Shown in pieces: positions 1 to 64,000 of a stretch of DNA of 64,000 bases. Made by a program: the position numbers and the translations under genes. The notes below the pieces were generated by a model that saw only the letters and a list, made by a program, of their open reading frames with translations, searched no databases and was not told where the DNA came from. Positions within the stretch are counted from its first letter, which is position 1. Every line of letters starts with the position of its first letter. Source of the stretch: Loxodes magnus. Its lineage: Eukaryota; Ciliophora; Karyorelictea; Loxodida; Loxodidae. The stretch spans positions 1 to 64,000 of the forward strand of contig CAMPDV010001601.1 of NCBI GenBank assembly GCA_946699065.1, read 5' to 3'.

Positions 1-719
1 AATTTACAAATTAATTATTATTTAAATGACTACTGATTAAAATATAGTCATTACAGTACAATTTTCCTGTTCCTTTGTGTATGCATGTATTACTAATCGT
101 ATTATTAACTATTTGAAGATCGTTTTATTGCAAGAATTCTTAAAATCTAGATGTGTTGTCATAATCGTTTTAAGTATTATTTCCGTAATTTTATAATAGA
201 GCATTGAAATCTCCTATCAATATATGAGGATTATTTGGAAATTATGCAATATATGTATTAATATAATCATAAGCTTAATCTTTAATAAGACTACTTTTAT
301 TATTGTCAGGCATATAGCAAGATGTGATTAATATATTTTCCATTTTGACTGAAACAAATCGATTTTAGGTTTCTATATTTACTCTAGATTCAGTACTATT
401 GATTTCATCTCTAATAATCAAGCTTACACCTCCTTCTTTATCTGCATTTCTAAAGTATATCCTATATCCTTTTATTAGTATAGGAGGAAAATCTTACTTT
501 TATCATGTTTCATTAATTGAGAAGATGTCTATGTCATTACTTTTGATAAATTCTTCAATCATTAACTGTTTTCCTGCTATTCCATTAATGTTAACGTGTC
601 CAATATTGATTCGAGTTCTATATTAATATTAATTTTAATTATTATCTTTATTACTTTCTTTGATCCAGCTGGAAGTCCATTTTCGTAAATACAAATATTT
701 TTATTCCCTTGTTAATAAT
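1..719 (-). pseudogene. LINE ORF2, apurinic endonuclease (EEP) domain, cut by window edge
   Basis: The minus-strand frame is open from 721 to the window start except for one TGA at 503-505. It shows the order expected of a non-LTR retrotransposon endonuclease: an N-I-N-G motif near 577-588, then D-I-D-I-F-S-I-N-E-T with the metal-binding Glu, then G-Y-R-I-Y-F, an E-G-G-V-S-L-I-I segment, and G-D-F-N near 200-214. TAA and TAG codons inside the frame read as Gln. The single TGA follows N-E-T directly, where relatives normally have Trp. The role in the family is nicking target DNA to prime reverse transcription. The reverse transcriptase would lie left of the window. The first in-frame ATG (560-562) is already inside the domain, so the true start is not visible. 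Family call is firm; whether the copy is active is unknown. Confidence 0.85.
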
Positions 720-724
720 AATCA

Positions 725-1140
725 ACATTTACAAATTTTTTACCATATTCCGGACGCTGATGAAAGAATTAGATAATTATAAAAATTACTTATTTATTAT
801 ATTTTTATAACAGCTTTTGATCCACAAATATTTTGGTTTTTTTATACTATCAATAGTTCCAAATGTTAATTCTTAATTTATTTGTCACATACCTGCCTTA
901 AATATTACTCATTTCATACTGTGTTTTTCTTCAAGAACCCTATAATATAAATCCTTGAGTAAAGGCGATTTAAAATTTAAAAATTGCATTATTTTTTCAC
1001 TTTCTTTTTGATCTCTATATTTAATACTACGTTTAGCTACTGGAATTTAAATATAATATTTTTCCTATTTTCTTTTAAGAGGGTTTGATTTTTTAGCAGC
1101 AGAACATTTTAGTTTTCAATTTTATTGAAATCTGTCTAGT
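725..1140 (-). pseudogene. Possible ORF1 remnant upstream of the LINE endonuclease
   Basis: Upstream of the endonuclease on the same strand there is coding-like sequence, for example a frame reading F-L-N-F-K-S-P-L-L-K-D-L-Y-Y-R-V-L-E-E, interrupted by two TGA codons and followed by a short frame containing Y-E-N-G-L-P-A-G-S-K-K that runs into ORF2. The position fits LINE ORF1, but no CCHC knuckle or other diagnostic motif is visible. Weak call made from composition and location only. Confidence 0.3.
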
Positions 1141-3000
1141 TCTATTAATCTTTTGATTAATTTTTAGCTTTAAGGCTAAATAATCCATTCATTAACATTT
1201 TATTAATTTCTTACTATTTTCTCAGATTTTCCTCTTACTTTTAATTGCTACATATGAAATCTATATTTAACTAATGATAGGATTACTAGAGTTTTATATA
1301 ATTCTTTTCTTACAAATTCACTTGGCAAAATTGGTCTAATTGATCAACTTTTATTGTGTTAGATGATATATCTAAACACTGGATTTTTACTTAAATTTGC
1401 ATATCCTATCCTATAACATCTGTTTAAGTTTAATTAATTTTGGTTTAATTTGTTTCTGTTTATGTTTACATTTCAAAATATATTTTTTAAAATTTTCATA
1501 GTTGCTTAGTATAAAAGCTTGTTATGTTTTCAATTTCATTTTATTTTTATGTTAATAATCCTTGCAGGATTTATTCTTTTTATTACTGCTGTGCTTGTAA
1601 TATCCTGATCTGTTCAGAATTATATTGTTATTGATTCTCTAATTCTTAACTAAAAATAAGATTTAATTTTATAACTCCTAGCACTGTTTATTGTATTATT
1701 GATTTTCAAATTACTAATTTTTTAATTCGACTTCAGTCTTATTATTTAGCTAATAAACTTATTAAAGTTCTCATTATATTTGGTCTGATTATTATTGTTG
1801 ATATTAATATAGTTCAATTAAAAATTGCAGATAGTTCATTTATTAATAAGTAAATATTTCATTGAATTACAAATTTGTTTATATCGATTTATGATTTTCA
1901 ACTAACTCAGTTTAAGTCATTTATTGATTAAAATAAGTTTATTCAAATTATTAGTTTAAAAGTCTGTTTAATTCCATCTCTCTAGTATTATTCCTTTATT
2001 TATAAACTACTTAAAGTAACTATTAAGTATGATATAATATAGATTATTTGATATCCTTAATTTTCTTATTAATTTTATTTATAGAAATCTTGTACTGCTC
2101 TTAGATTGCTTCATAAGAGTATATCATGTCTTAATTGTTTTGATTAATTTGTGCAAGAATTTTTTTTTCTAAAGGAATGTTATTATCTGTTAAGTTTTTT
2201 ATTTATGTCTGAAGCTTTTTTACTTCATTCAAAAAGCGTTTCATTTTATTTTTTAATTAAAAGAGTATCTTAAATATCCCCATATTATTATTTCCTGCTT
2301 AAAACTGGTTAGATAATATAATATCCAAAGTATCTTACTATAAAAAGGATATTTTTGATACGATTGGTAAGACTGAGGTACCAAACTATTTTTTTTATCT
2401 ATAAGTATATTTCTCAATCTTTAGAATTCTTGATAGTTAATTTCCACTTTTTAGGAATTTCGAAGTAATTTTAACGGAATACGAAGGAACTTGTTAACTG
2501 GAGATTAACTACATATATTTAGTAAAGCTCTTAGCAAGTTAATTATCTTCTTTACGGATTTGAATTGAAATGAATTAGGGTAACTTTTAGAAAGTAGTCG
2601 AGCATCTGTCTATGCTCATTTCATAAGATGGCAGCTTCTTTATTTTTAGATAAAGAAGAGTTTTCAAGATTATAATCCTGCAATATTTAGAAATCATCCA
2701 TTTTTTTTCTATTAAAGTTATTATAATAAGGATTTAATTCTTCGTTATAAACTTTTGATATATAGATTATCCTTTTATTTAAAAGTAAAAAGATATAAAA
2801 TAATTAAAATTTTAAAAGTTTGTACACTATTAGTTTAATGTCTCATCTTGTTTTAAGACAAAAATAGAAAAATCAATGTTTTAGAACCAAGATATTTATA
2901 AGTATGCTTAATAAATAATTTTATTGTTTAATTGTATTGAAATTAAGTAAGTAAAATTAAGTGAAGTTATTTTATTTAAAATAGTTATTAAAGTAAGTTA
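1141..3000. other. AT-rich DNA, no gene recognised; promoter side of WD40 copy 1 at its right end
   Basis: No motif-bearing frame was found. From about 2700 the sequence becomes similar to the flank of the other two WD40 copies (21.25-21.6 kb and 52.9-53.26 kb, inverted), so the right end is the duplicated 5' flank of that gene. Confidence 0.4.
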
Positions 3001-3047
3001 TAAAAATTAAAATGGAGAAAAAAGAAAAGCAATTTACTAAAATTATT

Positions 3048-4083
3048 TTTTTAGAAAACTCTTAAGAGCGAGAAGCCACATTTTAGGGAAAGTATCTCTA
3101 CTTCATTTTAAGTATGAAATTCTGCCTAACTTATGCTACTAAAAGTTAATAAACAAGATCAGTTATGACCAAAGTAAAGGTATTTCTTTAATATTTTTTA
3201 GATTAAGTCCTTACTGGTCACACTTCAGTTGTTTGCTCGGTATCCATATCAAGTGACCTGAATTGAATTGTATCAGGTTCAGCATATCCTGAATATTCGA
3301 TAAAGATCTGGAACTTCCAGACAGGTGCTCTCTTAAGAACTATAACAGGACATACTTCTGAAGTTTTATAGGTAGTAAATCTCCCCTGACTCTAGCTATA
3401 TCGTATCAGCATCTGGTGATAGAACGATAAAGATATGAAACTTATAGACTGGTGCTCTCATCAGAATTATAACGGGGTATATTTCTCCTATTACTTCGGT
3501 AGTAATCTCCCTTGACTCTAGGTATATAGTATCGGCATCTAGAGATACAACCATAAAGATCTGAAATTTCCTCAATGGTGATTCTCCAAGAACTATAATG
3601 GGACATACTGATATAGTTAGATCGGTAGTAATCTCCTTTGACTCTAGATATATTATATCGGGATCTTGGATAACACTATAAAGATTTGGGATTTTCTAGA
3701 CTGGCCAGCTTGTGCGAACTCTTATTGGGCATTCAGGTTCTGTTTTATCGGTGATAGTGTCTAAGGATAATAGATATATAATATCTGGTTCAGATGACAG
3801 TACTATTAAGATATGGGATTTCTCTTCTGGTTAGTGTATTCGTACTCTCCAAGGTCACGTAGATGATGTACGTAGTATCCAGTTAAGTGTTGATTCAAGT
3901 GTAATATTTTCTGGTTCATGGGATAAAACAATCAAGATCTGGAACTTTGATAGAGGTGAGTGTATATAGACTTTGTAAGGGGATACATCGTAGATAAATT
4001 CTATAGCATTGAGTGTTGATAATAGATGGTTGGTATCGGGGAGGATTTGACAATACTGTGAGAAAGTGGAGGATTTCGAGTGA
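3048..4083 (+). pseudogene. WD40-repeat protein, copy 1 (seven repeats, decayed)
   Basis: A short N-terminal exon (L-R-A-R-S-H-I-L-G-K ... S-Y-D-Q-S-K) is joined through a 22 nt intron at 3180-3201 to seven WD40 repeats. Each repeat has the form G-H-T-x-x-V-x-S-V ... S-x-D-S-x-Y-I-V-S-G-S ... T-I-K-I-W-N-F-Q-T-G. Seven repeats make one beta-propeller, a protein-binding scaffold. TAG reads as Gln in N-L-Q-T-G, where repeat 1 has CAG. TGA stands at Trp positions at 3264-3266, 3436-3438 and 3562-3564. Single-base indels break the frame near 3380 (extra A) and 3670 (missing G), so this copy is not translatable as it stands. The end aligns with R-K-W-R-I-S-S in the sister copies. Parts of two other copies lie on the minus strand at 20.2 and 52.0 kb. 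Confidence 0.9.
3180..3201 (+). other. 22 nt intron in WD40 copy 1
   Basis: Begins GTATTT and ends TTTTTTAG. Removing it joins the conserved upstream frame to the first WD40 repeat; keeping it would shift the frame. The same element is 21 nt in copies 2 (21081-21101) and 3 (52745-52765), where it starts GTATTT and ends TTTTAG or TTTCAG. Length variation with conserved ends, plus frame restoration in this copy, supports a real mini-intron. Confidence 0.75.
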
Positions 4084-4960
4084 GTAACTTATGATTTGAC
4101 TTAATTAAATTTTACGATTAAAGATATAAGATATTGGTGTATTTAGTGCTCGTTTTTTAATTACCGGAAATAGACGTAACATTACAAACGGAACTGTACT
4201 GTTTGTATTTTAGAACAAATAATTCGGTCTAGATGAAGCGTGTAAATTAGCGAGGTGTTTTAGGATTATTATCTTGCAGTATAATTAATAATGCATTTTG
4301 GAGAGAGAATATTCAAGAGAACTAAAACTGATTAATATCATTTTTCGTACATCTAGAGCCTGATGCATAGAATAAGTTTTTAAGATCAGAGGAGAAATGA
4401 AAAATATATGCTTTGAAATGGTTTATTCTTACCTATCATGCATTCATAGTACTTTAATGGCTTATTATAGATCAGGAGAAGACATATATTTAACCTATAT
4501 ATGGCTAAGATAAACACTGTATAAATAATTCTAAGAGAATAATCCGTGAAAGTTCCTAACTTGGTAATCTTTTAGTAGAAATTGTAAGGAAGTATAACTA
4601 TTGGAAGAACTGATGATGAAGAGAAATAGTTCTCTTGAAGCAGCTTTAAGTATAGAGATTATATAAATTTTCTTCATCCTAGTGACTATGACTTCATACT
4701 TTATAATATGAGAGATTTTGAAATAGCAAAGCATTCTTAAATAACCGATTATGGTGTTTTTTTATGGTTTATTTTTTACTCATCAATAAAATATAACAGT
4801 TGATGGATTATCTGACTAAATCCTAAGAATGATTTGGGTAAGATTTGCTAGAAATATTCCAAGTCTTTAAATGAAAAGAATATTTGAAAGAGACTAACTG
4901 ATTGAATATTTACAAAAAAAAAGCCTTAAGCTCAGTGCAAAATACGACAATAAGCTGAAA
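4084..4960. other. Nothing firmly recognised
   Basis: Downstream flank of WD40 copy 1. Short coding-like stretches occur but no frame is supported by a motif or a paralogue. Confidence 0.35.
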
Positions 4961-4968
4961 TTTTGTAT

Positions 4969-5187
4969 TGGGTTGCTTCAGAACAGTATCTTAGAGACCG
5001 CTAAGACATGTTTAGCTTATATGGTACTTAGAAGAATTTATCTTTAGTAAGGTAATTTTGTAAAAATTTGAATGGAATTACTACTCTATGTTTAGCAATC
5101 TGTCTAAATGTGAAAAGCTCCTTAAGTGATGCAGAAGTTGCCGAATTTATTCTAGGAGCTAGTAAGTTTAATAGATGTGCTGTTTGA
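4969..5187 (+). pseudogene. Coding-like fragment, unknown
   Basis: A 72-codon plus-strand frame (W-V-A-S-E-Q-Y-L-R-D-R ... A-E-V-A-E-F-I-L-G-A-S-K-F-N) ends at TGA 5185-5187. Its composition is protein-like (Cys, Gly, Ala, Asp well represented against the AT-rich background), but it matches no family I recognise and has no ATG. It may be an exon or a decayed piece of the gene that follows. Confidence 0.3.
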
Positions 5188-5486
5188 ACAGGAGATGCTT
5201 AGATTAGTATAATAAAATGCTGCCATACCTGTTTAGATTAAAAAATAGACTAAAATACTTAAAATGTTCTTAGTATTTAATAAAAGGAATAAGAAAAAGT
5301 AAATAAAAACTAAATAAATGTTAAATATTTATCAAATCTTAAGATCTCCCTTTTCAAATCAAATTCATACATCTTAAAATAACAAAGAATGGAAAATTAT
5401 TATTTTCGGTTTAGCAAAAGATTGAACTGAAAAAAATACTAGAGCTATCTAAGAGAAAATTAGATGGTTATAAAGAAGAAAAATCT

Positions 5487-5918
5487 ATGCCACCTTTAGG
5501 AGTCAAATTTATTTTTACTTATAATTGCAAGAATAGTTTCTTAAGATAGTCCAGTATATAAGGTTTTCAAGGAAAGATTTCCTAAGCTTAACAGTTACGA
5601 TATGAAGAAATACAAGAAAATCAGGTAAAGGAATAAGCAAGTCTTTATAGCAATGTAATTAGGATATACTATACAAATCAGGATGTATAACAAATATATG
5701 TAGAAGAAAGCGAAGAAAAGCAGGAAGAAATATAAGAGGAAACGTAAGAGGAAATTGAGTATATTCAATCAGAAAAAGCTATTCAAACAGTAGGTATCTT
5801 CGACAAGAAAAAGAAAGAATATAGCAGCAAATAGAAGACGAGGCAGGATATCCTATATGTTTTTCATCTTTCTCATAGATTTAGGGGGCTGCTTTGCACG
5901 GTGATCCACGTCATTTGA
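5487..5918 (+). CDS. Hypothetical Gln/Glu-rich protein, 143 aa
   Basis: ATG at 5487 opens a TGA-free frame of 144 codons using TAA/TAG as Gln. It begins M-P-P-L-G-V-K-F-I-F-T-Y. Its middle is an acidic, Gln-rich, coiled-coil-like run (E-E-S-E-E-K-Q-E-E-I-Q-E-E-T-Q-E-E). A Lys-rich patch and a hydrophobic end follow. I recognise no domain. A second frame over 5830-5940 (D-E-A-G-Y-P-I-C-F, then H-G-D-P-R-H-L-K-C) also looks coding, so the true C-terminus may differ through a small intron or frameshift. Called from the start codon, composition and length; random frames of this size are possible here. Confidence 0.45.
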
Positions 5919-6249
5919 AATGCAAAATATATCTATAGAGTTTGAGTTTTTGTCCTCTATATAGATAGAAACTTTAAAAACGCTTTTAATTAAACTACGT
6001 TTAAATATTTATATTCTAATAATATTGCAAGCTCTTATTGAAGCAATATAAAAGCTAAAACTAATTAAGATTATTTACTTTAACATATTTAATTTAATTT
6101 AAAATTTAATTTTCAAAACTTAAAATAAAAAATGTTTAAGATCTTTCTTAAAAGAAATAATATTTAATAAGCTATTTGAAAACTAAATTTTATTTAAAAA
6201 TGTTAAATCTAATAATTAAATCATTTTAAATTATTAGTTTCATAAAACT

Positions 6250-7212
6250 ATAAGTTTTTTCTAGCTTGGATATTAAAAATTACATCTATTTATATCAAAT
6301 TCAAAAAATACCAAACATTCAGTAGGGCTTCTTTACTACCTCTTCCAAAGATAATAAGGAAGAGAGCAAGCGAGATACCATTTCTTCTAACCTCACGTCT
6401 TTTCTTTAATTAGACCAACCTTTTAATCAGCAAAAAAAACTTAATAATGGACCTAACAACTTTCAAACCGTGGTAAATAACAGAAACAAACTTGGTAAAC
6501 TCCGAACACGGAAGAGAGACCTCGAAGACAGTAGGAGATGTTATTGCGTGACTAGGAACGATCCTTTGCTTTAACTCTGAGCAATTTGATGTAGCGTAGT
6601 TTGCATTAAGGGTGATGAACTTCAATGAAGAGGTTTAAAAGTTAAAATACTAGAACAAAAAACTAATTTTCAGGCCACAAAGAAAAGAATTAAATGGACG
6701 GGAATCGTATAGATGACTATGAACGCAAATGGATGGGTTCTTCGGCATCCGACACCATTAGGATAAAAACACAACATAGCTGAATAATTAAGTAGTGAAA
6801 TAAGAATAAGAAATTCAACTCCTAAAAGAATCAAGAATGGAATAGCTAAATATTGGATTGATCTCAATGTTCGTCAAACCCTAAGCTTAACCTCAAATGA
6901 GACTAATTCCGATCAAGAAGAGATGCTTTCGCTTCTAAAACCAACAAAGCTATATCGGAACTGTAAGAAGTTTCAATAGAAACAAAGGAATTTGTGATAA
7001 GCAAAGCGAACATAAAAAATTTGGCTGAATAAGATTTTTTGCACGAGGAATGGAAGTATGAACAAGAGGAAGAAAATGGAGTTATAATCAAGCCCGACAG
7101 GAATGTGGAAAGGTAAAACTATCTAAAAAAATCGCAGATGGCAACGTGTAATCTTTCTGTTGCCCCAAGTATTTTAACGAACAGCGAAAAGCTTTAAGCG
7201 CTGTACTTCTGA
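6250..7212 (+). pseudogene. Decayed unknown gene in four frame segments
   Basis: This block has a higher GC content than its surroundings. It reads as protein in successive plus-strand frames: about 6250-6570 (S-K-D-N-K-E-E-S-K-R-D-T), 6580-6710 (M-N-F-N-E-E-V-Q-K-L-K-Y-Q), 6719-6930 (M-N-A-N-G-W-V-L-R-H-P-T-P-L-G) and 6901-7212 (K-A-N-I-K-N-L-A-E-Q-D-F-L-H-E-E-W), the last ending at TGA 7210-7212. The segments could be exons separated by tiny introns, or a frameshifted pseudogene. No domain was recognised. Confidence 0.45.
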
Positions 7213-9349
7213 GATGGTAAAACTTCTTAATAATGGAGAAACAATATTATATAATAATAATTGCAAAACCTAATATTTGTTGTTTTATCTAAAACTTTAT
7301 AGTATCAAATGATTTAATTTTAAGTATGCGTTTTCTCCTCATTAATTCCAAAGATATTTATTTTACTCCAAAAGTTAGAAGCCTTTATATAAAAAAGGAT
7401 ATCGATAATACAAATGAAAAATTAAAATAATGATATTAAATAAACTATGAATTTCATTTAAACTTAATCATTTGATTCTAGTTGAGAAAAAAAGCTTTAT
7501 CTGATACTGAGATAAATAAGATTTTAGTCAAATTTTTCTTGATTTAAAAAAATTTAAGTGAAAAAATGAGTAAAAAATAACTTTTCGAACTTTATTAAAC
7601 ATCAGAGTAAATTTTTTAATAAAACATGACAATTTGAAATAACATAATTTAAAAATATAGAAAAAATAGATTAATTTAATTTATTAGTGAAGAAACTTAA
7701 TTTATTGGAAGATATTCACTAGAATTAAATTAGTTGGAGCTTAAATTTTAAGTAATATAATTATGATATTAATAAGTTATTATGACAAGAATTTAACAAA
7801 TATAAGATAATATTTAATCTAAAAGAATATGATAAATATTATAAATGACACAATTTAATAATAAAATTATAACGAAGAAAAAATATATTGAAACAATTAA
7901 ATACTAAATATAAATTACACTATTAAAAATATTTAGAATCTAATAATAAAAACTATAAATAAATATGCATAAACAATAAAAATAATAAGAAATGAAAATG
8001 CTATAAAGTTTGAAAGAATTATATAAATTATACTATTTGATTTATAATTTTTATTAAAATAGTAATATTTATTTCTATATATAGCTTAAAATTATTTAAA
8101 ACTATGCTTAAAATGTTTAAAAATAAAGAAAATTATTTTTTAAGCTATTTAATATATTAACTAGTTTTAATTATATTTTTAAATACGATAAATAAATTTT
8201 ATACTTTCTTTTATTTCTAATTATAGCTTAAAATCATATGATATTTTTTATTACATTTTTAATCATTTTACAAATTAAATATTTAAATTTGATATCTAAA
8301 ATCTTTTTAATTTATATTTTGCTAAACTAAAGTTATATGAAAAATGAATTAAAACTATTTTATAAAATATAAAAAATATATTATTTTAATATATAATAAA
8401 GAAATATTTTTATAATAGATAAAAAGAATCCATCCATGATGCAAAATTATTTATTATATTCTTTATTTACTTTATAATTTCTTGTTTAAATTTACTATCT
8501 ATAAAATACATTTTTTTATATTGCAAAGGCTTTAAAAATGCTAGTCTCATTTTTTTAATTTTTATATATATTTGAAAGTATGATAACCACTTGCTATAAT
8601 ATAATTAGAAAAAAAAAATCTTCGATAAAAATATAAATATTACTTATCAACTTGATAGAGTTTTAATTTATTACAAAAGAGATTTTTATAATTAATTTCG
8701 TCGAAAATGTTTTAAAAAATAAATTTTAATAGAAAGGGATATTTGAAACTAAAAATAAGAAGGGATTTATACTCTATTGATATAATTTATTTTATAAATA
8801 AATAATTTTTTCTTATGTAATTTTAATTATCTATTTTAAGTAAAAAAATAGCATTTTCCAATCTCTTAAATCTAGAATTTGAAAACTTTTATTTTAATTA
8901 TAAATAAGATACAATTTCCTTAATTATTAAATACTAATTATTATTAACTATTTTTCTTTTCTATGAAATTAAATTTATAAAAAAATAAACATAAGATACG
9001 TAAATAAATTATTGATAGCGTTAATATAATAATATTATTTTCGCTAATAACTTGTAATTATAAATGAGTAAGTTTTTATAAAATTTAATTACCAGAAATT
9101 TTAGTTTTAGATTAAAATATTTAAATAATATTAAATTTGTAATTAAACAAGAATAATATTCAAATTTACTATCATTTATATTTTATTTTTTTAATAGAAA
9201 TTAAAAAATATAATCTTATTTTATTTGTATATCTATTGTTCTTAGACAATCTTTAACTCTCCTTTTAATAAAAAATGCTCCTAATTTCTTATTTTTTTAT
9301 TTATAGGCTTATTCTAATCAATAAAATTAAAATAAATATGTTTTTATTT
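7213..9349. other. Very AT-rich DNA, no gene seen
   Basis: Low-complexity AT sequence without a supported frame, RNA structure or repeat family. Confidence 0.5.
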
Positions 9350-9589
9350 CAAATTTTAATTAATTTTGCTACTTTACTTAATATATAAAGTTAGAATGCT
9401 AATATTTAAATAAAATAAATAATGAAAAAATGAATCTGGATTTCATATTAAGTTTAGAAAATAAAATACAAAATTTTACTTATTTACTCAAATATTGAAA
9501 AGTTTCCACTTAAGTAGAAGTTTAAAATTTGAAACTAATAAAAAAATTAGTAATTTTAACATAATATACATACATAAAGGATGAAAAAT

Positions 9590-9609
9590 AGCCTATCTTC
9601 GAATAGGCT
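9590..9609 (+). other. Perfect 7-bp hairpin
   Basis: AGCCTAT, a six-base CTTCGA loop, then ATAGGCT. In the inverted copy (about 23870) the right half is kept and the left half has decayed. No function is apparent. Confidence 0.5.
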
Positions 9610-10865
9610 GATTATAAAAAAACTGAGAGTTAGAGAATTTTTTAGCATTTTTAACATTTTTAATTTTTTTATATTTTGAAATTGAAAATTTCTAAGAATA
9701 ATTATTTTTATGTTGAATTTCTTTATTAAAAAAGTCAATCAATGCTAGATTTGTAAAATTTTTATTTATAATATTTATCTTAGACACAATTATTGCTAAA
9801 TATAAAATTTAAAAATATATTTTTTTTATTTATTTATTAAATTAATTAATTTATACTTTATTTTTTTTTTATAATATTTTTAAATAATTAAATAAAACTG
9901 ATAGTATCAATTAAATCATTAGTAAATTTTATATTCATTTTTTATAGAAAAATAAAATTTCCTAAGTTTTCCTTATAATTTTCATTTAACTTTTAAAAAT
10001 ATTTTACTACATTTCTAAAGTTAAAATCTAGATTACATAATTTATTAAATGTTTTAAGATATTAAATAATCCAAGTCTTTCAATTCTAAAATATTAAAAA
10101 GAATAAGGAATTTAAAATTCCTTTACATGTAAAAGGAAATTTTAATATTTAAATTCTAAAGATTAATAAAATATTAAAATATTTATTTATAATATAATTT
10201 AGAATTATATATATTCTTAATATTTTTTTTAATTATATTTAACTGATGTTTTCGCATTTACTTTGTTTTTTTATAAAATATTAAGAGATTTTATATAAAT
10301 TATTTTAAATTCTTATTAAACATAAAGAAAAATATTAATTTTCCTTATTTTAATTTAAAATATTATTCTTAATAAGAAATGCAATCACAATTTTATTCAA
10401 TATTTTATCTAGAGGATAAGAAAATTTCTTATTAGTCTCTAATTAAACCTATAATAGTTAAAGTACTTAGAATATTTGCAAGTAAAGCTAAAGTAAAAAG
10501 GAATTTTCTTTAAGTTTTTATGAGTTAATATAATTAAGTGAGTTAGTAAAGGAGGCTATAATATATTAAAAAACTTGATTTTAAGATAAATAGAGGATTT
10601 TAGATATGTGAATAACTGAATCTATTGAAGATTTAAGCTAGCTTTTCTTTATTTAATTATAATAAAGAATAATGTTTTCTCTTTACTATTTATTTTAGTG
10701 CATATAATTACCTAAATGTTTTATAGAACTAGTATCATTAATACTTTAAATTTAATATATTCTTATACTCATAAAAATTTTTAAACTTAGATAAATTAAG
10801 ACTAAATATTTTACAAAATGTATCTTTTTATCAGTTTTCCAAACAAAAGTTAATTATAAAAGATA

Positions 10866-11752
10866 GTTTAAAGTTAAAGTTAAAAAGCTTTGTTAAAGCA
10901 TTAGTAGTCAGCCATCTGACCTATTCTATCAGCTTGTCTCTATTAGTTTGTCTTGAATTCCTACTAGGCTTAGTTAGGCGGTGTAGCACTTCATTAGTGC
11001 ACCATCCTTTAATATTCGGAATAGTTTTGGTCTTGCACTTAGCGTTCTTTATTATTTATCCAAGGATTAAGATTTGAATTAAAGAATTTTTTTCTATAAA
11101 TTTTTCCGCTTTATGTTGGGATATATCCTAAATAGTTTTCTAAAAATATCTTATTATTCTTTCTTTAAATTTCGCTCAGTTAGTAGCAGTATTTTCATTG
11201 GTGTTATTATTGCACACGTAGCATTTTATTCTTCTTTTAAACTATTATTCCTGTAACACTTATTTAATTTAAATTTACTACTTATTTTAAATAAACGTTT
11301 GCTATTTATTTTAATTTGAGGCTTCATTTTCTATTTCCATAGGATCTGATTAATTCTGTTAAAACAAAAAATGGCGTTACTGAATTTATTATTAAATTTA
11401 AAGAATTCTCTTGTTCCAGTTTGTCTTCTATTTCTTATGATTATTAATATTGTTTCTCAAGTAAAGACGTTATTAGTTTTTCTAATTTTTCTACTTTATC
11501 AGTGAGGTATCTATTTTTAAACATAAACTCTTTTAATGACTTAGATAATATTTCTATTTGAGTTTGTGTAGGAAGGTTTTTTTAATTCTGGATTTCCAAG
11601 TGGTTAATGTTCGTCATATCAATCATATTTCTCACTTTCACTCATTGTAATTATTTCGCTTTTTTATTTTTAGAGAATTTTCCTGTTTAAATGTTTTGTT
11701 CAAAGTTCTGTTATTTCTTAGAAGCCATTTTATTTATAATTTAATAAAAAAG
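10866..11752 (-). mobile_element. Retrotransposon-derived insertion with LINE ORF1 start, absent from sister copy
   Basis: Sister segment X' lacks this stretch and is continuous across the site. On the minus strand the insert starts with an ATG near 11730 giving M-A-S-K-K-Q-Q-N-F-E-Q-N, the same start as the ORF1 at 30042 (M-D-L-K-K-Q-S-T-K-N-Q-Q). A coiled-coil-like Gln/Asn-rich stretch follows. Near its 3' end is a copy of the GTGCTACAC hairpin motif (10976-10992). It finishes in TTAACTTTAACTTTAAAC, a microsatellite tail typical of LINE or SINE 3' ends. The ends carry short TTTAA-type matches that could be the target duplication. Confidence 0.7.
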
Positions 11753-12085
11753 GAATATTCAAATATAGTTTAAATTTAGGAAAATTATAAATAATCTAAA
11801 ATTAAAACTTATTTTAATGCCTAAGTTTCAATTAATTCTATAACTATCTATATTTCTTTTTATATTTTAATCTTTTGTAATGTATAAGATTAATAAATGG
11901 TGATGTGCTATAAAGCAAAACATGAAGTATTGTTGATTAGGAACAGAAAGATATAGAATAATAATAGACTAATAAAATGTATTAAGAGTAAATAATAATC
12001 TGTTAGATTAGTTTTAAATAGCTTATATTGGCTAATCTAATACTTATAATAAACTTACAAAAGACCTCATAAAGAAGTATATTGA

Positions 12086-13432
12086 AGCTAATCAAGTACA
12101 TAAAGAAACTCACGCGTAGTTAGGAAGAATTAATTAATAAGTAATTCCCTTTTTAAGAACAATTGGTAAACAGGATATTATTATAGAGATTAAGTAACAA
12201 GACTATCTGAATGTTATGAAATAGATATTAATAATTAGGAATATAATAGTAGCTTAAATACTTTTACAAATATATTAAAAGTAAGATTCAACATAAATTT
12301 TATGAAGTAACTATTAAAGACTAAAAGGAGGCCCATTGCAAAGTTATTTATAGAATAATTAGAATAATAATAATAATTCCCGTAAATTACCTATCCAAAA
12401 CTAAATAAATAGTATCGAAAAGAAATAATTAGTATATACAAACTCAGAATCTAAAGTTACAACTTTCGCAAGGATCTTTAAGACAAACATTTCTTAGTTG
12501 AGAATTCCCATTGTATGTGTGGAGATTTGATTAATTTGAACATATTCTGGAATGCGATTGCTATATAGATATGCGAGAATGGTTAAATAGCAAAAATTGG
12601 AAAATGCGACATTATAAATTAATAACCTATGACCAAATTATATCAATTAATTTCCAAAAACAAATTAGAATACATTGATCTGTAAATTAAAATTTTCCAT
12701 AGGATGTTACTTAAAAGGAGATTAGAATTATTCGAATTAGAAAAAAACTTATAATAAGAAAGTTCTGAGACTAAGGGTAAAGAAGCGAAAGAGCAAGATA
12801 AAGATGAAGAGAATAATGAAAATAAGGAAGGAAAAGAAGAACAAGAAGAAAAAGATGAGCAAGTGGAAGATCAGAATGAATAAACTGATAACGAAGATAA
12901 TAAAGCTGAAGAAGAAGATGAATTAGAAAGTGTTTGAGTTGAAAACTTTTAAAAAACATTATAACATCTTTAATTGAAGGAAGTAATTCCAACAATGAAA
13001 AGATGTCTCAAGACTCTTTTAGTTAAATTTAAATTAAGAACAACATGTGTAAGAGAAAGATTTACATTAGCTAACTATAAGTCATTAAATATTGCACTAG
13101 TGTTGGGAATAATAGTTGATTTTTACCTTTCATTATAATATCAGCAATGCTAGCTCAAAAATAATTCTACTTAGTAAAAAGATAAAAATTACACCATTTA
13201 ATCTTTATTCTCAAAATCAGAGCAAAGAAATAAATTTGAAGTAAGATAACTATTTATTAAAAATGCAGAGTTGTCAAGATAATCAAAATCTTGCTTACTT
13301 ATGAATATTTGCAAATAGATATTATAATTGATGATTTCAAAGAGTTTAATAAGCATAGCAATATTTAAAAAAATTTATTCTAAGAATGCCTTTAAAGAAT
13401 GCAGTCATGTCAACAGTAAAATTATTTGTTGA
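12086..13432 (+). pseudogene. Acidic-tail gene family, copy a
   Basis: A plus-strand frame is open for 449 codons apart from one TGA at 12935-12937. It contains K-L-E-Y-I-D-L-Q-I-K-I-F-H-R-M-L-L-K-R followed by a long Glu/Asp/Lys/Gln tail (about 12770-12934). Copies b (36.7-37.6 kb) and c (61.2-61.4 kb) are homologous. Alignment with b shows that some regions are conserved in other frames, for example P-V-N-Y-L-S with K-Q-I-V and R-N-N-x-Y-I, then F-E-H-I-L, so copy a carries frameshifts. A TGA at 12975-12977 (F-N-[TGA]-R-K) is shared by all three copies. Function unknown; the first in-frame ATG is at 12302. Confidence 0.6.
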
Positions 13433-15200
13433 TTTAATAAAAAATATATAAAACGTTTTCTCTTTAATAATATACGCTAAGTACAATAGACATCTAATTT
13501 AAGAAACTATTTCAATCTAAAAACTAATTACTTATACATATAATTTTTAATATGAACTGAATCATCGATATATCAAATTCAATTTAATAAACTTTGCTAA
13601 AGTAGATAGGAATTTGATACATTTGAGTACATTTTCAAGCTTTTTACAGATATTTTTAAAATTTGTAATAAACTTAAAATAATTAATGAAAATATTGTAA
13701 AAGACTTGTTTTATATGGCTAAAACTATATTAATAAATAGTTTAAAAAGATAAGATAATTAAATTAGATAAGTACATAAAAATATTTCATCAATAATATT
13801 TAGAAGTCCATTAAAGATTTTAAGAACTAGAGTGAAAAGAAAATAGATTATATTAAAAACCCATAACAGATTTAGCTAAAAAATTGTTTATCAAGATGAG
13901 AGTGAAAGAGAAGCATGAAATATAGAAAGTTTGAAATTTAGCGTAATTTGGCTGGTTAAATGGCAATAATTATGCAATGATGTCTGAATATTTAAACTGT
14001 TATAGTTGATTATTATGATTTATGATATAAATTTTGAAATAGTAAATAAGATTTTGAAATGATTAATTTTTAAAAATGAAAATAAATAATTTTAATAATT
14101 ATCATTTATTTTATTATTTTAAGCTAAAATATGAAAATTTTCTAATATAATGTTGATATAAATAATAAAAATGATAAATAAAATTTAATCTTTTAGCATT
14201 TATAATTTTAAAGGATAGTTTTAGTTAAAATATGTTTTTAAAGAAATAAAGTAATTTAATTATAGTTAAATATGTAAGTATAATTTTCTTATTATTAGCA
14301 AATTAATAATAATGGCTTATATTTAAATTTCTTTAAGCTGACAATTATAAAATAATTAATTTTACATAATTATGTTTAATTAAATTTTGATATATAAATT
14401 AATAATTTATACTTAACTTATAATAAAAGTTAGTTAAGATTATTATTATAATTACTTATATTATTTAGAACTAAAAATTATACATTCATTAAATTTATAA
14501 TTATTGATAATTCTTTATTAATTTTATTTTATACAGTTATCTCTAAAGATATGTTTAACTATATTTACTTTTTAATTAACTAAATTATTGTTTTAATTAT
14601 TGTAGACATTAATTATCAAATGAGAATTTTTATATTTTTATAATCTAGTAATCAAATGCTTATTGTTAACCAATTATTTAAATTCATATCAAAATTATGA
14701 AAAGCTTCCTCTTTATTAATTTTTAATTATACAAAGATAATTAATTCTAGCATATAATTATTTAATTATTTTAGATTTTTGATATAGTATTTTTAATATT
14801 AATATCTTACTATTATAAAGGATTATTTTTAACTTGCTATCATTTAGAATTTTATATTATTAAAGTAATAAAGCTAAAGTTTCCTTTGGTTTACTTAGCA
14901 CTTCAATTCCTTTAAAATATTTCTTCCTTTATATTATCTATGTTTTATTAATTATAGTTAAGAGTTCATGGCTTAGCAATTTAATTAGTTTTTAGAACTT
15001 AAATTTTAATATTTATTTATAAAAATAAATGCTATAAATTAAAGCTATTTAGTAATAATATTTCACTTTAATAAAAGAGTTATTGTATGAAACTGTTTAT
15101 TTCAATTTTAAATTAAAACAGTTTTTTGACATCTATAACTGCATGAATTGCTTCAATTATAGACATTAGTAAATGTTTTTTAATGCTCTTTAATTATAAT
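13433..15200. other. AT-rich DNA, no gene seen
   Basis: No supported frame, RNA or repeat. Confidence 0.45.
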
Positions 15201-17400
15201 CTTGATCTCATCAATTTTAAATTACTCTTGTTATAGTCTCTCTTTTATATTTTCCTTTTTTACTTTTTCCATTTCTAATCATTCTAATCTTCTTGATATA
15301 AGTTTCTTATACTTTTATTTAGAAATCTAAATATCCCAAATAAGACTTTGGAAACTATTTTATAAGTATTTAATCATATATTATAAAGCGTCTTAAGTCA
15401 TAATTCTCAATCTTTTACGATAGTCAATCTCTTATATTAGAATAGTATATATATTTTAAAAATGTGCTGTACCATACTCTCCACATATACAGTAGGGATT
15501 ATCAATAGGATAATGAAGATCTTAAAAATCTTTTCGGGGATTAAAAGATTGGGTTCTAAGTTTATATATACTGATAATTTTTTGTCTAAATTCTTTGTTC
15601 AACTTAATGTAAGTGTTTATTGGAAATTTGGTTAAGATTACTGAACTTTTCAGTATATATTTTAGCTTTTTTCATTCTCCTAAACTTTTGAGTAGCTGTA
15701 TTATAAAAATATTATTGTAATTTGTTCTCTTTAGTAAACATTTTTTAATTTATACTAATCTTGGAATTCTACAGGTCTATAGAGGTCTGATAATTGCTAA
15801 ACTTTATCATAGCATTGAAATCAAATAGTTGGTAATGAAAAGAGAGCCTATTGTCGATGTTGAAAAATCAATACTTTCTTATTTAATTTTATAATAGAAT
15901 TTAAAAAACTTTATTGCCATAATGTGTTTGAAAGATAACCAGTTTAAATCTATGAAACATAACTTATTAATGTTGCTGCTTAAATTGCTTGAAATCATTC
16001 TCATACTCAATTCTATTCAAAACTCAAGTTATTCCTCTCTGAATACACCATGGTACTAGTTCTCTCCATATTCTGCTTTAGGTAAAAAGTTTGCATAAAG
16101 TTTTAAAATGCCAAACATTCTTATATCTCATAAGTTAAAAAACAGCTTTTTCATTGCAACTAAATACTTGATCACGACTTCTCTACAATGAGAATTAAAA
16201 TTCTTCTTCTAATGTAGCATTACATCTAAATATGTTACTAGTTCCTTTTAAAATAATTGGTTAATTATCTAATCATAAATTTTATTATTTCTAATGTTTC
16301 TTTAAAATTTAGATGCATTCAGATTTGATAAATTTGATCTTTAATTGAGTTTATGTAAAATGCTTACCTTTAGCACGTTTCCGATAGTTATCAATTATTT
16401 GTTATATTATTCAAATTTATTAAGTTGTTTATCTGATTTTATAAATCCCATTTATGAAGGGTGAATCAAATTTCTCTAATAAATCAGATTGTATAGTCTT
16501 TTTGTTAAAGCTTTATCATATAGTTTTATAATAATATTAATAAGAGAAACAGGTAGTCAGTTTTTCTAGTCATCTTTATTTCCTTTTTTAAGTATTGGAA
16601 TTACTGCCCATTTATTTACCTCCTAAGGAATTCTTCCAAATCTTAACAAATTATTCAGAAAAGAGTGAAGAATTATTATCAAATATTATCCACCATATTT
16701 CAGAAATTCACCTTTTATTCTGTCTGAATCAGCTGATTTTCCATTCGTAATTTCTTTATAATTTGTTGTATGGTAGATAAAATCCTAATAAATAGTTGAT
16801 AATCTTTAATTTCTTAAATACTATCTTATATTTTATCTATTTTTTAATTACTAAGATTTATTTATTATTTAGTTAGATTAGAATGCTTTTTAAAAATAAA
16901 TTCTCCCATGAATCAATGGATTTATTTTTGATTTCTTAATTAAAGTTCATTTAATTTATTAGGCTTTTTAATTTTCTTAGTATGTGAAAATATTTCTTTA
17001 GAATCTCCATTTAGAAGTAAAAGTTTCTTTTTTGTTTTTTCAAATTTCACAAATTAGAATTGAAGTCATTCAGAATGTCGTTTTTTCATGAATATTAGTT
17101 ACTTATTAGTTTATTCTTCCAGATATAATGTATGCTTCTTATATACTGAGTTAGCTCTTTTAGGCCTAAATATTTCTTAGTAAGATCTCGAGATATTTGT
17201 TTATAACTTGAATCTGGAATAAAGGATCCTAATGTTTAATCAGCATTGTATTAGATGTTATTTTTTGATAAATTTATATTAAACTTCAAGATTATCTTAA
17301 TCTATCTAAAAGAATTCTAGATAAGTTTGCAGAAAAGATTCTAAATATTTTTGACGATATATTGCATCTTAATAACCTATTTATTTTATATTTCCTCAAA
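15200..17400 (-). pseudogene. LINE ORF2, reverse transcriptase and C-terminal region
   Basis: The minus strand reads through RT motifs. There is G-K-S-A-D-S-D-R-I-K-G-E-F-L-K-Y-G, then N-K-W-A-V-I-P-I-L-K-K-G-N near 16.6 kb, then N-[TGA]-L-P-V-S-L-I-N (TGA at 16557-16559), H-P-S-Q-M-G-F, and downstream C-R-E-V-V-I-K-Y, F-L-P-K-A-E-Y-G and F-I-D-L-N-W-L-S-F. The last pieces match the plus-strand LINE at 46.2-46.6 kb (D-L-L-P-K-A-K-Q-G, F-I-D-S-N-W-L-L-F), so both belong to one family. The TGA stands where the sister has TGG in N-W-R-P. Frameshifts are present; the endonuclease part upstream (toward 17.4 kb) is not clear. Confidence 0.85.
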
Positions 17401-20170
17401 TTCTTGCTCATCTTCAATTAATCTCACATAAAATTAAGTTTTTTTTATAAATAAATTTGCAGAAAAAATGTTATTTTTAAGCTATAATATCATCTTATCA
17501 CTGTTTATCTTATAAAAGAATTGTTTTAAGAATTAAGTTTTTATCTTTAAATAATCTAGCAATTTTCAGTTGATATCATACTTTATGAATAAATATAATT
17601 ACAATCTTTAAAACATCAATCAAATAGATAAATATAAATAATGACTATTTAATTAGAAAATGAATATGAAAATATTTTTAATTTAATTTCTTGATAAGAT
17701 CTTTTAAATTTAAATAAGTGCTTAATCAAATCCTATTTATTAAACCACTTTAAATGTTTTTATGTTTATGAATATTTAGCATCTTAAATTAAAAAATACT
17801 ATATTGTATATTAAACCAAACATTTATTAAAGCAATCCTTAAATTATCAATTATCATTTAGTTGTCTAATCATTTAGAATCAAACAAAAATACCTCATTT
17901 TTAAGGTCATTTATGAAATTGTGTATTATTCGCTTTATCATCTTAGAAAAAGCTTTGCTTTTTATTATGCTATATATGTTTCTTTTTATATTGTACGAAA
18001 TATTTCCCATATAGATATAATTATAATAGTTATTAAATTACACTTTGTATATTATTTTAATTAATACAAAAAATAAAGCTTTTAACCTTTTTTGATATAA
18101 TGAAAACTATATTGATTTCTTAATTATTTACACTTTCATTTTGGTAATTCCTATTATTTAATATTAGAATATCATTTTATTCTTATTTTAGATGCAAATA
18201 TAAGATAATTTACAAGAAACTTAAGATTTTTATCATTTTCCATATATTCAAATTATTTATATACTTTACTACCAAATCTTTCTTAATCATAAATAGTCAA
18301 TCCATTTTTTAAAAAACCTTTCAACTTTAATCAAATAGCTTCATTAGAAATTACAACATTAATAAATAAAATCTATTTTCTATATACATAGTAGATATAT
18401 TCAACTTCCTAATCATCAGAAACCTAAACCTATTCCTTTTAATATTACCAAATTAGAACTAATTTTTAAGAGAAAAAATACTTAATATAGCTATTTTTTC
18501 TTAAAAACTTATTTTTCTCTTCTAAATTAACATTTTTTCGCAAACTAAAAACAGATAGTTAGTCTAAGCTCTTTTCAAAGTATTTTTACTCGTCTTTTCG
18601 ATTTTTAATGTTTTTCTTATTATTATAATAAAACATTTTTTTAAACTTGATTTATAAGTTTTTATTTGCATATTTGATATAGTTAGATTAGATATATTAT
18701 TAAGATCCTTGCTTAAATACTGTTTTTGGATTCTTGTAGATTGACCTAAAATTTATTATTATAGATGCATTATACCTAATTTTTTCTATTTGACTGTTCA
18801 TATTTTTATAAATGGATTTTTAAATTCCTTTGGATTAGTTTTTTAACAATTTATAATACCTACTATAAACGGTAAGCACTCTTATAGAAATTTTTTTTTA
18901 CTGATATTGTTTCTTCCTAAAATTGTCATTTATTTTTTTTATCTTTACTTCTTAAAAGTCATTAAAAAAACTTTTCAAATCTTTTAAAATTCTATCCCTT
19001 TAAGAAAAGGATTTATCTATCCTGAAAATCTTTTGTAGCGTATAACTCAGAGCGAAAAAAGATAATTTTTTCACGATTTCATGGTTTATTTTATTATATC
19101 TCCTTTTTTCTTGAGATCCTTTTATTTTAAGTAAATTCTTATAACATTAAAAATTTTTAAATCGAATTTTTTCATTTACTCGAAAAGAAGTTCAAAATTA
19201 AAAATTTATTTTTTCCAAAACATAAACAATAAATTATTTTTATAATTTCAAAAATAATTTACCTTATCAAAAATATATTTTTAAATAAAAAAAAAAATTT
19301 TGTTAAAAAATTTAAAATCAAAAAATTTTCCTAAAAACAAAAACATTTTTTTATTTTTACAAAATACCATTTCAACAAAAAAGATTTCCAAATTCTATTT
19401 CGAATATAAAGTTTTTTTATTCCTATTTTTTTCTCGAAAATCTTTTATATTTGGAATTTTTTCTTGAACATTTATTCCAATTTAAAATTTTTATCCCAAA
19501 ATAATTAAATTAATTCCATCCCAGAAATCTTTGGTAGTGTAAAACGCTGATAAAAAAAAATTGGAATTTTTGAAATTCAGGCTCTACAATTGAAAAATAA
19601 ATTAAAAAATACAATCAGAAAAATTTCCCAATCGGAAACGAAGGATTTTAAACATAAAAATTTAATATTTTATAATTATAATAAATAAATATCTAATAAT
19701 AATTAATAATAATTAATAATAATCAATATTAAATATCAATCATAAAAAAATAAATAAAATACTTAATTAAATTTTTTAATTAATAATCAAAATTATAAAC
19801 TAACTTTGCATGTACAAATAATATTTTAACTACTCCACAAAAAAATGATAATTTATACTCAACTTGAAATTTTTACAAAATCTAAAAATTAATCTATAAA
19901 ATTTAATAGCATAAAAATAAACTTAAATTTATTTCATATCTTCATTTAACAAAATTATTCTTTAAATATTTTTAAACATAAACACTTTAAATCAATATAC
20001 CTCACTAATTTCAATAACCTATATTACTCAACATTTATTTTAAGCCAATAATTTTTAAGAATATACAAATTTTAAATAAGAATATAAAGCAAACACTTCA
20101 TAAAATTACAAACATTATTACAATTCATCTTTCATTTAAATGCATTACCAATATCTTATATCTTTAATCG
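17401..20170. other. AT-rich DNA with two copies of a short dispersed motif
   Basis: No gene seen. Two related blocks near 19015-19062 and 19505-19555 share a core like TTTGGTAGTGTAAAAC followed by GCTGA and an A run. Relatives lie at about 51008-51052 and 51182-51230. All four lie downstream of minus-strand WD40 copies, so they belong to the duplicated 3' flank. Confidence 0.5.
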
Positions 20171-20200
20171 TAAAATTAAATAAGTCAAATTATAAATTTC

Positions 20201-21235
20201 TCAACTTGAAACTCTCCACTTTCTTATCATCTTGTCAATTCCTCCCGATACCAACCATCTATTATCAACACTCAATGCTATAGAATTTATGAAATTTGTG
20301 TGCCCTTACAAAGTCTATATACACTCACCCTTATCAAAGTTCCAGATCTTGATTGCTTTATCCCATGAACAAGAAAAGATAACACTTGAATCAACACTTA
20401 ACTGAATACTACGTACAGCATCTACGTGACCTTGAAGAGTACGAATACACTAACCAGAAGAGAAGTCCCATATCTTAATAGTACTGTCCCGAGAACCAGA
20501 TATGATATACCTATTATCCTTAGACACTATCACCGATAAAACTCAGGCCTGAATGCCCAGTAAGAGTTCGTTCAAGTTGACCTGTCTAGAAATCCCAGAT
20601 CTTTATAGTGTTATCCCAAGAATCCCGATATAATATATCTAGAGTCAAAGGAGATTACTACCGATCTAACTATATCAGTATGTCCCATTATAGTTCTTAT
20701 GAGAGTTCCATTGTGGAAATTTCAGATCTTTATGGAGTAGTCAGAAGATCCTGATACGATATAGCTAGAGTCATAGGCGATTACTACCGATCAAACTGTA
20801 GAAGTATGTCCCGTTATAGTTCTTAGGAGGAGCACCAGTCTATAAATTCCAGATCTTTATGGTTTTATCAGCAGATCCTGATACTATATAGCTAGAGTCT
20901 GGGGATATTACTACCGAGTTAACATAATCAGTATGTCCTGTTATAGTTCTTGAAGAGTACCTGTCTGGAAGTTCCAGATTTTTATCGACTTTTCAGGCCA
21001 TCCAGAACCTGATACAATTCAATTCAGGTCACTTGATATAGCTACCGATGAAACAGATGAAGTGTCATAAATGATCTAGTCTAAAAATATTAAAGAAATA
21101 CCTTTACTTTAGTCATAACTGATCTTGTTTATTAGCTTTTAGTAGCATAAGTTAGTCAGAATTTCATACTTAAAATGAAGTAGAGATATTTTCCCTAGGA
21201 TGTGACTTCTCGCCCTTAAGAGTTTTCTTAAAAAA
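20201..21235 (-). pseudogene. WD40-repeat protein, copy 2 (decayed)
   Basis: Inverted homologue of copy 1 with the same N-terminal exon (R-A-R-S-H-I-L-G-K-I-S-L-L-H-F), mini-intron (21081-21101) and seven repeats. It shares the TGA in L-N-[TGA]-I-V-S-G-S and adds one at I-K-I-[TGA]-N-F and one at S-T-V-[TGA]-S-V, all Trp-type positions. It ends R-K-W-R-V-S-S then TGA at 20201-20203. Indels break the frame, for example an extra T in the fourth repeat and a lost base after the first. The duplicated block extends through the 5' flank to about 21.6 kb. Confidence 0.88.
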
Positions 21236-21599
21236 ATACTTTTAGTAAATTGCTTTTCTTTTTTCTCCATTGATTTTTTCTCCATTTTAATTTTATAACT
21301 TACTTCTATAAATATTTAAATAAAATAACTCAATAAATTTTACTGACTCAATTTCAATAAAATTAAACAATAAAATTATTTATTAAGCATACTTATAAAT
21401 ATCTTATTTCTTAAATATTGATTTTTCTATTTTTGTCTTAAAACAAGACAAGATATTAAACTAATAGTGTACAAACTTTTACAATTTTAATTATTTTATT
21501 TTTTTTTAATTTTAAATAAAAGGATATGTTATTATATCAAAATTTTATAACGAAAAATTATATCCTTATTATAATAACTTTAATATGCATCCATTAATT

Positions 21600-22479
21600 A
21601 CTACTTATTTGTGCTTTAAATCAAAGACTCTTAATAAGAAAGCCTTATTTAGTTGTAGACCTTTTAAATGATAAATAAAATATTACAATTTTTTTAAATA
21701 TACTGTTATTAATTATTGCTTTTCACTTACATTTAATCAAAAAAAAATATTTCTTTAAGCTTTTTATTAATTAAAAAATTAAATAAAATAAGTTTCTTAT
21801 TAACTAGATTGAATAGATATTTAAAAGCATCAAATTTTTAAAACAAAGTATTTTTAGAATTTATAAGATAAAATCTTTTACCCATTCACTTTCTTACTAC
21901 TATTTCATTAAAACTTTTTATTTATAAAGGTCTCTCTTAAAATAATAAACTAATATAATTAATTATAATGTTGATTCTAAGCAAGTTATATAAATGTAAT
22001 AAATATAAGTAATAGAAAGTAAATATTTAATCTAACTAGAAATGGTGTATCACTAATTTAATCTTCTAATTATTAAATAGTAATATTTAATTATATTATT
22101 AAAATAAGCTTTAATATTTTAATTATGTCTATTAAATACTTAATATTTTATCCTTTTAGCTTTATTAGTTATTAATTTCTCTTTAATTTAGATATTAGAT
22201 TAGTTATAATAAATAGATTTAGATAAGTTTCTGTTTTTTATAGCAAAGTAATATTAATTATTTGTGTTATTTTAGTAATGATAATTTGTAATTAATAATA
22301 GCTAAATGATTCTAGATAATTTAAAGATAAAAACTTAAATCTATTATTCTATACAAATCTATATTATATAGTTAGCACTATTAATAGTCTATTTATTAGA
22401 ATTAGTAGTTTGATATTTAGAAAATGATAAGCTTTTAAGTAAGCATATTTATAATATCTTGTATTATTATTTTCTGAAT
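21600..22479. other. AT-rich DNA, no gene seen
   Basis: Lies between the WD40 copy 2 flank and X'. It does not contain the acidic-tail gene that follows segment X on the left. Confidence 0.4.
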
Positions 22480-24140
22480 GAAAGAACTTAGCATAATATG
22501 TTTGTTTGTAAGATAATATAAGTATTAGATTAGGTAATATAACTAATCTAAGAGATTATGATTTACTGTTAATACATTTGATTAGTGTACTATTATTGTA
22601 TAGGTTTGTGTTGGTAATAAAGAATTGTACATGTTTTGCTTTATACATTTATTAATCTGATTAGAAAAGATTGAAATCTGATGATATAGATAGTTAATGA
22701 TTTGAAAGTTAGGCATTAAAATAAGTTTGATTTTTAGATGATTTATAATTTTGCTAAATTTAAATTATATTTATATATTCCTTTTTATTAACTATCTTTT
22801 GTAATTAACTTTTGTTTGGAAAGCTGATAGGTACATTTTGTAAAAAATGTAGTCTTAATTTATCTAAGTTTATTTTAGTGAGTATAAGAATATATTTAAA
22901 GTATTAATGATACTAGTTCTATAAAACATTTAGGTAATTATATAAAATAAATAGTAAAGAGAAAACATTATTCTTTTATATAATTAAACCAAGAAAAGCT
23001 AGCTCTTCAATAGAGTCAATTATTCATATATCTAAAGTCCTCTATTTATCTTAAAATCAAGTGCTTAATATATTATAGCCTCCTTATTTAGTAATATTAA
23101 TTCATAAAAACTTAAAAGAAAATTCCTTTTTACTTGTACTTGCAAATATTCTAAGTCCTTTAACTATTATAGGTTTAATTAGAGACTAATAAGAAATTTT
23201 GTTATCCTCTAGATAAAATATTTAATAAAATTGTGATTTCTTATTAAGAATAATATTTTAAATGAAAATAAGGAAAATTAATATTTTTCTATTTGTAAAA
23301 ATTTAAAATAATTTATATAAAATCTCTTAATATTTTATAAAAAACAAAGTAAATGCAAAATAATTAATTAAATATAATTTAAAAAATATTAACAAAATAT
23401 ATAATTCTAAATGATATTATAAATTAATATTTTCAATATTCATCTTTAGATCAAACATATAATCAATTATGTAATCTAGATTTTAACCAAATCTACTCAA
23501 ATATCAAACTTAAATTATAACCAAAACTTAAGAAATTTCATTTTTCAAAAATTAAAATAAAATTTACTAATTATTTAATTGACACTATCAACTTAAATTA
23601 TTTAAAAGAATTACTAAAAGAGAAAAAAGTATAAATTAATTAATTAAAAAAATTAAAAAATATTATAATTTAAAACTTTATATTTAACAATATTTAAGAT
23701 AAATATTAAAAATACTAATTTTATAAATCTACCATTTATTTACTTTTTAAATAAACTAATTCAACAAAAAAATTATTATTCTTAGAAATTTTACATTTAA
23801 AAATATAAAAAATTAAAAATCTTAAAAATCTTAAAAAATTCTCTAACTCTCAGATTTTTATAATCAGCCTATTTAGTTTATTTTTACTATTTTTCATCGA
23901 TTATGGATATATATATAAGTACTAATTATTTTACTAATCTAAAATTTTAACTTCTTCTTAAATGGAAACTATTCAATATTTGAATAAATAAGTAAAAAAA
24001 TTATTTAATTTTTTATTTTCTAATTCTTTTTCTAAACTTAATATGAAATCCCGCTAAATGTTTTTAAAAATAATTTAATTCATATCAATATTAAGATTCT
24101 TAAATATTAAGTAAAGTAGCAAACTAAATTAAAATTTTGA
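22480..24140 (-). repeat. Segment X', inverted arm of the duplication
   Basis: Reverse-complement match to 9350-12080 without the 0.9 kb insertion, so it preserves the empty target site near 22780-22795. No coding motif was found. Confidence 0.8.
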
Positions 24141-24750
24141 ATTAAAAACATATTTATAATTTTATTGATTATTACTTTTTAAATTTCCTTTAAAGCTTCT
24201 AAAATTGTAGTAAATCAAATTTAATAGAGATCTAAAGAGTTTTGACTATCATTTATTTCTTAAAATATTTTTATTTCAAACATATTATATAATTGTTAGT
24301 CTATAAACCATTATAGATATTTTTTGATGCTTTCATGTTTTGATTTGATTATGCTATATTTTATAACTCTTTAAGTTTTATATTAAATACTTCGATATGA
24401 TTCGTACAAGCAATCTTTTTAAGTTGATAAAATCTTTTAAGGCATTATAAACAAGAAGACCATCCACATGGAAGTTATTTTGCTAGACACCATTCTCAAT
24501 CGAAAGGTTTCGGATAATTTTGATACTGATAAAGATCCATTAAAAGAAAAAATGATTAGTAAAAGAAATAAATTATTATGGAAAAAATAGAAAATTAAAA
24601 TATAAAATAAAGAAAGAAAAAAATTAATTTTATTGTAATTAAGTTACAAAAATTTAAATCTTTAGGAAATTAATTATCTTACTAATATAAAAATTATTAT
24701 GATAAATCTAGTTTAAATAAGGAGTATCATTCCTTCCAATGTGATTTATT
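24141..24750. other. AT-rich DNA with a short coding-like patch
   Basis: Around 24450-24550 a GC-richer patch reads as protein in two frames (for example H-P-H-G-S-Y-F-A-R-H-H-S), but nothing identifies it. Confidence 0.25.
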
Positions 24751-24754
24751 TAAA

Positions 24755-24920
24755 CTCTAGTATTAAGAAGTACCCCACATAAGAAGAAACAAACAAAAAT
24801 CAGAGCGCGAGCCATGATGGACAATATCGGAGAGGTATAAAATAGCATTAATATTGAAAGATGTAGGATATTAGAGTTTCTTAGGGTAGCCTCCTATTAA
24901 TGCCTTGTATAAGAAGAGAT
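24755..24920 (+). repeat. Partial leader/SINE-like repeat unit
   Basis: The stretch with taccccacat ... gcattaatattgaaagatg ... ggatattagag resembles 53850-53960 (accccatgggc ... gttaatgttgaaagatgcc ... gatactaag). It is a fragment of the repeat unit found in front of LINE ORF1 at 54.2 kb, GC-richer than its surroundings. Confidence 0.45.
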
Positions 24921-25560
24921 TTTCAATGAAAAATTTATTAAAATTTAAAAAATTTGATTAAATGAAATGAGCACTCAATAATCGAAGTTTTTTAATCAAA
25001 AAATTAAAAAACTTATAAAAATAGAAAAATAAAATAATAATCAAAAATAGTTAAAAGTTCAAATAAAAAATAAAATATTTATTAAAAAATTATCATTTCC
25101 TGAATAGCGAGTTGGTCCCCAGATTCCCTAGTTTAAATTAGTTCATTTGTAGGTTTATATTCATTCTATATTGAGTTTCTTCTTTAATATTTTCCCATTT
25201 TAAATTAGTTAAAAGATAATAATATATATTCGAATCTTCTTAAAGTTCGAAACAGAAAATATTATTGCAAGTTAAATTTTATACGAAATTAAAAAATATT
25301 AAGATAAAATGCTTCAAAAATAAGCAAAAAAATTTTTTCCAGACTTTTTCTCTATTATCTTTTGTTTTTTTAATATATTTATATTTTTATTGTGATTTTT
25401 TTTCTTTTCTCGTATTTCCTTTTAATATATTTTTTTAATATTTTTATTTTTTAGATTGTTCTAAATAAAAAACTTGATATTTTTTTGTTTTTTTTGTTGT
25501 TTATTTATATCTTTTTTACTTTTTAAATTTTAATCATTTTTGGTAAAATAATTCTTTGAT
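24921..25560. other. AT-rich DNA, no gene seen
   Basis: No frame, structure or repeat recognised. Confidence 0.4.
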
Positions 25561-25569
25561 ATTCGAGCT

Positions 25570-25955
25570 TTTTTATAAATAAGTAAATTCTATTATAGAG
25601 CGCGTAGCACTCTCGTTGGTACGCAGGTTTTTAAATTGATTTTATTTAATATAAATTTTTTTTTATAGGTCTCTCTTTTCTCTCTTTCCTTGTTTCCTCT
25701 TTCTGCGGTACGTCCCTGTAATTTTTCCTTCCAAAGCATAGGATGCAATATGCGATTACAGGTACATTTCCCCGATCTATGAAGAAGAAAGTTTCCTCCT
25801 GTCATTCAGAGCTCTCCAGCTTGTCATAACTTCCTTCTCTTGTTATTGGTTTCTCTTCTTCCGATTTATCTTCCGTCCGCGCTCATTTTTTTGTTGCCTT
25901 GCTGGGTCTCCAAGCAGCATCCGAAGGAGAGGTCTTTCCACTCTATTTAAATGAA
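25570..25955 (-). repeat. SINE-like / LINE-leader unit with terminal hairpin
   Basis: A GC-richer block on the minus strand ends in AGAGTGC-TAC-GCGCTCT (25597-25613), a 7-bp stem with a three-base loop and one T-G wobble, followed by ATAATA and a TTTACTTATTTATAAA tail. The same 3' arrangement occurs at 42.69, 53.73 and 62.42 kb. No protein call is justified for the head of the unit. Confidence 0.6.
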
Positions 25956-27459
25956 ATTATAATAATCTTATTTTAATAATACTCTACTATTATTTGTTGC
26001 TAAATATCACTTTTTAAGTGACTTAAGGTTAAGTAAATAATTGTTGTTTAGATAGTTCTTTTATATGCTTTAAATTTACGAACATTTTGTTAAATTCTTT
26101 AATTCTAAATATGTTTAAATTTAAATAATAACAAAAATTAATTATAGTTACGCTATGTTTATTAGGTTAATCTCTTTAAATTGACTCGTATATGTTCTTA
26201 TAAAATTTCAGCTGTTTTCTGCAAAGTTGCTCATAGATTTTTATTCTTCTTTTTCTTCGATCAGTTTTTAAAATCATTCCTTTTTTCCTCTTCTAGTTCT
26301 AATAATTTTTATAAAAGCTTAACTAGAACAGATTTATTACTTATTTATATTTTGTATATTTTAACTTTTATATGATACTATATTATACTTTTAAAATCTT
26401 CTTATCATTTTCAAGTTTTCCTCATTAATTACAATTGTTTGTAACATTTACTAGTAACTGACTTTATTTTCTGTCTAAAGTACCTTAATTAAACTATTTT
26501 TATATAATAAGACGAAAATAATTTATGGTTGTACTTAAGATTTGAAATGCTAGGAGAAATAAATAACTCTAATTAAAATTATAATTAGTAGTAAAGCATA
26601 TGCAAATGGGGTACTTAAAGAGTACATTTCATCGTAATAGTATATAACTAGATAAATATTACTAATAATATAATGAAATAAAATAGAAGTTAGAGATAGA
26701 GGATAGAAATATAAAGGAGTTATAAAAAATAATAGTTGATGTATGAATTAGAATATAAAATAGGGTTATAAAGACTATATAGTGTGTTATAATATATATA
26801 AGGAAAATGAATAAATATGAAGTAGTAGTTTATAATAAGAATAATAATATTAAATAAACTAAATTCTTATAACTGTTTTAATCAAATTATTACATTTTAT
26901 AGATTCTAAATTACATTAATTATTTATTAAAAATTAAAAGAATAAGAGTAACAATATCATAGTAACACTTTAGCACTTTATTACATTTGCGAACATAACT
27001 AAATCAAACTAACTAACTACATGCTTATTTTACTATTAATCATACTAAGTATTTTATAATTCATTAAACACACATTTTATAGAGAGTAGTTTAAATAATT
27101 ACATATTATCTTTCTATTCAAAAATTACTAAAGATATTTAAAAAAGAATAATAGAAAGGATATAAAATCGACACTTCTAAACATATTTTAAGAATAAAAG
27201 AACTTTTATCAAGAAATCTAATACATCAGTAAAAGATTCTAATTATTATCAAAATATTACTTAAATTTTTAATTCAAACATCTCCTTAATGAGAATCATT
27301 TTTTCATTAATAAAGTGAAAAAGTAAGAAAATTAGCAAATTTCTTAAAATATAACGCTAATATACTTAATAACTTTAAAATATATGAATTTGTTAAATCA
27401 AAAATTAATTAATAATCAAACAATAATTTAAGATAAATAATTAAATTTGTTAAATGTTA
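25956..27459. other. AT-rich DNA, no gene seen
   Basis: No supported feature. Purine-rich stretches at 26.55-26.83 kb have no clear period. Confidence 0.4.
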
Positions 27460-28498
27460 TTTTCATCTCCACTTACATCAAAAATTACACTCTATAATCA
27501 AAAACTTACTTATCAGAAAATATTTACATCCTAAAATAGAAAAAAAACTACCTAATATAGATAATTTAATATTAATCCTTACTATTACATTCTTTAATCA
27601 ATTATATTAGGCATTACTTTCTTTTAAAATCAATTATTACCCCCTATAAATATTACTATTATTACATTCTATATCATTTTATTACTGACTAAACTTAAAT
27701 ATTACAAGCTCATATAAAAAATTAAAAGTTTAAATAAATGCAAACCATTTTATAATTATTTCTTACAATCAAAAATTAAATAAATACCTGAAGTAGATTC
27801 TTACCTCCTGAGGTAATTTTATACCCTCTAATAATAAAAAAAAGATACCAACTGTAATAGTTTTAAATACAAACTGTAAATAAAAACTATCTTACATCTA
27901 TAAATATTTAAAATATATTACCATCTATAAATATTTAAAGTATCTTACGTTCTATTTTAAATATAAATACCTTCTTATTTTAACTTTTACCTCCTTTATT
28001 TGTTATTTTTACTTGCTATACATTTAATAATTTACTTTCTGGATTTGTTATATTACCCTTTTAATATTATTATTTTACAATCTTCTTTATATTTTACATC
28101 CTATTTTTAAATTTTACTCCCTTTCTTAGTGTTCTTACAATCTTATTTATTTTTTATTACATTCTTAAATTTAATTTTTTACTTTCTGCTTTTAAAGTGT
28201 TACTCACTTATGATGAATATATTACAAACTTTTTTAAACTTTACCTCATGTACATTTATTTCTAACTTTTTTTGAAGTTATTTTTACCTTTTTTAATTTT
28301 TCTTACTTTCTCCTTTTTTTTGTTATTTATTACTTTCTAATTTTTATTAGTATTTTACATTCTATTGTTATATTATTTACCATATTATTCTCTAATTATC
28401 TCGAAAAATTATTTTTTATTTAATACTTTCTGTTTTAATATTTACCTTCTAAATTTTATATTATTAACTTACCTCCTAAATTTATATTAATTACAATT
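27460..28498 (-). repeat. Tandem array of intron-like GTA...AG units with 3 nt spacers
   Basis: Read on the minus strand, the region is a chain of AT-rich units of mostly 16-26 nt that begin GTAA or GTAT and end AG. Each is followed by exactly three bases (AAG, AAA, AAT, GAT, ATT, CAA, GAG, AAC, TTG, AGG and so on) before the next GTA. I count about 28 three-base spacers. Sample units are GTAAATATTAAAACAG, GTAAAATTTAAAAATAG, GTAATATAACAAATCCAG and GTATAAAATTACCTCAG. It starts right after the ubiquitin-like domain of the gene upstream. The plus-strand appearance is a degenerate TTAC-N3-CT repeat about every 20 nt. It could be an array of mini-introns with one-codon exons, a satellite, or an array of protein-binding sites. 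Confidence 0.8.
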
Positions 28499-29221
28499 CC
28501 TCAATTTTAGGTCTAAATAAACTTCCTCTTCATTCTTCATTTTATCTATTCTATGTTAACTATCTAGTTTTTCTTATTTTCTATAAAGTTCATAAAAATC
28601 AGTGTCAATTCCTTCTAGTCTTTTTACTTTTTATTTCAGTTATTCAATTGTTTCTCCTTCCTCTACTGTTAAATTTATTTCTTCTTTATTAAAACTTAAA
28701 ATCTTAACTTTTATTGGTTTCAGTCTTTGCTAATAAGATAACTCAATTTTAGTTTCTTCAAGATGAAGTTATTTCTAATCTTATTTACTTTCACTTGCTT
28801 AGTTTTTTTAGCTTATTAGGTTTTATGGATCATCGAAGGAAATTTTTTTGCACTTTCCTTTCGAGCACTGGTTATAGCCTTCTTTTTAATACTCTTCAAG
28901 CGCACAAGTTTAGCATATTTTATGTTTACAAGAAAGGGTTACGGAAACGATTATTTAATAGTCGATATGAGCTAAGTATGAGCTACACCTGTTAGATTCA
29001 GCCGAATTGATTATAATTAAAGTGAATTAAAGTAAATAGTTTAAATCTATTTATGTTTAATATTCTAAACAAAAGCTTAAGAAAATAATAAGTTATTAAT
29101 AATTAGATAGTTATTATATAGTCTAAATCTATTATTCAGAAGCTTATCTAAATCTAGAATTTATATATTAACTTAATTAAACATTTAGCTATTCTTTAAT
29201 TTATTTAAATCCATATAACAT
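28499..29221 (-). CDS. RING-like plus ubiquitin-like domain protein
   Basis: ATG at 29219-29221 opens a minus-strand frame with TAA/TAG as Gln and no TGA down to 27710. Residues 1-70 are Gln-rich and helical-looking. A partial RING follows: one upstream Cys (N-R-C-S-S-Y), then C-K-H-K-I-C-Q-T-C (28904-28930) and C-S-K-G-K-C (28850-28867), which fits C-x-H-x2-C-x2-C ... C. About 72 residues (28499-28714) then match ubiquitin along their length: I-K-V-K-I-L ... I-N-L-T-V-E-E-G-E-T-I-E-Q-L-K, L-E-G-I-D, and V-Y-L-D-L-K-L-R at the end. There is no terminal Gly-Gly, so it is a fused domain and not conjugated ubiquitin. RING plus UBL suggests an E3-type function. The C-terminus beyond 28499 depends on how the array at 27.5-28.5 kb is read. 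The first RING Cys pair is incomplete. Confidence 0.75.
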
Positions 29222-29302
29222 AATAAAATTTATTAAAGTGACTTCACCTTTATTTAATTTGCCACTAATTAGTCCATGAATTTTAAGATGTAAATGAATC
29301 GT

Positions 29303-30042
29303 TCAGGTCTTCTTCAGAGCTTGCTTCTTATATTGCATATCGTGTTGTACAGATTTAACCTTTCTTGATCTTAGGAATTTTTTTTCTTCAATCTCAATTA
29401 GGTCCCAACATCTTTCTCGTCCTTCTTTTTTGAGCATTTACTATATCCAATAGTAATTAATCTCCATCGTATAATTTTTTCTTGTTAAGTCATCCTTCTG
29501 GAGAACAGTGTAATTTTGTCATATTATTTCATATCTTTCAAAAATTATTAAATTCTTGCGTCTTCTGAAAATAACAGCATCTTTTAAAGATATGTCCAAC
29601 CTTTTAGCAATAATAACATATTTTTCACAATATTTCGAATTATGTCCTATTTTTAAGCATTTTTAGCATTTTTGGAATTTTAAAAAATTGACAATTTTTT
29701 TCCGATCCGAAAAAGAATTTAAATTTGTTCTTCTATTATCATAGGATCATTATTAAGATTAGAATTGTATGGTTTATTAATTTCTACTATTTTTTGCTCC
29801 GTTTTTTCCAGTTTTTTATTACCTTGCAACATCAAGGCTTTAGTGCTTATTTCCGTTTTTAACCATTAATTTTCTTTTTATAATTATTGCACAGTAAAAG
29901 TTAGAGAATCTAATCGTTAAATCAAGCCTAGAAGTGATTGTTGCATTTTTTTGTTTTCCGCTTCTAGGGAGTATATTTCGATTAGAGAGTTTTATTATTC
30001 GATTTCCTGCTAGTTTTTGGTCGATTATTTCTTAAGATCCAT
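29303..30042 (-). pseudogene. LINE ORF1 (gag-like), coiled coil plus CCHC knuckle, copy A
   Basis: ATG at 30040-30042 (M-D-L-K-K-Q-S-T-K-N) starts a coiled coil of about 100 residues, including L-E-A-E-N-K-K-M-Q-Q-S-L-L. After a frame change near 29.72 kb comes a perfect zinc knuckle, C-Q-K-C-L-K-I-G-H-N-S-K-Y-C (minus strand, about 29627-29676), where Q is TAA. The frame then runs to TGA 29303-29305 with one internal TGA at 29519-29521 (Y-E-I-I-[TGA]-Q-N-Y-T). Copy B has TGA at the same place. ORF1 proteins of non-LTR elements bind their RNA. The frame change between coil and knuckle could be a frameshift or a mini-intron. Confidence 0.8.
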
Positions 30043-30312
30043 TTTATTTATATATAATATCAACTACTACCTATCTATACTTATGTGCTCTATCTTTTAG
30101 AACTTTAATGCAATCAAAATGCTACTATCATAGCTTTTGTATACTAATAATAGTTATCTATTTATAAAGCTTTTACTTATGATAGGAAGGATATATTTTT
30201 AGTATAATTAGTAGCTTTTTTAAAAGGATTATTTTGCTTCCTTAATTATTTCCAAGATTTTTCTACTAAGCTCGCTTTTTTAATTTAGCCTTTTAATTAG
30301 AAGACTTATATA

Positions 30313-31170
30313 TCATGTCCAAATTTATACCGCATAGATGGGTGAGAAAATTAAAAGATAAGCCCATTTAAAGTTAAATGATTTTAGAGAGATGTTAGTT
30401 TATTTAGAAGACTGATATGCAAGTTAGTTTAGTATCGTAACTAGAAGTAAAGACTTTTAGGAATAATAAAGGGCAAATCTTATAATTTAAGATAAAATTA
30501 TACTTGGAATGCTTTATGCTTATCTAATAATAACGATTGTATAAACTACCATCCAACAGTAGCATGTGATGTCTAACTAGATAGTCATAGTAATGAGAAG
30601 AATAATTAATAAATAGAAGGTAGTTTAAGTAGAAGTAAGCGTAGAATCTATTTTATATATTTTTATTTCTTAAAATATAAAACCCATTATACAATCATTC
30701 TGGAAAGCAACTCTGCTAAGTAATGTCGAAACTTCACATATTAGTTGGCTGCTCTTAATATAGCAAACATCGTTCTTCTTATATTTTGTAGCTTAGCATC
30801 TCTTTAATTTGCCATTTCTTTTTATCAAGAAAGAAGTATATTTTGCTTGCTTTACTCTTGCTACCTCAGCGTTTATATTATACCTCAAAGTCTTTATGGA
30901 AATTGAAATCTTCCTAATTAATCATAAATCTTGCTCAAGGAAAGGAAGCTAAAAATTCGAATAATCTATTCTATCTGCCACTAATTTAGCTGAAGCTCCC
31001 GAAGGTAAGAATTTTTCCAAATATATTATGGAATCGTTAGCTTCTTCCTACTATAGGAGGAGAAGGAAGAGATTGCTCTTGCTTTGCATTTACGCTACTA
31101 CTATCTAGCCCTCGATGAAAATTGAGTCATGCTTGTCTTTATCTGTAATGCTATTATCGTTACCTTTCAT
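30313..31170 (-). CDS. Hypothetical membrane-protein-like ORF with one in-frame TGA
   Basis: ATG at 31168-31170 opens a 286-codon frame ending at TGA 30313-30315, interrupted only by TGA at 30922-30924 (E-Q-D-L-[TGA]-L-I-R-K-I-S). Composition stays protein-like on both sides of that codon. The N-terminal half is soluble (Y-M-K-G-N-D-N-S-I-T-D-K-D-K; F-L-P-S-G-A-S-A-K-L-V-A-D). The C-terminal half has hydrophobic stretches such as F-Y-L-L-I-I-L-L-I-T-M-T-I and W-M-V-V-Y-T-I-V-I-I that could span a membrane. I recognise no family. It lies between two LINE ORF1 copies (minus at 29.3 kb, plus at 31.3 kb) and could be element-borne. Confidence 0.45.
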
Positions 31171-31329
31171 GTATTTAACCAAATTTTCTATCGATGAAGG
31201 AATTCTCTATACTTTACCTCTTTAATAATTTCAGATCCACATTAAGGATAAACTACTTTATATCAGCTGAATTAATTAACTTTTACATCATAAAAGTAAG
31301 GCGAAATAGCTAAATTAATTTGCTTTCAG

Positions 31330-31550
31330 CGATTCAGGAACTTGGAGTTCTTTGTTTATTATTCCTTTATAAGAAAAGGCTTATGGTGGAGAATAATTAC
31401 TATTAGATATAGTAAATGCTCAAAAAGAAGAACCAAATAAAAGTTTGGGCCAAAATGAGATTGGAGCAAGATTACCGTGGTCAAGAAAGGTTAAATTTGC
31501 ACAAGTCGATACTCAATAGAAGAAGTGAGCTCTAAAGAAGACTCTAATGA
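31330..31550 (+). pseudogene. LINE ORF1 C-terminal fragment, copy C
   Basis: A plus-strand frame with N-N-Y-Y-Q-I-Q-Q-M-L-K-K-K and G-Q-E-R-L-N-L-H-K-S ends at TGA 31548-31550. It matches the C-terminal part of copies A (minus, 29.3-29.5 kb; N-Y-Y-W-I-Q-Q-M-L-K-K-E) and B (minus, 41.1-41.4 kb; N-Y-I-Q-I-Q-Q-M-L-K-K-E, G-Q-E-R-L-N-L-R-K-S). No knuckle is present, so only the tail of the element inserted or survived. Confidence 0.7.
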
Positions 31551-32796
31551 TCCTATAATCGAATGAAATAATCTTATCATATACTTATAAACTTACCAGT
31601 GATAAGCTAATAATGGAAATATCAATTTGATAATCATATCTTATATATTATAACAATTTAAGCTTTTGCTTTCTTTAATTTATTTTTACCTATAAAAATA
31701 AAAAAAATATAACTAAATAAATTTAATTATGCATAATGTTTAAATTTATATTTTTAAGTTAATTAGAAAATTTTTTACGAATTAAAAATAGAAAAATTAA
31801 ATTATGATGAAAAAGTGTACTAAAACAATCTAAATAATATCTAAATATAAAAAATAAAGTGTTTAGTTATCATTTATTTTAAGATTCATAATTAGAAAAT
31901 ACATAAATATAGGAATCAATCTTAATATAGGAAAATATTTTATTTTAAATTAAAAAAATTTAGTACAAATTTAGTTTAGGATAATTTATGATGAACAGTA
32001 ACTAAAATTTTTATAAAACGCATCATATTATTAAATATTTTTCTTTTTTAATTTAAGAAAAATAAAAGAACCAAAAACCAATATTTTAGATAATTAAATA
32101 TATTGAGAAAATTTAAGCAATTTTTTCATTTCTTAGTTAATATTTTGCTTGGAAATAATTTATTATATTCTGCAAATTAAAACTAACGAAAAAATGTTTC
32201 ATTTTTAAATGTAGAATTATAAAAAGAAATTCGAAAAGTTTGATGATAATTTTTATTCAGACTTATTGAAAATGAGATCTAAACATTATTTAATGAATTT
32301 CTTTTAGGTTATGTCGATTCTATAAAATCCTTCTACTTTGTAAAATTTTTTAAGCATGATTTATTTTAATATAAAATTGATAATAAAGTCTAAATTAATT
32401 TTTATCTTAACTTTTAATATTTTTGGTAATAATTAATTTATGTATTTTAATTTTATACTTAGAAATTATTATTCTTAATTTTACTATAATAAAGTTTATA
32501 AATTTCTGATTCTTTTTCGAGTTAAAATTATCTAAATTTTTTGATTTAAATTGAAATTTAAAAACTATTTATTTATATGCTTATTTGAAACTGCTTAATA
32601 GCAATACGTCGCTGTTGTTTAAAATAAGTTCGAAAGTTTATAACTTCTTGATTGTTAAAATCTTGATGTCTTCTCTTTGTAATCGTAAATATATTTCGTA
32701 TTGTAAAACTACTCATTCTTATTAAAATAAAGTTTTTCTCTCTGCTTTTTCCTTGGATTCAATATTATCTTTTAAAATTTTGGAATTTCAAGCAGT
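31551..32796. other. AT-rich DNA; right end may hold a second piece of the next gene
   Basis: No clear gene. At about 32.58-32.73 kb a minus-strand frame starting M-S-S-F-T-I-R-N-I-F-T-I looks coding and could continue the gene at 32797-33363 after a frameshift or intron. Confidence 0.35.
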
Positions 32797-33363
32797 TCAT
32801 ATACAAGTGTCTTTTACTGTTGTAGTAATATGATTTTTTCTTTTTTTCCAAAATCTAGTTTTCTGTCTTATTCTTCGTTTCCATAATATGTTTATGTTTT
32901 GTTGATTAAATTAGCTTTTTTAACTTTTGAGGCTCAACTTAATCTGCAGGTGATTCAAGTCTATTTTTTTCTCATAAATTATTTTATAAGGAGTAAAATA
33001 CTCTTTCTAGTATTTCCAAATGTATTGAGTTCCTTCTCCTAATTATCCATTTTTGTCTAAGGTATCTTGGTGTCCATGTTGAATCTGTTCCGATGGATTC
33101 GATTTATCCCTCCGTTGTTTCCTAATCTCTTCCTGGAAGTTTAACCCTATTTTAATGAGCTTTTCCAAGTTTATCTGACTAGAAGGGTTAAATTCTGAGA
33201 CTTCTTGATGCAATAAGAACTTTACTTGCTTACTAGGCTTCTCTTGCGATGTTGGTGTTAGTGCATGAGTTACTTTCTTGAGCTGTTACTCCTCGTACTA
33301 TTGACATGTCCCAGATTCCTACTTCTTAGGAGCATGAAAGAATCCCTTTCGGAAATACGACAT
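32797..33363 (-). CDS. Intact hypothetical protein, 188 aa
   Basis: ATG at 33361-33363 (M-S-Y-F-R-K-G-F-F-H-A-P-K-K) opens an uninterrupted frame to TGA 32797-32799, with a second TGA two codons later. It uses TAA/TAG as Gln and TGG for Trp, has balanced composition and clearly higher GC than its surroundings. Basic and Gln-rich segments alternate (E-E-I-R-K-Q-R-R-D-K-S-N-P-S-E-Q). The C-terminal part is strongly basic (L-W-K-R-R-I-R-Q-K-T-R-F-W-K-K-R-K), which suggests nucleic-acid binding. No domain recognised. It could be an ORF1 of another retroelement or a host gene. Confidence 0.6.
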
Positions 33364-36300
33364 TTCCTTCTTTTTTTGCGTTAATTTACTTAAAATTATT
33401 AACTCAGAACTTGTGGAAGAGTAAAAGGTTGAAACGATATATATGGGAATTTGAATAATTTGGCTAGATTTGAATCTGCTTTTCTTAACTATTAACTTAA
33501 TTTAGTTATGCATAAGTGCTTTTAATTAATTTTCCTATTTTCAAGGTTATATTGAAATATTTGCTTAATTTAGTTATACAGTCTTAATTTACTTCTCGAT
33601 TTTGAATAATAAGTTTATGACTTCTTTGTGTAAAAATTTACTAAATCGTAAATCTCAATTTGCAGAGATTTGTTCAGTTTTTTTAAATTTCTAATAGCAA
33701 ATATAGTTATTTTTAAGAAATGAAAATAGTCCGAAACAAGTTCATCAAAATAGGTTTTGCAATTAAAGTTGAATATAAAAAATTTAGGTGATTTAACTAG
33801 TTTTCAGTAATCTCGAATTTAAATAATAATAAATATTGGTTTTAAATTACTAAATATGATATCATAATTTCTTTAAAAATATCTATAAAGGAAATTAAAA
33901 AATGATTTAATTCTTTAAATGAAATTAATTATCTAAAAAGGTAGTTATTAGTTTCTTTTAACAACTTACAGTAATTATCAAAATTATTGAGAAATATGAG
34001 GCATATAATAACTTCTTACTGTTCGTCATAAACTCTCCTAAAATATATTTTTTTCTAAATCTTTTAAAAATAAATAGGAGATGCATAGTTTTTGAAATTG
34101 CATTATTAAAATATTTAAAGAAAGTATTTATGTGTGATTATAATTCATAAAATTACTACTAGAAATTTAAATAAATTTAAAACTATTTTAGGTTAAATAA
34201 GATTAAATTGCATAAAATTAAGCAAATAAAAACGATAATCAAAACTATTAAAATATGGTAAAATGTAAAAATATATCTTCTAAGAATCTTGTATAGAAAG
34301 ATGTTTATAAGCATCAACAAATAAAATTAAATATTTAATCTTAATTCAACTGCTTAATACTTATTACCTTTAATATCTAAATTTTGTACAAAACACTTTA
34401 GTTTGAAATATAATTAAATTTTATCTGTTTAAAGTTATAATCCACATTAAAAGCATAAAAATTAGAAAATCTTTAATTGCAAAAATCTAAAAAATAAGAC
34501 GATAGTATTATATAAAACGAATATTAAACATTTTACTCTAAATAATTTTTTTCATTTTTATTTAAATTTCGAACTCAGAAACGAAATAATAAAATTATTT
34601 TTTGTAATATCTCCTAAAATTTCTTAAATACTAATTTATAAAATATTTATGTTCCTTTTAAAAATGTTTAATAAAGTAAAGGTTAAGGATTAAAATTATC
34701 AAGGCTTTTATAGCTAAGGAATGAAATTATAAATTTTTCTCTACTATGATTTTAGTTTAGCTTCTAATAAATCAGTTAGGTATTTTTTATTTTCCTATTC
34801 AGATTATAAAAATGCTTCATTTTTTCGAATCGTAAATTAAATATTTATAACTACTTGATCAGTTTCTAAAGTCTTGAAGGAACAAAAACAATTTTTTAAG
34901 TTTTATATTTATTAAAAAATTTGAACAAAATATTTTATTACTTAATGATTTGTTTACTTAATTATGCAATTTCTTCATTTTTATCTTTGAATCATTAGTA
35001 ACTAAACATTTTATTAATGAATTTCTATATTTTTAGATTTTTCCCTTTATTTTTACATTAAGCTTTAATTTTCCTATTTTTAAGTTGCGAAAAATAAAAA
35101 TTTGACTTGAAAGTATATTTAAATGCATTATTATTTAATCTAATATATTCATTATGCTTTCTAATGTATTATAAACTAACAAAAAGTTAAAGTAAGTAAT
35201 TCTTTCCGAAATGTTTAAGCTGATTCTTTAAATTTTGTGCATATTCTAAATAAGTAGCTTCTAAGAATAATAAACTTAAAATAGATTAAGCAAGGAATTA
35301 TATTGAGGCAAAAAGTTCAGTGTACAAAGAAACCCACATATATTGGAAGATTTAATTGATAAGTTATCGATCTTCATTAAACAGCTTTAAAATTTCTAGT
35401 TTTCAGTGAAAATTCAAAGGATATTTTTTCTTAAAATAATAAAATTCTTAATCTGAAACAGAAACTAAATGAATTTTAACTAATAAACATAAGATTAATT
35501 CGTTAGCAATGAGAGAACTTTTTATTTAATAAGCTTGAAATCTCGCTTAATAACATATTGATAGACTTGAAAATTGTGCATTTTTTCTATAAATTATACT
35601 TGATTAGTAATTTAAATCCTAACTCTGGTATTTTATTGCTAATTTAAAAGTGTATTTAATGTAGCTTGCCTTATCAGAAATATTTATAAAAATATCTTAA
35701 ATTTATCAGATCGAAGCATTATAGAATTTAATAATTATATAAAATAAAAAGTGAATCAAAATTTCTTTTAGGAATGCCTCTGAAGAAACTAGCATATGCC
35801 TACGGTTAATAGATAAATTGATTAGATATAAAATGAATAAAGTGTTTCCCTTAGGCAACTTATACGAAATTTAACAAATACCTTATTTAAGAGACAATCT
35901 CTCTTTTATAAGTTGAGAACATACTAATTTTTTTTAAATGAACTTAGATTAAGACATATTCCAACCTAATTCAATACATTCTACTTATGTGGTCAAGATT
36001 TTGATGAACTTGATCACATATTTATTAACTTTTACTATTAGGACTTTCTTTAGGAATTTATTAGATGTAAAATAATTATAGAGAAAAATTATTAAAAATT
36101 AATGTCTTGGGACTAAAATTAAATTAACCAAAACTATACTAAAAATCAAATTCCTAAAATGAAAAATTCATTAGCATTATTCATAAGAAATTACTTAAAA
36201 GGTGCATAGAGAGTTTCAAATTTTAAAAAGATGATTAAATAAACTCTTAGACGAAGAAGCCTTTGACTGTAGGCTATAACAAGATGAATGAGAATAAGAA

Positions 36301-36640
36301 ATTTGGTGATTACAAACTTCTAGTTTAGCATAATTTGTGTGATTATTTTCAAATAATAATGCAATTATGTCACAATATTAATAAATTTAGAAACCCTTTT
36401 AGTTTATTACTATTATTATAACATATTTATGTGAATAATAGGATAATCAATAAAATTTACAGAATTAATGAAGATTTAAAAAAAAATAGCTTTCATATAT
36501 TTAAGAATTCTAATTCTTTACTTTTGAGGAAACTAAAAAAGTTTAGATAGAAATTTCAAAAGGAATAGCGATAGATCAAATAGTATGTAAAGTTTTAAGC
36601 ATCTGGAAATATTTTCATGATTCTTGCTAGTTATATTCTA
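33364..36640. other. AT-rich DNA, no gene seen
   Basis: No supported frame or repeat apart from general AT-rich low complexity. Confidence 0.4.
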
Positions 36641-36649
36641 AAGGAATGT

Positions 36650-37640
36650 CATTTAGACATAATATAACTTTGAGATTTTTTAGGTCTTTTTACAATATAC
36701 TATAAGAAAGAATTAATTTTCCTTAATCAGCAATAGGATCACTTTTTAAGAATAACTGATAAGAAGGATATTAATAAGAAATTAAGTAGAGTCTATCTGA
36801 ATATTAAAAATAGATATTAATAATTAGGATTATAATATTAGCATTATTATTTTTACGAGATATGTTAAAGGTAAGATATAACATTAATTCTAAAAGTAGC
36901 TACTTAGAGACTAAAAAGGATGTCACTGAAAGGATTTTTATAGAATAATAAATGATTAAAGCAGTTCCTGTAAATTACCTATCAGAAATAAAATAAATAG
37001 TAATGAATAGAAATAATTATTATATAAAAATTAAGAATCTAAAGCTATTACTTTCTCAAATATCTTTAAGATAGATATTATTTAATTGAGAATCAACAAC
37101 GCATCTGTGAAGAATTTGATCTATTTGAGCATATTCAGACTGGCGATGTTATATAGAGATGCGATAATGGATAATAGTAAAAATTGGCTAATGCGATATT
37201 AGAAGATTAATAACTTAGACCAAAACTTTATAAATTAATTTGCAAATACAAATTAGAATATATTTATCTACAAATAGGAATTTTTCAAAGGATTTTGCTT
37301 TAAAGGATATTATAATTATTTTAATTGGAAAAATATGAACGATTTGAAAGTTCTGAGATTAAGGATGAAAAGATGAAAGATCCGAAAAAGATGAAGAGAA
37401 TAAGGGAGAGAAAGAAAAGCAAGTGGAAGAATAAAAGGAATAATTAGATAATAAAGATAATTTAGCACATGAAGAGGATAAAAATGAAAGCATGAAGAAG
37501 TGAAAAAATTTAAGCAACTTTAAAGCATCTTCAAGTGAAGGAAGTAATTCCAAAAAAGAAAATATGTCACAGAATTATTTTAATTAAATTAAAAATAAAA
37601 AAAGAGAAAGAGAAAATTAAAGATACAAAAATAGATGAAC
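36650..37640 (+). pseudogene. Acidic-tail gene family, copy b
   Basis: Homologous over its length to copy a (12.1-13.0 kb). Shared segments are V-P-V-N-Y-L-S-E-I-K-Q-I-V, N-L-K-L-L-L-S-Q-I-S-L-R-Q, F-D-L-F-E-H-I, K-L-Y-K-L-I-C-K-Y-K-L-E-Y-I and Q-R-I-L-L-Q-R. The acidic tail (about 37360-37500) is frameshifted here and reads Lys/Arg-rich in the upstream frame. TGA at 37536-37538 (F-K-[TGA]-R-K-Q-F-Q) aligns with the TGA in copies a and c. No ATG-led full frame. Function unknown. Confidence 0.6.
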
Positions 37641-40600
37641 ATTTTTAAGTTTAATTTAAACTTATTTATATTTAAAAAAGAAAAAATTTAATTTTATAAA
37701 TTTCTATTAATCAAATAGAAATCCAATTTTTATTTTAGATTTCAAAAATGAAACACTCCATTTTTAATTAAAAACAATGGCATTTAAAAAATCCAATATT
37801 TATTTTGACTTCAGGTTTTAATTATAATGATTAGGTTAGATATTAAATTTTGCAAACTTTTTATTATATTATATCATATTTTATTATTAATTATCATTAA
37901 ATATAAATTAATATTATAAAGATTAGTATATCTACTCATCATATAATTATATTTGTACATAATTTTTCTTTTAACTAAGAAGAGAACACAAAAAATATTT
38001 TTAATGTTTCAAATTTACTATTTCTAGTTTATTTTGTTCATATAAAATAGAATTTAATCAAATTTTTTATATCTAAATAAAGCATATATGAAGATTTTTT
38101 CCTCATGACACCTCTTTCTTAATCATAAAATTTTTACAGTTCTGTTATTATAGAAAATTTTTGCAATTTTTAGTGACTTTAACGAAATCTCGATTTTAAT
38201 GATAATAGATGAATCTTTTCTATTTTTCATTGATTCAATCTAAAATTTACAAGATATTTCGTATCATCAGTGAAAAATAAAATGTTATGAACCTACAAGC
38301 TATACTTCAAAGATACTTTACTCTTAAAATTTTTATAAATACTTTTATATAGTTCAAGTTGGTCCAAATTAAATAGTTAAATCACTACTTTAATTTATTT
38401 TTTTCAATTTTTTAATTTCTGAATTTAGATAAAATCAATAATTACTCTTGTCAAATATTTCATTTTTCTTTCTTGTAATTCACCATTTTCTTTTGATATC
38501 CTAGAAACTAGAATAATTAATTCTGTTCTAAAACTTTTAATTTTTTAGAAATTATTTTCCTGTTTCTATTTTGCTATTTTCTTATCGTACACTCATCGCT
38601 CTAATACAAATAAGTAAATAATAAAAGTAGACTCTAAGATTCTTACACTTTAATTATGTTCTAACTTAAGTTATCTCTTATATATTTTGACTGCTCACCT
38701 TTTTAATTTATTGAGATGATATTTTATTTTTTATCAATCATAATTTAAATTTATAAACTTTTTCCTTCCTCAAGTAATAAACCTTTTAACTTACAAGTTT
38801 AAATAATACTTATGTATATTAGTGAACTAACTGATATAAATAATATAAAAGCGTTAAATATTCCAATAAATATGAACTTAAAAAATTAAATTTTGAAAAT
38901 ATGCTAGAAGATTTGATAAAGTTTGTACTTTGACAAATAATTTTAGAGTATAATTAATCTTATAAAGGAATTTTATTTATAATGTCTTTGCTTTTTCAAT
39001 CTTTTTTAGTTATTTTATTGAATCATTTTACCATTAGATTATCAATATTTTTTAATTTACTTAATAAATATAACCATTAAAAATGTTTAATAATAAAAGA
39101 TATTCCTAAATACAAAATATTATCACTTACAGATTTCTTATTTTTAATAATTTTCTCTATTTATGATTATAGTAGGTAGATATATTTTATATAATAATTA
39201 ATAATATAATGCATATATATTTGTTTTTTAAATCAGATAAAAGATCTGAAACATTAACCTTTATTTCTATATTCTTTGTTTATTTTTTTAATTTAACTAC
39301 ATGATTTATATATGTTTCGTTAACTCTTTATTCTAAAATTTTATGATTGCTTTTAATAAGACTTTCTTCTTATTTACTTAAAATATTTTTATAAAGATAA
39401 AAAAGGTAACTTTTTCTAACAATTGAATGATAATTTTTTTAATCTTATAATACTTTAATACTAACATTATTAAAAATGAATTGTTTAGTTTTATATATTT
39501 ATTTTTAGTTTAAAATATTAAATTCTTTTTTAATTTACGAAGAACTTTTAAATCCTTTTTGCAAAATAAAAATATTTTATTCAAATTTCCTTTTAATTAT
39601 AACTTAAAATTTTAATCACTCAATTTAATAAATTTCAGTCAAATTATGTAATTATAGTAAAACTGAAAAATTTAATAACAAATACTAAAAAGAAATTAGC
39701 TAAAGTATCTATTAATTTTTATAATTAAGAAATTGAGATAATTTACTATTATAATATAATTATCTACTAGTTTAGAAATTTATTATATTTACTTCTTTTT
39801 TATTGTTCATTTTACAATTTTATTTTTATCTTTAATAATTTAAATTTATTTTATAATTGATAGGATTTATAAACTAACTAATACTAATTATTTGATTATG
39901 ATACATTTTTATTGAAATTAATTAAATAAGTTATTAATTTATATACTAATAAAGTATTATTAGTTTATCCATTTATTAATTGCATAATTAATTGCTTTTT
40001 TAAATTTAAATACTCAGTTAAGTTTTTAAGTTCATTGATGACTGGGAATTCAAAAAAAAATAAGAAAGGAATATTGATGGTAATTGTTTGAAGCATTCTA
40101 AATTAAATTCTTAAAATTGAAAATTTAATAATGCATTTTAAAACTGAAAAAAGGAAATAGTATAATGTTAAACATTTTGAATCTCCAGCACAAAATATAA
40201 AAGAGTATAATTAACTGTTTATTTATAAAGAGAATAGTAAAGCTAATTAATTTTATTTAATAATTATAATTAGTAAAATTACAAAAAATAATTGAAATCT
40301 TATAAAAATAATAAACATTTATAATTATTTATTATTTATATATAGCACTATATTTTAGGTTATTTCAGAAGTTTAGCAAAAATAATTAAGCAGTAGGAAA
40401 AAACTATATATGTTTTATATATCGTAAAATTATTAAATTGAGCTTAAATTTTAATTAAAGCATTATAAAGGTTTTTAGAAACCAAAGATACCAAAATTTT
40501 GAGAAAAATTATAAAAAATTGATTTAAAAAGATATTTAATGAAAATTATTATTCATTTTCTAACGTATGCAAAACTTGTTATGAATTTTATTTTGGAGGA

Positions 40601-41060
40601 AACTAATAAATCCCTTAAAACATTTAAGCATCTATTTTTTTATATAGTTTATTTTTAATTTTTAATCATCATAAATCAATAATCAAAATCTTCTTTATTC
40701 TTTTTTCATAATATATAAATATTTTTTTAGGTAAATTATTATCTTGAACTTTCTAAAAGATTATTACTATTTTATAAATATCTCATTTCCTATTTCTTTA
40801 TTTCAATTATTTCTTCTTTAGATTTTTATTTTACAATTTTATTGATTTGTATAATTTATAAAAATTTTTATCTATTTTTAGGTAAATTACTTATATTAAT
40901 TATTTATAAAGTTAGCTTTTACTTGAATATTATTATTATAATTATGCTGTATTAAAATATACTGCATTTACATTTTTTTGTAATATTAAATTAACTTATT
41001 TTCAGGAATTATATTTTACATTTATAATTTCTTTTTTTAGTGAAAAATAATATTGATTCA
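37641..41060. other. AT-rich DNA, no gene seen
   Basis: Long low-complexity region without supported frames. Confidence 0.45.
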
Positions 41061-41070
41061 AATAAAATTT

Positions 41071-41900
41071 TTAAGATAAGATAAATAAAGTGATCTCTAT
41101 TAGTAGGTTTATCACTGATAAGTTTATAAATTGCTTTGCTGTGATGAATGGATTATTTCGTTCGATCGCGAAATCCTTCCAATCTTTTTCAGATTCACTT
41201 TTTCTATTATATAACGACTTACGCAAATTTAACCTTTCTTGACCACAGGAATCATGTTCTATACTGTTTTGGCCCAAATATTTAATTTAAACTTCTTTTT
41301 TGAGCATTTATTATATCTAAATGTAATTAGTCTCCACTGTATATCTTTTTCTTGTAGATCTTTCCTATTGGAGAGCAGTATAATTTATTCATATCATTTC
41401 ATTTCTTTTAGGTTTTTTAGTTTTTATTTCTTCTAAAAATGTCAGCATGTTCTAAAATATGCCAATATTCTAACGGTACAAGCATCTCTTTTTTCAATTT
41501 TTAGAGCCATGACCTATTTTTGAAATTTTTGAAATTTTTAGAATTTTTTCTGATTCGAAAGAGTTTTTTAATTCTGTTCTTCAATTACATGAAAATTTTT
41601 ATTAGGATTTCGAATGAAAAAGAGTTTACATAATTGTTTAGTCTATTAATTTCTTGTAATATTTTACTCCATTTTTCCATTTATTACCTAACTTGCAATA
41701 TTGAAGATTTAGTGTTAATTTCTGTTTTTAGTCATTGTTTTATTTTTATAGTTTTTGTATAGAATAGGTTAGAGAATTAATTCGTTTTAAGTCTTAGAGA
41801 TATTATTAAAATTTTCCTTTTGCTACTTTAAGGGAGTAAATTTCAATGAGCGAATTTTATTAGATGATATCCTTTAGTTCTTTTTGGGTTATTCCTTAGA
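41071..41900 (-). pseudogene. LINE ORF1 (gag-like), copy B
   Basis: Same architecture as copy A: a coiled-coil N-terminus toward 41.88 kb, the knuckle region at about 41.5 kb where the paired Cys codons are lost (K-F-Q-K-F-Q-K-I-G-H), and a well-preserved C-terminal part (E-M-I-[TGA]-I-N-Y-T-A-L-Q, then Q-Q-M-L-K-K-E, then G-Q-E-R-L-N-L-R-K-S-L-Y-N-R-K). TGA at 41389-41391 is at the same position as in copy A although the surrounding residues have diverged. The knuckle loss makes this copy unlikely to work. Confidence 0.75.
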
Positions 41901-42639
41901 AGCAATTCTATTATATAAAAAATATATTTAATTATTTTTCTTAATGCTTTTTACTAAAAATTAATAATTATTTCATCTATAATAATTTTTGAAGCTTAAA
42001 CTGTCACTTTTGAGGCATATTCAACTTTTGTTCAGATTTATTAAGTATCTAAAAACTGTGACGATTCTTTTACAGAATAAGTTTAGGTTAAATTATTATT
42101 ATTATTTATATAATAAATTGTATATTACTCCTAAGTTTAAACTATATCAATTATAATTCTTCCACTTCTTAAATTTCTCACAATATTTTATTACTACAAT
42201 TAGTTATTTTCTGCTAATTAATTTACTTTTTTAAAGCTTCTTAATGTTTGTTTATAGTTGCATTAATTTTAATCTATTAAGGCTATTTAAAATTTATAGA
42301 TTATTTACTAAAAGCTTATCAGATTATACTCAAAAATAATAAGAGCTTATTAATTTACCAGTTTCTTTTTAGGATCTATTTTCAACTTATTAGTTAAATA
42401 ATAGCATTTATAATTTTTTAAAAACCTTTATTTTAAACTATTCTAATCGTAAATTCCTTTTATAATTTAGCTTATTCTTTTACTTTTAAATTATTAGATT
42501 AGCTTATTTATGAATTTTACATTTTATTAAGAATATAAATACTCACTTCCATTATATTATAGCTAGAATTTTCAAAATAAATCTGCAGAAATTTATACTG
42601 TTATATTACCTTAGCTTACTAGTCTATAGTATGAAAACG

Positions 42640-42870
42640 AAAATTCCTTTTTAATTATATTAAAAATAAATAATCAATAAATAAGATTATTGAGCGCGTA
42701 GCACCTCAATGGCGCTGCTCTTTGATAAAGATTTTCAAAGTTAAAAAAATCTTCACTGAAGTCTTCCATAAAAGCATTCTCTTGTGAGTCTTATCTTCTT
42801 TTGGCTACTACAAAGATTCTTTTTCGGTTCTTCGCTCATGGGATACTTCTTGGAACCAGAATTTAAGCTA
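42640..42870 (-). repeat. Solo SINE-like / LINE-leader unit
   Basis: The minus strand reads gtatcccatgagcgaagaac ... caagagaatgc ... ggaagacttcagtgaag ... and ends in GAGGTGC-TAC-GCGCTC (about 42692-42707), AATAATC and TTATTTATTGATTATTT. It is homologous to 53830-54075 in front of LINE ORF1 copy E. No ORF1 follows here, so the unit can stand alone, as expected of a SINE or a truncated 5' leader. Confidence 0.65.
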
Positions 42871-45350
42871 ATTTAACTACATTTTATTTAAAAATGCTTT
42901 CTATAGTAAATAATTACTATACTAAATGCTCTTTTGTTTAACTTTTTCAACTTTAAATTAAAAGCATTTTGCTATAAACAATTTTTATTATTTAGCTTGT
43001 TTTACTGTAATAAAGTAATAGTTTCTTACAAATGTTCTACTTATATAATATTTCAGTTTTTATCAAAATATAAATAAGTTATTATAGAACTTACAAGCTA
43101 TTACTGATATAACTTTGCTAGTTATTTGTATAAAGTTTAAAAATATAATTGATTATTCTTAAACCAGCTAAAGTAAAATTTTTTAGATAAGTCATTTATA
43201 ATTTTTTAGGACAATGTACTAAAGAAGGAGTATTAACACTCTAAAAAATAGTCGAAAAAACATAGAAACTAAAAATTAAAAAAGTTTGATTTGCTTTGAT
43301 CAAGTTTGAGTTTATAAATTGAAAAGCTGAAATTAAAAAAGCATGCTAAAAAGGAAATTTCTTATTAGTATAATATACTATATTTACTTTTAACTGATAA
43401 GCAAATTATGGCTATTTCTAAAAGCAAAAACATAATTTGAGTATAAATTAGAATTTTAAATCTTAAAAAGAAAAAAAGGAAGAGTTTTCAATCAATTATT
43501 TTAGAAGAAAAAAGAATATAATTTATTTTTAGTTTCTGATATGAATAGTAATAATCTAAGGGTAATTAAAAATATCAATGCTTAATTATAGGTCATATAT
43601 CTACATCATCGGGGCATTAATGGTAAAAAATAAACTAGGTCTTATTTACCGCTTAGAAGTGTAAGAGGTATAAAATTTGGCTTAAATTAAACCTAAGACT
43701 AATAACTAGTTGTTCGATTACTTAAAATGTTGAATTACAGGTCATTAATCCTTTATTTTAATTATGGCTCAGTTCGATTCTCCGCTTGGGAACAATTACA
43801 ATTTTTTTAACCAAGTACTTAAAGGTATAATGGTCATATGTATAAAGAATGGTCAATGATTAATAAAGAAAATTTAGATTTTTGCTTTAGTATAATATCT
43901 TCACTAAAATTAAGAGTAATAGAAATTAGGTAAATAGCATAATTTATAAGCATATAGTAATTTTATTTTACTATTTTAAGTATCAAACTTATTTAAATCA
44001 TGGATGTAGGACAAAAGATATAAATATCAAATAGCTTTCTAGTTAGAATAACATATTAATCCCTCTCGTAATTAATATTTATTAAGTATATTAAAATAAA
44101 TAGGCTTGCTTTTATTTTAGAGTAACTTACTAAAATTACTGTATAAATGACATACAAGTAAAATTATAAATATCCTATAGATTTCAAGAATCAAAAGAAA
44201 ATATAACATTAATTTAGATTTCTAAACTATTTATTAATATCCAATAAGAACAGATTTTAATAATCTTGATTAGATTTAAAACTAGTTAATAGGGTTAAAA
44301 ACTTTTGTACTATAACTTATTTAAAATAATTAAGAATAGTGAATTCTATAGTTTAAAGCTATTCTTAGCTAAATTTTATTTTGCTAATTTGATGATTATA
44401 GTATTTCAAGTTGCTATATCTGTAAATTCTATAACTATGGCTTAATTTTATTAAATCTAGATTTGCAAGATTTTTATCTTTGATTACATTTCCTTATTCA
44501 AAGATTGATATTTGCTTTGATAATTTAATTAAATAAACTCTATAGTTACTAACTACTTTTATTCTAAATTAAGAATATATAAGTATTTCTATTTCCTTTA
44601 AGCAATTTACTTTTATTCAATTCTAATTAGCTAGTTAATATAATCCTTAGTTTATTATAAGAATTTAGATTTTAGGTTATATTTTAAGAAAAATAACTTA
44701 CCAGCTTTTAATTTAAAAGAGTCAAATTTTAAAGCTGCATTGTCTTTTTAAATGCAAGATAAGGAGAGGGATATGAAACTTCAAAATCAATCGATTTGGA
44801 TAATTTATCTGGTATAACTAGATTTAAACACCTCAGTTTTGACGGAAAGATTCTGATATCTTTAATTACTATCATAATTTTGTATCGTTAGAAGTTTTGA
44901 AAATGAGGATAATAAAATAGCTTTAAGACTGCTAAGTAGATAAAAATGGATTATTAGAAGTTCTGGTTTGAAAGGAAGAGCTAACTAGAAAGTTATTAAT
45001 TAGCATTAGAAAAAACTAGAAAGATTAATAGATTTAAGCATAATTTTTGAAAATATAAGGTAGTAAGCCAAAGAAGATAGAGAAGTAATGAACTAGTCAT
45101 CTTCTAAAATGCTTTAATATGAAAGAAAATTCCTAAGCCAGAGAAAAGAAACAATATGCATATGGATTCTGAAAGTTTTTCTTAATTTGTAAATAATTGA
45201 GAAGGCAATGTTTTTAATAAACATACTAACAATGATAAAGAAGAGTTGAAGAACTATAATTTAAGGATTGATAGTATTTTTGCAAATTTTGATTTTTTTA
45301 AATAAAAGAAGGCTCTTTATCAGTAAGAATTTAGCTTAATAGACTTACAA
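42871..45350. other. AT-rich DNA; right part may be ORF2 sequence upstream of the RT
   Basis: Between 44.7 and 45.35 kb coding-like fragments occur on the plus strand that could be the endonuclease-to-RT linker of the LINE that follows. No catalytic motif was seen. Confidence 0.35.
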
Positions 45351-45359
45351 TAAGTTAAA

Positions 45360-46923
45360 TAAACCATCAAGAGTGCTTGATATCAGAGTTGAGCTTATCA
45401 AATATGCTAGTAATGAATTTTATGTTGTACTTTAGAGATTTATGAATAATATGCTAGGAAAGCATACAATTCCAAAATAATTCAAGCAAGTTAGAATCCT
45501 TTCAATTTATAAAAAGGATCAAAGAGTAATTGAAAGAACTGGAGACCTATCCCACTTATAAATATTATCCTTAAAATATATGATAAATAATCCTTAAAGA
45601 ATTTATGAATCATTTATGGGCGTAAAATTATACACCCTTCATAATAAGGATTTTTAAAGAAGAGATAAACAATATATCAAGTACAGAAGATGAGGAAGAG
45701 AAAAATATCTTTTGTTACTCTTATAGACGCAGAAAAGACGATTGACACTATTAGCAGGGATTTAATATTTGGACATTTACATAAACTTAAGATCCCGCTT
45801 GCTCTAATAAATTGTATCGAATCTTTTTATTCAAATCTAAACGTTAGATTTCTTTTAGTCGAAACATTATCGAGAAATTTGAATTATATAAAAGAGTATT
45901 TTGCAAGGAAGTTCGCATGGTCCAGTTCTTACCCTTATTTTTTTTTATGACATTGTAATCAAATATTTGGAAACTTATTAAAAACAACTTTGCTTAAAAA
46001 CTTTGTTGACGTTTGCTTTTCCCCAAGTTTGAGAAGATGGCAAATTATTACCTTCTAATAAAGATAATATAAATTTAGACCACATATGAAGTATTTAGTT
46101 TAGTTAAATTAGAAAATACTGAAAATGTAAATATGTTTGATTTAGAAATAAGAGCTTGAAGTATGAAAATTTAGAGTTCAATAAAAAATGTAAATTATTA
46201 ACAAATTTAAATATCAAAAAAGTCACTATCTAGGATATACAATTAATGAAAATGAAAACTATAAAGTTAATTGCTAAGAAGTTTCAATGAAGTATTAAAA
46301 ATGTATGAGTGGATCTATCTAAAACTTATCTAAATATCAAATTATTTCTCCTTAGAACTTTAAATAGATTTTTTCGAACAGATTTACTACCAAAGGCAAA
46401 GTAAGGATTAGAAGTAATTCCTTAGCAATTCTTTGGAGTATAAAAAGTAAAGCATGATATAATCTCCAGCTAAAGAAAAGTCGCAAGATGTGCTTTACAA
46501 AGTCTTAATTCTATTTTTAATGAATCTTGCTTTATTGACTCAAATTGGTTACTTTTTGAAAATTATATTGCAATGAGGTATTTCAAATTCTATATAAAGC
46601 TTTGAACTGAATCTTAAACGGATTCAAACTATGATGTAGCATTTCTATTAATAAATCAATAATTATTGAAACAAGAGTAAAATCTTTACTTATTAATAAG
46701 CAAAGCTAGATTCATTTTAGTTTAATTGAAAAAATAATCTGGAATAATTTATGAGAATTCAATCTCTCTCAAAGGAAATATGAGGAAGGAAGAATCTAAT
46801 AGCTTATCTCCAGTTAAATATCCAACAGTTAAATATAAAGTTATATAAGAATGTATTTAGATGCTCCTAAAGTTTAATGTATTATTAGGTTAAATTTCTA
46901 AAGGAGAAGTGAATATGAAATGA
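45360..46923 (+). pseudogene. LINE ORF2, reverse transcriptase to C-terminus
   Basis: The plus strand shows the RT motifs in order. These are N-K-P-S-R-V-L-D-I-R-V-E-L-I-K-Y-A and R-I-L-S-I-Y-K-K-D; N-W-R-P-I-P-L-I-N at 45537; F-V-T-L-I-D-A-E-K-T-I-D-T-I with the first catalytic Asp; P-L-A-L-I-N-C-I-E-S-F-Y-S-N-L; a damaged F-A-D-D position (T-F-A-F-P near 46012); motif E, H-Y-L-G-Y-T-I-N-E at 46224; and then the thumb and tail ending K-G-E-V-N-M-K at TGA 46921-46923. One internal TGA lies at 46603-46605 (Y-I-K-L-[TGA]-T-E-S). Frameshifts near 45.94 and 46.34 kb and the lost catalytic Asp pair make it inactive. Same family as the LINE at 15.2-17.4 kb. Confidence 0.88.
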
Positions 46924-47200
46924 ATAATTATAAGAAAGTTATGAAGCAATTAGAAAGGAGCTAAATAGATAATACTTAAAATAAAATAAATAAAGCATAA
47001 AGTAAAGCATAAATAAAGATCGAAATTCAATAAATAGTATAATAACGAATGAAAATTATAAAATCCTATCAATAAAAGCTTTTTATTAAATATAGAAATA
47101 TATCGCATCTCTATTAAAGCAAAAAGTTAATTCTATGAATAATAAACTTAAAAAACAGAAATATCTGAAGAAAAAACTTTAACATTCAATTAGTTTCTTT

Positions 47201-47213
47201 TAGTGCTACACTA
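47201..47213 (+). other. LINE 3' hairpin, TAGTG-CTA-CACTA
   Basis: A perfect 5-bp stem with a CTA loop lies 278 nt after the ORF2 stop. Its core GTGCTACAC is shared with the terminal hairpins of the short repeat units at 10.98, 25.6, 42.7 and 53.7 kb. In LINE/SINE pairs the RT recognises such a 3' stem-loop. Confidence 0.45.
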
Positions 47214-47978
47214 CTAGAAGTTATAAATATAAATCATTTGTATGCAAAAAGACTTTTTAGTTTAGTCCTTAAAAATCTATAAAACTGAAAATTATTAGAA
47301 TAAAGTATTATACAATTTATAGATATCCATTTTTAAAGGTATTTATTATATTAACGGAATATTTCCGAAAGTAGTGTCTTCTAAAATAAAATTTGCAAAA
47401 ATTCTTTCTAAGAAATGGTTTAAATATTAATTTAAAATATAGCATAATAATAATAAATTAAGTAAGGATATAAATTGTGTGCTTAAAATAAATCTGCACT
47501 AAATAGTTTAATAGCTATAATTTTTAAAAGCCATTTTTTCTTTTTATGCTTCAGAAAATTATCGATTTTTGCTTTGATAGAGAAACAATTTTGAAAAATT
47601 AAACTGAGAAAAATATGAAATATAAAAAGAGTTATAGTTTCTAAGGAAAAATGGCAAGGAAAATATAATAATAAAACGTTTAAGTTAGTTATTTATATAT
47701 TCACTAATAAAAATTAAATTATTATATTATATGTTAAATAATAGAGTCAACCATTAAATTATTTTCAATTAGTTACTAGGGATCATAATATCCTTCTATA
47801 TTTATATCATAAATCTCTCTAAAATTTCAGCTAAAAGTAAATAAAATTAATCAATAATGTGTAAGTACTGAGAGAAAGATGACATCTTTTGTATTGCTTT
47901 AGAATAAGATTTTTAACTTGAAGATGGCTTTTGAGTAAAGCATCTTTAACTAAATAGAGTGTAAATTTAAATTCGTCA
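47214..47978. other. AT-rich DNA, possible upstream exon of the coiled-coil gene at right
   Basis: A short frame near 47.92-47.97 kb (K-M-A-F-E-Q-S-I-F-N-Q-I-E) could precede the next gene. Otherwise nothing seen. Confidence 0.3.
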
Positions 47979-50716
47979 ATGTACTATTAAATTTAAACTC
48001 CATAATATGCATTTAAATTAATATCTAAGGAGAAAATTCAAATTAGATTGAATCAAATCTTTTTGAAAAAGCCTCGAAATAAATTTTAATATCTGATGAT
48101 TAATAAAAATGTGCAAAAAACTGAAAATAAATAGGTAGTGAATGTCAGAATCGACCAATTAGAAAAAGATATAACCGATTCTCTGAGCTAAATGAAAACG
48201 TATTCCTCTAAAAGATATCGATGAATGATCCGAAGTATGCATGATAAATTAAATTTCCTATCGGAAAATAATGAGATGCTGATATTACAAGAGACTAGGA
48301 CATAAAGTGAGAAATTGTTTCCGATTTAGAGTAAAAGAAAAGAGAATCATGGAAATTTAATGGAAAAATATATTCAAATTTTATTGCAATTAAGAAGGCA
48401 AACTTTACAGGAAAAAAATTACTCCAACTAAATAAAAAAGCTCCATTTATCTAATATCCAGTTAAGGAATTCAATAAGAAACGAATGTGACTCAACCAAT
48501 CAAAAACTATTAGAAAGAACAAAATAAAAATAATTAAGACTTATGATAGACATGATCCAAGCAAATTTGAAGTTAAAGCTTTTATTTAACAATAAACTTT
48601 TAATTCGTGATGAACCAAATATAGGTGAAATCATGCTAATTTATTATTATTATTGAACGAAATATAAAAATGGAGGATGAAATAAAATCGCAAGATTTTA
48701 TTCTTAGCAGCTCTCCTTTATTTCAAAATAAAAAAGCTGTTATCTAAAAAGATTTGCATAGATAGGTTCAAGATAACGTTAAAGGAATAGATTTAGACTA
48801 ATTTATCTTCAGAGAGTTAAAGGAATTATAAGCCTATTAAGAAACTATAACTAGTAACCTATAAACAAATACCTTCGAGTTCTTTTAAATATCTAAATAT
48901 AGCTCTAAAACGTGGATATTCGTTGTAGAATATTTGAAGGGAATAGAAATAATCCTATAGACAAATTAGTTTACCTTAGTAGCATCTTAGATTTAAAAAA
49001 CATGTTTAAAAGATTTGTATAATTAAGATATAGAATCCTCTAAAGAGATAGATATATTATATAATTAACTATAATTAAGCTAAGAAAGATATAAGAAAAG
49101 TAAGCAAAACTAAGATTAAAGTTTATCAATGTAATTATAATACAAATAATTAGTTTTTTAGTTTGCTAGAATAGGTAATAGATTTGCTTACTATAGTTCA
49201 ACAAATATTAACAAAAATATGTTAAATTCTATACTATTAACAAAGCAAGAGCAATAAGTCTAGATAAACTAATTCATACTTAAGTATCTTAGTTTAAGAT
49301 AATACAACTAACACTATAAGCAACTAATCATTTTATAAGTTTTCTTAAGTTTACTTCTAAGATTTACATTTTCACAATCTAATCTAATGATATCAATAAC
49401 TAAATCTTGATTACTTTAGTGGCTGTTTAAAATAAGAGGAAAAAGAAAAATAATTATTGAGAACTAATTAAGACTAAGGGGGAAATAAAACCGAATAAAA
49501 ACTAAAGCTTGGTACAAAGATTAGTAGAATCAAACTAATATGACTCAAATTTTAAGATATATTAGAATGAATTTACCTATTAGACAAATAATTTAACTAT
49601 ATAAAAAGTAAATATCAATTAAATTATAATACATTTCCATAAAAAAATGAAAAAGAGAGTGAAATCTCTATAGATTGTAAAAAGTGCTAGCAATTTTAGT
49701 AGGATATCTAAATAATATTGAAAGTTATTAGGTTATTTTGGGATAATGAAATTAAAGAAAAATGTATTAACAAAATTAAAATTAATCAAAAGTAGAAATG
49801 GTTGAACTCAGTACCAAGTCTGTTATTAAAGAAGCTTTTAACTAGTTAGTTTAAGTTAAAAATGCTGCTATAAGAATGATTGTGGAACTATGACTAAAAC
49901 TACTAAGTAAAAACTTGATCTTTCCTTTTAAGAGTTATAAAATCTAAAATGGAGTAATTTTAAAATGTAAGAAGCTTAAAATAATCTGAATATTAGATAG
50001 TCTGAATTGGCACAAGATTATGATTATGAGCATGAAATTGAACATAAACTAAATGAAAATTAAAGAGTATCTTAACTTTAAAAGGAGAAGAAAGAAGATA
50101 TATCTCAATAAATTTTCAAATATTACAAATAAAATTAAGCTAGATAGATAATTAAACTAAGTGATTTATATGATTAATTATAAAATTGCAATTAGAGTTA
50201 ACTTTAAGATCTAGAAACTTTAAATATGAATATAAGGGAAGAACGTTATGATAAATATAATGGATGCTTAGTTGATTTCGAAGTAATTGGGGAGAATAAC
50301 TTAGAAGATTAATAAAATTATATTCTGCAAGAGCAGAAGGCAATACATCATGTTTGGACTTTACAATCAATTATTACTTTACATAGAAGATAGGGGAAAT
50401 CAAAAAACTATTTAAAACCACAGAAAGGATGAGATCAATGCAAACTGCACATTTTTAAATTGAAGATATCGATAAAGAAGAAGATAATTCCCATTTTATG
50501 CATATACAAAATTACATAAAGTTATTATTAGAGAAATAATTTCTATTAACAAATTTAAAGCCTTTTGCTATAATTCTTCATATGATTGATAACAAAGCCA
50601 TTTCAAAATTAAATTCTCTGAGATTTGTATATGTGGAGAATTAGATCGTTTCGTTCATATTTAATCATGATAATCTAGACCGTTTTAATAAAATTATTTA
50701 AAAGAAATTGTTGTGA
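47979..50716 (+). pseudogene. Long coiled-coil protein gene, frame-disrupted
   Basis: ATG at 47979 (M-Y-Y-Q-I-Q-T-P-Q-Y-A-F) starts a plus-strand coding run that continues, with frame changes, to TGA 50714-50716. Segments: 47979-48656 (D-Q-L-E-K-D-I-T-D-S-L; E-N-N-E-M-L-I-L-Q-E-T; one TGA at 48222), 48571-49410 (up to 246 aa from ATG 48670; L-Y-N-Q-L-Q-L-S-Q-E-R-Y-K-K-S), about 49390-49560, 49750-49893 (E-L-S-T-K-S-V-I-K-E-A-F), 49863-50440 (F-Q-E-L-Q-N-L-K; E-H-E-I-E-H-K-L-N-E-N-Q-R) and about 50360-50716 (I-G-E-I-K-K-L-F-K; H-M-I-D-N-K-A-I-S-K-L-N-S-L-R-F). The Glu/Lys/Gln-rich heptad-like character suggests a structural, possibly cytoskeletal or axonemal protein of about 900 aa. The breaks may be indels or mini-introns. 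No family named. Confidence 0.65.
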
Positions 50717-51990
50717 AAATAATGATTTTTTATTAAATTTTTATCATTTTAAAATTTCTTCTTAACTTTTAATTTTGGATGTTTTTTATTAGAATTTCCT
50801 AATATATATTTTTGCTTATAAAATTTCTATTAAGAATTGTTTCTATTAAGTGACAAATAGTTCTCTAATTTTTCAATCAAAATGATTGATTAATAATTTT
50901 TTAGAAATTATCCTTTTTTTTTGAAAAATTCATTTTTTTAAATCTTCGAATACTTTCAAATTTTTATTTACATTTTTTTACTTTTATATGCATTTAGAAA
51001 AATTATATATTCCGTCCAAAAAATTTTTGGTAGCATAAATCACTAAGAAAAAAATTCTTAATTTTTAAATTTTTTATCGAAAACAATTTTTAAAATTTTT
51101 ATAAATGATCAAAACAGAAATTTTACAACAACCCCTTTCAATTTTTATTCCTATTTGTGATTATTTATTTTGAACTCAAAAATTTAATCCGTCCCGATAA
51201 TATCTTCTAATGTAAAACTCTGAGCAAAAGCAAATATTTAATTTTTCACACAAAATGCTCTCATAAAATTCTCTAAAAAAGTTGTTTTTAAAACTATTTT
51301 CAAAAGAATAACTCGTAAAACATAATAAGCTTATACTTAAATTTTATTAGTTAGTTTATTTAAATTAATTAAAAAATTTAAACTAAAAATATAAAATAAA
51401 TTCAATAACAACTTTTATCTCAGAAAATTAGCAAAAAACATCAACGATTTTTCAATTTCTAAAATAAATTATAATTCCAATCAACAAATTATTAGTACTT
51501 CTAAAAATACCTTATTGTGCAAATTACTAAGCAAATAAAAAACTTAATAATTGTTTAACACTTTATTAATATTAATTACTATGCTATTCGAGTTAAAAAA
51601 ATTGAAAACTTGCTTTGAAATAAAACTTATTCTATTGATACCTTTATTAAAAAAATAAATAAAAATTATAAAAAATTCATCTTTATTCACTAAATACTAA
51701 AAACCAAATTAATAAGCAACCTTTATAATTTGATATAAATAAACAAAGACATAATCTGGATAAATTAATCTTAAAAACATAATATCTTTTAACCTATAAT
51801 ACCAAACAATATTAAGACCTTTAAACTAAGAAAAATACAAATAAAATAAATATACTTTAATAAACAAAAAAGAAATTGGAACTTTAGAAAAATCTTAAGT
51901 AATATAAAATATATTCACTTAGATTCATTACTTTTAATGATAAATTACTAAATCGTAAAACTTAAGCTAGTCTTAAATAAGTTCATTCTT
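50717..51990. other. AT-rich 3' flank of WD40 copy 3
   Basis: Holds two further copies of the short TTTGGTAG...GTAAAAC motif (about 51008-51052 and 51182-51230), matching the flank of copy 2. No gene seen. Confidence 0.45.
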
Positions 51991-51996
51991 TAACTC

Positions 51997-52900
51997 TCAA
52001 CTCGCAATCTTCCATTTTCTAACAGTATTGTCCAATGCTCCAGATACTAACCATCTATTGTCACTACTCAAAGCTATAGAATATATATCTAATGTATGCC
52101 CTTTTAAAGTCTCGATACACTCACCCGTACTAAAGTTCCATATCTTGATTGTACTATCCACAGAAAATATAACACTTGAATCGGTACTTAACTGAATTTT
52201 AAGTACAACACTTGCGCGACCTTGAAGAGTACGAATTAACTAACCAGTTGAGAAGTTTCATATCTTAATTGATTTTTCCCACAAACCTGATACTATATAC
52301 TTGATATCTAAAGACGCAATTACAATGAAATTGAGTTTGTATGCCCAGAAAGAGTTCAATCAAGCTGACCAGTCTGGAAATCCCAGATCTTTATCGAATT
52401 ATCTGCAGATGCTGATATGATTCATTTCTAGTCAGGGGAGATAACTATCGATCTAACTGAATCAGTATGTCCTACCAAAGTTCTTAGGAGGGTGCCGGTC
52501 TGGAAATCCCATATCTTGATGGTTTTATCATTAGATGCTGATATGATTCATTTCTAGTTAGAGGAGATAATTACCGATCAAACATAAGAAGTATGTCCAG
52601 TCAAATTTCTTAGGAGAGAACCAGTTTGGAAATTCCAGATCTTTATTGTATAGTCAGGATAGCCTGAACCAGATACAATTCAATTCAAGTCACTTGATAT
52701 GTCTACCGATTAAACAGAGGAGAGGTGGCCAGTGATGACTTAGTCTGAAAATATTAAAGAAATACCTTTACTTTTGTCATATTTGATCTTATTAACAATT
52801 TTTTAGAAGCGTAAATTTGGTAAAATTTCATATTTAAATAGAAGAAGTGGTATTCTTCCAAGGGAATCATTTTTTTATCTTAAGAGTTTTCGCAAAAGCA
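51997..52900 (-). pseudogene. WD40-repeat protein, copy 3 (decayed)
   Basis: Same gene as copies 1 and 2: N-terminal exon (L-R-K-L-L-R ... F-K-Y-E-I-L-P-N-L), 21 nt intron at 52745-52765, then WD40 repeats. TGA appears at Trp-type positions in L-N-[TGA]-I-V-S-G-S (shared by all three copies), S-Y-V-[TGA]-S-V, two repeats of Q-K-[TGA]-I-I-S-A-S, and I-K-I-[TGA]-N-F. One TGA replaces an Arg codon (Q-L-D-[TGA]-T-L). It ends R-K-W-K-I-A-S then TGA 51997-51999. At least one repeat has lost bases (around 52140-52160). The homologous block extends to about 53.26 kb. Confidence 0.88.
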
Positions 52901-53280
52901 AGCTTTTAGTAAATTACATTCCTTTTTCCTCTATTTTTATAACTTATTTTAGTAATTATTTAATTAAGTAACTCATCTTAATATTTTTCCTGACTTAATT
53001 CCTTACAATTAAATAATTAAATAGTTTAATTATTAAGTTTACCTAGAAGTACTCTATTATTAATACTTTGAAATTAAACTTCTATTTATTTACCTTTAAT
53101 CTAGATATATATAAAATTGATTTTAAATAGTCCATTATACAAGCTTTTGCAATTTTACCTATTTTATATCTTTTTATGATTAAATAAAGAGATAAATAGT
53201 TATATCCAAAGTTTTATACCGAAGAATTTACATCCTTATTATAGTAGCTTTACTATATATTTATTATAAAAACCGCCATA

Positions 53281-53560
53281 GTTGTTCGAAGGTGAACAAC
53301 AAGGTCATCATCAGAGGTTGAGGAAGTTAAGTACCCATAATCGACTTTATGTCTTCCTCTGCTTTGGTTTGGCCTCGAGACATAAGATTCTTAGACCTTC
53401 GACACTAGCTTAGTTTAGTTTAATTCTGGAACGAAAAAGAAATAATATTGCGAGCTTCATCAGAGGTGGGGAATTTAAGTACCCATAATTGACACATGTT
53501 GTCCTCTGCTTTGGTGATGCAATGAGACACAATCTTGCCATGTCCTTGGACCTCCAGCAA
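53281..53560 (+). repeat. Tandem structured leader units
   Basis: This starts with a perfect hairpin GTTGTTC-GAAGGT-GAACAAC (53281-53300). Two similar stretches follow about 149 nt apart: CAGAGG ... TTAAGTACCCATAAT ... CCTCTGCTTTGG at 53312-53367 and 53461-53514. In each, CAGAGG can pair with CCTCTG. They lie upstream of LINE ORF1 copy E and look like duplicated 5' leader or promoter units. I could not match them to 5S rRNA, tRNA or SRP RNA. Confidence 0.5.
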
Positions 53561-53699
53561 GTATTAAAGATTACGAGTATTCTAAAATTATATCAGTATT
53601 GAACATTTTTATCAGTACTGAATAATTATATATTGAACAAGGTTTATCAGTATCTGATAATTTTATCAGTAACAAACATTCTTGTCAGTATGAAACATT

Positions 53700-54110
53700 T
53701 TTTTTAAAGAGCTGGGCAACAATGAGAGTGCTACACGCTCTATAATCAAATTTATTTATTTATACATTATTTATTTTAAATCAGGAGGATCAATCCCACA
53801 ACTGAGATTGACTAAAATTTTGGCATCAGGAAATACCCCATGGGCAAAGAACTGAACAAGAGATTTGGTAGAAGCTAAGAGAAGACAAGACTGAAAAGAT
53901 ATCAAGCGGTGTTAATGTTGAAAGATGCCAGATACTAAGATTAAGGTAGTATTCCAATCACGGTCCTATAGAAGACAAGACTCATAAGAGAATGCTAGCC
54001 CTCTGGAAGACTTCAGTAATAATTTTTTTAACTTTAAAAATCTTTATTAAAGAGTTACGCACCATTGAAATGTTATGAAGTTCTATGCAATTCTTTTAAT
54101 TTAGGAGAGA
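53700..54110 (+). repeat. LINE-leader / SINE-like units with terminal hairpin
   Basis: The first unit ends AGAGTG-CTACA-CGCTCT (53725-53741), ATAATC and TTTATTTATTTATA. A second unit (about 53800-54110) resembles the solo copy at 42640-42870, with a decayed terminal hairpin (gcaccattgaaatgttatg). They sit directly before ORF1 copy E. Confidence 0.55.
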
Positions 54111-54235
54111 GTAGGATCAAATGAAGTTAGTTATGAAGTTCTCTTCTAAGACTGTAAAATTATTTTTTTTTATAAAGTTAAGAGTCACAGAAAATCTTAT
54201 TGTGAAAATATTAAATATATTTATGCTTCTTAAAG

Positions 54236-55040
54236 ATGAAACAAACTTCTATAACTTTCAAAATTAAAAGTTCTTTCAACTTCGCTTATAAAACTTTTGC
54301 TTATCTCGATTACATAAAAATTTTCCATCTCTTTACTTTGCGTAAAAAAGATGTCAGGGTTAAAACAAGGATTCTTTGCGACTTCGAAAAAACAGAAGTT
54401 AATGACATCCTAGAAAGATTAGGACCAGGAAAAGGGAGCCAAAAAAGTTGCCCACAAGATGAGTTCCCACCTCTGAAGAAAAGTCTAGGAAATAGGCTAA
54501 AAATAAAATGAACTTAGAATTATAAATGTAGCCACATAATAATAAATATGCTATAATTAGTTGATCAAAGTGGTGTTGAGCCTCTCGGAAGTAGTAAAAA
54601 AATTGAAGAGAGACAATAATAAATTGATGAAAAATTGACTTGCAAAGAAGATAGAATCGGATTAAAGACCTAAGAAAGATACCTTAACGTATTTTGAATA
54701 TTTAGCAAGACTAGAACAGTTAAACTCAAAACTAGCAATAGAAATAGAAAGAGTTGATTAACAAGTTAGAAAAATATAAGAAAATCAGGTCAAATTGCAG
54801 TGTTACATGAAACTGAAAGAATAAGGAATAATCTTATAATAATTGAAGGTGAAAATAACTCAAGATTTCATCCTAAAAGACAAGTAAAAAGATGCTATTA
54901 CTGTAATTCTCAAACATATCTGTGGAAAAGCTGCTAGAAGTTTCTCAATTTCAAGAAAGAATATTGAAACTAGTAGAAGTATTTGGAAAAATAAAAGAAG
55001 AGACAGTAACAACTAAAACTATAAGGGAATATGAAAAAAA
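54236..55040 (+). pseudogene. LINE ORF1 (gag-like), copy E, CCHC-type knuckle
   Basis: ATG at 54236 gives a basic N-terminus ending at TGA 54509. The same frame goes on with L-V-D-Q-S-G-V-E-P-L-G-S-S-K-K. A coiled-coil stretch in another frame (L-A-R-L-E-Q-L-N-S-K-L-A-I-E-I-E) follows, and then C-Y-Y-C-N-S-Q-T-Y-L-W-K-S-C at 54893-54934. This has the CCHC spacing (C-x2-C-x4-H-x4-C) with His replaced by Tyr (CAT to TAT). The coil-then-knuckle order with a frame change between them repeats copy A. Probably an inactive ORF1 of a related LINE. Confidence 0.65.
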
Positions 55041-55918
55041 CTATTCAAAAATTTTATGTTGCTTTAAGGAATTAAGTAATATCTTAATAAAAAAATAAAT
55101 AAGCAATCGATTTTAAATAAGCTGAGATATATAAGATCTATTTTATATAAATTAAAAGTCAAGATGTTCAATAATTTAAGATATCTGTTATATAAATCGA
55201 AATTACGACTAAGATATTTAAATTGGTACAGCTATTTATTTTTTTAAACTTTACCTAGCATAGAGTAAACATTTCCTTACCTTTGTTTTCTCTGGTGTGA
55301 TTTTTAAATCAATCAATGATTTAAAAGTAGCTACTCTTTCGATTTTTTATATCTCAAATATTTCTGATATTTCAATATTACAAAGCTTTTATATAGTAAT
55401 TAGATTATCACATCGTTCAACTCATATTTAATTGCATATCACTAGTATTTTAGTTTATGTAATAATCAAATTACAATATACCACATCTAAACAAAATGTA
55501 ATTTTATGTGCTTCAGTAGTAAAGCGACTAATTATAATATTATTTCATATCTTTTCCTACTATTTTCAATCAACTAAAGATAAAAGTATCCATTCTTTTA
55601 ATGCACTACTTTTGTTATTTTTCATGTCTATATCAACCTCAAGTTTTAAAAATGAACTTTCTTAAATTCTAGCTCTTTTCCGATTTTACCAAAATTTAAA
55701 TCCCAGCCAGTATTACTACTTTCTTTCTCAATATTTTAAAAGAGATTATGTCTTGCTACATATCTAAAATTTCAAAACAATTCTCTTTATCTAGCTTCCC
55801 AGATAAATCAGGCTTAAAGAAATATCACATTTTAAGTGAAAAATAAAGTTAAAATTAAAATTTAAAACAAAGGAAAGCAAAGAACGTTTACTTTGAAATA
55901 AGCTTTTATAAAGAGTTA
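55041..55918. other. No gene recognised
   Basis: AT-rich. Short plus-strand frames are hydrophobic and low in complexity and are not supported by motifs. Confidence 0.4.
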
Positions 55919-56160
55919 TCATTTGTCGTGCTCTTTTTTCTCTTCACTGTAATATGTTCCAAAAAACTTGTCGAAGATTGGTATTAGTGCTTTAAAGTTA
56001 GATAAAATATATAATGATGAAAGAGTTGATGTTTGTATGAGAACTTACCCCAATATAACATTACAGCAACCATCATATAACTTAATGGTATAAATGCTAT
56101 AAAGGCTTTAATTAAACTTACATCTATTATCACTTTTGAACCAACTAATTATTATTTTTG
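55919..56160 (-). CDS. Small membrane protein (3' part) with a 59 nt intron
   Basis: Exon 1 (56049 to about 56160) reads K-V-I-I-D-V-S-L-I-K-A-F-I-A-F-I-P-L-S-Y-M-M, a transmembrane-like segment. It is joined across the intron 55990-56048 to give M-L-Y-W-A-L-I-P-I-F-D-K-F-F-G-T-Y-Y-S-E-E-K-K-E-H-D-K, then TGA 55919-55921. The reading frame is restored exactly by splicing (TGG G | CA CTA). No ATG is visible upstream and the 5' end is not defined; an in-frame TGA lies just before this exon. It lies about 520 bp downstream of the RBR gene on the same strand. It may be separate or a distal exon, since some RBR proteins carry C-terminal membrane segments. Confidence 0.55.
55990..56048 (-). other. 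59 nt intron
   Basis: Starts GTAAGTTC and ends CTTTAAAG on the minus strand. Joining the flanks continues one frame with a Trp-Ala junction. Longer than the 21-22 nt WD40 introns. Confidence 0.6.
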
Positions 56161-56679
56161 GACTTATTTTAACTCTCTTCAGTAATTATCTATTTGTCTC
56201 TTAGAAATTTATAATAAACCAATAATTAAAAAGATCCTTCTTTTGTGATAATAGCAGTATAAACTTAAATATTTCAGTACGATCTCAGTTTGTGATTTAC
56301 TCTATAAAATGGAAAAGTTTAAAGTCTCGTCAACAAAGGTCTCATGTATTTTTTACTCTATGCTATTAAAATACTATAATGCCTTACATCTACTATATGA
56401 CTTAGATAAGTTTGTTAATTATCCTTAAAGACGATAATGGTTTATAATGTTTTATAATGGATTTTACTTTAGACTTTCATACACTAAAATAACTTTATAA
56501 TTGAAACTTTTTAAAGCATATCAAGCATGATAACTTATAGAATTTCAATATTCTCTGTGTATATAGAATTGAGTTAGTAGAAAGTATCAGGATATCAAAC
56601 ATTTAGTAATCATTTAGATAAAAATTAAGCAAATTTTATTTAAGCATTATTAATTGCAAACCCTAAATTGTATAACATT
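56161..56679. other. Nothing firmly recognised between the membrane gene and the RBR gene
   Basis: AT-rich. It could hold introns or untranslated sequence of the flanking minus-strand genes. Confidence 0.35.
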
Positions 56680-57345
56680 TCACTCATAACCTTCAAAAAA
56701 TTCAGGCTCTTCATTTGCGTAAATTCTACCATCAGCTCTGTTTATATGGGTATAAATAATACTAGGATTGAATTCACCACCACATTCGAAGCACCAATGT
56801 GCTCCACATTAGCAAGTGATATGATTACATCCTGCGTAACGAATTTTTGGAACTTAACAAGCTGGACACTTTTTAATTTAGTTGTAAGGTGATTAATTCT
56901 CTAACTCTGATTCTCTCAGAATTCGCTCAGCCTCTAATCTATCAACTTCACATTATTCACACTCGAAATTTTAAAATCTTGGTGCATAACCAGCTCCGCA
57001 AGCCCGATCTCCACATGGTTTAACTAAATTACATCTCACAAACCAAGCATAATATTTAGTCTAGTCCATTGGAAGTAAATTTCGAGTAAGAGTTAATGCC
57101 ACATCCCACCACCTTTTGATCACCTTTGGACCTGGTGTTCTACAGCAAAACATACAAAAACAGTGTCTAAGATTTGATAACATAACCAATTTTATTTTCT
57201 CCATATCATTTTTTACCACATATATCACAGATAACTCTATCACATCCAGTTCTTCCACATGCTCTACCAAGTTTATCGTTTGATTTAGGTTCACAACATA
57301 AATCGCAATCTAATGGTTGAATATAATGAGTATTATTGTATTATT
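56680..57345 (-). pseudogene. RBR-type E3 ubiquitin ligase zinc-finger region
   Basis: On the minus strand, D-C-D-L-C-C-E-P ... A-C-G-R-T-G-C-D-R-V-I-C-D-I-C-G-K-K (about 57330-57209) is a RING1-like Cys array. A middle Cys-rich stretch follows (V-R-C-N-L-V-K-P-C-G-D-R-A-C-G-A-G-Y). It ends with a clean RING2: K-C-P-A-C-Q-V-P-K-I-R-Y-A-G-C-N-H-I-T-C, then C-Q-C-G-A-H-W-C-F-E-C-G-G (Q is TAA), and TGA at 56680-56682. RING2 of this family holds the catalytic Cys that accepts ubiquitin; here the G-C-N-H-x2-C core is intact. The RING1 frame has TGA at 57206-57208 in C-G-K-K-[TGA]-Y-G, a Trp-type position, and a frame change near 57.15-57.18 kb. From 57294 inward a single open frame covers the middle and RING2. 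Upstream it is fused to the duplicated kinase segment. Confidence 0.85.
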
Positions 57346-57885
57346 TTACCATATTGGCATAATCTAGATATAGAAAAGATGTTTAAAAGATTTTATGATT
57401 AAGATTTTATAGACTATAAATTTAATAAACTTAAATTATATTACTACTAGCATCCTCTTGTTATTTAGCTAAAATAATTGGGACATTCTTAAGGTATTTC
57501 CTCTCTTCTTTTATTTAAAACTTAATGTAATGCAACATAAATCTCTCATATTTCAAAGAGGAATTACTCTTGATACTATTTCCCAAACTACCATTCCAAA
57601 AACATATATATCCAATTATTTGCTGTACTTAGGTATAATTACAAGTAACTCTAAAGACATTCAACATATAGTTTCTGCTTATTAAGTAAAACTTTAAAAT
57701 TTAGATTCTGTTTTTATTTTAGATAAGTTAAAATCAATAATTTCAGCTTATAATTAGAATCCAATAGTTTATTATTACATTTTAAATCTCTATGATTACT
57801 TGCAAATAATAAATATACTGAATCCCTATACTATATCTAAACTTATCTTATACCTTACTCCCATTAAATTTTTTGTCTAGATTTG
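57336..57885 (-). pseudogene. Protein kinase, C-terminal half, inverted partial copy
   Basis: The minus strand reads H-R-D-L-K-C-N-N-K-L-L-D-S with the canonical catalytic-loop His-Arg-Asp, then I-D-F-N-L-S-K (DFG changed to DFN, after a one-base shift). An activation segment I-C-[TGA]-M-S-L-E-L-L follows, with TGA (57661-57663) at the invariant Trp of the W-M-A-P-E motif, and then F-G-M-V-V-W-E-I-V-S-R-V-I-P. It is about 550 bp long and near-identical to 59139-59690 in reverse. The N-lobe is missing. It runs directly into the RBR gene. Confidence 0.8.
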
Positions 57886-58870
57886 TCTTAAATACTCTAG
57901 AAAGTTTAATATTTATCATTTTAAGCCTTCTAATTCCAACTTCCTGCGACTAAAATCTGCCGATTATTATTTCTTCACTTTTGCATTTAATTGTCCCATA
58001 ATTTTATCTTAGAGCATTATTCTTGATCTTTATCTATAGAATCTCGAAATACTTATGTCTTAATATCTCCTTACTTCTTAATCCCTCTTTCTCTGATGAA
58101 GGTGATTGACTTATAAAATCCTTTCTTTAGCTCATTTTTTAAAAATTTGATCTTCTTTGTTTATTCAATTTTACAGTTCTTCCAACTTTAACTTCTCATT
58201 TCTTTCTCAAGTTTGGGTTTCTTCTTTTTAAGCTACTAATTAAGCATTACAGCATATTTATCAACGATCTTTACTTAGATAATAAACAATATTCTATCAA
58301 GTTACTTTCTTTCTAGATCTAGTAAGATCTTAGATCTTTTAAGTCTTCATTGAAGAACTTTACAGGCCTATTATGGATACATAAGGGTCTACCTCTTTAC
58401 TTCTAGTTAGCTTAGTAGTTATAAGTTTACTGCTTAATAGTTAAAGAATTGCTTTTGAATTAATAAGGGAAAAAGTATCTTTTATGTTTAGTACTCTTAA
58501 AATCTAAAATATAAAGAGGAAAAGAAGCTGTATTAATATTATTGCTTGCTAAAGAAAATATTTTACAAGCAGTATTAACAATATTATGAAGATATCATTA
58601 AGAAATATTATTAAAACCTATTTAATTTTTCTCATTAAAAGAAATAATTATCCGATGTTATGAATGAAAATATTCTAAAAAGGATTGGAGCTGTAGAATG
58701 GTAAGCGTTTAGATAAGCGAATACTTTTAAGAAATATTAAGAGAAAAAGGAATTTAGAAATAATAAGAAGCCTTCTAGAGAAACTCCATATATTTGGTAA
58801 GTTTATTTTTGGCTTAAAATATTTATCCTTCAAAGCAGGCCTACAATTAATTATTTCATCTGGAGTAAAA
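57886..58870. other. Spacer between the inverted kinase copies
   Basis: AT-rich; no supported gene. Coding-like scraps exist near 58.68-58.87 kb on the plus strand, possibly upstream kinase sequence. Confidence 0.35.
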
Positions 58871-58879
58871 ATATTTAAT

Positions 58880-59690
58880 GCAATTCATTAGAGCATAGAA
58901 TTTTTTAGCAAGTAGTTAAGTAGAGTGATACTGAGGAAAACTAACTAAGAATGATACAGTTATAAAGGATTTACTAAACTAAAATTAATAAATGATATAG
59001 CTAATGAAGATTTATAAGAACTTAGTATAATGGAAAAGCTTTTTCATCCAAATGTAGTTTTATTATATGGGTAAAGTCCTTCTCTAATGAGTTTGGCTGT
59101 GGAGTTAGTGTAATAATCATTGTATAAAATTTTGCATGGTAGACAAAAAATATAATGGGAGTAAGGTATAAGATAAGTTTAGATATAGTATAGGGATTCA
59201 GTATATTTATGATTTGCAAGTAATTATAGAGACTTAAAATGTAATAATAAACTATTGGATTCTAATTATAAGCTGAAATCAGTAATTTCAGCTTATATAA
59301 AATAAAAACAGAATCTAAATTTTAAAGTTTTACTTAATAAGCAGAAACTAAATGTTGAATGTCTTTAGAGTTGCTTGTAATTATACCTAAGTACAGCAAA
59401 TAATTGGATATATATGTTTTTGGAATGGCAGTTTGGGAAATAGTATCAAGAGTAATTCCTCTTTGAAATATGAGAGATTTATGTTGTATTACATTAAGTT
59501 TTAAATAAAAGAAGAGAGGAAATACCTTAAGAATGTCCCAATTATTTTAGCTAAATAACAAGAGGATGCTAGTAGTAATATAATTTAAGTAGATTAAATT
59601 TATAGTCTATAAAATCTTAATCATAAAATCTTTTAAATATCTTTTCTATATCTAGATTATGCCAATATGGTAAAATAATACAATAATAAT
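58880..59690 (+). pseudogene. Protein kinase (tyrosine kinase-like type), fuller copy
   Basis: The plus strand reads Y-S-Y-K-G-F-T-K, E-L-S-I-M-E-K-L-F-H-P-N-V-V-L-L-Y-G (to about 59071), L-A-V-E-L-V-Q-Q-S-L-Y-K-I-L-H-G and I-Q-W-E-Q-G-I-R. The catalytic loop follows as Y-R-D-L-K-C-N-N (59225; His changed to Tyr), then C-[TGA]-M-S-L-E-L-L (TGA 59356-59358) and F-G-M-A-V-W-E-I-V-S-R-V-I-P-L-[TGA]-N-M. The pattern fits TKL/Raf-like kinases. Frameshifts near 59.19 and 59.28 kb and the loss of the catalytic His indicate decay. The right end also carries the first codons that precede the RBR gene in the other copy. Confidence 0.85.
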
Positions 59691-60063
59691 CACTTAAAGG
59701 TTCTACATAAATTTTCACGCTTTCGATTAATATTTAAGGAATATCAAAAGAATGATAAATTATTATATTTTTATAGATGGAAATAAATAAAAAAAAGCTG
59801 AATTAGAGAAGCGCATAATTGTACACTTTATAGATTTTTTATTTATCATCCAGAAAATTTATTTAGTAGAATGTGAGTATTAGTTTAAAATATCTTAAAA
59901 ATAACTAGCATTATTTATTTATAAGTTAACTTTTATAATAATTAAATATAGCTTTAGAATAAAAACTTTAAATTATTGATATATCATTTTTCTTAATAAA
60001 CAAGATTTGAAATATATATAAATAGCTTTATAACTAAACTAGATATTTAGATAATAGTTCATA

Positions 60064-60543
60064 TCAATCTTATAAAATTTCTGTATAAATGGGAACTAAT
60101 TTATAATATATGGTGTATTATCTCAACACATCTTATAATCTAAATTCTTAAAATTTATCATCATATTAAATTTTACTCACCATTTTATCAATATCAGATA
60201 TTAATTAAATTGAAAATTCCATAGTGATAAGCTACATATTTTCTTACATTTAGCATCGTATAAAAATGTTAAAAAAGCATACAATTTTTATCTAAAATAT
60301 TTTAATTTTTAAGCTTTCTGAGAAACTTTAAATTCTTTGAGAAAGGAAACTCTCTGTGGTGCTTAATCTGAATGACTCTTAATTAAAATATAATAAAAAT
60401 TCTTCTAACCACTTTTCATAAGCAATGAATAACGAGAATACTTCTTAATTTTAGAATTTAAACCTAACTAATCAATAATTGCTTAAATAAATTTCCTTAA
60501 AGATATTGAATCCAATTAGAAACTTTTTAATGTTTAGAAGCAT
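60064..60543 (-). CDS. Possible hypothetical protein with one in-frame TGA
   Basis: A minus-strand frame from ATG 60541-60543 (M-L-L-N-I-K-K-F-L-I-G-F) to TGA 60064-60066, broken only by TGA 60472-60474. After that codon 136 codons remain open, with mixed composition (Y-E-K-W-L-E-E-F-L-L-Y-F; D-I-D-K-M-V-S-K-I-Q-Y-D-D-K-F-Q-E-F). No domain recognised. In this TGA-poor DNA such a frame could arise by chance. Confidence 0.35.
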
Positions 60544-60559
60544 AATCAGATAGTTAGAT

Positions 60560-61180
60560 ATCTCACTTCACCATTCTTTTGGCCTCAATAATCTAATATT
60601 TAAATATTAATTTTAATTTTTTAATAAATCTTTAATTAGATATAAGATTAATACAATTTAACTGTAGTGGATATATACATCATCAATAGGTTAATACTTA
60701 AAAGTTGATATTATAAGTTTTTTATCTATTTGCTTTTTCTCGATTATATGTTCTTGCAGTAAGTATTATAAAATATCTGAATCTATTTCTTTAACTTTAG
60801 TTATTACATTTCTTCATAATAGCTCGAAGACACAAAAATGTTGGATAGATTATTAGTCTGGTATATTTTCTCTTGAGAGAAGTGTAAATATTAGCAAGTG
60901 TTGGTTTTAGTTTTAGCATCTACATTGTTAGGTTTTTGGTTGATTACTGGAAATTAGAATATTAGGTTAGATATCCATGAAATAAAGAAGAGTAATTTAT
61001 GATTAAAGCTGCTTATTTACTTATTTTTGATTTTAATAAACTTGATTATCAGACAATTTATACTTAAAGTCTGGATTATAATTAAAGCTTACTTTCTGCT
61101 TATTTATTTTCTATTCAAATATATAACAAAAATATAATGATTAAATAACTCATCATATATTCCATGCTAAAAATCTAATA
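60560..61180. other. AT-rich DNA, no gene seen
   Basis: No supported frame or repeat. Confidence 0.4.
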
Positions 61181-61229
61181 AATAGTGCACTTAATTATAA
61201 TTAGATCTAATATATATAAATAATTGAAT

Positions 61230-61400
61230 CTCATTAATAAATTGATGAAGAAGATTATTTAGCTGAAGAAGAGAATAAAGATAAAAGCATGAAAGTTTGA
61301 AAAGCTTTGAAATAATATTATAATATATTTAATTGAAGGAAACATTTCAAACAGCAAAATATATCACAAAACTCTTTTAGTTCAATTTAAACTTAACTAT
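61230..61400 (+). pseudogene. Acidic-tail gene family, copy c (3' fragment)
   Basis: Matches the end of copies a and b: the acidic run gatgaagaagattatttagc ... gaagaagagaataaag, then ctttgaaataatattataat and tttaattgaaggaaacattt. TGA at 61334-61336 aligns with the TGA in the other copies. Only about 170 bp is recognisable. Confidence 0.55.
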
Positions 61401-62048
61401 CTGAATCTCATTTCTCCTTAGATGGATCATTATTTTAAAATTAAATATAGCTTAATAATTAATAAGAAGATAAGCTAATCTACACAAATCTTAAAGTTAT
61501 CATAATAGTTCATTTAGAAATCTTATAATGAAGAAACTTATAAATCATACAAATTATCAACAACTTAAGATATTAGGCCTATCAAACCTTTATTTAAAAC
61601 TAAAGGAAGATGCTAATGAAAGTAGATTATCTTTAATATACAAATATTTAATCCAACTAATTAACTTAAACATATCAAGTGAAGAATTAATGCAACTTTA
61701 AGAAGAATAAGTTTATGTAGAAGAATCCCAAGAAAATGAACCAAGAACGGTATCTACCAAGACTTTCTGTGAAATTATTTAAATTTTTTGATTCGCAGTA
61801 GTCCAAATTAAGTTGGCACCACATTAATTTATTATATATACATTTTTTAAAGTGGCTCTTGGTAATCTAAAAAATATTTCCTGTCTTTGCATATCGCCCA
61901 ACTTGGTTGTAGATAAAAATCGGTTGGTCAAGACTTGGAAGAGCTTCCTTATCTCTCCTCTAAAACGTTTTAGGAAATTCCATACTTCAAAACTACAAAA
62001 ATATTAGTGCTACAGAAAGGAAACAGAATATTATATAATATAAAATGG
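61401..62048. other. No gene recognised
   Basis: Ends with aaatattagtgctacagaaa (62002-62021), which contains the GTGCTACA core seen at LINE 3' ends, so an element end may lie here. Confidence 0.35.
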
Positions 62049-62050
62049 AT

Positions 62051-62224
62051 GTCGGCCGCGTCAGACAAATTAGTAGGTAATTTGGTGCAGTGTATACTGC
62101 ATTGAGAGTATTAGATGCCACCACGGGTAAGGCTGGATAAGCTCCGTTGAGACATACCTAACTTATCCCGAGGGTTCTCTTTAGCAGTATGAAAGTTTGA
62201 CTGACGGGCCTTCTAATTACCGAC
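62051..62224 (+). ncRNA. Candidate structured RNA with closing stem and three hairpins
   Basis: A GC-richer island. GGCC (62054-62057) and CGTCAG (62059-62064) pair with CTGACG (62201-62206) and GGCC (62207-62210), giving ten pairs with a one-base bulge. Inside are AAATTA/TAATTT (62067-62083), TGCAGT-GTAT-ACTGCA (62086-62101) and GGATAAG/CTTATCC (62135-62168). GTCGG at 62051 could alternatively pair with CCGAC at 62220. It matches no tRNA, 5S, SRP or snRNA that I recognise. It lies about 240 bp upstream of a LINE ORF1 and may be that element's 5' leader or an independent RNA gene. Confidence 0.5.
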
Positions 62225-62463
62225 TTAATAACTAATTCTTATTTGGACCTTATTCAAGAAGATAGAAGCATTTGACTCAAGATTTAAGAATAAATTTTGA
62301 TAAGAAGATTCCACATTTGGAGAAGCTGACATGACTCATCAGACCTCTAGAATTTTAACAAGAAACATAAGAACATTTTCTTAATATTAAATATTAATAT
62401 TGAAAGAGCTGCAAATGAGGTGCTAAGCGCACTATAATCATTTTTATTTATTTATTAGGTGAA
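62225..62463 (+). promoter_or_regulatory. LINE 5' leader with GGTGCTAAGCGCAC hairpin
   Basis: Ends in aaagagctgcaaatgagg, then GTGC-TAA-GCGCAC (about 62420-62432), TATAATC and TTTTTATTTATTTATTA directly before the ORF1 start. The same end lies before ORF1 copy E. Confidence 0.45.
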
Positions 62464-63219
62464 ATGGAAAATCAAGCCTAAAAAAATATTAAAAAAGGAA
62501 AGAAGCAATATAGGAAGGAGCTAACGGCACTAGCAACCATCCCAAAAAAGAATGTGAAGAAATTATTCAGATAGTAGGTACAAATAAGTAACAAGATCTT
62601 TAAACTATTTATGAAAATGCGTAGTAGAATTATTCCAAATGAATAGTGCCATCTATTTTAACTCTTATCTTCACAAACATATGGTAACCAAAATAAGAAC
62701 AATTAAAAAATTGAATAGAACAAAGCAATGTAAGAATTTTTTAAGTAATTTAAGCAAAATTATGATTAAAATATTGTAAGGGTTTAAGTGCAACAAACAG
62801 GAACAATCTTAATAGCATTAAAAAACATAGAAACTTACGTAAAGCTTAGTCAAAAAACCAAATGGAAGTACAATTAAAAAAATTTGGTAAAATAAGTTAA
62901 GCATCATCATGTCCATGAAAACATAATTTTGTTAAATGGCAAAAAAACAGTTTACATGCAACTAGAAAGACAAGAAGACATATAGAGGATTCCAAACTTA
63001 ATAAAAATCCTAGATAAGACGGCTAAATTGAACCAACTAGCTATATTAAATTGCGAGAAATTTCAAGCAATTGAACTCAGTACATATCAATGTAAAAGAA
63101 GGAAAGTAAAAGCCATTATAAAGGATGGAAAAAAATTACAGAGAAATTTGATGCAGGTTGAATTAAGAACCAACTTTTGCAGAACGTAGTAGAAGAAGAA
63201 AAAGAAGAAAATACAATGA
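62464..63219 (+). CDS. LINE ORF1, intact, 251 aa
   Basis: ATG 62464 to TGA 63217-63219, uninterrupted when TAA/TAG are Gln (more than 15 such codons). It starts M-E-N-Q-A-Q-K-N-I-K-K-G-K-K-Q, is rich in Lys/Gln/Asn throughout and ends in R-T-Q-Q-K-K-K-K-K-K-I-Q. A central H-H-H-V-H-E-N motif and two Cys-containing stretches (L-N-C-E-K-F; Y-Q-C-K-R-R-K) are visible, but no CCHC knuckle. Identity as ORF1 rests on its place between the leader hairpin and an endonuclease-bearing ORF2. The basic character fits RNA binding. Confidence 0.6.
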
Positions 63220-63549
63220 AGAACAACATAAAAAAGCTTAAGTAAACTCCTCACTAATCAATAAAATGATACTCTAAATTTTAAATAAAATAGATTTATT
63301 TTTAGTCAAATGACATTTAGAACAAGAGTCACAAAACAAGACAAATCTCTAAAACTGACGTAAAATGATAAGAAGAGTGATACATAACTACAAGAATTAA
63401 TAATATAAAATACAAGATAAAAAATTTCCTATTTAAAAAATTATGAAAAAAAGCTAAAAAAACACTTGTGAAACTCATTAACTAAGTATAAACAGTAATG
63501 ACAGTAAATATATACCTTAAAATAAAAAAGATTAAAAATCTAAAACACT
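63220..63549. other. Spacer between LINE ORF1 and ORF2
   Basis: Contains several TGA codons in all plus-strand frames. No gene seen. Confidence 0.4.
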
Positions 63550-64000
63550 ATGGTTTTTGAACATCAACAGATAATATCACAAAATATATTGAAGAATGAA
63601 AAAAAACCAACAACACTTTAAAATAACACAGAAGATGCATTTAATATAAAAAAAGATTAAACATAAAACAACAATACTCATATAAATATAGCTTTTAACT
63701 CTTCGCAAATAGAGTGAGAGAAAATAAATTTAGGCACTTCAAATATAAGAGGAATAAGACCAAGCAAAGCTTAAATACTCAAATTTATGGAAGAAAAAAT
63801 GATAGATGTCATGGTACTATAAAAAATAAATATAGTGAAAATTGATGGAATATCACATTTTTATGGATTTAGAGTGAGTATAAAGGTAGGCATAAATCAT
63901 AGTAAAGGAGTAGCATTCTATGTCAGAGAGAAATTATTAAATAGAATAAAAGAAATAGAATTGTAATATCTTAACAAAGTGGAACTATATCAGAGCAACC
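63550..64000 (+). CDS. LINE ORF2, endonuclease N-terminus, cut by window edge
   Basis: ATG 63550 opens a frame with one TGA at 63715-63717. After it come L-G-T-S-N-I-R-G-I, K-A-Q-I-L-K-F-M-E-E-K-M-I-D-V-M-V-L-Q-K-I-N, F-Y-G-F-R-V and S-K-G-V-A-F-Y-V-R-E, the start of an apurinic-endonuclease domain. The metal-binding Glu expected in L-Q-E is Lys here (TAA AAA where TAA GAA is expected), so the nuclease may be inactive. The frame is open to the window end. Confidence 0.75.

Follow-up and report, generated by a model that had tools for sequence, protein, structure and literature searches.

Chains of putative one-codon exons with hypervariable codons between near-identical introns in a RING and ubiquitin-like gene family of the ciliate Loxodes magnus

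TRIM E3 ligases, including the finTRIMs of fish, contain a RING finger, a coiled coil, and a variable C-terminal part, and have undergone large expansions. The gene family of Loxodes magnus described here resembles them in its RING, its coiled-coil-like stretch, its variable C-terminus, and its expansion, but has a ubiquitin-like domain in place of a B-box (none among the Pfam matches of predicted protein P0002 at E up to 1) and a tail that is not B30.2. TAL effector repeats are bacterial, coding, and intronless, and carry variable di-residues that follow a known DNA code; they share with the Loxodes arrays the combination of near-identical repeats and one hypervariable spot. Introner elements spread to many genes. 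The array introns of Loxodes are like them, in the accounts drawn on, in being many near-identical introns in a genome, but in the arrays examined they occupy a single position within a single gene family. Microexons are single small exons and are not known to form chains of tens, although the 3-bp microexon of RPS24, as far as its excerpted description goes, matches the 3-nt exon size proposed below.

The closest evolutionary parallel is a coding minisatellite. In the sections of PMC8925151 used here, the PRDM9 repeats are described as evolving mainly by unequal crossing-over and conversion, with much of the diversity at few codons. The likeness to the Loxodes arrays lies in near-alike tandem units that differ at few codons, in fast turnover, and in concerted evolution plus positive selection (PMC8925151). 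In PRDM9, however, the rest of the unit is itself coding (an 84-bp zinc finger), whereas in Loxodes it is a putative intron, the variable codon is the whole exon, and the arrays belong to a large family. The remainder of the Loxodes unit does not look like protein-domain coding sequence, given units of 31 nt, frame breaks, and in-frame TGA if it is left unspliced. The sea urchin Sp185/333 genes are likewise a large and highly diverse family, and the portion of PMC1988830 covered here holds nothing that points to one-codon exons. Among the titles and abstract openings searched, none describes arrays of one-codon exons. We know of no described gene family with tens of consecutive single-codon exons, nor of one with near-identical introns between hypervariable codons.

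The window is the whole 64,000-nt stretch of L. magnus DNA that was analyzed. The first-pass annotation had drawn attention to a chain of GTAA/GTAT...AG units at three-base spacing on its minus strand, and this chain is borne out by the counts. From 28472 to 27472 the strand reads as GTA...AG segments of the sizes given in Table 1, separated by gaps that are mostly exactly 3 nt; a parse favoring 3-nt gaps yields 39 segments, with 31 of the 38 gaps at 3 nt. The motif AG-N3-GTA occurs 32 times within 27460-28498, compared with a mean of 2.45 and a maximum of 9 in 2000 dinucleotide shuffles. Over the 1120 nt around the array, AG-N3-GTA is likewise counted 32 times; spacings of 1, 2, 4, and 5 nt between AG and GTA occur 3, 1, 0, and 1 times, and spacing 0 occurs 9 times, partly as a result of codons that finish with AG (GAG and AAG, for example). 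In the remaining window, both strands taken together, spacing 3 is found 88 times and the other spacings from 0 to 25 are found 70-107 times, so that 3 is not special there. The 3-nt spacing is specific to the array's place in the window, and a chance origin of the array is ruled out by the shuffles and the spacing counts. Rfam and tRNA searches of the 64-kb window returned nothing.

Karyorelicts use TAA and TAG as sense codons and have TGA at Trp positions. The window conforms to this usage, with TGA at the Trp place of WD40 repeats (IKI-TGA-NF); because TGA is also a Trp codon here, a TGA-free open frame in the window says little. Three WD40-repeat gene regions with 126-127 nt units and TGA at Trp positions lie at 3300-3685, 20580-20985, and 52368-52643, and near the minus-strand region at 20580 there is a 21-nt intron-like GTATTTCTTTAATATTTTTAG (21081-21101) together with apparent frame breaks. 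Elsewhere in the window, the ORF 56680-57549 (minus strand) has a weak match, below gathering, to an IBR domain as found in RBR-type ubiquitin ligases, and the ORFs 57326-58096 (plus) and 58830-59708 (minus) have translations that are near-identical by eye, forming an inverted duplication around 58.3 kb.

The copy in the window is not the form in which the family is best read. A paralogue, L046 (contig C10), is 83-85% identical to the window across gene and array. Its start codon is present, its RING is complete, and its first exon closes in phase 0 at the chain's second donor. Alignment to this paralogue reveals the losses collected in Table 1, as well as broken-looking units at 28426-28381 and 28078-28039; by eye, 27787-27706 and 27588-27552 look broken too. 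The segment that had been annotated as the first intron of the chain (28494-28476) corresponds to exon sequence in intact L046. To judge from the lost start codon, cysteine, and acceptors and the frameshift, the window copy is a decayed family member, and the idea that it is a working gene is not supported. The region that L046 has in common with the window, checked in L046, showed no terminal inverted repeats at its ends, and a transposon bounded by such repeats was rejected on that ground. Since the flanks of close members are alike over the whole 1.5 kb examined upstream, a mobile unit of another kind is still conceivable.

Table 1. Features of the array locus in the window (positions of the 64,000-nt stretch)
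Feature	Position	Strand	Basis or description
Decayed putative mini-intron array	27472..28472	minus	introns mostly 16-26 nt, exons mostly 3 nt
Two units with the intron type expanded in relatives (GTAAGATATTTTAAATATTTATAG-like)	27898..27948	minus	
Stretch homologous to the L046 region	26309..31363	minus	79-85% identity in three blocks; unmatched gap 29222-30036
RING-finger-like region, decayed	28817..28990	minus	29% identity to P0002 over 58 aa; weak RING profile matches below gathering
Start codon of paralogue, lost	29005-29003	minus	alignment to L046
Zinc-ligand cysteine codon, changed	28978-28976	minus	alignment to L046
Ubiquitin-like domain	28500..28714	minus	PF00240, E 6e-5 to 2e-4, below gathering score
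First 'intron' of the first-pass annotation, exon in intact L046	28476..28494	minus	first exon of L046 spans it, phase 0
One-nucleotide deletion, frameshift	28481/28480	minus	alignment to L046
Splice acceptor AG lost relative to paralogue	28408..28409	minus	alignment to L046
Splice acceptor AG lost relative to paralogue	28060..28061	minus	alignment to L046

Intact relatives are numerous. Genome-wide searches were made in an uncollapsed assembly of 705.7 Mb in 7843 contigs; the k-mer genome size of L. magnus is given as 261 Mbp in the part of PMC11441545 used here. A protein query from L009 gave at least 112 matches, which were all of those scored among 2559 first-look candidates, and one from L046 gave at least 151 matches with 150 of 2845 candidates scored; the two lists may overlap, and haplotype copies and assembly duplicates inflate these counts. 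The architecture is a C3HC4 RING, a ubiquitin-like domain, and a 3' array, and in larger members a long coiled-coil-like stretch is visible by eye between the two domains. The RING ligands C7, C10, C26, H28, C31, C34, C47, and C52 are invariant in 13 of 13 aligned proteins. The ubiquitin-like domain of P0002 matches PF00240 above gathering (E 6.6e-7) and structure 6l0l (E 1.3e-6). The array is a constant companion, being present in 30/30 members examined from the L009 query and 14/14 from the L046 query. Conversely, all five arrays (L009 and L046-L049) among the matches listed for C1-C9 and part of C10, where an array means three or more overlapping matches, lie 3' of a RING and ubiquitin-like gene, these domains having been read by eye in L047-L049. 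Thus, judged by its predicted proteins, this is a large Loxodes gene family with RING, ubiquitin-like domain, and array.

The pattern itself is abundant. A chain of three GTAA starts, GTAA-N(12-26)-AG-N3-GTAA-N(12-26)-AG-N3-GTAA, matches the genome 52,323 times compared with 1,501 for the reversed control, and the same chain with 4-nt exons matches 9,142 times with 1,220 for its reversed control. By eye, over half of the listed places of the 4-nt control pattern are A/G-rich satellites such as GTAAGTAGTTAGTTTTAAAAGTAAAGTAAAGAAGAAAAG, found among the matches listed at G000:C2 4081-214862 and in C43, C50, and C55. Another family of repeats occupies G000:C3 187774-334781; its AGACAGTAATAATGATGGAATATGCTAAGATTGTA-like units recur at distances of, for example, 255 or 1020 nt, and it is unlike the arrays. 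Each examined member contains 3 to 43 chain matches in the DNA examined (the window 11), from which the number of arrays in the uncollapsed assembly is estimated to be of the order of a thousand or more. Counting the exact 24-nt intron of one subfamily, then any triplet, then GTAAGATA gives 23,332 occurrences and 0 control matches; a 28-nt intron followed by a triplet and GTAA occurs 528 times genome-wide.

In these relatives the arrays comprise about 30 to more than 50 putative mini-introns, mostly of 16-36 nt, between exons that are nearly all 3 nt and in phase 0; chains of up to 49 consecutive introns fit a GT-AG parse, into which the GT-AG ends are built. The first exon closes in phase 0 in 27 of 28 parsed members, the exception being L034, and in 14 of 14 members of the L016-L029 subfamily. 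In that subfamily it is followed by a 26-27 nt intron, a 6-nt exon, and then a GTAAG intron. The 5' single codons are GAT, GGG/GGA/GAA, ATA, ACT (ACC, GCT), and ATT, with the variable codons next, and the 3' codons after the variable stretch are ATC, GTG/GTC, AAT/TAT, GGG, and GAC followed by TGATGA. Within a subfamily these tail flanks stay constant. An identical parse of the 5' constant units is obtained in 29 of 30 members, and one 5' Gly codon remains Gly in 27/29. For pairs drawn between subfamilies (14 x 12 members), five of the six 5' constant introns differ in length by a non-multiple of three in 0.74-1.00 of pairs, and the sixth does so in 0.21.

Whole arrays could be parsed within their loci for six subfamily-1 members (L016, L018, L024, L025, L026, and L027), with exons of 3 nt and one of 6 nt; in the other 24 of 30 members the array exceeds the locus end, breaks the parser, or is unparsed from the start (L043, L044). 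All six reach TGATGA in phase 0 once 29-42 introns are removed, compared with two of six unspliced, and their unspliced frames hold 5-11 TGA. TGA counts per reading frame were also considered as a phase test and are uninformative. The proposal of mini-introns with one-codon exons, originally made for the window copy, is well supported, more by the intact relatives, with their 3-nt exons, in-frame tandem stop, and codons that avoid splice sites, than by the window. It is probably right for the family rather than for the decayed copy. Useful retained or partly spliced products, also suggested for the window copy, gain no support, and the retained frame of the six whole arrays contains the 5-11 TGA given above.

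The avoidance concerns the variable codons. In 30 members of subfamilies 1, 2, and kin, 13 of 964 variable array codons end in TA, CA, GT, or GC (GGC in 11 cases), compared with 2191 of 10560 first-exon codons; with synonyms only, for amino acids with both kinds of codon, the figures are 13/448 and 1950/4570. TTA, CTA, TCA, CCA, GCA, ATA, and GTA, common in first exons, are absent from those variable units. Together with the next GT, triplets with these endings would make TAG/CAG acceptors, or would place a GT/GC donor two bases ahead of the proper one. The avoidance is weaker in the 24-nt subfamily (29/446 array codons against 575/2492 first-exon codons). Units within an array are non-independent, so that P values make these contrasts look stronger than they are.

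Between the putative introns, the triplets are hypervariable. Per-site diversity in 44 arrays, calculated on the 1320 units whose intron is of modal length with no more than 5 differences, is 0.43-0.71 in triplets (median 0.61) and 0-0.10 in introns (median 0.033), and this holds in 44/44 arrays. An array uses 4-12 triplet types, and 45 of the 64 possible triplets are seen overall; in 7/44 arrays, introns of the same length (other lengths left out) do not vary at all, yet 5-7 triplet types occur. The GC content is 35.5% in triplets and 21.4% in introns. Composition of the tail differs by subfamily and gene, which replaces the fixed Lys/Asn/Arg-rich tail first proposed. In L032-L042, L044, and L045, none of the 462 variable codons counted has T in the middle, which removes Leu, Ile, Met, Phe, and Val from the tally; L016-L031 are unlike them in this respect.

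The strings of codons change quickly. Arrays contain unit-level super-repeats, for example (AAG TCG CTT)n in L028 and L029, and gains or losses of single units. The codon strings of L028 and L029, whose first exons are 0.1% apart, have a likeness of 0.79 against 0.56 when shuffled, and those of L061 and L063 a likeness of 0.73 against 0.56. In contrast, the strings of L062 and L063 (exon 1 0.2% apart) and of L061 and L062 (exon 1 0.6%, upstream 0.1% apart) are no closer than shuffled ones. Among the 12 members compared, the median pair is 1.1% apart and has values of 0.39 observed and 0.40 shuffled. Some subfamily-1 pairs 1.7-2.3% apart lie slightly above the shuffled level (0.62 and 0.49 in one such case), partly because constant 3' codons were left in. 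Triplet types per array resemble random draws from the subfamily pool in three groups, and the candidate explanation that triplets arise by single steps within one array finds no excess over such draws. The triplet patterns do not look adenine-directed, the point of comparison being a diversity-generating retroelement. In the L052-L063 arrays one intron variant, GTAAGTC, comes after TGG (7 of 9 genes) and after GGG (4 of 7 genes); this tie may reflect linkage or compensation at the donor site. Taken together, the pool-like draws and an intron variant that moves with TGG and GGG point to an exchange of units between genes.

Some of the results that follow fit splicing, and several sit less easily with it. 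Introns of L. magnus mapped by RNA-seq have a mean of 19.3 bp and a mode of 17 bp, 93% being 25 bp or shorter; most are 16-25 nt, multiples of three are depleted, and TGA is depleted near the stop (PMC11441545, sections drawn on here). The terms ubiquitin, RING, gene family, expanded, hypervariable, and multigene do not occur in the main text of PMC11441545. The GT-AG form agrees with the RNA-seq-mapped introns; introns of the window array and of the 24-nt subfamily fit the species size, and those of 28 and 30 nt lie in its tail. Three subfamilies have main introns, at 24, 28, and 30 nt, that are long for a mode of 17, and 24 and 30 are multiples of three, unlike the general depletion. TGA accounts for 78 of 964 array codons compared with 2 of 10560 first-exon codons, and Trp would make 14% of the tail. 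In 4 of 6 whole arrays a TGA lies no more than 20 codons from the stop, against the depletion in L. magnus. For the 24-nt subfamily, an intronless copy of tail codons had 0 genome matches at up to 3 mismatches.

The 'constant' units add a further difficulty. In the window subfamily their codons differ by 0.169 between clades and their intron interiors by 0.069, which is the reverse of ordinary exons, although 6 of 13 codons do not vary among the 14 genes. Comparison of subfamilies 1 and 2 gives identities of 0.62-0.69 for three constant single codons and 0.72-0.90 for introns in gap-permissive alignments. Farther apart, in one 9-unit run, L047 and L052 have 0.74 identity in codons and 0.66 in introns, for which the shuffled level is about 0.6; comparison with L046 over one 9-unit run gives 0.63 and 0.66. 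Purifying selection on constant codons, considered as proof of exons, is unsupported at close range and weakly supported farther away. TGA near the stop and codons that outpace introns between near relatives run against the reading.

Among the other explanations, a process of directed mutation confined to the 3 nt that separate introns, or one that inserts non-templated triplets on copying, accounts directly for triplets near saturation between identical introns, including the seven arrays with invariant introns, for the shuffled-like strings of the otherwise close L061 and L062, and for codons that outpace introns even in constant units. We consider it unlikely, as within-array triplets are no nearer by single steps than random pool draws, which fits units taken from a shared pool, as certain intron variants accompany the same triplets in different genes, and as only 45/64 triplets are seen. 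A satellite or array of protein-binding sites with core AG-N3-GTAA, lying downstream of the gene and not spliced, was the rival raised in the first-pass annotation as non-genic repeat DNA. A core at variable spacing, homogenized repeats, and 23,332 copies of one unit are what a satellite would offer, but all five arrays among the matches listed adjoin a RING and ubiquitin-like gene, all six whole arrays close in frame, splice-disturbing triplets are avoided synonymously, and varied triplets between identical flanks would have no reason; we regard this account as improbable.

Two further readings concern what the array makes. If it were translated unspliced, a TAL-effector-like repeat protein with one variable residue per repeat would result; the 27-nt unit of the 24-nt subfamily is readable as a 9-residue repeat with 1-6 in-frame TGA in the 1.5 kb examined. 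The 31-nt units of another subfamily, the 23-nt introns that break the frame within 24-nt-subfamily arrays, and the TGA in the unspliced frames of the six whole subfamily-1 arrays make this very improbable. Alternatively, the introns could be the product, as many copies of one small RNA of 24-30 nt with triplets as neutral spacers. Ciliates have small RNAs of similar size, and near-identical introns in tens of copies per gene would suit such a source; yet subfamilies 1 and 2 have very different main introns although their first exons share 86% identity in the pairs examined, and the triplets, GC-richer than introns and subfamily-specific in make-up, do not look neutral in composition. We give this reading a low probability as well.

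The reading we favor, at a probability of about 0.7, is a RING/ubiquitin-like gene family with a one-codon-exon tail, in which the alike introns serve as the substrate of recombination and selection favors varied tails. The family, its array, the phase, the homogeneity of the predicted introns, the variability of the codons, and the duplications and losses of units are established at the level of sequence. Each mini-intron would be spliced out, probably 5' to 3' by intron definition. The middle of the tail would behave as a minisatellite whose unit is a codon plus an intron; recombination within near-identical introns would duplicate, lose, or swap whole codons while keeping the frame, as the super-repeats and shared units suggest. 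As proposed by analogy with PRDM9, selection for varied tails would keep codons apart while recombination keeps introns alike. The tail would probably be the variable recognition or substrate-binding part of a putative RING-type ubiquitin ligase, with a role in defence, self-recognition, or genome conflict; this is the weakest step, a guess from domain content and family behavior.

A bolder extension, which we hold only tentatively, is a machine for peptide diversity at two levels. At the DNA level, recombination would rewrite the tail codon by codon while flanks change by well under 1%; at the RNA level, splicing could skip codons. As exons are almost all 3 nt and all intron ends would be compatible, any donor could join any later acceptor in frame, giving many in-frame peptides. 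If true, this would amount to a repertoire of immune or recognition type that a single-celled organism makes by splicing.

One-codon exons in chains of 30-50 would stretch accepted limits of exon size and spliceosome crowding, and could be missed by standard gene prediction and read mapping with minimum exon sizes. The arrangement would also solve a conflict, in that recombination needs identical DNA and protein diversity needs different DNA: with identity placed in introns and diversity in single codons, every recombination event would be in frame. The size of the family, its fast rewriting, and its RING and ubiquitin-like domains suggest that this karyorelict ciliate has a recognition system.
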